Part shown: one piece after another, positions 1 to 28,953 of the stretch
Position numbering within the stretch: the first letter of the stretch is position 1
Layout of the letters: each line of letters starts with the position of its first letter
Origin: a virus
Virus record (IMG/VR): IMGVR_UViG_3300044618_001123
Location: 1 to 28,953 of that record
Direction: 5' to 3' (one strand)
DNA length: 28,953 nucleotides
Translations under genes and position numbers: made by a program
Notes under the pieces: generated by a model
Told to the model about the DNA's origin: nothing
The model's database searches: none
What the model saw: only the letters and a program-made list of their open reading frames with translations

Positions 1-132
1 AGTTATTACTTATATACTATATATAATAATAATAATAATAATATATATAGCTACTGTAAGTAAGCATACAGCGTTGTAAAAAATCTGTAAAAAAGTTGTT
101 AAATCCTTTGTAAAAAACCAAATTTGTAAAAA
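1..132. repeat. AT-rich leader with ATA microsatellite and TGTAAAAAA repeats
   Basis: The stretch before the first gene carries no ORF. It holds an (ATA)n/(TA)n tract at about 17-49. After it come four copies of the 9-mer TGTAAAAAA at 75-83, 86-94, 109-117 and 125-133, the last running into the ATG at 133. The start-to-start distances are 11, 23 and 16 bases. No good TAnnTTTG promoter box is seen in front of the gene. The repeats could bind a regulator or simply reflect local AT richness. Confidence 0.5.
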
Positions 133-663
133 ATGAAAATTTACACAATCCCAGAATTCGAACTTTATTATCACAATCAATACAAACGGTCAAACATGGC
201 CCAAGCGTTTTGGCAAACCTTACCGATTGAGCGATTTAACTTGAATAAAAAGAAAGTGGTTAAGAAGCGAAAGGCGGAGCTCACGACAAACCATTTAGAC
301 TTACCAGTAAACAATGTTATCCAACCGAAAGAAACTAAAGATGCATTTAACACTAATAAGTTTACTGATTTAATCATTGCATACCTTAAAGCAGTGCATA
401 GTTGCAATAGTGCAAGGCGCATTAGTAGTGAGGGCAGATATAGAAAAGGCATAGGTTACATTGCAGGATTAAACAAAGGAATGGAAGACATACAGTGCAT
501 ATTGAAAGGCCGATTGTTTGCCATAGAGGTAAAATCCCCAACTGATAAGATTAGCCCCGAACAACTTAAACGCAAAGCAGCAATTGAAAGTGATGGAGGT
601 TATTACATAGTAGCTACATCGTTTGAGCAATTGCAAACTGAAATACTAAACTTATTAAAATAA
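133..663 (+). CDS. VRR-NUC domain nuclease
   Basis: This is probably a phage nuclease of the VRR-NUC family (PD-(D/E)xK fold), found in phages next to replication or packaging genes. The C-terminal half carries the family pattern in order: GMEDI (residues 116-120, catalytic Asp119), IEVK (131-134, catalytic Glu-x-Lys), Gln144, and GGYYIV (155-160). The family typically resolves or trims branched DNA. A packaging or recombination role here is inferred from its place just upstream of the terminase genes. The N-terminal 75 residues are basic and have no recognisable domain. The ATG at 133 is the first in frame, and the gene ends 64 bases before the next start. Confidence 0.85.
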   Translation: MKIYTIPEFELYYHNQYKRSNMAQAFWQTLPIERFNLNKKKVVKKRKAELTTNHLDLPVNNVIQPKETKDAFNTNKFTDLIIAYLKAVHSCNSARRISSEGRYRKGIGYIAGLNKGMEDIQCILKGRLFAIEVKSPTDKISPEQLKRKAAIESDGGYYIVATSFEQLQTEILNLLK

Positions 664-667
664 TTCT

Positions 668-675
668 TATCTTTG
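668..675 (+). promoter_or_regulatory. Bacteroidetes -7 box (TATCTTTG) before terminase genes
   Basis: TATCTTTG matches the TAnnTTTG -7 consensus of Bacteroidetes sigma factors exactly. It sits 53 bases before the small terminase ATG, in the gap after the nuclease. No TTTG -33 box is seen 19-21 bases upstream, so the promoter may be weak or activator dependent. Confidence 0.5.
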
Positions 676-727
676 CAAAGTGTAAAATATCCGAAAAATA
701 CGGAAAAATACGAAAAATATACGAAAG

Positions 728-994
728 ATGGCACAATTTGAAAAAGGCAACAAAGGAAAACCAAAAGGAGCAACTAACAAACTGACCAAATCAGTTAAAG
801 AAGCGTTTGAAATTGCGTTTAGTGAATTACAGGAAGACAAGGAAGCTAAACTTACTAATTGGGCCAAAGAGAATCCAACCGAGTTTTACAAGTTGGCTGC
901 TAAACTTATACCAACATCTGTCAATGCTGATTTGACAAGCAAAGGTGAAGCGGTTAAATTGTGGCAGGTAGAATATGTTGATAAAGACAAATAA
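728..994 (+). CDS. Small terminase-like DNA-binding protein (DUF5681-like)
   Basis: This 88-residue protein begins with a KGNKGKPKGATNK-type motif (about residues 7-19). That motif is typical of short DUF5681-type proteins encoded just before the large terminase in many phages. The middle is a charged helical segment, including ELQEDKEAKL and a WAKENPTEFYKLAAKLIP stretch common in terminase small subunits. It probably recognises the packaging site and hands DNA to the large subunit. It overlaps the next gene by 20 bases, which fits coupled synthesis. The subunit assignment is from motif and position; no separate HTH is clear. Confidence 0.7.
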   Translation: MAQFEKGNKGKPKGATNKLTKSVKEAFEIAFSELQEDKEAKLTNWAKENPTEFYKLAAKLIPTSVNADLTSKGEAVKLWQVEYVDKDK

Positions 995-2342
995 AGTATA
1001 TAAGAGCGCGTTTGAAAGCAAACATCGCTATTTAGTGCTTAAAGGAGGCGCAGGATCGGGCAAATCCATAGCGGCAGTTCAAAAGATAATCCTGCGAATC
1101 ACAACCGAGCAAGGGCATAGAATTCTTTGCATTAGAAAGGTAGCAACCACCATTCGTAACAGTGTTTATCAGTTGTTTGTCGATAAGCTATTAGAATACG
1201 ATATATTTAGCGAATTCACTATAAACAAAAGTGAAATGCGCTTTACTCACAATCCAACTGGCAATGAAATACTTTGTGCCGGAATGGATGACCCCGAAAA
1301 AATTAAATCAATTGCAGGCATCACATCGGTTTGGTGCGAAGAAGCAACCGAGTTGGATGAATTAGATTTCAATCAGTTGGAGTTAAGGGTAAGGGGCGAA
1401 ACTAACAACTACAAACAATTTATAATCACATTTAACCCGATAAGTGAGCAACACTGGATAAAGCGCAGATTCTTTGATGAACCTGATGCCGAAACCATGT
1501 TGATGAATACTACGTATAAAGACAATTCGTTTCTCGATGCCGATTACATCCACCATTTAACCGAAAGAGTAAAAGCTAACCCAAACTTACATAAAGTTTA
1601 TGTTCTTGGCGAATGGGGCAAAGTTGATTTCGGTGGCGAATTTCTTAAAAGTTGGTCAACAATTAAACACACTGGCATTGTAACTTATGACCCATCGTTA
1701 GCAATTTGGCTTTCGTTTGATGAAAACGTAAATCCTTACTTTCCTTGTGGCATCTTTCAAATTAGTGATGAAAACGAAATCAGATTGATTGACTGCATTG
1801 CGCTAAAGAACCCAGATAATACAACCAAAGCAATGGGCAGAGCAATAATGCAACGGTTACGACATTGGAAGCACAACGGCCATGTTTATGTGTGTGGCGA
1901 TAGCACATCGCAAAAGGATGACGTTAAACAAGAAAAGGGATTCGATTTATTTCGCTTACTAATTAACGAATTAGATGAAGTTAAACCGATTAGGCGCGTG
2001 GCTAAATCAAACCCTAATGTGCGACCAAGTGCCGATTTCTTTAATGCGATATTAGGCTACAATGAGCAAGGCATTTCATTTATAGCTGATGAAAGTTGCA
2101 GAGTGGCAATATTAGATTTTGAAAACACAAAAGAAGACAAAAACGGCAAGGTAGATAAGCGCACAGTAACCGATCCTGTCACAAAAGTAAGTTACCAACC
2201 ATTTGGCCACATTGTAGATTTAACACGTTATTTAATTACATCGGTATTCGCCTCACAATATGCCCGCTTTCAAACAGGAATTATCAAACCGCTTGTTGTT
2301 GTTGGTCGAGATGCTGAATACAAATCAGCAAGTAGATTTTAG
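975..2342 (+). CDS. terL: Terminase large subunit (PBSX-type)
   Basis: This is the motor that translocates and cuts phage DNA during head filling. The ATPase domain has a Walker A motif GGAGSGKS (residues 24-31), a Walker B-like VWCEEATE (119-126) with catalytic acidic residues, and the coupling motif ITFNP (151-155). The C-terminal RNase H-like nuclease shows the acidic motifs SFDENVNP and VCGDST. At 455 residues it has the usual family length and looks intact. It would dock on the DUF935-type portal encoded at 3488. Its 3' end overlaps the oppositely oriented gene at 2325 by 18 bases. Confidence 0.95.
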   Translation: MLIKTNKVYKSAFESKHRYLVLKGGAGSGKSIAAVQKIILRITTEQGHRILCIRKVATTIRNSVYQLFVDKLLEYDIFSEFTINKSEMRFTHNPTGNEILCAGMDDPEKIKSIAGITSVWCEEATELDELDFNQLELRVRGETNNYKQFIITFNPISEQHWIKRRFFDEPDAETMLMNTTYKDNSFLDADYIHHLTERVKANPNLHKVYVLGEWGKVDFGGEFLKSWSTIKHTGIVTYDPSLAIWLSFDENVNPYFPCGIFQISDENEIRLIDCIALKNPDNTTKAMGRAIMQRLRHWKHNGHVYVCGDSTSQKDDVKQEKGFDLFRLLINELDEVKPIRRVAKSNPNVRPSADFFNAILGYNEQGISFIADESCRVAILDFENTKEDKNGKVDKRTVTDPVTKVSYQPFGHIVDLTRYLITSVFASQYARFQTGIIKPLVVVGRDAEYKSASRF

Positions 2343-2723
2343 TTCTAAATAATCCCTTGATACTAATAAAAATAGATTTTGCAATTGATGAAATGATGTA
2401 AGTTTTACATCTTTGCTTGTTCCATTAATAATATAATACCAATCATTGCCATATTTGCCAAGTTTAGACATAAAAGAATCTTTTGTAGCCAAAGAAAAAG
2501 TTTGACCATAAACAAACTTACCATCTTTAGGTTCGTTTAAAATAGCAACACGATTTGGAATACTTAATAATAATTCATCCGTTACTGGTATTGGCAAAAA
2601 GTCTGTTGTTGGTCTGTTTTTTTTATTTGCAATTGATATTCTGTGAATATCTGAAGCACTTAATTTGTGCATTTTGCCAAATTTATAGACATAGTTGCCT
2701 ATCATTAATTCTGTTGCTTTCAT
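2325..2723 (-). CDS. Hypothetical protein, MKATELMIGN family
   Basis: This 132-residue protein is read against the surrounding late genes. Its start (MKATELMIGNYV) and a C-terminal HQLQNL motif recall a widespread family of short proteins in Bacteroidetes phages and genomes. Its function is unknown to me. It has no membrane segment or signal peptide. It has its own -7 promoter box at 2750-2757 and sits between terminase and head adaptor genes that otherwise run together, so it behaves like a moron (extra cargo gene). Confidence 0.7.
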   Translation of the reverse strand: MKATELMIGNYVYKFGKMHKLSASDIHRISIANKKNRPTTDFLPIPVTDELLLSIPNRVAILNEPKDGKFVYGQTFSLATKDSFMSKLGKYGNDWYYIINGTSKDVKLTSFHQLQNLFLLVSRDYLELKSTC

Positions 2724-2749
2724 TGTTAGTTAGTTTATTATGTTCATCG

Positions 2750-2757
2750 CAAACATA
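2750..2757 (-). promoter_or_regulatory. -7 promoter box TATGTTTG for the minus-strand gene
   Basis: Read on the minus strand, TATGTTTG is an exact TAnnTTTG match, 26 bases upstream of the ATG at 2723. The leader AACTAACTAACAATG is a typical AT-rich Bacteroidetes start region without a Shine-Dalgarno. No clear -33 TTTG is found at the right distance. Confidence 0.6.
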
Positions 2758-2813
2758 AATAAAATTAGTTACATTTTAAGCATTTATCAAATTTTTTATT
2801 ATTATTTTGCACT

Positions 2814-3488
2814 ATGGCACGATTCTTAAAAACCTCCGACTATCTTAGCATTATTCAAACGGTTGACCTCAATCAGATAACCGAGAACACCCCGCAAAAT
2901 TTGTACGATAGCGAGGTTAAGGCCATAAGTAGAATGCGCACTAAATTGGTGCAGCGTTACATGGTTGACATTGAATTAGGCACAATGGATGCCTATTCAG
3001 CAGCAACACATTACAGAACACGCGACAGAGTGCTATTAGGCGAAGTAATTACACACGTTAATGACTTTAGCAGATGGGATAACAAAACTGAATACGTTAT
3101 TGGCAACATTGTAACAGATGAAAATGGCTATGTTTACACAGCAATTGCAGCAAGCACAAACCAACCTTTGACATTAACTGCATACTGGTCTAAAATGATT
3201 AACATTGCAACAAGCAACGCAACCTATTGGACTGTTGGTGATAATCGTTACCCGATGTTTGTGGAGCTTGCAATGGATATGACCCTATACAACCTACACG
3301 CAAGGATTAACCCAAGAAATATACCCGATTTGAGAATAGAACGCAACAGAGAAGCATTAGACCAGTTAGACAGATGGGCAAGCGGCACAGATACGGCAGA
3401 GGTGTTAAACATCAATTCAACCGATAGCACTGGTTATTCTATTCGCTACGGAAATAGTTTAGACAAACAAGATAATTTCTTTAAATAA
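2814..3488 (+). CDS. Mu gp36-like head adaptor with inserted CBM5/12-like module
   Basis: The outer parts resemble the DUF1320/Mu gp36 head-tail connector family. The N-terminus reads like FLKTSDYLSIIQ, and the C-terminal helix holds MTLYNLHARINPRNIPDLR. Between them (about residues 88-128) lies a WDNKTEYVIGN...GYVYTA...YWSKM segment. Its W/Y spacing is that of carbohydrate-binding modules of the CBM5/12 type. At 224 residues it is longer than the usual ~140-residue adaptor, as expected for an insertion. It would sit under the portal; the module would face outward. It ends one base into the next gene (TAATG overlap). The adaptor call is good; sugar binding is inferred. Confidence 0.7.
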   Translation: MARFLKTSDYLSIIQTVDLNQITENTPQNLYDSEVKAISRMRTKLVQRYMVDIELGTMDAYSAATHYRTRDRVLLGEVITHVNDFSRWDNKTEYVIGNIVTDENGYVYTAIAASTNQPLTLTAYWSKMINIATSNATYWTVGDNRYPMFVELAMDMTLYNLHARINPRNIPDLRIERNREALDQLDRWASGTDTAEVLNINSTDSTGYSIRYGNSLDKQDNFFK

Positions 3489-4723
3489 TGGCTTGGTATA
3501 ACGATATATTTAACTTTAACAAACCACAACCGCAAAAGGCTAACATACGTAAAACTATTGACTTTGAGCAACAGTTACAACGTGTAAGGCAAGATGCGAC
3601 AAAGTTTAACATTGCGTTACAAGCGGCAGAAAGCCCGATGTACCCAAACCGCTTCTTGTTGATGCAAACCTACCAGCAGATTGTGTTAGATGGGCAGGTG
3701 CAATCAGCAATGTTGCAGCGTAAATCAAAGATATTGAGCAAGAAGTTTATGGTTTATGGCCCGGATGGCGAATGTGATGAATCTAAAACTGCATTGTTTA
3801 ACCAAAAATGGTTTTATGACTTTCAAAGTTTATCATTAGATTCAATCTTTTGGGGTTTTAGTTGTGTGCAATTTGGCGCAATAATAAACGATAAGTATTC
3901 AAGTGTTGAGCTTATACCGCGCATTTATGTAGTGCCTGAATTTAGTTTAGTGCGCACCAACACAGCAACGGTAACAGAGGGCAAACATTTCGATGTGTCA
4001 CCATACAACAACTGGTGTATAGGTGTAGGTGAAAAAAAGGATTTAGGATTAATGATGTATTTAGCGCCATACGTTATTTGGAAGAAAAACGCAATGGCAG
4101 CGTGGGCTGAATTTGCTGAAGTGTTTGGCAGTCCAATTAGAGTTGGCAAAACAGATGTGCGCGATGAATTAACACGCAAAAACATGGAGAATATGCTACG
4201 CAATATGGGTGTAGCATCGTGGGCTGTGTTGGATTTAAACGACAACATTGAGTTGATGCAAGCAAGCAGAACCGATGCCTATGCAGTATTTGATAAAATG
4301 GTGGAGCGTTGCAATAGCGAAATAAGTAAAATCATTTTAGGGCAAACAGGCACAACCGATGAAAAGTCTTATAGTGGTTCGGCTAATGTACACGAAAGTG
4401 TTGCTGCTATGATTGCAAAGCAAGACACGTTGAAAATGCAGTTTATCATTGAAGACCAATTAGTGCCAATGATGATTCGCAATGGTTTTGACTTAACAGG
4501 TTGCACATTTAAGTATGATGACAGTGAGAATCTGCCATTGATGGAGCAAGCAAAGATAGATGCTTCATTTATGCCATACGTAAAGTTTGAACACGAATAT
4601 TTAGAGCATAAATACGGAATCGAATTGCAGGATGAAATGGGTATGGAGGAAGAAGTAATCGAAACCGAGAATGAAGTAGAATTAACCAACATTGCAAAAC
4701 GATTAAGAAACATTTATAGTTAA
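3488..4723 (+). CDS. Portal protein, DUF935 (Mu gp29-like)
   Basis: This is the dodecameric channel at the head vertex through which DNA enters and leaves. The sequence has the DUF935 look: an N-terminal region with MLQRKSKILSKKF, a central APYVIWKKNAMAAWAEF segment, and the hallmark ILGQT...SYSGSANVH followed by a helix EDQLVPMMIRNGF. At 411 residues it is slightly shorter than Mu gp29 but complete. Upstream is the adaptor and downstream is gpF, the same order of partners as in Mu-like heads. It joins the next gene with a one-base stop/start overlap. Confidence 0.9.
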   Translation: MAWYNDIFNFNKPQPQKANIRKTIDFEQQLQRVRQDATKFNIALQAAESPMYPNRFLLMQTYQQIVLDGQVQSAMLQRKSKILSKKFMVYGPDGECDESKTALFNQKWFYDFQSLSLDSIFWGFSCVQFGAIINDKYSSVELIPRIYVVPEFSLVRTNTATVTEGKHFDVSPYNNWCIGVGEKKDLGLMMYLAPYVIWKKNAMAAWAEFAEVFGSPIRVGKTDVRDELTRKNMENMLRNMGVASWAVLDLNDNIELMQASRTDAYAVFDKMVERCNSEISKIILGQTGTTDEKSYSGSANVHESVAAMIAKQDTLKMQFIIEDQLVPMMIRNGFDLTGCTFKYDDSENLPLMEQAKIDASFMPYVKFEHEYLEHKYGIELQDEMGMEEEVIETENEVELTNIAKRLRNIYS

Positions 4724-6201
4724 TGTGCGGCTACTGCGACATATTGAACATTGACAAGGAGGTTGACCCACCAACACCGTTTGATGAAAACGATTTCAAT
4801 CGTATGTCGAATGATGTGTGGATTGGTGCGATTAATAACCAAGTGTTGCCAGAGGGAATTTATTTAAAGACCGCGAAATATTTAAGAGATGGAATTGATT
4901 TGACACCAGTGGTTGATGAAATATTAACTGCTGATTTAACCAATAACATCTACATATTTTCGGGTGCTAAAACATACCAACAAACAAGGGCAATGACTGC
5001 AATGTTGGCAGACCCCGAATTGCAATCAAACTTCTATAAGTTTAAAGAGGCAGTTAAGCCGATGTTTACGCTATACAACGAAGACTATTTGCAAGCCGAA
5101 TATCAAACTGCTAAAGCTTCAGCACGTATGGCCTCCGATTGGAAGCGTATTGAAGCAGATGCCGATGTATTGCCGTTGTTGCAATATCAAACCGTTGGAG
5201 ATGGCAGAGTAAGACCAACACACGCGGCATTAGATAACATCATTCGCCCTATAAGCGATCCCTTTTGGAAACAATACTATCCACCTAATGGATGGCGTTG
5301 CCGTTGTACCGTAATACAATTGGCACAGGGGGAAGAAACTGATTTGAGTAAGTTTACACCGCCCGAAGATGTGCCGCCATTGTTTCGTATGAACGCTGGC
5401 ATTGATGGCTATGTGTTTAAAGAAAAGGGCAAAGACAAACACCCTTACTTTGACATTGCAAAAGGTGACAAAGAAATGGCTAAAAAGAATTGGAATTTAC
5501 CTATACCACAAGCACCAAGACCTGCGCCTGTTGTTGAAGTGCCGAAAGTGTTTAAGCCTGCTATGAGTGTTGATGAAGCTAAAACAAGAATTGAAAGTTT
5601 TAATATAAAAATAGATGCAAGTTCTATGAAAATAGAGCATTTAAATAAAACGCTTGAAGCGATTGAAACAGTACCATTAAACGCAAGACCAACATCAATA
5701 TTTGATAAAGCGGGATATGAAAAAAACTTCGGAAGGAAAATAGGCAGAAAGGCATCAGAGTTTCAAGGTATGGCATTGGAAACAGAAGTTTTTGATAAAA
5801 AAACAATGTCCTATAAATTTGAAAAAGTACTTGTAATAAATTCAAGAGAGTTTAAAACACCAACAGATATTACTGCAAGAAAAATAAAATACAATGAGTT
5901 TTATACTAAATTAAAAGATGGTAATAAATGGTACTTAAATGAATTTGATGGGTCAACACATTTTCATGAAATGGGGCATTTGTACGACAAAAATATTTCT
6001 ACAAAAAGAGAATGGATTGATATAACAAATAAATGGTTTAATGAAACCAAAGCAGATATGATTAAGGTTTCAAAAGGCGGTGATTTTAGGGGAGAAAATG
6101 GGTCGGAAGCATTTGCTGAAGCGTTTGCATCATACTTTGGGAACAACAAACAGAATTTACCAAGCTATGTAATTGATTACTTTGAAAAAAATATAAAATA
6201 A
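4723..6201 (+). CDS. Mu gpF-like minor head protein fused to an HExxH metallopeptidase-like domain (MuF toxin candidate)
   Basis: Residues ~60-200 are a Mu F-type minor head domain, with the signature DGRVRPTHAALD (160-171) and PPNGWRCRCTV (187-197). A Pro-rich linker follows (about 259-281), then a separate C-terminal domain. That domain has a zincin motif HEMGH (415-419) with catalytic Glu416, and SEAFAEAFASYF (461-472), which offers Glu462 or Glu466 as third zinc ligand. The tail region is visibly more AT- and Lys-rich than the F part. This is the layout of MuF polymorphic toxins, in which a virion-borne head protein carries a C-terminal effector. Alternatively the peptidase could act in head maturation or on the host envelope. 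A 59-residue Cys protein overlaps its stop. The F domain is certain; a toxic role is inferred. Confidence 0.85.
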   Translation: MCGYCDILNIDKEVDPPTPFDENDFNRMSNDVWIGAINNQVLPEGIYLKTAKYLRDGIDLTPVVDEILTADLTNNIYIFSGAKTYQQTRAMTAMLADPELQSNFYKFKEAVKPMFTLYNEDYLQAEYQTAKASARMASDWKRIEADADVLPLLQYQTVGDGRVRPTHAALDNIIRPISDPFWKQYYPPNGWRCRCTVIQLAQGEETDLSKFTPPEDVPPLFRMNAGIDGYVFKEKGKDKHPYFDIAKGDKEMAKKNWNLPIPQAPRPAPVVEVPKVFKPAMSVDEAKTRIESFNIKIDASSMKIEHLNKTLEAIETVPLNARPTSIFDKAGYEKNFGRKIGRKASEFQGMALETEVFDKKTMSYKFEKVLVINSREFKTPTDITARKIKYNEFYTKLKDGNKWYLNEFDGSTHFHEMGHLYDKNISTKREWIDITNKWFNETKADMIKVSKGGDFRGENGSEAFAEAFASYFGNNKQNLPSYVIDYFEKNIK

Positions 6202-6380
6202 TGGAATTTGATTTACTTTGTATTCAATGCAAGCATTACAATAAAGAAAAAAATAATTGTAGTGCATTTCCCAATATAATACCGTATGAAATATACGCTG
6301 GTCCAAACGACCACTCCGAACCACTCCCAAATCAAGAAAATAACATTATCTTTGAACCGATAAATGAGCAAGTCCAATAA
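6201..6380 (+). CDS. 59-residue Cys-motif protein, possible immunity partner
   Basis: The ATG shares a base with the stop of the gpF fusion (TAATG), and the stop lies 17 bases inside the gpG gene, so it is embedded in the operon. The protein starts MEFDLLCIQCKHY, with a third Cys in NNCSAFPNIIPYEIYAG, then DHSEP and a C-terminal NNIIFEP. The pattern C-x2-C-K-H...C-x-A-F-P-x-x-I-P-x-E-I-x-x-G-x-x-D-H is one I know from small conserved bacterial proteins of unknown function. The Cys and His residues may bind metal. Position next to the zincin domain suggests an immunity or inhibitor protein; this is inference. Confidence 0.75.
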   Translation: MEFDLLCIQCKHYNKEKNNCSAFPNIIPYEIYAGPNDHSEPLPNQENNIIFEPINEQVQ

Positions 6381-6804
6381 ATTCGATTTAAAACAAGCAG
6401 AAAAGAAAGCGCGTAAAGCGATGGAAGCGGCTATTGTAGATGTTGGTAACACTGCAAAGGTGTTCTTTGTTGATTCGTTTAGGAAACAAGGTTTTGATGA
6501 CAAGAATGTGCAGAAGTGGAAACCGAGAAAGCGCACAACGTATAAAACTAAAGGCGGTAAAACAGTTGATGACACAACACGCGCAATATTAGTAAAGACT
6601 GGAGATTTAAGGCGGTCAATAATACGCAACCCTGCAAACAGAGCCGCGTTAACTATTAAGATTAGCACTGATTTGGTTTATGCTGCGCGACATAACAATG
6701 GTTTAAAAAAAATGCCCAAGCGTCAATTTATGGGCGATTCTTACAACCTTAATGAGAAAGTAAAAGCAGTTATTGTTAAACGATTAGATAAAGTATTTAC
6801 ATAA
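6364..6804 (+). CDS. Virion morphogenesis protein, Mu gpG-like
   Basis: This 146-residue protein matches the phage virion morphogenesis (tail completion, gpG) family. It has a basic N-terminal helix, a WKPRKRTTYKTKGGKTVDD segment, then ILVKTGDLRRSI and DLVYAARHNNGL. It ends with MPKRQFMG, the (R)QF(M/L)G signature near the C-terminus. It works at the head-tail interface, probably as neck or tail-completion protein. It overlaps the Cys protein upstream by 17 bases and the next gene by one base. Confidence 0.85.
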   Translation: MSKSNKFDLKQAEKKARKAMEAAIVDVGNTAKVFFVDSFRKQGFDDKNVQKWKPRKRTTYKTKGGKTVDDTTRAILVKTGDLRRSIIRNPANRAALTIKISTDLVYAARHNNGLKKMPKRQFMGDSYNLNEKVKAVIVKRLDKVFT

Positions 6805-7379
6805 TGCAATTAGCAATATATAATCAATTAAAAGCACGTATCAGCACACTTCAATCATTGAAGTATGTTGCACTATGGAACAACCAATTTGAGCGCGAGG
6901 ATATTAATATACCATTTAATTATCCTTGTTGCTTTATTGAGTTTCCATCTGCCGACTACATTGAGAATTTGCAAGGGCAACAACAAGGCACAATGTCAAT
7001 TGCTTTGCATTTAGGTTTTGAAAGCTATAAGACAGAAGACACCGATATATTGCAACTAAAACAAGACTTAAATGCTTTAATTCATGGTTGGTCAACACCT
7101 TATAACAGTAGATTCCTGCGCAGAAGTGAAATTCAATCGGCCGACCATACCAACATACAAGAATTTATCATTACTTACACAATGCAGGGCTTCGATTATT
7201 CTGCAATGGATGGCCCAACAACAGAGGTGTTAGTTACAACATTGGTTACAAACAACAGCCCACAAATGGAAGACGATGTTATTCGCACTGGATTTATTCC
7301 TGAATCAATAGCGTTAACGAGTGAATTAGGTTACGAATTATTAACAGAAACAGGTTATACACTTATAATACAACAATAA
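6804..7379 (+). CDS. Probable tail terminator / neck protein
   Basis: This 191-residue protein follows gpG directly. It begins with a helix (QLAIYNQLKARISTLQSL) and a strand-rich core with NNQFEREDINIPFNYPCCFIEF and a MSIALHLGFESY strand, the general plan of tail-terminator or completion proteins. The end (ELGYELLTETGYTLII) is a short Glu/Tyr/Leu repeat like the C-terminal motif of the LysM protein at 19276. The function rests mainly on position and general shape. Confidence 0.6.
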   Translation: MQLAIYNQLKARISTLQSLKYVALWNNQFEREDINIPFNYPCCFIEFPSADYIENLQGQQQGTMSIALHLGFESYKTEDTDILQLKQDLNALIHGWSTPYNSRFLRRSEIQSADHTNIQEFIITYTMQGFDYSAMDGPTTEVLVTTLVTNNSPQMEDDVIRTGFIPESIALTSELGYELLTETGYTLIIQQ

Positions 7380-7380
7380 A

Positions 7381-7590
7381 ATGGCAGAGCAAAAAATTTC
7401 AGAGTTACCAGCAGCAGGCGCAATTACAGGAACTGAAAAAGTAATAGTAAATCAAAATGCAGTTACATCAATAACAACTGTTAATGCTATTGTTGGTTAT
7501 ACAACTGCAACAGGTGCAACAGGATTGTTTACTACCGCTGACGGCAAAACAGTTACCGTAGTTAAAGGACTTATAACATCAATTGTATAA
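7381..7590 (+). CDS. Small protein sharing the tail-fibre head motif
   Basis: This 69-residue protein opens with MAEQKISELPAAGAITGTE. That matches the start of the fibre at 19776 (MADLKISALTSAGALAGTE) nearly residue for residue. The motif is common at the N-terminus of phage fibre and baseplate-attachment proteins. Here it stands alone with a short Thr/Val-rich strand segment and nothing after it. It could be a free-standing adaptor or small decoration protein. It starts just after the previous stop and overlaps the J-like gene by one base (TAATG). Confidence 0.6.
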   Translation: MAEQKISELPAAGAITGTEKVIVNQNAVTSITTVNAIVGYTTATGATGLFTTADGKTVTVVKGLITSIV

Positions 7591-8429
7591 TGGCCAGAAC
7601 AGTGCAACAAATAAAACAATCAATGTTGGATGCAAAAAATGCAGACCCAACATTGTCGGCATTGACCTCAACAAGTCAAACTGCCAAATGGAATCTATAT
7701 TATTTTATCGTAGCTTCTTGCATAGCTATATTTGAGCAGTTGCAAGACCTATTTAAAATAGATTTAGAAGCCATCGCAAGCACAGCAGCACCAAGCACAC
7801 CGCAATGGACACGTAACAAAGTTTTAAAGTATCAAAAAGGTGATGTTGCTCAATTAAACACAACAACATTTACTGTTGAATACCCAACCATTAACACTGC
7901 TAATCAAATATTGACAAGGTGTGCAGTAATAACCGCGCCAAATAGAACGGTGTTAATTAAGGTTGCTAAATCAGACCCACCTGTGCCAGTTTCAGTTGGT
8001 GAATTAGCCGAGCTTCAAAGTTACATCGAAACATTTAATCCTGCGGGCATTGCATTTACTTTAATCAATGAGAATAGCGATAAGATGGAAGTGGCAGCAA
8101 CTATCTACTACAACGGTCAATATTCAGCAGTAATAAGCACAAATGTAGTAGCAGCATTAAACAATTATATGGCTACCTTACCATTTAACGGTGTTATAAG
8201 CACACAATCAGTTGTTGATGCTATACAAGCGGTTGAGGGTGTTAATTCGGTATCATTAACACGTATATTAGTAAGAAAACATACGGTTGCTTATGGCACA
8301 GGCGTAACATTGTATAATCTTTTATTGGGTGTTGATAGTGTGCAATATCAAACTATTGCGGGCTATGTAGCACAAGAAACAACTGCAACACATACCTTTG
8401 CAGACACATTATCTTATATTGTACAATAA
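7590..8429 (+). CDS. Baseplate J-like protein
   Basis: This 279-residue protein resembles baseplate wedge proteins of the gpJ type as found in Bacteroidetes phages. The N-terminus is helical, with ARTVQQIKQSMLDAK and a TAKWNLYYFIVASCIAIFEQL stretch. After it comes a strand-rich middle and the C-terminal VVDAIQAVEGVNSVSL motif, typical of J proteins. The wedge would link the central hub to fibres. It lies in a block of baseplate and fibre genes placed before the capsid genes. A transmembrane role for the hydrophobic helix was considered and is less likely. Confidence 0.65.
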   Translation: MARTVQQIKQSMLDAKNADPTLSALTSTSQTAKWNLYYFIVASCIAIFEQLQDLFKIDLEAIASTAAPSTPQWTRNKVLKYQKGDVAQLNTTTFTVEYPTINTANQILTRCAVITAPNRTVLIKVAKSDPPVPVSVGELAELQSYIETFNPAGIAFTLINENSDKMEVAATIYYNGQYSAVISTNVVAALNNYMATLPFNGVISTQSVVDAIQAVEGVNSVSLTRILVRKHTVAYGTGVTLYNLLLGVDSVQYQTIAGYVAQETTATHTFADTLSYIVQ

Positions 8430-9130
8430 TGAGTAGCATCATAAACACAGATACATTTGCGGTCAACTTCTTACCACCAAAGAAGCGGCTGCCGATTTAT
8501 AAAGCTTGGACTAAAACACTTGTAAAACCATTGCAAGTGCTATACAATACAATGTTTGGCACGTTTAAAGATGGGAATGCAGCAGCAATTTATAGCGGTG
8601 CAACTGCTTACGCGGTAGGTAACCAAGTTAAATACACAGACAAAGCAGTGTATCAATGTTGGGTAGCAAGCACTGGTAATTTGCCAACAAACACAAACTA
8701 TTGGTTTAAGATTCAAGACAATTTTGTAGGCATCGAACCGCGTTGTAAATACAATGCACAACACATCTTATTTGAATGGGCATTAAATGAGTGGTTTGGA
8801 ACTACGTTTGTAAATGTGCCGGGTAGTAGTGATATATGGATAGGCCCGGGCAGTCCAAGTGATGTTGTGCTTTACGTTGGATTTACAGAAGTAAATAGTT
8901 CGTTAATAGTTTATGGCAATGGCGAAGCGCAAACATTTATACAAGCTATAAACATTGCAAACACAGGCAGTGAGTTTACTATTAATGTACCTATTGCGGT
9001 GGCTAATGCGTTAACAACTGAAACTGCAAACACAGTGCCGAATATAAGCGCAAACAGAGAAAATATAATTAGGCAAATAGCCGACCTGTATAATTATGCA
9101 GGAATAACTTATGATGTAATAACATATTAA
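8429..9130 (+). CDS. Baseplate-associated protein with CBM5/12-like module
   Basis: The N-terminus (VNFLPPKKRLPIYKAW) resembles baseplate or tail protein gpI-like starts. At residues ~54-95 is a module IYSGATAYAVGNQVKYT...AVYQCWVASTG...NYWFKI. It has the aromatic spacing of a CBM5/12 carbohydrate-binding module, as in the adaptor at 2814. A WALNEWFGT segment and a strand-rich C-terminus follow. It probably forms the outer baseplate, where a sugar-binding module could touch the host surface. The gene follows the J-like gene with a one-base overlap. The exact gpI equivalence is not secure. Confidence 0.6.
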   Translation: MSSIINTDTFAVNFLPPKKRLPIYKAWTKTLVKPLQVLYNTMFGTFKDGNAAAIYSGATAYAVGNQVKYTDKAVYQCWVASTGNLPTNTNYWFKIQDNFVGIEPRCKYNAQHILFEWALNEWFGTTFVNVPGSSDIWIGPGSPSDVVLYVGFTEVNSSLIVYGNGEAQTFIQAINIANTGSEFTINVPIAVANALTTETANTVPNISANRENIIRQIADLYNYAGITYDVITY

Positions 9131-9131
9131 A

Positions 9132-9974
9132 ATGAAAAAAGTAAAATTCACAGACATTTCAAGTACAAGTGCAATGCCATTCAAAAGTGGCACATTAGCG
9201 CATTTACAAGCGGCTTCCCAAGAATCTGATTTAAATATAATTCAAATGCTAATAGCGCAAAATGATACAGAGGTAAATCCTGCTGCATTGCCTGCAAGAA
9301 TTATGTATGGTTGTAGAAAAGTTGGTTCAAGTATTAGTATCGGTTGTATAGTTTATAATGATGAAATATTTTTATGTCCCGCAGCATCTGGTTTAACACC
9401 CGGAGTTGGTCAAACAATTGTAGGAACAATTACAACAACATATACAACTGCTGCTAATTATGACCCTGCATTGTTTTCCGATGGCACTTCAAATAATGTT
9501 CATGAAAATAGAAGAATAGTTTGGAGTGTAGGCGCACCGCTTAGTGGTGACTTTAATTTTGATGACTTATTACTTTATGGTCAATTTAATACTATTGCAT
9601 TTAATTCAAGTTACTTATCTGCATCAAGTGGCACATTAACATTACCCGGTGGTGCAGCAGATTGGAATGTTAAATATAGACAAGAGGGCAGAACCATTTG
9701 GATTGATTACGCAATAGGCCCAATGACATTAACAGGAAGCAATGCAAGTGCAATAACATTAACTTTGCCATTTACTGCTAATTTCAAAAGTCAATTTAAC
9801 AACGGTGCTTATTATGAAAATTTAGCAGGAAGCCCAACTAAAGGCTTTGCAATTGGGTTTACTATTGCAGGTTCAAAAGATATAAATTTTACATTGCCAA
9901 GCGGCAGTTGGACAATAGGCACAGGCATACAAATTTATGGTCAAATTACTGCTGAATTAGCTAAAATAGCGTAG
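9132..9974 (+). CDS. Tail fibre-like protein
   Basis: This 280-residue protein is rich in Thr, Ser, Gly and Asn. It starts with KFTDISSTSAMPFKSGTLAHLQ, a head that occurs in Bacteroidetes phage fibre or baseplate-plug proteins. The C-terminal half (from about residue 150) is a beta-rich Asn/Gly/Thr region with repeated TLTLP and INFTLPSG-type strands, likely a trimeric fibre tip. The role is inferred from composition and its place after two baseplate genes. It is the last gene before the oppositely oriented repressor; the two stops are one base apart. Confidence 0.6.
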   Translation: MKKVKFTDISSTSAMPFKSGTLAHLQAASQESDLNIIQMLIAQNDTEVNPAALPARIMYGCRKVGSSISIGCIVYNDEIFLCPAASGLTPGVGQTIVGTITTTYTTAANYDPALFSDGTSNNVHENRRIVWSVGAPLSGDFNFDDLLLYGQFNTIAFNSSYLSASSGTLTLPGGAADWNVKYRQEGRTIWIDYAIGPMTLTGSNASAITLTLPFTANFKSQFNNGAYYENLAGSPTKGFAIGFTIAGSKDINFTLPSGSWTIGTGIQIYGQITAELAKIA

Positions 9975-9975
9975 T

Positions 9976-10155
9976 TTAAAACCTATTCTTTCCATAATGC
10001 TCTGACAATATTTCTTTGAGCAAATAAGATTCTTTGGTGCCAGTCCTTTCGACTTCATCAAAGAATTTCTTTTTTAATTCGCCTGTTAAGTGAGCAGTTA
10101 CGCGAGCTTTCGCGGCTTGTTTCTTTTCTGCTATATCGTTTTTAGGATTCGCCAT
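9976..10155 (-). CDS. Ribbon-helix-helix repressor-like protein
   Basis: A 59-residue protein read against the structural genes. It begins MANPKNDIAEKKQAAKAR and continues RVTAHLTGELKKKFFDEVER, with TGTKESYLLKEILSEHYGK. This is a beta strand (ARVTAHL) followed by two helices, the plan of Arc/CopG/MetJ ribbon-helix-helix DNA-binding proteins. Upstream are repeated AGTTACT/AGTAACT boxes and a -7 box inside them, so it probably represses its own gene and perhaps the protease gene at 10236. A toxin-antitoxin antitoxin is possible, but no partner toxin is adjacent. Confidence 0.75.
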   Translation of the reverse strand: MANPKNDIAEKKQAAKARVTAHLTGELKKKFFDEVERTGTKESYLLKEILSEHYGKNRF

Positions 10156-10163
10156 TTTTAAAT

Positions 10164-10224
10164 ATTAGTTACTAAACACCACAAAATTAGTAACTTATTT
10201 CGATTCAACTGCAAATATGTAACG
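10164..10224. promoter_or_regulatory. Operator-like GTTAC/GTAAC repeats with minus-strand promoter
   Basis: Boxes TTAGTTACTAA (10165-10175) and TTAGTAACTTA (10187-10197) form an imperfect inverted repeat, 22 bases centre to centre; a third GTAAC lies at 10219-10223. On the minus strand, TAATTTTG (10189-10182) is an exact TAnnTTTG -7 box, with TTTG at 10215-10212, 22 bases upstream. The -7 box overlaps one repeat, and transcription would start near the other, which fits autorepression by the RHH protein. Confidence 0.6.
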
Positions 10225-10235
10225 ATTTTTGTACA

Positions 10236-11345
10236 ATGAAAATTACGAACATATCCAACGAGGTTGCCACAATGCTTATCTATAAGCATATCGGCAATAT
10301 TGATGGTATGGATAATGGCATTAACGGTGCTTTTATTGCGGAGGATATTCAAATGCTTAACGATAGTTATTCGGATCAAGTTAAGTGCATCAATATACGT
10401 ATCAATTCGATTGGTGGAAGTGTTGCTGATGGGCTTTCAATTGTTAGTGCAATACTTAACAGTGCAATACCTGTAAACACATATATTGATGGCATGGCCT
10501 ATTCAATGGCTGGTGTTATTGCGATATGTGGCCAAAAGAAATACATGGCCGATTATGGCACGTTTATGATGCACAACGCTAACGGTGGAAGTGATGAAGA
10601 AGTGTTGAATTTAATTACAAATAGTTTAGCAAAAATATTTGAACGCAATACAAATCTAACATTAGACAAGTGCAAAGATTTGATGGCAAAAGAAACGTGG
10701 ATGACTGCCGAAGAATGTATGAGTTTAGGCATAGTTGATGAAATTATAGAAACAAAGAAAATGAAGCCTGCAATGAACGCAACTGTGCGCGAACTGCATG
10801 CTATCTACAATAAAGTAATAATTAAAACAGAAACCAAAATGAATAAATTAACTGATTTATTAAAGCTATCAAATGAGGCTTCAGAAGAATCAATCGTTGA
10901 AGCGGTTAACGCTAAAGATGCAAAGATTGCTGAATTAGAAGCAAGCATCGAAGCACAAAGCAACGAATTACAAGCGTTAAAAGATGCTAACAACGAAGCC
11001 GTACAAGCAGCAAAAGTTGAACTTATTGAAAACGCAATAAAAGAGGGTAAAATTGCTGATGCAAGTAAAGAAATTTATTTGACTTCTAACAAGTCTAATG
11101 ATGAATTAAAAGATGTGTTTAGCAAGCTTACACCTGCATACACACCTATCTTTGAAAACAAAGCAAACACACCAGCAGCAGTTGCAGGTCGTGAGTCTTG
11201 GACTTTCAACGATTGGTCAAAGAATGACCCAAAAGGTTTAGCAGAAATGAGAGTTAACGATGCAGCATCATTTGAGGCATTAATTAACAACTTGCCTGCT
11301 AATTTGTCACCAAACTACAACCCTACAACCGATAAAAAATTCTAA
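10236..11345 (+). CDS. ClpP-like head maturation protease with C-terminal scaffold
   Basis: Residues ~10-175 form a ClpP/S14-type serine protease: INSIGGSV (56-63), nucleophile Ser90 in GMAYSMAG, catalytic His113 in FMMHNANG, and the TAEECMSLGIVDEI end of the fold. From about 202 on there is a Glu/Lys/Ala-rich coiled-coil (KIAELEASIEAQSNELQAL) and a C-terminal segment, typical of a fused scaffolding domain. The enzyme would cut scaffold and head proteins during prohead maturation. An in-frame ATG at 10839 could give a separate ~168-residue scaffold, as in several phages. It lies directly upstream of the capsid genes. Confidence 0.88.
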   Translation: MKITNISNEVATMLIYKHIGNIDGMDNGINGAFIAEDIQMLNDSYSDQVKCINIRINSIGGSVADGLSIVSAILNSAIPVNTYIDGMAYSMAGVIAICGQKKYMADYGTFMMHNANGGSDEEVLNLITNSLAKIFERNTNLTLDKCKDLMAKETWMTAEECMSLGIVDEIIETKKMKPAMNATVRELHAIYNKVIIKTETKMNKLTDLLKLSNEASEESIVEAVNAKDAKIAELEASIEAQSNELQALKDANNEAVQAAKVELIENAIKEGKIADASKEIYLTSNKSNDELKDVFSKLTPAYTPIFENKANTPAAVAGRESWTFNDWSKNDPKGLAEMRVNDAASFEALINNLPANLSPNYNPTTDKKF

Positions 11346-11347
11346 CA

Positions 11348-11527
11348 ATGGAAGCAATTTGGAACGCAAACCCAACGGTAAACATGCTATATTGTTTTGA
11401 GGATGGCAATTGCTTCATCAAACATAGTGAGGCAGCAAGTTATGCGCAGTCAACCAATAATGCTTATGTAGTAAAAGTAAGAGAAACAGAAATAGAAAAT
11501 AAACCAATAAAAACAAATAAAAAATAA
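11348..11527 (+). CDS. Small hypothetical protein in the capsid operon
   Basis: This 59-residue ORF starts two bases after the protease stop, and its own stop overlaps the next ATG (TAATG). That tight spacing on both sides argues it is real. It has a WNANPTVNMLYCFEDGNCF segment and a charged Lys/Asn-rich tail. I do not recognise a family. It may be a minor head protein or an assembly factor. Confidence 0.6.
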   Translation: MEAIWNANPTVNMLYCFEDGNCFIKHSEAASYAQSTNNAYVVKVRETEIENKPIKTNKK

Positions 11528-11862
11528 TGGCAACAATCAACAACCCATTCAGCGCAGCAGGCACGTTAACGATTGCTGCCACAGGCACAACTGCCGCAAC
11601 AATTAGCAACAACGAAACCGTTGTTACATCGTTAACTACCTTAACTGGTAACGCAACACTTGACTTAACGCTTTCAAGCGAATTAAAAGCAGGTGCAGCA
11701 TTACATATTAAAGTAAAAACAACCGCAACAGAAACCTTTACTTTTGGCACTGGCATAGATGCTCCAGTAGTTACAGGAGTAGCTGGTAAAACATGGTGTC
11801 AATCATTTTGGTATGATGGAACTATCTTTTTACCATGTGGCGCAAAAATTCAAATAGATTAA
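11527..11862 (+). CDS. Possible capsid decoration protein
   Basis: This 111-residue, strand-rich protein is made mostly of Thr, Ala, Val and Gly (for example GTLTIAATGTTAATI). It ends in KTWCQSFWYDGTIFLPCGAKI. It sits between the protease/scaffold and the major capsid protein, the usual place of a head decoration or stabilisation protein (gpD-like position). There is no clear sequence signature, so the call is by position and beta-rich composition. A 27-base gap separates it from the capsid gene. Confidence 0.5.
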   Translation: MATINNPFSAAGTLTIAATGTTAATISNNETVVTSLTTLTGNATLDLTLSSELKAGAALHIKVKTTATETFTFGTGIDAPVVTGVAGKTWCQSFWYDGTIFLPCGAKIQID

Positions 11863-11889
11863 TTATTCACGTAAAAACACAAAAACAAA

Positions 11890-12825
11890 ATGGCATTAAT
11901 AAAAGAAATTTGGGTATCAGATGTACAAGAAGCATTAAACAGAAATGCTGACTTCTTACCATACTCAGTAGATCATTCAGCGTATATCGCATTTGGAACA
12001 GTACACGTTCCACAATCAGGTTCAAACCCAACAGTGGTTAAGAATCCTGCAACTTTCCCTCTTTCAATCAATGAAAGAACAGATACTGACCGCACTTATT
12101 CATTAAATCAATTTGCTTTAGAGCCTGTATTGATTACTAACTTGGATGAATTGCAAATCAGTTATGACAAGCGTCAAAGCGTTTTAGGTCAACAAATCAG
12201 CACACTTACACAACGTATTGGTGATGAAGTTGCTATTTCTTGGTCTGCAACAGGTGCTTCTAACATCGTTGGAACAACAGGTACAGCAGTTGCTACATCA
12301 TTAGCACCGGGTGCAACAGGCACACGTAAGGCAGTTACACTTGCTGACATTGCTTCATTAGCAAACAAGTTAGATAAAGACAATGTGCCAAGACAAAATC
12401 GTAAGTTGTTAATGAGTACAGATATGTTTTGGGAGTTATTTCAAATCAGTGATGTAATCAGAGCATCTTACAATGGTTTCCAAAATCAACCAAACGTATT
12501 GCAAAACGGTATCGTTGCAATGCTTTACGGATTCGAAATCATGATGCGCCCAGTAGTATCAGTTTATGCAAATTCAACAACCGTTCCTAAAGCTTTCGGT
12601 GCTGCTACTGCAACAACTGACAACCTTGCTTGTATCGCATTCCATTCAACAACTGTTGCTCGTGCATTAGGTAGCATGACACCTTTGTATGATAGTGGTT
12701 CAAACGGTAACGGTAAGCCTGAATATTTAGGTTCAATCTTCAACATGGAAATTATGTTAGGTTCTGCGATTTTAAGAGCTGACATGAAAGGTGTTGCTGC
12801 TTTGGTTCAAACTTGGGTATCTTAA
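11890..12825 (+). CDS. Major capsid protein
   Basis: This 311-residue protein follows the protease and is followed by a strong terminator, as expected for the most abundant virion protein. It has an N-terminal IKEIWVSDVQEALN arm, a Val/Asn-rich E-loop-like segment (FGTVHVPQSGSNPTVVKNP), and the helical spine DKRQSVLGQQISTLTQRIGDE. It ends LGSAILRADMKGVAAL. The pattern is of HK97-fold coat proteins of Mu-like and Bacteroidetes phages. No N-terminal delta domain is evident; scaffold function is probably supplied by the protease fusion. Confidence 0.85.
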   Translation: MALIKEIWVSDVQEALNRNADFLPYSVDHSAYIAFGTVHVPQSGSNPTVVKNPATFPLSINERTDTDRTYSLNQFALEPVLITNLDELQISYDKRQSVLGQQISTLTQRIGDEVAISWSATGASNIVGTTGTAVATSLAPGATGTRKAVTLADIASLANKLDKDNVPRQNRKLLMSTDMFWELFQISDVIRASYNGFQNQPNVLQNGIVAMLYGFEIMMRPVVSVYANSTTVPKAFGAATATTDNLACIAFHSTTVARALGSMTPLYDSGSNGNGKPEYLGSIFNMEIMLGSAILRADMKGVAALVQTWVS

Positions 12826-12849
12826 TAAAAAATAAATTATAAACTAAAG

Positions 12850-12884
12850 AGGCCTACCCGCTATAATGTAGGTAGGCCTTTTTT
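12850..12884 (+). terminator. Intrinsic terminator after the capsid gene
   Basis: A perfect 9-bp stem, AGGCCTACC (12850-12858) with GGTAGGCCT (12871-12879), with a 12-base loop and then a run of T (12879-12884). It lies between the capsid stop at 12825 and the sheath start at 12900. It would limit transcription into the tail genes and raise capsid relative to tail proteins. Confidence 0.9.
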
Positions 12885-12899
12885 AATACTAAAAAATAA

Positions 12900-14444
12900 A
12901 TGGCATTACCAAATATAAACTTTGTCAAAAGCACAAGCGGTTTAGGTAGAGCATTGCCCGGAACAGATTACATTTCGGGTTATGCACATTACTATCCAAG
13001 TGGTGGCACATTACCAACTGGCTTTACTTCAAGCGACAGAATCAAAAAAATATTTTCAGTTGCAGATGCTGAAAATTTAGGAATAACTAATACATCATTA
13101 GGGGCAACTGCTTCTACTGCTACTGATACAATTACAACTAAATTTACTGCTGGCGATACTTTTAAAATTACTTGCAATACAATAGATGGAGTAAGAGCAG
13201 GAGTGCCAATTACTTTGTGCGACTTTACTGCTGTAGCTGCTGATGCTGTAAGTATTACTACAAGCGCGGATAGAATAAGTTTAGAAATAAACTCGGGAAC
13301 ACAAACACATGGTTTTAGTGCTTCAAATGCAGTTGGTGTTGTGACTATTGTAGCACCAAAAAATCAAGGTATATTTTTAAATTCAGGCACACCTTACGTT
13401 GTTACAAAAACAGGTGCAGTTGCTCACACATTAGTTCAAAATGTTGTGTTAGGTGTTGCATCATGGATTGACACATTACATTACCACATTAGCGAATATT
13501 TTAGAATACAAGCTAAAGGCGAATTGTATGTTGGTTTATACGAAGAAGAAGCAAGCACATACACATTTGCAGCATTAACATTGATGCAGAATTATGCAGT
13601 AGGTGCTATAAAGCAAATGGCAGTGTTTGAAAAAAACGTAGCATTTACATCAGCACAATGTGCAGCATTACAAGCTATTGCAACTGCAAACGAAGCGGTT
13701 TACAAACCGATGCAAATAATGTTAAACGCTGAAATCAGCGCAACTGGAAGCGTTGCTACATTATCAGATTTGTCAACACAAACTGCTCCAAATGTAAGCG
13801 TATGTATTGCACAAGATGGCGCAAACGATGGTGATTACCTTTACAAAGCAACTGGCAAAACAGTTGGTTCAATTGGTGCGATGTTAGGCGCAGTTTCTTT
13901 AGCAATTGTAAGCGAATCAATAGGATGGGTAAGCAAGTTTAATATGGCATTAGGTAGCGAATTAGACACTATCGCATTCAGCAATGGTCAATTATATACT
14001 GCGCTTGCTGATAGTCAATTTGAGAGCTTAAATAACTACTCTTATATTTTCTTACGCAAGTTAACAGGCATTACAGGATCGTACTGGTCAGATAGCAAAA
14101 CAACTGTTACACCTACAAGCGATTACTCTACAATTGAAAACAATCGTGTTTATCAAAAAATTACACGTGTAGTTCGCGCAAATATGTTACCTGCATTAAG
14201 TTCACCATTGAGAGTGAATGCAGATGGCACACTAACCGCAGGCACAATAGGTTATTTTGAAACATTAGCAAATAATCCATTAGTGCAAATGGAAGCCGAT
14301 GGCGAATTGAGCGCACATAAAGTTATTATTAATCCAGCCCAAGATGTTTTAGCTACTTCTACACTTGAATTAACATTGCAGAATGTTCCTTTAGGTGTTG
14401 CACGTATCATTAAAATAAACGTAGGCTTCGTAAAATCAGTATAA
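12900..14444 (+). CDS. Tail sheath protein (DUF2586-like)
   Basis: This is the contractile sheath subunit. The start MALPNINFVKSTSGLGRALPGTD and the body with LYVGLYEEEASTYTF, VSKFNMALGSELD and YSYIFLRKLTGITGSYWSDS match the DUF2586 family of Bacteroidetes phages. The C-terminus LTLQNVPLGVARIIKINVGF is the typical conserved strand. At 514 residues it is longer than simple sheaths. The surplus is a Thr/Ala-rich region at about residues 55-175, likely an extra outer domain. It establishes a myovirus-type tail. No promoter was seen between it and the terminator at 12850. Confidence 0.85.
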   Translation: MALPNINFVKSTSGLGRALPGTDYISGYAHYYPSGGTLPTGFTSSDRIKKIFSVADAENLGITNTSLGATASTATDTITTKFTAGDTFKITCNTIDGVRAGVPITLCDFTAVAADAVSITTSADRISLEINSGTQTHGFSASNAVGVVTIVAPKNQGIFLNSGTPYVVTKTGAVAHTLVQNVVLGVASWIDTLHYHISEYFRIQAKGELYVGLYEEEASTYTFAALTLMQNYAVGAIKQMAVFEKNVAFTSAQCAALQAIATANEAVYKPMQIMLNAEISATGSVATLSDLSTQTAPNVSVCIAQDGANDGDYLYKATGKTVGSIGAMLGAVSLAIVSESIGWVSKFNMALGSELDTIAFSNGQLYTALADSQFESLNNYSYIFLRKLTGITGSYWSDSKTTVTPTSDYSTIENNRVYQKITRVVRANMLPALSSPLRVNADGTLTAGTIGYFETLANNPLVQMEADGELSAHKVIINPAQDVLATSTLELTLQNVPLGVARIIKINVGFVKSV

Positions 14445-14447
14445 AAC

Positions 14448-14876
14448 ATGGCAGCAAATGGACTACCGTTAATCAACGGCAAAGCGTATGAGTTCGCAGA
14501 TATTACTTGCATCATACTTGGAACACCAATCATAGGTGTAACCGCAATCGAATATGGCGAAGAGGATGCAACCGAAAACATCTACGCAACAGGTCGTTAT
14601 CCTGTTGCACGTGGCTATGGTCAAATCACACCATCGGCAAAGGTTACAATATTAATGAATGAGGTAATGAATATTGTATCGGCCGCACCAAATGGCAGAA
14701 TCCAAGACATACCAGAGTTTGACATTGTTGTAACATTTACAGATGCTAATTTGATTCCTGTTGTGCATAAAATTCGCAATTGCAGATTTATGAAAAACAT
14801 GATTGCTTCTGCGACTGGTGATACATCAATTCCGATGGAATTAGATTTAGTTGTTTCACATATCGAATTTGTTTAG
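14448..14876 (+). CDS. Tail tube protein
   Basis: This 142-residue beta-rich protein follows the sheath gene, the usual order. It has the LPLINGKAYEFADITCII strand start, then GYGQITPSAKVTILMNEV and the end PMELDLVVSHIEFV. Tube subunits stack into the inner channel of contractile tails. The family match is by position and general strand pattern, but the sheath-tube-chaperone-tape order around it is strong support. Confidence 0.8.
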   Translation: MAANGLPLINGKAYEFADITCIILGTPIIGVTAIEYGEEDATENIYATGRYPVARGYGQITPSAKVTILMNEVMNIVSAAPNGRIQDIPEFDIVVTFTDANLIPVVHKIRNCRFMKNMIASATGDTSIPMELDLVVSHIEFV

Positions 14877-14906
14877 TAAATTTGTGCAAACCAAATCAAA
14901 AAACAA

Positions 14907-15209
14907 ATGAATAATATTGAAGAATTAAAATCAAAGTATGCGGGTGTTGAAATATACACATTAACTGTATTAAACAGACAAGGCACACCTATTACAATTC
15001 ACTTGCGTGAAATGGATAGGATTGCTTACAAGACCGTTAGCGCGTTAATTGCTAAAGATGAATTGATGGGTGTAGAATCGTTTTTAAGAACACTTTGTGT
15101 TGATGGCGATGTAAATGCTATTATCAGTGATTTTAAAGCATTACGCAGCGCAGCACGTACAATTTTGCCGATGTTAGAAACCGAAGCGGGTGAACTAAAA
15201 AAAAATTAG
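14907..15209 (+). CDS. Tail assembly chaperone G (short frame)
   Basis: This 100-residue protein lies between tube and tape measure, where phages encode the G/GT assembly chaperones. It is helical, with LNRQGTPITIHLREMDRIAYKTV in two pieces and a ...RTILPMLETEAGELKKN end. The frame closes at a TAG straight after a run of nine A. Slippage of -1 there continues into a longer frame (see 15203-15379). The G form coats the tape measure during tail assembly in known systems. Confidence 0.8.
   Translation: MNNIEELKSKYAGVEIYTLTVLNRQGTPITIHLREMDRIAYKTVSALIAKDELMGVESFLRTLCVDGDVNAIISDFKALRSAARTILPMLETEAGELKKN
15197..15203 (+). promoter_or_regulatory. -1 ribosomal slippery site A_AAA_AAA
   Basis: The run of nine A (15197-15205) is read CTA-AAA-AAA-AAT-TAG in frame 0. 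A tandem slip by -1 at A_AAA_AAA gives AAA-TTA-GAT onward, avoiding the TAG. A 12-bp perfect hairpin starts 27 bases downstream. Confidence 0.75.
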
Positions 15210-15379
15210 ATTCGGCAAAAAAATTACTTGAAACGGATGAGTTTGCGCGTCAAAATGCACTCATCCGTTTTTATTATCAAACAGACCCAAACCAAATGAA
15301 TGATGAACAATGGGCAGAAGCTATTGAAAGCATTATGTGGGTGTTAAAGTTTAACGGTACAATTCAAGACAAGAAATGA
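15203..15379 (+). CDS. Frameshift extension T of the tail assembly chaperone (GT)
   Basis: In the -1 frame relative to G, an open stretch of 58 codons runs from the slippery A run to a TGA at 15377-15379, which overlaps the tape-measure ATG (ATGA). It reads KLDSAKKLLETDEF, then ARQNALIRFYYQTDPNQMND, EQWAEAIESIMWVLKFN and GTIQDKK. It has no start codon in place after the A run, so it is made only as a ~157-residue GT fusion. In lambda-type systems the T part binds tube subunits. Position and frame arrangement are decisive; the protein itself is not a recognised family member. Confidence 0.8.
   Translation, partial: KLDSAKKLLETDEFARQNALIRFYYQTDPNQMNDEQWAEAIESIMWVLKFNGTIQDKK
15231..15275 (+). 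other. Perfect 12-bp hairpin followed by U-tract inside GT
   Basis: AAACGGATGAGT (15231-15242) pairs perfectly with ACTCATCCGTTT (15259-15270) around a 16-base loop; the 3' side runs into TTTTTATTAT. It lies in the T coding region. It could stimulate the frameshift or act as a weak terminator/attenuator before the tape-measure gene. Confidence 0.65.
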
Positions 15380-16782
15380 ACAATTCGGTTGAATACATAT
15401 TAAGCCTTAAAGATAAGTTTAGCAGTGGCATTAAAAGTGCTACAAGTGAAACTGAAAAACTAAACGGTTCAATGGGTATGGCTCAAAAGTCAGCACTTGG
15501 ACTTGGTTCTGCTATTGCTGCTATTGGAGGCGGTTTAATTGTGCGTGAAATAGTAAACGTAACGGCTGCAATGGAGGGCTTGCAAAATCAATTAAACTTT
15601 GCAAGTGGTTCTGTTCAACAAGGAGCTGCTGACTTTGAATATTTGCGTAAAACATCCCAAGAAATGGGATTAGATTTTAATACTGCTGCGACTGCATTTG
15701 CAAAGTTTAGCGGAGCAGCAAGAAACACATCATTAGAGGGGCAAGGTGTTAGAGATGTATTTGAAAGTGTTGGTATGGCATCAACTGTTATGCACCTATC
15801 AGCAGAGCAATCAGAGGGCGCATTTAGAGCATTAGAACAAATGTTATCTAAAGGCAAAGTAAGTGCGGAAGAATTACGCGGTCAATTAGGCGAAAGAATA
15901 CCGGGCGCATTCCAAATTGCAGCACGTTCAATGAACATGACTACATCGGAATTAGACAAGTTTATGGCCGATGGCAAATTAATGAGTGAAGAATTTTTGC
16001 CTAAATTTGCAGCACAATTAAAAACAGAATTTGCAGGAGGTATGGATGCAGCAACACAAAGTTTAAATGCTAATTTAAACAGAATGAATAATTCATTTTT
16101 AGAATTAAAATATACAATTGGCGAGTTGTTTATGCCAGTGATACAAGTTTCAATTAGTTTAATAAAAGGATTTGTAAATTTTGTTAAAGAAAATATAGGA
16201 GTAATTACGGGTTTAGCAGCAGCATTTGCTACATTAGGAACAGCAGTGTTGGTTTACAATGCAGCTATGAAAATAGCAGCAATTTATTCAGGTGCTAAAT
16301 TTATTTATGGCATTTGGTCACTTGCAGCGGCATTAGATGGGGTAACCGTTGCACAATGGTTATTAAACACTGCAACTGCATTCTTTGCGGGGTTAAGTGG
16401 TGTAGGTTTATTTTTGGTAGCGGCAGGCGCAGCGGCAGCATTAGCGGTTGGTATTTATGCAGCAAATGCAGCACAAGAAAAGTTAAATAAGTCAACTGCA
16501 AAGGGCGCGGCTATTGGTGGGCCTGCAAGCGCAATGAATCCAATGAAAGCTGCAGGTGCAGGCGCACCAACATCAGCAACATCACCTAAAGCTAAAGGTG
16601 GCACAGGAACAAACGTAGTTGAAAGTAGAGGTGTGCAAAACTTTAACATATCAATTAAAGAATTTGGCGCGGTTACACTTAACACAACAAACATTAAAGA
16701 GGGTGCAAATCAAATCAAAGAACAAGTAGCACAGGCATTGATTGAGGCGGTTAATGATTTTTCTTTAATGGCAACTAAATAA
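15376..16782 (+). CDS. Tail tape measure protein
   Basis: This protein sets tail length. The N-terminal part matches the tape-measure N-terminal domain: AMEGLQNQLNFASGS, LRKTSQEMGLDFNTAATAF, and FRALEQMLSKGKVSAEELRG followed by GERIPGAFQIAARSMNMT. Hydrophobic Ala/Gly segments occur near residues 38-58 and 270-370, as in other tape measures that enter the membrane. A Gly/Ala/Pro-rich region and an INISIKEFGAV-like end follow. At 468 residues it is short, so the tail should be short by the usual ~1.5 angstrom per residue rule. The ATG overlaps the GT stop. Confidence 0.9.
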   Translation: MNNSVEYILSLKDKFSSGIKSATSETEKLNGSMGMAQKSALGLGSAIAAIGGGLIVREIVNVTAAMEGLQNQLNFASGSVQQGAADFEYLRKTSQEMGLDFNTAATAFAKFSGAARNTSLEGQGVRDVFESVGMASTVMHLSAEQSEGAFRALEQMLSKGKVSAEELRGQLGERIPGAFQIAARSMNMTTSELDKFMADGKLMSEEFLPKFAAQLKTEFAGGMDAATQSLNANLNRMNNSFLELKYTIGELFMPVIQVSISLIKGFVNFVKENIGVITGLAAAFATLGTAVLVYNAAMKIAAIYSGAKFIYGIWSLAAALDGVTVAQWLLNTATAFFAGLSGVGLFLVAAGAAAALAVGIYAANAAQEKLNKSTAKGAAIGGPASAMNPMKAAGAGAPTSATSPKAKGGTGTNVVESRGVQNFNISIKEFGAVTLNTTNIKEGANQIKEQVAQALIEAVNDFSLMATK

Positions 16783-16790
16783 ATAAAGAT

Positions 16791-17489
16791 ATGAGTTTAC
16801 AATTTATAATACCAACACCAGCACAGAAGCAAAATGTAAGAACATTATCAAAGGGCTTCGGGCTTCCATTGGTGCAACGTGCGATTATAGCTGCGAATAA
16901 CTTTAACATTAAAACAGATAAGCCCGATGGAACTTCATTGTATGGCACACCGATGTATGGCACACTGTTTATTCAAAGGCCAGAATACACAACATTTGAA
17001 TACAATGATTTTACAAATGAATATGTTGAAACACCAAATCCATTAGCAAGCAATAAATCATTTGGCACTTTAAATGTTGCACCGGGCATCAATACAGAGG
17101 GCGCACAAGGTTTATTCTTAAACGGTGTTATTATTGATGCAACGGTTAACAAAACAATCGTTAAAACAGAGGTAATTGATTTAAAAGGCACAGTCAAAGA
17201 ATACTTGGGCGAAAGTGATTTAACGATAACTATTCGCGGATTTGTAGCATCACAAAATCCTGATGAATACCCCGATGATGATGCGAGATTGATTAAATCG
17301 TATTCAAGTGCGCCAGTGTCTTTAAAAGTAACAAGTGACTTTTTAAACAATATACTTGGTGTAAGTCAAATAGTAATTGAAAGTTGCCAAATGTCGCAGC
17401 AACAAGGACTTCGCAATGTGCAATATTTTCAGTTGAATTGTGTGAGTGATATAGATTATACAATTTCTAAAACGACTAAAGATGTTTAG
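16791..17489 (+). CDS. Tail protein, DUF6046-like
   Basis: This 232-residue protein follows the tape measure. Its middle carries GLFLNGVIIDATVNKTIVKT, then KGTVKEYLGESDLTITIRG, with DEYPDDDARLIKSY. These features are, from memory, those of Bacteroidetes DUF6046 proteins found beside the tape measure. The position equals that of the tail tube initiator/DNA circulation-type proteins in other contractile tails. It probably joins tube and hub. It overlaps the next gene by eight bases. Confidence 0.65.
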   Translation: MSLQFIIPTPAQKQNVRTLSKGFGLPLVQRAIIAANNFNIKTDKPDGTSLYGTPMYGTLFIQRPEYTTFEYNDFTNEYVETPNPLASNKSFGTLNVAPGINTEGAQGLFLNGVIIDATVNKTIVKTEVIDLKGTVKEYLGESDLTITIRGFVASQNPDEYPDDDARLIKSYSSAPVSLKVTSDFLNNILGVSQIVIESCQMSQQQGLRNVQYFQLNCVSDIDYTISKTTKDV

Positions 17490-18468
17490 AATCGTTTGCC
17501 GCGTAATAATAGAGCAACAAGGCGATGGGCGAAGTGATACGTTTACATTCGCATCTGTTAGCAAAGTTAGTGTTTCGCGTTCATACGATAAGCAAACACA
17601 AACGGCATCGGTAACATTGCCGCGCAATGTCAACTACAATAAAAAAAACATTTACGAGGGCGCAAATGCTATAATGCGCAGAGGCGATAAGATTAAAATT
17701 ATTGCTGCATACTTCCCAAATGAAACGGTAATATTTACAGGTTACATAAGTAAGATAAACAACAACGTGCCTGTTGAATTATTGTGCGAGGATGAAATGT
17801 TTTTGTTGAAGCAAGCTATATCGCCAAACCTATCGTTTCCAAGTGTTGATTTAAACACGTTTATTGGTAAGATGCTAACTAACATCAATGTGCCATATAA
17901 AGTTGATTTAACCGCACAATTAGGTAAGATAAAACTGCAAGAAGCAAGTGTTGGTAAAGTGTTGCAAGTGTTACGCGACCAATACGGTTTGTATTCGTTT
18001 TTTAAAAACGGTGTGTTGCGTGTTGGATTACCATTTTATAAAGAGGAAGCAATGAAAGCGGTTTTCTTATTTGAGAAAATGATTAAAGAGGGAATGAGTT
18101 TAACTTATCTTAAAAAGGATGACGTTAAGGTGCAAATCAAAGGCATACTAATTAAAAACAATCAGCGCGAAGAGTTTATTTACGGTGACCCATCGGGTGA
18201 CATTCGCACTGTGTTTCAGTTAGGTGGCACAAAAGCCGATTTAGATGCGAAGTGTAATTCGTTTTTAGAGCAAGCAAACTACACTGGTTATTATGGAAGC
18301 TTCAAAACTTTTTTAGAGCCATTAGTTGTGCCGGGCGATTATGCCGTTGTTGATAGTTGGAAATACCCAGAGCGCAAAGGTAAATACTTAATTAAATCAG
18401 TTACAACAGAGGTAAGTGTTACTGATGGCGGTAAGCAAACAATTGAATTAGAACGTAGAATAGCATAA
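17482..18468 (+). CDS. Baseplate hub protein (gpD/gp27-like)
   Basis: This 328-residue protein resembles the late-control gpD/gp27 family, the trimeric hub that holds the spike. It has an N-terminal strand domain with VSVSRSYDKQTQTASVTLPR, a GDKIKIIAAYFPNETVIFTGYI motif in two parts, and a central VLQVLRDQYGLYSFFKNGVLRVG segment. It ends in VVPGDYAVVDSWKYPERKGKYLIKSV split by strands, then TIELERRIA. Its place between the tape-measure neighbour and spike supports the call. Confidence 0.8.
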   Translation: MFRIVCRVIIEQQGDGRSDTFTFASVSKVSVSRSYDKQTQTASVTLPRNVNYNKKNIYEGANAIMRRGDKIKIIAAYFPNETVIFTGYISKINNNVPVELLCEDEMFLLKQAISPNLSFPSVDLNTFIGKMLTNINVPYKVDLTAQLGKIKLQEASVGKVLQVLRDQYGLYSFFKNGVLRVGLPFYKEEAMKAVFLFEKMIKEGMSLTYLKKDDVKVQIKGILIKNNQREEFIYGDPSGDIRTVFQLGGTKADLDAKCNSFLEQANYTGYYGSFKTFLEPLVVPGDYAVVDSWKYPERKGKYLIKSVTTEVSVTDGGKQTIELERRIA

Positions 18469-18469
18469 T

Positions 18470-19006
18470 ATGAGTAAAGAAGTAACAGATATAAGACAGG
18501 CAATACAAGCATTAAGTGGCTTTGGTGACCTGCAATATGAGGGTGTAGTGTGCAATGTGAGCGACATTGATTTGGCTACGTTCACTTGCACTTGCACCCC
18601 AATTAACGGCGATGCCGAGTTCTTTGATGTGTTGCTAAATGCCGATGCTGATAAGGGTTTTACTTTGATACCTGCAAATGGCAGTTTAGTAATCATTCAA
18701 CAAACATCGCAAGCAAATGCTTATGTGACAATGGTAAGCAAAGTTGACCAAGTTTATTTGGCTGGCGATGCAAATGGTGGGTTGGTAAAGGTGCAAGTGT
18801 TAAATGCTGCATTGAATAACTTACAAACCGAAATTAATACGTTGAAAGCTACATTAAGTGCTAATCTTACAGCAATGGGAGTGGCATTAGCAGCAGTTGA
18901 TGGAGGTACAACAACAGCACAAGCAGGTATTTTATCAGCACTTGTATTACCACAAATAAACATTTCACAAATCGAAAACACAACTGTAAAACATGGCAAC
19001 GGCTAA
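18470..19006 (+). CDS. Baseplate spike-like protein (gpV/gp5-type)
   Basis: This 178-residue protein follows the hub. It has an OB-fold-like first half (LQYEGVVCNVSDIDLATFTC, then TPINGDAEFFDVLLNA and GFTLIPANGSLVIIQQ). After it is a helical segment LNNLQTEINTLKATLSANL, and it ends INISQIENTTVKHGNG with a final GNG. The order OB fold then tip fits a central spike that punctures the membrane. No lysozyme domain is present. It overlaps the gp25-like gene by 14 bases. Confidence 0.7.
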   Translation: MSKEVTDIRQAIQALSGFGDLQYEGVVCNVSDIDLATFTCTCTPINGDAEFFDVLLNADADKGFTLIPANGSLVIIQQTSQANAYVTMVSKVDQVYLAGDANGGLVKVQVLNAALNNLQTEINTLKATLSANLTAMGVALAAVDGGTTTAQAGILSALVLPQINISQIENTTVKHGNG

Positions 19007-19298
19007 AGATTTTCTGCAAAATAGCGATGGGGATGCGCTAATAGTTAACAACGATTTTGTTATTGGTGCGAGTGATGAAGACCATATTGTTGACATCATA
19101 AATTCAGCGCAAGGCGATTGGAAAGAGTATATACTTTGCGGTGTTGGTATTGATAATTATTTGAATAGCAGTGGCGCACAATTGCAATTAAAAAAACAAA
19201 TATTATTACAATTAGCGCAAGATGGATTCAGTTCAATAACCGTTAACTTTAGCGATAATAATAGTTCAAACTTCGATGTCGATGCAATACGTAGTTAA
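18993..19298 (+). CDS. Baseplate wedge gp25/W-like protein
   Basis: This 101-residue protein has the family plan: a short N-terminal segment (DFLQNSDGDALIVNNDFVIG), a helix with ILCGVGIDNYLNS, and QLQLKKQILLQLAQDGF, then a strand SSITVNF. These match gp25-like/gpW baseplate wedge proteins, which link wedge and sheath. It overlaps the spike gene by 14 bases and the LysM gene by 23 bases. Confidence 0.75.
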   Translation: MATAKDFLQNSDGDALIVNNDFVIGASDEDHIVDIINSAQGDWKEYILCGVGIDNYLNSSGAQLQLKKQILLQLAQDGFSSITVNFSDNNSSNFDVDAIRS

Positions 19299-19776
19299 GG
19301 CAGGGCAAGGTATTTATGATGTTGCTATACAATTGTATGGCGATGCACAATATTCGGTTAAATTATGCACTGATAATGATTTGACAATAACAGATTCAAT
19401 AGAGGGCCTTACATTGAATTTCGATGACACAATAAGGCGCAATGTTGTTTCCGCTGCGATAAAGCAACAGAACACACCACAACAGCCCGACAATAGTTAT
19501 TTTATAAAACAAACACAATCGGTTTATGATTTGGCTTTGCAGTTTGGTTATGGTCTTAATCGCGTGGCTGAATTTTGCAAGCTCACAGGATTAGATATTA
19601 ATTCAACCGATGTTGGTTCACAAATAATACAAGTTACTAAAATACCAAATAATATACCATTTGGTAGTATATTTGCAACTCAATCCGAAAGCGAAGCGCC
19701 AGTAATTCCTTACTTTATTTTATTAGAGGATGGATTTTATTTGTTGCAAGAAGACGGATCTAAAATAATATTATAA
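19276..19776 (+). CDS. LysM-like tail protein (gpX-like)
   Basis: This 166-residue protein has two LysM-like repeats. The first is YVVKAGQGIYDVAIQLYGDA...TLNF (residues ~5-50), the second YFIKQTQSVYDLALQFGYGL...IIQV (~73-118). Both have the repeat's Asp-x-Ala spacing. Tail protein X and gp53-type baseplate proteins carry such modules and bind the hub. The end LLEDGFYLLQEDGSKIIL is a Leu/Glu/Asp/Gly repeat common at the ends of phage structural proteins. Whether it binds peptidoglycan is not clear. It ends with a one-base overlap with the fibre gene. Confidence 0.75.
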   Translation: MSMQYVVKAGQGIYDVAIQLYGDAQYSVKLCTDNDLTITDSIEGLTLNFDDTIRRNVVSAAIKQQNTPQQPDNSYFIKQTQSVYDLALQFGYGLNRVAEFCKLTGLDINSTDVGSQIIQVTKIPNNIPFGSIFATQSESEAPVIPYFILLEDGFYLLQEDGSKIIL

Positions 19777-21026
19777 TGGCAGATTTAAAAATAAGTGCAT
19801 TAACAAGTGCTGGTGCATTAGCAGGCACAGAACCATTGCCGATTGTGCAAGGTGGTTCGACAAAAAAAACAACGGCGCAGGATATTGCTAATTTAAAAGC
19901 AACACCTAACCTACAACAAGTAACAACTGCGGGATTTACAACAACGACTAAAATAATATCAAGCAATGGTGCTGGTAGTGCAACAACATTAAATAATGGC
20001 GTTATAGACATAGCAACGGGCGATGAAACTGTAACTATTGAAGCTTCGTTAGTTACTACTGCTTACACAGTACAACTGCCTAACAAATTATCAGGCACAG
20101 AAACATTTGCGATGTTGAGTGATATTGTTGCGGGTGGTGTTGCATCAGTTAGTGCAGGTACTAACATATCCGTAACAGGCACAGCAACAAACCCTATTAT
20201 TAATTCTTTAGCAGATAGATATAAGACCACATCATTAACAAGCAATTCAATAAGCAACGGAAGCAAAACATTTACAGTTGATGCTAATTTGGCATACATT
20301 CCTTTGCAAGAGGTGTTGATAGTTAATAGTCCAAGCAACCACATGCATGGAGAGGTTACAAGTTATTCAGGCACAACGCTTGTTGTTGATGTTAATCATA
20401 ATACTGGTAGTGGCACTTTTGCTTCGTGGGTTATTAATTTAGATGGCATTCCGATTGATGCGATTACGGGTGTTGGAACTGCTAACGAAATATCTTACTT
20501 TACAAGTGGGCAAGTGATAGCATCGTTGCCAGTTGCAACCTATCCAAGTTTAACGGAGTTGAGTTATGTTAAGGGTGTGACGAGTGCTATACAGACACAG
20601 ATTAATGCTAAAACTAACACCCAAACATTGACTTGCATAGGACTTGTAATTACAACCGTTAACGATGCAACGAATTATCATATTGGAACTATTGCAGCCA
20701 CACCAGCTGGAACTGATGCAAGAAGGGCTTGGAAATTTACAGCAGCAGGCACAGTGACCGCAGCATCATTTACATTAGAGCAAACAACTAATGGAAGCGG
20801 AGAAACAGTAAATATTTATTTAAGAAACGTAACTACTGCAACAGACACTTCAATAGGCACATTTACATCTAACTTCGGAGCAAGTACAACACTTAAACAA
20901 TTATTTAGCGGACTGTCAATAGCGGTAAACACAACTGATGACTATACAATTAAAATTTCAACACCAACGTGGGTAACAAATCCCGCAAGTTGGACACCAT
21001 CAATAACATTACAACAGACAGTATAA
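19776..21026 (+). CDS. Tail fibre protein
   Basis: This 416-residue protein begins MADLKISALTSAGALAGTE, a baseplate-attachment head common in phage fibres. It goes on with Thr/Asn/Val-rich strands (for example SAGTNISVTGTATNPIINSL), then a collagen-poor, beta-rich stalk. A C-terminal domain follows from about residue 285 (QTLTCIGLVITTVNDATNYH, GSGETVNIYLRNVTTATDT). That part has a lectin or jelly-roll-like composition and probably touches the host receptor. It is the last large rightward tail gene. Confidence 0.75.
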   Translation: MADLKISALTSAGALAGTEPLPIVQGGSTKKTTAQDIANLKATPNLQQVTTAGFTTTTKIISSNGAGSATTLNNGVIDIATGDETVTIEASLVTTAYTVQLPNKLSGTETFAMLSDIVAGGVASVSAGTNISVTGTATNPIINSLADRYKTTSLTSNSISNGSKTFTVDANLAYIPLQEVLIVNSPSNHMHGEVTSYSGTTLVVDVNHNTGSGTFASWVINLDGIPIDAITGVGTANEISYFTSGQVIASLPVATYPSLTELSYVKGVTSAIQTQINAKTNTQTLTCIGLVITTVNDATNYHIGTIAATPAGTDARRAWKFTAAGTVTAASFTLEQTTNGSGETVNIYLRNVTTATDTSIGTFTSNFGASTTLKQLFSGLSIAVNTTDDYTIKISTPTWVTNPASWTPSITLQQTV

Positions 21027-21334
21027 TGACTATAAAATTCAAACAACAAGGCGATGGCCGCAAATCGTGGTATATTGATACCGAATTAACATACGATAGC
21101 CCAACAAACAAAATCCATAATGAAATGATGCAAGAAATATTAACCGATAAAAACTATTTGTCAATCGGTGAGGTATCAATGTGGGTAAACGATGTGGAAT
21201 TTGGAGCAGAGGCACAAAGTATTATTGATTGGTGGATTACTACTTGCAAGTTAGTGGCTAATTATGTAGCTTTGAATCCAAATGAAGAAACTGCAGCAGA
21301 ATTTTTAGCAACTTTACCAACTTATCCTTTATGA
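21026..21334 (+). CDS. Small protein after the tail fibre
   Basis: The likely start is the ATG at 21026, which shares a base with the fibre stop (TAATG); an upstream extension would lie inside the fibre gene. The 102-residue product (MTIKFKQQGDGRKSWYIDTE) has several Trp and a C-terminal ANYVALNPNEETAAEFL segment. Its place after the fibre suggests a fibre assembly or attachment role, but I do not recognise the family. Confidence 0.6.
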   Translation: MTIKFKQQGDGRKSWYIDTELTYDSPTNKIHNEMMQEILTDKNYLSIGEVSMWVNDVEFGAEAQSIIDWWITTCKLVANYVALNPNEETAAEFLATLPTYPL

Positions 21335-21537
21335 TAAATTCACACCACCCCGACAATAGCATATTAGTCATCATTACATCGGTCATCATTCAAGCAGGTG
21401 TATGGACATCAGACTGGTTCGGTAATATGAATTTAGTGGGCATATATGACACTATATACGACTTCGCTAAACTTGGTGCATTAGTAGTATCAATGTGGGC
21501 ATCGTATCGTGTTGCCAAGAAAAACAAGAATGAGTAA
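21331..21537 (+). CDS. Small membrane protein, holin candidate 1
   Basis: This 68-residue protein has two hydrophobic helices (about residues 10-25 and 46-60, the second KLGALVVSMWASYRVAKK) and a basic C-terminus. It overlaps the fibre-linked gene by four bases and the next membrane gene by eight. The size and topology fit a small holin, but a lysis role is not certain because the clear lysis genes lie elsewhere on the minus strand. Confidence 0.55.
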   Translation: MINSHHPDNSILVIITSVIIQAGVWTSDWFGNMNLVGIYDTIYDFAKLGALVVSMWASYRVAKKNKNE

Positions 21538-21709
21538 TCAAGAAATAGTTGCACTAAAACCATTGATATTAGTACTTGTTATTTTGTTAGTTTATCTTAT
21601 TGCAATGCTATACCAATACCGAGCAATCGCAAAGAATGTAGGCAGATTATTCAAGGGCGGTGTTGTTGCTTTGTTGGTTATGCTTGGGATTATTGATGAA
21701 CAAAAATAA
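21530..21709 (+). CDS. Small membrane protein, holin candidate 2
   Basis: This 59-residue protein starts at the ATG at 21530, which overlaps the preceding stop. It has a long hydrophobic helix (PLILVLVILLVYLIAMLYQY) and a second hydrophobic stretch near the end (GGVVALLVMLGII). It is adjacent to another two-helix protein, so the pair could be a holin/antiholin or a two-part membrane factor. It faces the convergent minus operon, whose last stop is three bases beyond. Confidence 0.55.
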   Translation: MSNQEIVALKPLILVLVILLVYLIAMLYQYRAIAKNVGRLFKGGVVALLVMLGIIDEQK

Positions 21710-21712
21710 AAC

Positions 21713-21931
21713 TTACTTATACATCCTAATGCTATACTTAATAGCCTTTATAATGTCGCAATGATACCAGATTGTTTCATTATCAATTAACATACAAGTG
21801 TGACCCATCATTGATAGATTAAATCTTTCGATGTCAATAGGATATTCTTTCAATAAATCTTCTATTTCTGATTTAATAAAACCATATTCATACTTGGTTG
21901 GGTAGGTGTTTACTCTTTCTGTTATGCTCAT
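21713..21931 (-). CDS. Hypothetical protein, last gene of the minus operon
   Basis: A 72-residue acidic protein (MSITERVNTYPTKYEYGF, CMLIDNETIWYHCDIIKAI). It follows the 107-residue gene by three bases, so it is cotranscribed. No family is recognised. Its stop lies three bases from the end of the rightward membrane protein gene, so the two operons converge here without an obvious terminator hairpin. Confidence 0.55.
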   Translation of the reverse strand: MSITERVNTYPTKYEYGFIKSEIEDLLKEYPIDIERFNLSMMGHTCMLIDNETIWYHCDIIKAIKYSIRMYK

Positions 21932-21934
21932 AAT

Positions 21935-22258
21935 TTAGTCTTTGTTTTCGGGAAAGTATTCTTTTAATTTTTCTGTGTAATCCTTAAAAAAAATAAAGAT
22001 AAATTCAGTTATTTCTAACTTGCTCAATAGTTCGTTGTCATCGGTTAACACAATAACAGTAGTGTCTGTCATCGTTTCTTTTATTAATGTTTTTGTAGAA
22101 TAAAAATATTTAATTCTCACTTCTTTAACATCGAAAACAAACACCTCATCATTGTATTCGTTGGTCGGGATGTCAATGTATTCTAACAAATCTTTGTCAA
22201 ATTGCTTCTCATAAATACAATGTATGCAGTCCATTATAATGAATGATGTATTATCCAT
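21935..22258 (-). CDS. Hypothetical protein
   Basis: A 107-residue acidic protein (MDNTSFIIMDCIHCIYEKQF; ends EKLKEYFPENKD). The start CIHC pair and the VVLTDDNELL segment give no family. It overlaps the phosphoesterase stop by eight bases, so it is probably translationally coupled to it. Confidence 0.55.
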   Translation of the reverse strand: MDNTSFIIMDCIHCIYEKQFDKDLLEYIDIPTNEYNDEVFVFDVKEVRIKYFYSTKTLIKETMTDTTVIVLTDDNELLSKLEITEFIFIFFKDYTEKLKEYFPENKD

Positions 22259-23468
22259 TATCGGTTGAATTGGTGGTTAGTGAGTGATTAATAATGCACT
22301 CATTGATTACTTTTCTATCTTCGTAATAATTAAAACTTATAAATCCGCTAATGCCTTGCTGAAAATTAATCTGCACCCAAGCAGATGATGGGCTTAAAGC
22401 AGGATAGTTATAATAGTTAAATCTTTGTGCAGTTGAATTGTCAAAAAGGTATTGATGTGAATCACCTTTGCTGAATTCAATGATTCCTTTTAACCCATTT
22501 CTGTCAAGGTAATTATCAATCTTGTTTTCTTGTATCTTATCTAATTTTGGCTTGAATCCAAACTTCAAACTAACTGAATCCTTACCGTGACTTAAAACAA
22601 AAATGTATTTACCTACCTTATAGAATTCAATAAACTTTCGCAAATTAATAACACTAACATTTGGCAGCATCATTTCTATTGCAGTCTTAAATGCTGAATT
22701 TACAATGTAACCAAAGCTACCTGCGTGGTTGTCTTCACATACATTGTGGCATATTATTCTATCGTAATAAGGAATCAATGATTGAACAAGTTTAATCTTA
22801 AACCTTAAGCCCACATCAAAGGCTTTTTGGTTGTCCATATTTTGAGGCAAGTTATGACCTTTCCTAACAGTTTGCATATCGTAGCCATCTAAAAAATCGC
22901 CAAGTTCATCTATGTACAACACTTTTGATTTTCGGTTTGCAATTGTATGAGAAATCATTTTGTCACACATCTTAAACAATTCTTCTTCATTCCAGATGCC
23001 ACCATAAAGTGAGTAGTCTGAAATCATCATTGCAATATGGGTGTCTGTGTAAACTAATCTATCGAATAAACATTCGTTTGCAGATGTATTTTTCTTGTAC
23101 TCAAATGGCTTTATTTCGCCAAATAATTTCTTAAAATCTATATCTTCAACCTTAACCTCATCAGGCTTTTTGTAATTAGGATTGACAACAAACAACGATG
23201 CTTCTTTATTCTTTATCCACATATTCTTTGTGGATGTATTAGGCACATCTAAATTGTTTGTGGCATTATAAATACCTTCGTGTTGGTCCAGTATTCTTTT
23301 TTTATGCCTAAAAATATACTTTCTAAATGACCTTACTTTCGGGTCCTCCTCTCTTGTTGCAGTTGTGTTTAATATTTTTGCAACGATTTCGGAGCAAGCC
23401 AAACCTTGCTGGAGCATTTCAGCTACAACAGAATCATATTTACAGAATTCCAAAGTAACTTGTGGCAT
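22251..23468 (-). CDS. Calcineurin-like phosphoesterase
   Basis: This 405-residue protein shows the metallophosphoesterase motif series from about residue 140: DTH (142-144), GDFLD (190-194), ED-NH (245-248), SHGKD (293-297) and GDSHQ (335-339). These supply the metal ligands of the two-metal site, so the enzyme is likely active. The N-terminal ~130 residues are separate and include a helical QQGLACSEIVAKIL segment that could be a DNA-binding helix-turn-helix. Such genes are common in Bacteroidetes phages; substrate unknown (nucleic acid end, nucleotide or signal molecule are options). It is the second gene of the operon from the 23725 promoter. Confidence 0.75.
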   Translation of the reverse strand: MPQVTLEFCKYDSVVAEMLQQGLACSEIVAKILNTTATREEDPKVRSFRKYIFRHKKRILDQHEGIYNATNNLDVPNTSTKNMWIKNKEASLFVVNPNYKKPDEVKVEDIDFKKLFGEIKPFEYKKNTSANECLFDRLVYTDTHIAMMISDYSLYGGIWNEEELFKMCDKMISHTIANRKSKVLYIDELGDFLDGYDMQTVRKGHNLPQNMDNQKAFDVGLRFKIKLVQSLIPYYDRIICHNVCEDNHAGSFGYIVNSAFKTAIEMMLPNVSVINLRKFIEFYKVGKYIFVLSHGKDSVSLKFGFKPKLDKIQENKIDNYLDRNGLKGIIEFSKGDSHQYLFDNSTAQRFNYYNYPALSPSSAWVQINFQQGISGFISFNYYEDRKVINECIINHSLTTNSTDNG

Positions 23469-23480
23469 ATGTATATGATG

Positions 23481-23702
23481 TTAATCTAACGAAATAGCGT
23501 TGTCCTGCAGGATTTCAAAGAATTTTTCTTGAAATCGTTCTGCGAGTTCATATTCCTTGTCTGTTAGGTTGCCATTGTATTTGATTTCATCTCTCATAAA
23601 TTGTTTGAAATCCCACAGCACACAATACATAGCACTTGATTTTACTGCCAATTCAAAGTCTGCTTTGTCATCTGGGAGATTAAATTTTAATGTTGCTTCC
23701 AT
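23481..23702 (-). CDS. Small conserved phage protein (MEATLKF family)
   Basis: I choose the ATG at 23702 (MEATLKFNLPDDKADFEL, 73 residues). The frame can be opened upstream with a TTG, but that would put the start before the promoter at 23718. The product is helical and acidic, with a WDFKQFMRDEIKYNG segment. Similar short proteins occur in many Bacteroidetes phages; the function is unknown. It is the first gene of a four-gene minus operon. Confidence 0.7.
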   Translation of the reverse strand: MEATLKFNLPDDKADFELAVKSSAMYCVLWDFKQFMRDEIKYNGNLTDKEYELAERFQEKFFEILQDNAISLD

Positions 23703-23717
23703 TGTTGTTAGTTTTAG

Positions 23718-23750
23718 CAAAGATAGTGATTTATTGATATAAATAACAAA
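23718..23750 (-). promoter_or_regulatory. Promoter for the phosphoesterase operon
   Basis: On the minus strand, TTTG (23750-23747) lies 21 bases before TATCTTTG (23725-23718), an exact -33/-7 pair for Bacteroidetes. The ATG is 15 bases after the -7 box. The -33 box overlaps the U-tract of the upstream terminator. Confidence 0.8.
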
Positions 23751-23774
23751 GCCCTCACATTTCTGCAAGGGCTT
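23749..23774 (-). terminator. Intrinsic terminator between the two minus operons
   Basis: AAGCCCT (23774-23768 read on minus) pairs with AGGGCTT (23755-23749) across a 12-base loop, followed by TGTTATTTAT. It would end transcription of the lysis operon, whose last stop is at 23820. Confidence 0.75.
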
Positions 23775-23806
23775 CGACCTAATAACTTAACTAACATTGA
23801 ACAACG

Positions 23807-23814
23807 CAAATATA
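23807..23814 (-). promoter_or_regulatory. Extra -7 box upstream of the terminator
   Basis: TATATTTG on the minus strand matches TAnnTTTG. A TTG is found 19 bases upstream (near 23836). It starts within six bases of the spanin stop and fires straight into the terminator at 23749-23774. The product would be a ~55-60 base RNA or a leader that is attenuated before the next operon. Confidence 0.45.
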
Positions 23815-23819
23815 GTAAT

Positions 23820-24413
23820 TTATTTCAATCCAACAACAAGCCATAAAATAAACATAGCCCCACCAACACACCACGCTGCAACTTTACCTTTGCGTTGTTT
23901 CTTGGTTTCTTGCTTGCTAACTTTTAAAAGTAACGAATCCGTTAGGTTTTCCGATTTGTAACCAACTATTAAACTATCCTTAATAGTTGAAGCAGAATCG
24001 CAAAGTTGAAACGCATTAAACAACGCAGCATAACTTGAATCCTTTACATTAATAATCTCATCACACAACACAAACACTGTGTCACAATCTTTTGGCAATG
24101 TGTGACGCAACTTCTTTAGTAAAGCTATGTTAGTGTTGGTTAATGATATTTCACGTTGTCTAATCGAATCTTTTGCGTTGTTAGCAACTTGCAGTCTTCG
24201 GTTGACTGATTCTAACTGATTCAACAATATTGCCTGCTCAATGCCGAATTGTTTTTTCATCATTTCGGCTTCTGCTTTGTAATCAAATGGGATTACTTTC
24301 GGTTTCTCTTTGGCGCAATGGTTAAGACCTATTACTAACAATAGGCATAGGATAGCGAATGTGATAAGTTGGTGGTGTGGTTTCATATTGTTATTTTTAG
24401 CACCCATCACCAT
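23820..24413 (-). CDS. Spanin-like lysis protein with two membrane ends
   Basis: This 197-residue protein has a hydrophobic helix near the start (about residues 15-31, QLITFAILCLLLVIGL), a long charged coiled-coil-like region (about 45-105), and a second helix at the very end (about 178-195, AAWCVGGAMFILWLVV). A protein anchored at both ends and spanning the periplasm is the plan of a unimolecular or inner-membrane spanin. There is no proper lipobox before Cys33 (LNHC), so it is not clearly a lipoprotein. It overlaps the holin-like gene by 17 bases and is followed by a terminator. Start at 24413 or 24386. Confidence 0.6.
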   Translation of the reverse strand: MVMGAKNNNMKPHHQLITFAILCLLLVIGLNHCAKEKPKVIPFDYKAEAEMMKKQFGIEQAILLNQLESVNRRLQVANNAKDSIRQREISLTNTNIALLKKLRHTLPKDCDTVFVLCDEIINVKDSSYAALFNAFQLCDSASTIKDSLIVGYKSENLTDSLLLKVSKQETKKQRKGKVAAWCVGGAMFILWLVVGLK

Positions 24414-24651
24414 TAATAACCGCAGTTCTGGTAGGTGTTTCGGTTGTGAATTTAGTTAAGAATTTAGTATTAATCAATAAGAACGTAGCTGCCAAACCGC
24501 CCCAAAAGGCTTGCTTCAGAGTGATTAAACCTTGCGTTTCTGCGAGTGCTAAACTTGTTTGAATAAATGGTAGCAAAACGTAGATTAAGTAGTCTGCAAT
24601 CTTTTTTAGTTGCTTGTTGTCGGGACTTCGATATTTCTGTTTTAGATTCAT
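24397..24651 (-). CDS. Holin-like two-helix membrane protein
   Basis: This 84-residue protein has a basic N-terminus (MNLKQKYRSPDNKQLKKI) and two hydrophobic helices (about 20-37 YLIYVLLPFIQTSLALAE and 46-63 QAFWGGLAATFLLINTK), then a polar end. Size and topology fit a class II holin. It sits between the PP-loop enzyme and the spanin-like gene, with the M15 endolysin four genes upstream, so this is the best holin in the window. Confidence 0.65.
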   Translation of the reverse strand: MNLKQKYRSPDNKQLKKIADYLIYVLLPFIQTSLALAETQGLITLKQAFWGGLAATFLLINTKFLTKFTTETPTRTAVINGDGC

Positions 24652-24662
24652 AGTTTAGTTTT

Positions 24663-25484
24663 TTAATCAGTGCAAAAACCTGCTTGACAACCGCTTCCAG
24701 TGCCAAAGTTAAAGTCGGTTTGCAATCCTATAGTTTTAATTTGTGCATAGGTAGCTTCTTTTTTCCAAGTAGCGTGTTTTTCTTGGTCTGAAAACCATTG
24801 CATCTTTTCGGTTTCCAAATCCCAATTTTTACGCAATTGTTGCAATGGCTTATGAAAACAACCAACGCAATTTGAATCAGATGGAAAAATTAAATTTGTT
24901 GAATCAGCCCATTTTTTTACTTGCAAATGAGTAACTTTATTTTCAATCAATGGAAAATAACCCTCCCTCCATTCTAACTCACCCCACTTATTTCTATTGC
25001 CATTTTTTGACTTTCCTATAATGCCCTTAAATGTAGTTGACAATCTGCTTGCTCGTTCCAATTCATCGTATCTGAAACCTATGCCCATTTTACACTTTTC
25101 ATTTATGTTTTTAAACCACCAATCAAATATAGGTCTCATCTTCATTTCAGTTGTGCAAAACCTCCAACTTTGGTTAGGTAAACCCTTACCGCCAGTACCT
25201 TGTTTATTTACTTTCTCAAATGTTTTTCCCGTAACCCAAACAATCTCTTTTCCTATTAATTGCTCCAAATCAATAACTGCTTTCAATGTCAAATCACTTT
25301 CAGCAGTTGCAATAAAATCCATACCTATTTTATCACTTACTTTTTGAACTAATGCTTTATCTTTTGGTGTGCATCTTATATCTTCAATTCTAACTAAACT
25401 AAAAATATTATAATCAGCAGGGTAATGGGCTGCTAAATAACTTGAGGTTTTACCTCCGCTTAAACTATTTATTGTTTTCATCAA
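24663..25484 (-). CDS. PAPS reductase/PP-loop ATPase family protein
   Basis: This 273-residue protein opens with the PP-loop SGGKTSSY (residues 9-16) of the adenine nucleotide alpha-hydrolase/PAPS reductase group. It also has a Cys-rich set: RFCTTEMK (C110), NCVGC (C206, C209) and GCQAGFC (C266, C271). These could bind a metal or iron-sulfur cluster. The family includes sulfate assimilation enzymes, tRNA thiolation enzymes and DndC-like DNA phosphorothioation enzymes. Here it lies in a phage lysis operon with no cysteine biosynthesis genes, so nucleic acid thiolation or a nucleotide-based defence or anti-defence role is more likely. No Dnd partner is seen. Confidence 0.75.
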   Translation of the reverse strand: MMKTINSLSGGKTSSYLAAHYPADYNIFSLVRIEDIRCTPKDKALVQKVSDKIGMDFIATAESDLTLKAVIDLEQLIGKEIVWVTGKTFEKVNKQGTGGKGLPNQSWRFCTTEMKMRPIFDWWFKNINEKCKMGIGFRYDELERASRLSTTFKGIIGKSKNGNRNKWGELEWREGYFPLIENKVTHLQVKKWADSTNLIFPSDSNCVGCFHKPLQQLRKNWDLETEKMQWFSDQEKHATWKKEATYAQIKTIGLQTDFNFGTGSGCQAGFCTD

Positions 25485-25666
25485 TTAATTATTGTCCACT
25501 CAAATTTACCCTTAATATTCCATTCCAACAAGGGCATAATCAAATCTATTTTATCTTTTCTCCTAAAGTAAACGTGGTCAATCTTTCGACCACCGATAAC
25601 AATGAAATCTATTTTGCTGAAAGTGATAACATCCTTGCCATTCGTGTAGCGTGTTCCTCTTGTCAT
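25481..25666 (-). CDS. Small hypothetical protein
   Basis: A 61-residue basic protein (MTRGTRYTNGKDVITFSKI) with a strand-rich middle (DFIVIGGRKIDHVYFRRKDK). It overlaps the endolysin stop (ATGA) upstream and the PP-loop gene downstream by four bases each, which argues for a real gene. No family is recognised. Confidence 0.55.
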   Translation of the reverse strand: MTRGTRYTNGKDVITFSKIDFIVIGGRKIDHVYFRRKDKIDLIMPLLEWNIKGKFEWTIIN

Positions 25667-26085
25667 ATTATGGTCATTTTCCAGTTGGTAAGCTCCACGT
25701 GGGGCATATCCTTAAACGATTTAAAATTGCCACCCCAAGTCAACTTATTGCTTACCGATTGCAGTAACTCCCAAAACTCTTTGAAATGTTTAGCAGAATA
25801 GTCAAGTTCACGTTTGCCAACCTTGACAAATGCTATGTCAAAGGCTCTTGATGGGTAATAATTATGCGGTGACTGATTTGCTCGGGCTTGGGTTATCTTC
25901 GGTCGCTTATGATAGTAAACTTCCTGCATTGCATTGTTTCTGTAAGTGCATACAATGATAACGTGAACATCGTTGTGAATAGCGTTAAACTGCGCTTCGG
26001 CTTTCTTATAAGCATTAGCAAGTGTTGGATGCAAGTCTTCGATTAATCTCGATTCGTATGGCTTGGTTTCATCTTTTGGTTTCAT
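25663..26085 (-). CDS. Endolysin, M15 peptidase (L-Ala-D-Glu peptidase type)
   Basis: This 140-residue protein carries the M15C pattern in order: a TYRNNAMQEVYY segment (47-58), SPHNYYPSRAFDIAF with zinc ligands His74 and Asp83, and WGGNF (117-121) followed by DMPHVEL with Asp126 and zinc ligand His129. It cleaves cell-wall peptide crosslinks at lysis. There is no signal peptide or cell-wall binding domain, so it needs a holin. It joins the upstream gene by ATGA and sits in the leftward lysis operon. Confidence 0.85.
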   Translation of the reverse strand: MKPKDETKPYESRLIEDLHPTLANAYKKAEAQFNAIHNDVHVIIVCTYRNNAMQEVYYHKRPKITQARANQSPHNYYPSRAFDIAFVKVGKRELDYSAKHFKEFWELLQSVSNKLTWGGNFKSFKDMPHVELTNWKMTII

Positions 26086-26303
26086 AGGTTGTCTTGTTTA
26101 AATGTTTTGTCGTAAAATTCTTTTCCACTCATATCAATGCCAAAATTACCATATTCAGTGGAACTATCATAAGTATATTCAAGCCATTCACGCTCCATTG
26201 CTTTGGCATTATCGAATAAATCAATAAAGTAAGGCCCAAGTTCATTGTTTACTTTTTTACTAATGGCTTCCTGCAACCATTCAACTGCGGTTTGGTTTTT
26301 CAT
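26082..26303 (-). CDS. Small protein with TAVEWL motif, copy 1
   Basis: A 73-residue protein with the start NQTAVEWLQEAISKKV, a central AKAMEREWLEYTYD helix, and the end SGKEFYDKTFKQDNL. It belongs to a short acidic family widespread in Bacteroidetes phages, function unknown. The gene directly upstream (26300-26500) is a paralog with the same order of motifs. It overlaps its neighbours by four bases on both sides. Confidence 0.6.
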   Translation of the reverse strand: MKNQTAVEWLQEAISKKVNNELGPYFIDLFDNAKAMEREWLEYTYDSSTEYGNFGIDMSGKEFYDKTFKQDNL

Positions 26304-26500
26304 ATTGTTTCTTTATTAAAGTTTTGTTCATAATACTCCTGCGCATTGTATTGCTTTGGCATTATTGCCCTTGAATAGCCTACGTGGTAGCCATTGATAA
26401 TGTTTTGCTTTTCGATTTCTTTTGCTAACTTTAGCAACTCTTTTGGAATGGCTAACTCATTCGCTAACCATTCAACTGCGCTTATTTGTTTTGTGGGCAT
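26300..26500 (-). CDS. Small protein with SAVEWL motif, copy 2
   Basis: A 66-residue protein that matches the plan of its neighbour: ISAVEWLANELAIPKE at the start, a central AKEIEKQNIINGYHVGY helix, and QEYYEQNFNKETI at the end. The pair looks like a tandem duplication that has diverged. The start follows the previous stop immediately (no gap). Confidence 0.6.
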   Translation of the reverse strand: MPTKQISAVEWLANELAIPKELLKLAKEIEKQNIINGYHVGYSRAIMPKQYNAQEYYEQNFNKETI

Positions 26501-26920
26501 CTAACAGTTTATTTTTAAGTTAATTATTTCAATATCCAAAGGCACTTCTATGCCCTCTACACCATCTTTCTCTGCGTAACTGTTAAGTTGGTAACCAATG
26601 GGGAATGAACACTTCGGAGCGACTCTAAATGCGTATCCATCGTTAGCTTTGCATTCGATATAATAGCCCCAGTGCAAACGAACTTTAACGAGGTCACCAA
26701 TTGAATATCTACCTAATCTTTGAATGATTCGCTGCCCTTTAATATAGGCATAAAAATACAAAACGCAATAGTTTTCCTCTTTGCGAATACCAAGCCTAAT
26801 GCTATTGTAGTGATGCCAACCTTTGCTGAAGCCTATGACCTTTTGCACTCCTTCACTTTTCTCAATGTCGGGTACAATAAACTCGCACGTTAATTTTGTC
26901 GGTTTGTATAGCAGTTTCAT
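26501..26920 (-). CDS. Hypothetical protein
   Basis: I prefer the ATG at 26920 (MKLLYKPTKLTCEF, 139 residues) because it overlaps the stop of the membrane protein gene as ATGA, the habit of this operon. The protein is strand-rich and basic in the middle (GFSKGWHHYNSIRLGIRKEE; YIKGQRIIQRLGRYSIGD), with Cys near both ends. No family is recognised. Confidence 0.55.
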   Translation of the reverse strand: MKLLYKPTKLTCEFIVPDIEKSEGVQKVIGFSKGWHHYNSIRLGIRKEENYCVLYFYAYIKGQRIIQRLGRYSIGDLVKVRLHWGYYIECKANDGYAFRVAPKCSFPIGYQLNSYAEKDGVEGIEVPLDIEIINLKINC

Positions 26921-27108
26921 TTTTTCATCCATTGTTGCATCCACCCTGCACCACACACGGCACTAACAAGTGAAGCGCAAAATGAGAGCGTAAACGTAAG
27001 CACTTCGGAATTACCAAAGAATACTCCAGTCATAGCGAATTTAACCGCCCAAAAGGACATAAATAGGGCTGCTGCTGCCCATAGGATAAGTGATGCTTTT
27101 GTTTTCAT
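26917..27108 (-). CDS. Small membrane protein
   Basis: A 63-residue protein with two hydrophobic helices (about 6-30, LILWAAAALFMSFWAVKFAM; and 37-56, LTFTLSFCASLVSAVCGAGW), ending in a short basic tail. It could be a membrane-disturbing or superinfection protein, but nothing specific points to that. It is the second gene in the lysis operon, two bases after the first. Confidence 0.5.
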   Translation of the reverse strand: MKTKASLILWAAAALFMSFWAVKFAMTGVFFGNSEVLTFTLSFCASLVSAVCGAGWMQQWMKK

Positions 27109-27110
27109 AG

Positions 27111-27281
27111 TTAAAAATTATCTGGATTTAATTCTTCATTTATAAGTTCTTCAAGTTTTGCGCTTAATTTCACTTTTTTATTTCCGTAAGTGGCATCAAT
27201 AAAAACAGAGCCTCCTTTAATATTGTTTTCTCTGTCATCATCTTGGTAATCCCAAATTAATTCAAATGTTGTTGTTGTCAT
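27111..27281 (-). CDS. Small acidic protein, first gene of the lysis operon
   Basis: A 56-residue ORF (MTTTTFELIWDYQDDDREN, then GGSVFIDATYGNKKVKLSAK). It begins 24 bases after the -7 box of the leftward promoter, and the next gene starts two bases after its stop. This position makes it likely to be real. No family is recognised. Confidence 0.6.
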   Translation of the reverse strand: MTTTTFELIWDYQDDDRENNIKGGSVFIDATYGNKKVKLSAKLEELINEELNPDNF

Positions 27282-27304
27282 AGTTATTTAGTTTTAAATT
27301 TTGA

Positions 27305-27335
27305 CAAAGATAAAAATAAAATAATTAAATACAAA
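27305..27335 (-). promoter_or_regulatory. Leftward promoter of the lysis operon
   Basis: On the minus strand, TTTG (27335-27332), 19 bases, then TATCTTTG (27312-27305): a full match to the Bacteroidetes -33/-7 pattern. It drives ten closely spaced genes to the terminator at 23749. Confidence 0.85.
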
Positions 27336-27336
27336 T

Positions 27337-27367
27337 TTTGTTTTAATAAAATAATGTTGTAGGTTTG
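27337..27367 (+). promoter_or_regulatory. Rightward promoter of the methyltransferase operon
   Basis: TTTG (27337-27340), 19 bases, then TAGGTTTG (27360-27367), again a full match. The ATG at 27391 is 23 bases past the -7 box. Its -33 box is one base from that of the leftward promoter. Confidence 0.85.
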
Positions 27368-27390
27368 TCGAAACTTTTAAAACTAACATA

Positions 27391-27639
27391 ATGAAAGCAA
27401 GAAAATTTGAAAACGTAGAAATTAATCAAACAGTGACATTTCAAGAAAATGGAATAATTGAAACTGGTGTAGTATGTAATGTTCAAGACAATAAATTTAT
27501 TGTGAGAGCATTAAGATGTTGGGATAGATGTGGAGTAATGGTTTATTATGACAAAAATTTTAGTTTTTTCAAAACTGGAACTAAAACACATTCACATTAT
27601 AACTATGGGAATGCTATTGCAATAACTGGTAATATCTAA
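27391..27639 (+). CDS. Hypothetical protein
   Basis: An 82-residue, strand-rich protein (MKARKFENVEINQTVTFQEN, RCWDRCGVMVYYDKNF, GTKTHSHYNYGN). The two Cys and the His cluster could bind metal, but no family is recognised. It is the first gene of the rightward operon. Confidence 0.6.
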   Translation: MKARKFENVEINQTVTFQENGIIETGVVCNVQDNKFIVRALRCWDRCGVMVYYDKNFSFFKTGTKTHSHYNYGNAIAITGNI

Positions 27640-27655
27640 TCTAATAACTAACAAA

Positions 27656-27859
27656 ATGCAAGCAGAAGTAGAGCGAGTATTAGTAGTTTACACCCAAGAA
27701 TGTGATGAATCAAGCAATAATATTCAAGAATTAAAAATATTTATGGAAGATAATGGAGCAGGTAAATATATTGTTTTTGAAACCGAACGATGGGCTATTG
27801 ACAACATTGATGAACTTGTAGAGATACTTAACGATTTTAAAACAAGGGCTGGAATATAA
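27656..27859 (+). CDS. Small acidic hypothetical protein
   Basis: A 67-residue, acidic protein (MQAEVERVLVVYTQECDES, KIFMEDNGAGKYIVFETERW). It follows the first gene by 16 bases with an AACTAACAAA leader like those before other starts here. The function is unknown. Confidence 0.55.
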   Translation: MQAEVERVLVVYTQECDESSNNIQELKIFMEDNGAGKYIVFETERWAIDNIDELVEILNDFKTRAGI

Positions 27860-27879
27860 ACTAACAAAACAACTAACAA

Positions 27880-28041
27880 ATGAAACAACTAATCCAAAAA
27901 CTATTATTCGGTTACCGAAGCAATCCAGCAGCCTACACCCCAAAAGGAGGCGCAAAATTAACTTATAAAGGTGGCAACGCTGAAGCTATACATTCAGCAT
28001 TAGTATTAATGCAATATCAAATACGCAATGCAAAAAACTAA
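27880..28041 (+). CDS. Small basic hypothetical protein
   Basis: A 53-residue ORF (MKQLIQKLLFGYRSNPAAYT, KGGAKLTYKGGNAEAIHSAL). It has an AACTAACAA leader and overlaps the next gene by 14 bases, so it is probably real. No family is recognised. Confidence 0.5.
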   Translation: MKQLIQKLLFGYRSNPAAYTPKGGAKLTYKGGNAEAIHSALVLMQYQIRNAKN

Positions 28042-28393
28042 AAAGAAACGCAAACTTGGCAGGGCAATTTGTGATTCATACATTCACGTTCCAAAGCCAG
28101 CAACCATCACACAACAACATTGGGATGTGTGGTTAAAGTATAATAGTGGACTTACATCGGTGGAATGTGCAATGGTCTTTGGCATCAAAGTACACGAAAT
28201 CACCAGTATAATATCTGGCATTGTTGAACGATTAAAGAACAAATCTAAAATAGCTGAAGACTGGAGTGAAGATTTTGCAACTGTGCAGGCTGCTATGGAA
28301 TTCAAACAACGTATTGCTAATAACATTTATATGGCTATGCGAAAAGCAAAAAAAGAAAATACAAATCAAATATTAATAATGTCAGAACTATGA
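28028..28393 (+). CDS. Hypothetical protein, possible DNA-binding
   Basis: A 121-residue protein with a very basic N-terminus (MQKTKKKRKLGRAIC) and a helical region QHWDVWLKYNSGLTSVECAM followed by VFGIKVHEITSIISGI. That region has the spacing of a helix-turn-helix (T-x-x-E-x-A-x-x-F-G-I-x-x-x-x-I), as in sigma-70-like or transposase-like DNA-binding regions. A regulatory or accessory DNA-binding role is possible. It overlaps the methyltransferase gene by four bases (ATGA). Confidence 0.6.
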   Translation: MQKTKKKRKLGRAICDSYIHVPKPATITQQHWDVWLKYNSGLTSVECAMVFGIKVHEITSIISGIVERLKNKSKIAEDWSEDFATVQAAMEFKQRIANNIYMAMRKAKKENTNQILIMSEL

Positions 28394-28953
28394 TGGAATT
28401 GAATAAGATATACAATGAAAATTGTTTAGATACAATGAAACGTATGCCAGATTGCTTTATTGACTTAACGGTAACATCACCGCCATATGATAATTTGAGA
28501 GAATATAAAGGATTTAGTTTTCCGTTTGGAGATATTGCCAAAGAATTGTTTAGAGTAACTAAAGATGGTGGTGTGGTTGTTTGGATAGTAGGAGATGCAA
28601 CTATTGATGGAAGCGAAACTGGAACAAGTTTTAAACAAGCATTGTACTTTATGCAATGTGGATTTAACCTACACGATACAATGATTTATCAAAAAAACAG
28701 CAGTTCATTTCCAGCATCAAAAACAGGCAACCGATACACTCAAATCTTTGAATATATGTTTGTGTTTTGTAAAGGAGAAATAAAAACGGCTAATTTGATT
28801 ATAGACAAAAAGAACAAATGGGCAGGGCATACAAACTGGGGGAATAACACGCAATACGACAAAGCTGGCAATTTGATAAAAACCGATAACATCAAGCCTA
28901 TATCGGAATTTTCTGCACGGAATAATATATGGGAATACGTTGTGGGATTCAAC
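28390..28953 (+). CDS. DNA methyltransferase (N4/N6, TSPPY type), partial
   Basis: The first 188 residues are present and the gene continues beyond the right edge. It begins MMELNKIYNENCLDTMKRMP with the catalytic motif TSPPYDN (about 29-35), then GDIAKELFRVTKDGGVVVWIV, a typical post-catalytic region, and NNIWEYVVGFN near the edge. The motif SPPY and its order before the SAM-binding FxGxG (not yet reached) indicate a beta-class amino-methyltransferase of adenine N6 or cytosine N4. It may protect phage DNA from host restriction. No restriction enzyme is visible in the window. Confidence 0.85.
   Translation, partial: MMELNKIYNENCLDTMKRMPDCFIDLTVTSPPYDNLREYKGFSFPFGDIAKELFRVTKDGGVVVWIVGDATIDGSETGTSFKQALYFMQCGFNLHDTMIYQKNSSSFPASKTGNRYTQIFEYMFVFCKGEIKTANLIIDKKNKWAGHTNWGNNTQYDKAGNLIKTDNIKPISEFSARNNIWEYVVGFN

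What the first reader, a model, noticed from the sequence alone, without database searches (positions are those of the whole stretch)
4723..6201. Head protein carrying a C-terminal zincin domain: a likely MuF polymorphic toxin
Seen: a Mu gpF domain, a Pro-rich linker, then a domain with HEMGH (415-419) and a downstream SEAFAEAFA that can supply the third zinc ligand. The DNA for that part, from about 5580 on, is richer in A/T and Lys codons than the F part, as if added later. Known: temperate phages can carry MuF polymorphic toxins, in which an F-type head protein is fused to a variable effector with an immunity gene next to it. Inference: this virion may deliver a peptidase effector into the next host, or the enzyme may process envelope proteins.
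Basis: partly seen in the sequence, partly recalled or inferred. Interest (0 to 1): 0.8.

Follow-up and report, generated by a model that had tools for sequence, protein, structure and literature searches.

The report
Swappable phage-head protease with partner gene
A phage head protein carries a bolt-on zinc protease that many related phages lack or swap for another enzyme, and a tiny gene overlapping its end looks like the matching safety catch; the surprise is that these phages show no sign of the lysogenic lifestyle with which such toxins have been linked.

Summary
The protein at 4723-6201 is a Mu gpF head protein (PF04233) with an added C-terminal zincin: HEMGH at 415-419 and Glu462 are invariant in 14 aligned domains, ten of them 17-21% identical, and the model's best matches are M34 peptidases. 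In relatives the F part is conserved while the C-terminus is absent (88 of 138 loci), another zincin class, or an ADP-ribosyltransferase.

A 59-codon ORF (6201-6380), overlapping the stop codon, encodes a CxxC..C..H protein (phrog_33375). It follows 18 of 27 HExxH-type MuF genes and 0 of 88 short ones; the other nine, of two other zincin classes, carry two other coupled small ORFs. In the 6.9 kb compared, isolates lotta8-2 and pippi8-1 differ by just such a cassette.

'Temperate' is not supported: integrase, resolvase and rve models match 0 of 17 records, and lotta/pippi are reported as lytic only. Best reading: a packaged, injected peptidase effector plus a small protein that restrains it in the producing cell, used here for takeover or counter-defence. 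Toxicity, injection and inhibition are inferred. A new variant of MuF polymorphic toxins.

The parts
3488..4723 (+). Mu-type portal gene, directly upstream of the MuF gene
   Evidence: PF06074 Portal_Mu E 7.5e-70
4723..5508 (+). MuF head-protein part, residues 1-262: the constant part in relatives, many of which stop at about residue 263
   Evidence: PF04233 103-198; 88 short loci of 138
5509..5568 (+). Pro-rich linker, residues 263-282; some relatives carry only a Pro-rich tail here
5569..6198 (+). C-terminal zincin domain, residues 283-492
   Evidence: PF07737 weak, below cut-off; alignments A5 and A6; AF2 model pLDDT 64.7; VIA-align Z 7.0 to M34 peptidases
5965..5979 (+). HEMGH codons (residues 415-419): two zinc ligands and the catalytic Glu, by homology
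   Evidence: invariant H-E-x-x-H in A6; position
6103..6129 (+). SEAFAEAFA (residues 461-469); Glu462 is the probable third zinc ligand
   Evidence: E180 and E184 of A6, invariant in 14 of 14
6201..6380 (+). 59-aa partner gene, start overlapping the MuF stop (TAATG); CxxC..CxAF..IP..I..xN[DN]H protein, candidate inhibitor or immunity protein
   Evidence: phrog_33375 E 2.7e-7, unknown function, no Pfam or NCBIfam match; alignment A3; associations
5508..6355 (+). extent of the swappable cassette (linker, zincin, nearly all of the partner gene) against CTD-less relatives L017 and L018
   Evidence: blastn breakpoints
6364..6804 (+). Phage_tail_S / neck gene that follows; overlaps the partner gene by 17 nt
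   Evidence: PF05069 E 8.7e-6

Best explanation
The locus is a MuF-delivered effector cassette. SHOWN by sequence: a constant head-protein part is fused to an exchangeable M34-like zincin with intact, conserved active-site residues, followed by an overlapping small gene whose family goes with the zincin class. INFERRED: the protein is built into the head beside the portal, leaves with the DNA on infection and cuts one or more host proteins at the start of infection. While it is being made in the infected cell, the small coupled C3H protein binds and silences it, so that host and phage proteins are not destroyed before packaging; the effector enters the next cell without it. Because no lysogeny genes were found in this group, the most likely benefit is host takeover or counter-defence with rapid turnover of cassettes, rather than a lysogeny decision or lysogen warfare.
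For: Constant N-part with swapped C-termini. HExxH, Glu462 and Glu466 invariant in 14 of 14 CTDs, ten of them 17-21% identical to the window; of 50 rows listed in the structural second look, rows 1-42 (Z 4.8-7.0) are anthrax-toxin chains or PPEP/Zmp1. Partner: of 138 loci, C3H gene after 18 of 27 HExxH MuF genes and 0 of 88 short ones (0 of 1 more with little DNA downstream); all 6 contigs found with the window's own zincin class have it. The 9 other HExxH loci carry two other small ORFs that go with zincin class, starting -11 to +5 nt from the MuF stop. Converse: 38 of 42 distinct proteins upstream of the C3H gene have HExxH in the last 130 aa, against 2 of 112 other open frames of 200 aa or more (both strands, not all of them genes); 28 of 37 scanned have PF04233. 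Partner divergence follows CTD more than MuF divergence: Mantel r 0.70 against 0.50, partial 0.59 against 0.21, Spearman 0.36 against 0.21, n = 29. lotta8-2 and pippi8-1 are 99.2% and 99.8% identical on either side of an exchanged CTD plus small gene. No integrase, resolvase or rve in 17 records (positive control). Precedent: Bxa, a MuF ADP-ribosyltransferase, is antibacterial and neutralised by two neighbouring small proteins (PMC11699363, abstract and passages).
Against: No activity, injection or binding was tested. The C3H family is not tied strictly to HExxH zincins: L105 follows an ART-type MuF, L131 an HExxxH protein, and L130, L133 and L144 JAMM-like motifs (read by eye, motif recalled); stand-alone chromosomal copies without a visible effector are common. 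Its signature is strongly conserved, unlike typical immunity proteins (recalled). Window and L004 CTDs are 99.5% identical but their partners only 76%, so partner and CTD did not move together there. The two ART CTDs of this phage group have no partner gene in between. The CTD model is of middling confidence (pLDDT 64.7), Foldseek E is 0.028 at best with none at 0.001 or below, and PF07737 stays below its cut-off. Lysogeny genes may lie outside the 28,953-base fragment or be of types not searched, and the related family Winoviridae has members with integrase or MuA (PMC8776804, passages).
Confidence: 0.55

Rival explanations
1. A classical MuF polymorphic toxin of a temperate phage: the peptidase poisons competitors or steers lysogeny, and the small gene is the immunity protein that protects lysogens.
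For: Architecture matches Jamet 2017: MuF next to the portal, 20% of 191 MuF toxins with metallopeptidase domains, 89.4% followed by a small ORF (PMC5576092, passages). Peternella (Winoviridae) has an rve match and a reported MuA transposase, and some environmental Winoviridae have integrases (PMC8776804, passages). L134, in a Bacteroidetes MAG, has a MuF-like part (by eye), zincin and C3H partner.
Against: 0 of 17 records examined have integrase, resolvase or rve; HTH_3 matches 2 of 18 records and reaches its cut-off in 1, neither of them the window's close relatives; lotta/pippi reported as lytic only.
Confidence: 0.2
2. The small C3H protein is not an inhibitor but a maturation factor: a zinc carrier, folding helper or loading chaperone for metallo-effectors.
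For: Invariant C-C-C and H suggest a metal site; the proteins next to it are mostly HExxH or JAMM-like; strong conservation of the signature; stand-alone chromosomal copies.
Against: Two other zincin classes use small ORFs without these Cys; L105 pairs it with an ART domain; start-stop overlap and class-specific pairing are the usual toxin-immunity layout (recalled).
Confidence: 0.2
3. The zincin is a virion-assembly or DNA-ejection protease with no host target.
For: It is fused to a head protein next to the portal.
Against: 88 of 138 loci with a related MuF part lack it, two close relatives have ART-type domains instead, and a separate Clp-type head-maturation protease is present at 10236-11345.
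Confidence: 0.05
4. The enzyme processes envelope proteins, as the first reader suggested as an alternative.
For: None found.
Against: No signal peptide or wall-binding part was seen in the translation (by eye, no predictor run).
Confidence: 0.02

Closest known systems
MuF polymorphic toxins of temperate phages (Jamet et al. 2017, PMC5576092)
   Same: PF04233 head part after the portal, variable C-terminal enzyme, small ORF downstream; metallopeptidase toxins already reported in this family
   Different: No lysogeny genes found in this group, whereas Jamet et al. found no known toxin domain in MuF proteins of virulent phages (their test of the toxin-temperate link gave p = 0.055); here the small ORF is resolved into three kinds that go with zincin class
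Bxa with Bsi and BAH, and Apk2 (PMC11699363)
   Same: MuF fusion effector with adjacent neutralising proteins; Bxa is in a Bacteroides prophage
   Different: Different chemistry (ADP-ribosyltransferase, alarmone synthetase) and prophage setting; partner sequences were not compared here
Peptidase family M34 / ATLF fold (anthrax lethal factor catalytic domain, PPEP-1/Zmp1)
   Same: HExxH with a downstream Glu ligand; best structural matches
   Different: 12-19% identity in the aligned rows; PF07737 below its cut-off; fused to a phage head protein, substrate unknown
Polyvalent proteins and phage-borne zincin-like MPTases (PMC5512222); T4 Alt-type injected enzymes
   Same: Enzymes carried in the virion and proposed to act at the start of infection
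   Different: Often large multidomain proteins (abstract: 2 to 15 domains); here one exchangeable domain and a dedicated coupled partner

Membership tests
MuF polymorphic toxin | N-terminal MuF domain | tested here: met
   PF04233 E 1.9e-15
MuF polymorphic toxin | gene next to the portal gene in the packaging module | tested here: met
   portal 3488-4723, MuF start at 4723
MuF polymorphic toxin | C-terminal enzyme domain that varies among close relatives | tested here: met
MuF polymorphic toxin | small ORF directly downstream when an enzyme domain is present | tested here: met
   6201-6380; 27 of 27 HExxH loci; the 2 ART loci L011 and L012 have none
MuF polymorphic toxin | C-terminal domain toxic and neutralised by the small protein | not testable with these tools
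   needs expression assays
MuF polymorphic toxin | packaged in the virion and delivered to the host | not testable with these tools
   a MuF toxin was detected in StB12 phage proteomics according to PMC5576092 (passage); not tested for this phage
MuF polymorphic toxin | carried by temperate phages (reported association, not part of the architecture) | tested here: inconclusive
   0 of 17 records with PF00589, PF00239 or PF00665, against the association; but the window is a fragment and the completeness of the other virus records was not given
Peptidase M34 / PF07737 ATLF | score over the Pfam gathering cut-off | tested here: not met
   22.4 against 27.4 bits; so called M34-like, not filed as a member
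Peptidase M34 / PF07737 ATLF | HExxH plus downstream Glu ligand | tested here: met
   invariant in A6, 14 of 14
Peptidase M34 / PF07737 ATLF | fold | tested here: inconclusive
   Z 7.0, rmsd 5.0 over 147 residues to 1pwu_B; rows 1-42 of 50 are anthrax-toxin or PPEP chains, next row Z 3.2; model pLDDT 64.7
Peptidase M34 / PF07737 ATLF | zinc-dependent proteolysis | not testable with these tools
   needs an assay

The most novel reading that the evidence does not exclude
Strictly lytic phages of Bacteroidota keep a swappable arsenal of head-packaged proteases that are injected with the DNA to disable host defences, each produced together with its own tiny inhibitor that is left behind at packaging. 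MuF 'polymorphic toxins' would then be injected anti-host effectors in general, not tools of lysogeny or lysogen warfare, and the small genes, including a C3H family with no match in Pfam or NCBIfam, would be peptidase inhibitors specific to the zincin class.
Probability: 0.3. Interest if true: 0.8.

Novelty: new variant of a known kind. Interest (0 to 1): 0.6.

Why it matters
MuF metallopeptidase toxins are known from sequence, but the literature seen here ties MuF toxins to temperate phages, and the passages read name no partner family for the metallopeptidases. This locus and its relatives give a defined partner family for one set of zincins and two more for others, a ready-made natural swap in plaque-forming isolates (lotta8 and pippi8 on Flavobacterium LMO8), and a group without detected lysogeny genes, so that the role of injected MuF enzymes can be tested apart from lysogeny. 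If the partners are inhibitors, they are also a set of very small, class-specific zinc-peptidase inhibitors.

Tried and rejected
Searches that gave nothing or little: phmmer of the CTD against PDB sequences (best E 2); the CTD by tblastn in 50,697 phage records, E up to 1 (no match); fold search with the small-protein model (best E 9.6); Pfam and NCBIfam for the small protein. The genome-contig scan gave 3 loci. Mu-transpos_C matched nothing, not even the controls or Peternella, so says nothing. HTH_3 as a repressor marker matched 2 of 18 records, over its cut-off in 1. Brevibacillus phages Jenst and SecTim467 carry a C3H homologue; the annotated Jenst neighbours name no MuF gene, and a 'putative low copy number virion structural protein' two genes upstream was not examined. 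The pippi partner matched only pippi8-1 records in the phage collection.

Considered and rejected: an essential head protease (88 of 138 loci lack it); chance HExxH; the C3H protein as strictly a zincin immunity protein (L105, L130, L131, L133, L144 and orphan copies); the C3H gene as a structural gene (after 0 of 88 short MuF genes).

Rows left out: one search analysed 50 of the 54 loci; L082, L089, L091 and L008 were left out because their contigs had already been read (as L003, L007, L010 and L008). Three of the 50 had no upstream ORF by the script (L087, L090, L132), although L087 and L090 show zincin ends on reading. In one search, L079 had no MuF N-part, 15 loci ran off the contig and 3 were broken in the core. 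Identical MuF proteins were counted: 5 of the 18 C3H-positive and 16 of the 88 short loci repeat an earlier sequence, and L002 and L003 equal the window's protein. L078 was found through CTD patterns, so it was selected for having a CTD. One search scanned 37 of the 42 distinct upstream proteins. One search used 29 loci (upstream protein of at least 300 aa with HExxH, distinct C-terminus). One of the 20 genomes with a match is the centre, chosen because it has the gene.

Papers: only passages found by word search, or abstracts, were read (PMC5576092, PMC5512222, PMC3482391, PMC11699363, PMC7077304, PMC8776804, PMC10367356); PMC12226406 was seen in a search listing only. That metallopeptidase MuF partners or MuF enzymes of lytic phages are not in print rests on searches alone.

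Full report
CHECK. The ORF at 4723-6201 encodes 492 aa, with PF04233 at 103-198 and a sub-threshold PF07737 match at 411-476. HEMGH is at 415-419 and SEAFAEAFA at 461-469; the C-terminal part has 29.7% G+C against 41.3% for residues 1-262, and 12.9% Lys against 7.3%.

RELATIVES. A viral-contig search gave 79 loci; 77 of them hold all or part of residues 1-262 at 65-100% identity by the window's own query. What follows differs. Most of these genes stop near residue 263, with the tail-completion gene beginning within -16 to +4 nt; some add only a Pro-rich tail; others carry this zincin, other HExxH domains, or ADP-ribosyltransferase-type domains (L011, PF03496 E 3.4e-16; L012, weak PF18760, E 0.057). 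With two further MuF queries plus pippi8-1, 138 loci were classed: 88 short and one more with little DNA downstream, 27 HExxH, 3 other (two ART type, one intein), 3 broken in the core, 15 cut by the contig end, 1 without the N-part. So the C-terminus is an optional, exchangeable module.

ZINCIN. In an alignment of 14 CTDs (the window, three of the same class at 55-100% identity, and ten at 17-21%), His415, Glu416, His419, Glu462 and Glu466 are invariant. dN/dS in the CTD is 0.10-0.28 in the five pairs measured. An AlphaFold2 model from these 14 sequences (pLDDT 64.7, pTM 0.69) finds anthrax lethal factor first in Foldseek (E 0.028, probability 0.85; none at E 0.001 or below). In the second look, rows 1-42 of the 50 listed are all anthrax-toxin chains or PPEP/Zmp1 (Z 4.8-7.0), and the next row falls to Z 3.2. 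Z under 8 is not proof by itself; together with the conserved ligands it makes an M34-like zincin likely.

PARTNER GENE. A 59-aa ORF at 6201-6380 starts inside the MuF stop codon (TAATG) and overlaps the next gene by 17 nt. It was absent from the ORF list because of the 60-aa limit. It matches phrog_33375 (unknown function, E 2.7e-7) and nothing in Pfam or NCBIfam. In an alignment of 34 members, Cys7, Cys10, Cys20 and His38 are invariant, with AF..IP..I and N[DN]H, which suggests a metal site. In the census it follows 18 of 27 HExxH MuF genes and none of the 88 short or the 3 other genes. All 6 contigs found with the window's own zincin class have it. The 9 HExxH genes without it belong to two other zincin classes, each with its own small ORF starting -11 to +5 nt from the MuF stop: a 70-75 aa type (L166, L172-L176) and a 58-67 aa type (L055, L178, L179). 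In the other direction, 38 of 42 distinct proteins upstream of the C3H gene have HExxH within 130 aa of the end, against 2 of 112 other open frames of 200 aa or more, taken from both strands and not all of them genes; 28 of 37 scanned have PF04233. Across whole records the C3H gene is in 5 of 18, and in none of the short-MuF or pippi-class ones among them; one of the five matches contains a stop.

NATURAL EXCHANGE. The isolates lotta8-2 and pippi8-1 (Winoviridae, Pippivirus, both on Flavobacterium LMO8), compared over 6.9 kb, are 99.2% identical up to about MuF residue 275 and 99.8% identical from the tail-completion gene on; between lie different zincins and different small genes. Their genomes were not compared elsewhere. 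Against CTD-less L017 and L018 the window's insert runs from 5508 to 6355. Against L005 and L007, identity resumes at 6257, inside the small gene, so about the first 19 residues of the partner go with the CTD. Partner divergence follows CTD divergence better than MuF divergence (Mantel r 0.70 against 0.50; Spearman 0.36 against 0.21; CTD and MuF are themselves correlated, r 0.54). Against a strict pair: L004 has a 99.5% identical CTD with a 76% identical partner.

LIMITS OF THE IMMUNITY READING. One C3H gene follows an ART-type MuF (L105), one an HExxxH protein (L131), and three follow JAMM-like motifs (L130, L133, L144; read by eye, motif recalled). In 395 genomes of one phylum 20 had a match, the centre included; no HExxH protein was seen directly upstream in any of the 20 stretches held, and one (L144) showed a JAMM-like motif. 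L135 and L136 are copies in Bacteroidota assemblies without a MuF gene directly upstream. These could be captured immunity genes or a wider function of the family.

LIFESTYLE. PF00589, PF00239 and PF00665 match 0 of 17 records, including the window, lotta and pippi; PF00665 does match the related Peternella, where MuA was reported (PMC8776804, passages). The same passages report integrases in some environmental Winoviridae, so the wider family is not uniformly lytic. [quoted passage not shown] Jamet et al. 2017 found no known toxin domain in MuF proteins of virulent phages, although their test of the toxin-temperate link was not significant (p = 0.055) for small numbers (PMC5576092, passages), and a 2025 abstract still ties the family to temperate phages (PMC12226406, listing). 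This is the main departure from the described kind. The window is a 28,953-base fragment, so its own lifestyle is not settled.

MECHANISM. Shown: modular fusion, conserved active site, coupled class-specific small gene, exchange between near-identical phages. Inferred: packaging and injection (from MuF biology), proteolysis of host proteins, restraint by the small protein in the producing cell. Precedent for neutralising neighbours of a MuF enzyme is Bxa (PMC11699363, abstract and passages).

VERDICT. A new variant of a known kind, interest 0.6.

Noticed in passing
L071:5001-6821 and L134 (ORF ending just before 4001): Intein-like insertions inside the MuF domain near its conserved Cys motif, in two different phage groups (weak Intein_splicing match in L071, E 0.016; L134 read by eye).
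   Followed up: partly
L090, just upstream of 2989 and 2989-3162: Two tandem C3H partner genes behind a zincin MuF gene, reminiscent of poly-immunity loci.
   Followed up: no
L086:1-933: An in-frame stop separates the MuF part from the same zincin class as in the window; separate gene, decay or sequencing error.
   Followed up: no
L169:3765-4679: In Flavobacterium phage FPSV-S1 the slot after the short MuF gene holds a Dcm-type methylase instead: the slot may be a general cargo site.
   Followed up: no
L135:4001-4156 and L136:1425-1592: C3H genes in Bacteroidota assemblies without a MuF effector directly upstream.
   Followed up: partly
L074:5001-5791: MuF gene broken near residue 204, the rest lying in a second ORF.
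   Followed up: no
window 24663-25484 (-): PAPS-reductase-like gene (phrog_424, E 2.7e-22) near an endolysin-like gene at 25663-26085.
   Followed up: no

Follow-up and report, generated by a model that had tools for sequence, protein, structure and literature searches.

The question raised by this locus is whether two overlapping reading frames between a tail tube gene and a tape-measure gene form the frameshift pair of tail assembly chaperones known as G and GT, and, if so, whether the ribosome or the RNA polymerase makes the shift. The DNA analysed (the window) is a viral record of 28,953 bases from a myophage with a Mu portal and a DUF2586 sheath, and the gene order near 15.2 kb is sheath, tube, G, T and tape measure. 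We consider it probable (about 0.85), judging from sequence comparison and predicted structures, that the locus encodes such a G/GT pair. The following features are used in the argument.

12900..14444, plus strand: tail sheath of the DUF2586 type (PF10758, E 2e-39; phrog_907, tail sheath).
14448..14876, plus strand: tail tube protein, upstream of G (phrog_4579, tail protein, E 8e-15).
14907..15209, plus strand: G, putative tail assembly chaperone, short product of 100 aa (open reading frame; AlphaFold2 and Foldseek; profile match to 3fgx).
15197..15205, plus strand: candidate slip site of nine A (sequence; kept in relatives).
15207..15209, plus strand: zero-frame TAG stop of G (sequence).
15206..15379, plus strand: T, -1-frame extension of 57 codons plus TGA, which would be read only after a shift (frame, selection, AlphaFold2 model).
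15230..15271, plus strand: conserved RNA hairpin within T, arms 15230-15242 and 15259-15271 (fold z, synonymous control, covariation).
15376..16782, plus strand: tape-measure protein, downstream of T with an ATGA overlap (PF20155 TMP_3, E 1e-35).

The 3' end of G reads GAA CTA AAA AAA AAT TAG in frame. The run of nine A (A9) holds two overlapping heptamers, A_AAA_AAA (15197-15203) and A_AAA_AAT (15200-15206), and the former is an X_XXY_YYZ heptamer in the zero frame, two codons before TAG. An earlier note on this DNA had placed the nine A directly before the stop of G; the run is present, but one T intervenes. The same note described a -1 frame that stays open to the tape-measure start and has no start codon near its beginning, and both statements hold: the frame is open from 15194, its 57 sense codons after the run (15206-15376) lead to TGA at 15377-15379, this stop overlaps the tape-measure ATG (15376) as ATGA, and the first ATG, GTG or TTG appears at 15296. 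Since this position lies beyond the conserved ALIRFYY core, an independent start would remove the domain. A -1 shift would give a GT protein of 157 aa with the junction ELKKKLD. No second run of nine A was found anywhere in the window, and elsewhere in the coding sequence of A9-type loci there is only one in 309 kb.

The predicted fold of G agrees with a chaperone role. In the profile search of G against solved structures, 3fgx was the sole match (E about 1e-5). The AlphaFold2 model of G (pLDDT 89.8) was compared by Foldseek with known structures, and 3fgx was matched with probability 1.00 (TM 0.68/0.70), the HK97 tail assembly chaperone 2ob9 with probability 0.69, and YqbN (3klu) lower down. 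Thus the predicted fold resembles all three, and 3fgx is also alike by sequence profile, although the identity in these structure matches is 17% or less and their Foldseek E-values are only 0.007 to 1.1. At the family level, phrog_19076, which carries no function, matches 45 of 50 G proteins, and the G profile also matches the counterpart of G in Meiothermus phage MMP7, which carries an XkdN-like annotation. Neither the G nor the T of the window was assigned to a family by Pfam or NCBIfam, and no significant match to a Pfam tail assembly chaperone was obtained.

For T, the main evidence comes from relatives. In a first scan of 44 IMG/VR relatives at 70–100% identity, AAAAAAAAATTAG is present in every relative with a complete junction. 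Wider relatives were reached through the sheath, and 313 junctions could be parsed, in 297 of which the -1 frame is open for 40–100 codons past the G stop. Of the other 16, 7 are cut by contig ends, and the rest mostly reflect an apparently mis-chosen G or have no tape measure following. A comparison of 39 distinct T sequences from the clade of the window shows that codons differing by a single base encode the same residue in 65% of cases when read in the T frame, versus 14% and 6% in the other two frames, and none of the differences creates a stop. This bias argues that T is translated. The T model has three helices (AlphaFold2 pLDDT 90.7), and no structural match was found for it. A search of a bacterial genome collection with the GT profile gave no relative, whereas the sheath profile did find relatives there.

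That T is instead an independent small gene, started by its own codon or by coupled translation and unfused to G, is very improbable. The annotators of phage lotta8-2 did call it as a separate ORF from an internal ATG, but the window offers no ATG, GTG or TTG before the conserved core, the slip sites are conserved in the overlap, and selection on the T frame is seen immediately downstream of the slip site. The relatives refute the idea that the disrupted frame is a decaying gene or an error of sequencing or assembly. Homopolymers are error-prone and one relative (L064) has such indels elsewhere in G, but the same A9 occurs in different codon phases on independent contigs, and six-A sites exist in isolated phages.

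These isolated phages are Flavobacterium phages lotta8-2 and FPSV-S1 and Winogradskyella phage Peternella_1. In all three, A_AAA_AAG lies two codons ahead of the stop of G and T follows it in the -1 frame; they share with the window the T core ALIRFY..DP...DEEWA...WVLKF. In the deposited annotations that were checked, T is either split off (lotta8-2 gp039, the separate ORF mentioned above) or omitted. The window's sheath is 39–41% identical to the sheaths of FPSV-S1 and lotta8, and the order of the tail genes also matches. By sequence, the phage belongs to a Winoviridae-like group of DUF2586-sheath myophages. The arrangement between tube and tape measure on which the earlier note relied is strongly supported by position, conservation, selection on T, the fold of G and the homologous T of the isolated phages.

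Several observations concern other parts of these phages. The sheath (12900-14444) carries an insertion of ~115 residues near its N-terminal third, which the aligned sheaths of Flavobacterium and Winogradskyella phages lack. The Mu F-like head protein (4723-6201) has an HExxH motif in its C-terminal region and a sub-threshold Pfam match to zinc metallopeptidases, so that a peptidase is putative. The product of 24663-25484 (minus strand) resembles at its start, by eye, a PAPS-reductase or DndC type (SGGKTSS motif), and Pfam gives no match. In four Flavobacterium genomes (L243, L247, L248, L249), the locus around the DUF2586 sheath includes a tube and an ORF of 114 residues, without a G/T junction or an evident tape measure; these loci are possibly another contractile element.

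The slip sites were then classified in 89 clusters at 60% GT identity. A9 followed by T is found in 38 clusters, evenly split between phase 2 (19; NTA AAA AAA AAY TAR) and phase 0 (19; NNN AAA AAA AAA TAG/TGA), and with a few A9C or A9G sites the A9 total is ~40. The remaining clusters have A6G (21), A6C (7), A8 (8), A7 (2), A10 (1) or other sites (~9). Seven-A sites, which suffice for a ribosomal heptamer, are almost absent; nine are kept, with the surplus A's on different sides according to phase. Position 9 of the run, the wobble base of the third Lys codon, is A in nearly all phase-2 lineages, though AAG makes up a quarter of Lys codons. About six changes between A6 and A9 are placed on the sheath tree. 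For slip type against structure, phylogenetically independent pairs number 3–6, only three of them on well-supported branches, and since the lineages are related, the class comparisons are descriptive.

Scans for the motif itself gave a wider picture. GARYT-A9-TTAGA was searched in 2.9 million viral contigs, and further G/T-like junctions appeared in more distant phages, often with a tape-measure-sized ORF next (L433, L446, L471, L460, L415, L417, L420, L436, L445, L430, L475, L424, L437, L449, L462); in the first three of these, a long stem begins directly at the run. The A10 and A8 versions of the motif were not found at chaperone junctions in the scans; such runs would lose the in-frame stop, so that their absence carries little weight. 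Certain Bacteroidota relatives (L232, L258, L252, L263, L070) have no A run; two codons ahead of the stop of G they show GAG GAG, AAG GAA or GAA AAG, in most cases next to a stem, and in BS-TP1 (L067) the sole candidate is A_AAT_TTA, six codons ahead of that stop. Two short contigs of possible RNA origin do not extend as far as the junction.

RNA structure divides the slip sites further. A stimulator of -1 ribosomal frameshifting usually lies 5–9 nt downstream of the slip site. Dinucleotide shuffles served as one control for stability; a stricter one was synonymous recoding that kept the codon usage of the locus. In the near region, six-A sites reach z -1.53 ± 0.28, with a stem right after the heptamer, often about 6 nt downstream, as in Pedobacter cryoconitis (L234) and Chitinophaga (L267). 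At A9 sites the near-region z is 0.11 and -0.23 in the two phases, and +0.75 in the window; neither the window nor the A9 class has a stimulatory structure at 5–9 nt. A scan limited to 3–53 nt had suggested that A9 sites are without any RNA structure, a view given up when the positional scan found a stem further downstream, with structure peaking 30–70 nt after the run.

This far hairpin, which the earlier note does not mention, begins 20–28 nt after the run in most A9 junctions and some A6G ones; in the window it lies 24 nt past the run and about 20 nt past the G stop. Its fold z in the window is -3.3, and its synonymous-control z is -5.2 in the near-identical relative L001 and -4.3 on average over 26 lineages. 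By class, the synonymous control for the far region gives z -4.32 ± 0.50 in phase 2 (77% below -2) and -2.48 ± 0.56 in phase 0, while controls at the end of T stay at about -0.3. Across 40 aligned sequences, 92% of hairpin cells are paired, versus 31–55% with the partner slid by 1–3 bases. Six pairs are changed on both sides, with 23 double-change cells versus 7 in shuffles. The stem is rebuilt in a shifted register in several lineages, and in L302 it is built from quite different sequence (GAGAGTAGTAGCG/CGCTACTACTCTC). The stem codons are nearly frozen, while the neighbouring codons are variable. The hairpin matched no family in Rfam. Two related ideas were dropped: a lower stem joining the hairpin to the slip site is unsupported in A9 lineages (5.4 versus 4.5 expected pairs in phase 2), and relatives do not keep a further A_AAA_AAA that precedes the window's hairpin by 6 nt (15217-15223).

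Near and far stems tend to replace each other. Among 105 lineages, 5 have both, 20 the near stem only, 48 the far stem only and 32 neither (Fisher p 5e-4 for co-occurrence, with kinship ignored). About a quarter of A9 lineages have neither stem, and L351, an A6G phage nested in an A9 clade, has a near stem and no far stem. On the other hand, a group of A6G phages (L155, L156, L158, L162, L163, L165, L170) does have the far stem, so it is not tied to A9 alone. Most likely, the hairpin belongs to the frameshift cassette as a signal acting in cis.

Another role for the hairpin seems to us rather unlikely, that of a transcription attenuator or mRNA 3'-end element which keeps tape-measure expression low until shifted ribosomes melt it. 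Its position suits such a role, as it starts ~17–23 nt past the G stop, where a ribosome terminating on G would no longer cover it, and T-rich codons come next. The T-tract, however, is barely above the synonymous expectation (4.0 versus 3.5 of 8) and is weak in many phase-0 lineages, and the terminator scan does not list the hairpin, with the caveat that the scan allows loops of at most 8 nt. The tendency of near and far stems to exclude each other also suggests a role shared with the adjacent stems.

A more serious competitor concerns the slip itself, namely that the RNA polymerase is the main shifter: slippage on A9 would add one A to some transcripts and so put GT in one frame, while the six-A relatives would use the ribosome, a contrast like that between the dnaX genes of T. 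thermophilus (polymerase) and E. coli (ribosome). We regard this as less probable than not, yet a good deal speaks for it. The run has the classical length for polymerase slippage, a homopolymer of at least nine A/T, and A9 is described as an efficient slippage site in vivo (PMC5009743). An IS element with A9 slips about 16% in each direction (PMC6211511). The exact length of nine in two equally frequent codon phases, the near absence of seven-A sites, the A kept at the wobble base and the missing adjacent stem all fit the polymerase better. Several facts weaken the case, however. The hairpin is conserved although it can form only once A9 is behind the polymerase, and several A6G sites share it; a KKK hinge could also keep nine A's; and the lineages behind the counts are not independent, considering the few A6/A9 changes on the tree. 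In the open-licence literature searched, no report links transcriptional slippage to tail chaperones.

Two links incline us towards the ribosome. A length of 7–9 A is quoted as needed for polymerase slippage (PMC6211511), and since the six-A sites are shorter, the ribosome should be the family's usual shifter. In addition, polymerase slippage offers no evident role for a hairpin downstream of the run. We therefore favour, with modest confidence, a mainly ribosomal slip on A9. The earlier note's claim of a programmed -1 shift that makes a G/GT pair is strongly supported for the pair, and a ribosomal slip is the more probable of two candidate ways to make the shift. A ribosomal slip and an added A would give the identical protein (ELKKKLD), and junction peptides cannot separate the two. 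It is also conceivable, though we hold it only tentatively, that two layouts have replaced each other several times within one phage lineage: A_AAA_AAG followed closely by a stem, with the ribosome as shifter, and exact A9 with a distant hairpin, where the polymerase does part or all of the shifting.

According to the favoured ribosomal reading, most translation would end at 15209 and give G, while a fraction of ribosomes would shift to -1 at A_AAA_AAA, a favourable heptamer, with tRNA-Lys in both sites, and give GT. Polymerase slippage on A9 may be a second, or even the main, contributor. The far stem could be an unusual ribosomal stimulator, although at 24 nt it falls outside the usual distance. 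A Shine-Dalgarno stimulator is unlikely, because such pairing plays little part in Bacteroidota translation. By analogy with phage lambda, the T part of GT should bind the tube subunit and the G part would coat the tape measure, after which G and GT would leave.

The locus resembles lambda G/GT in its place between tube and tape measure, the -1 direction, a short G with a long GT predicted to be rare, and a T that overlaps the tape-measure start. The slip site of lambda is G_GGA_AAG, whereas the window has A9 and a conserved far hairpin, and no sequence similarity was found. The A_AAA_AAG relatives, many of which have a stem some 6 nt past the slip site, recall the -1 frameshift of E. coli dnaX, unlike the window with its A9 and without that stem. 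Thermus thermophilus dnaX and IS1447 are alike in having exactly nine A or T and no adjacent downstream stem, and here too one added A would yield the observed fusion. They also differ: IS1447 has its own stem upstream of the run (PMC6211511), while the window's hairpin is downstream and its slippage is a candidate drawn from sequence, and in T. thermophilus dnaX the long product stays in one frame (PMC5009743).

Other tailed phages are already well known to use the G/GT frameshift (Xu et al. 2004 on the conserved tail-chaperone frameshift of dsDNA phages, as cited in PMC5009743), and it is documented here across hundreds of phages of Bacteroidota. What is new in the cassette is the exact A9 run plus a distant, covarying hairpin. 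For this hairpin, a conserved RNA element that matched no Rfam family, the sources searched describe no counterpart. Since the family has both six-A sites, where a stem is often adjacent, and A9 sites, where the distant hairpin is the rule, the question of ribosome or polymerase can be tested directly in homologous genes.
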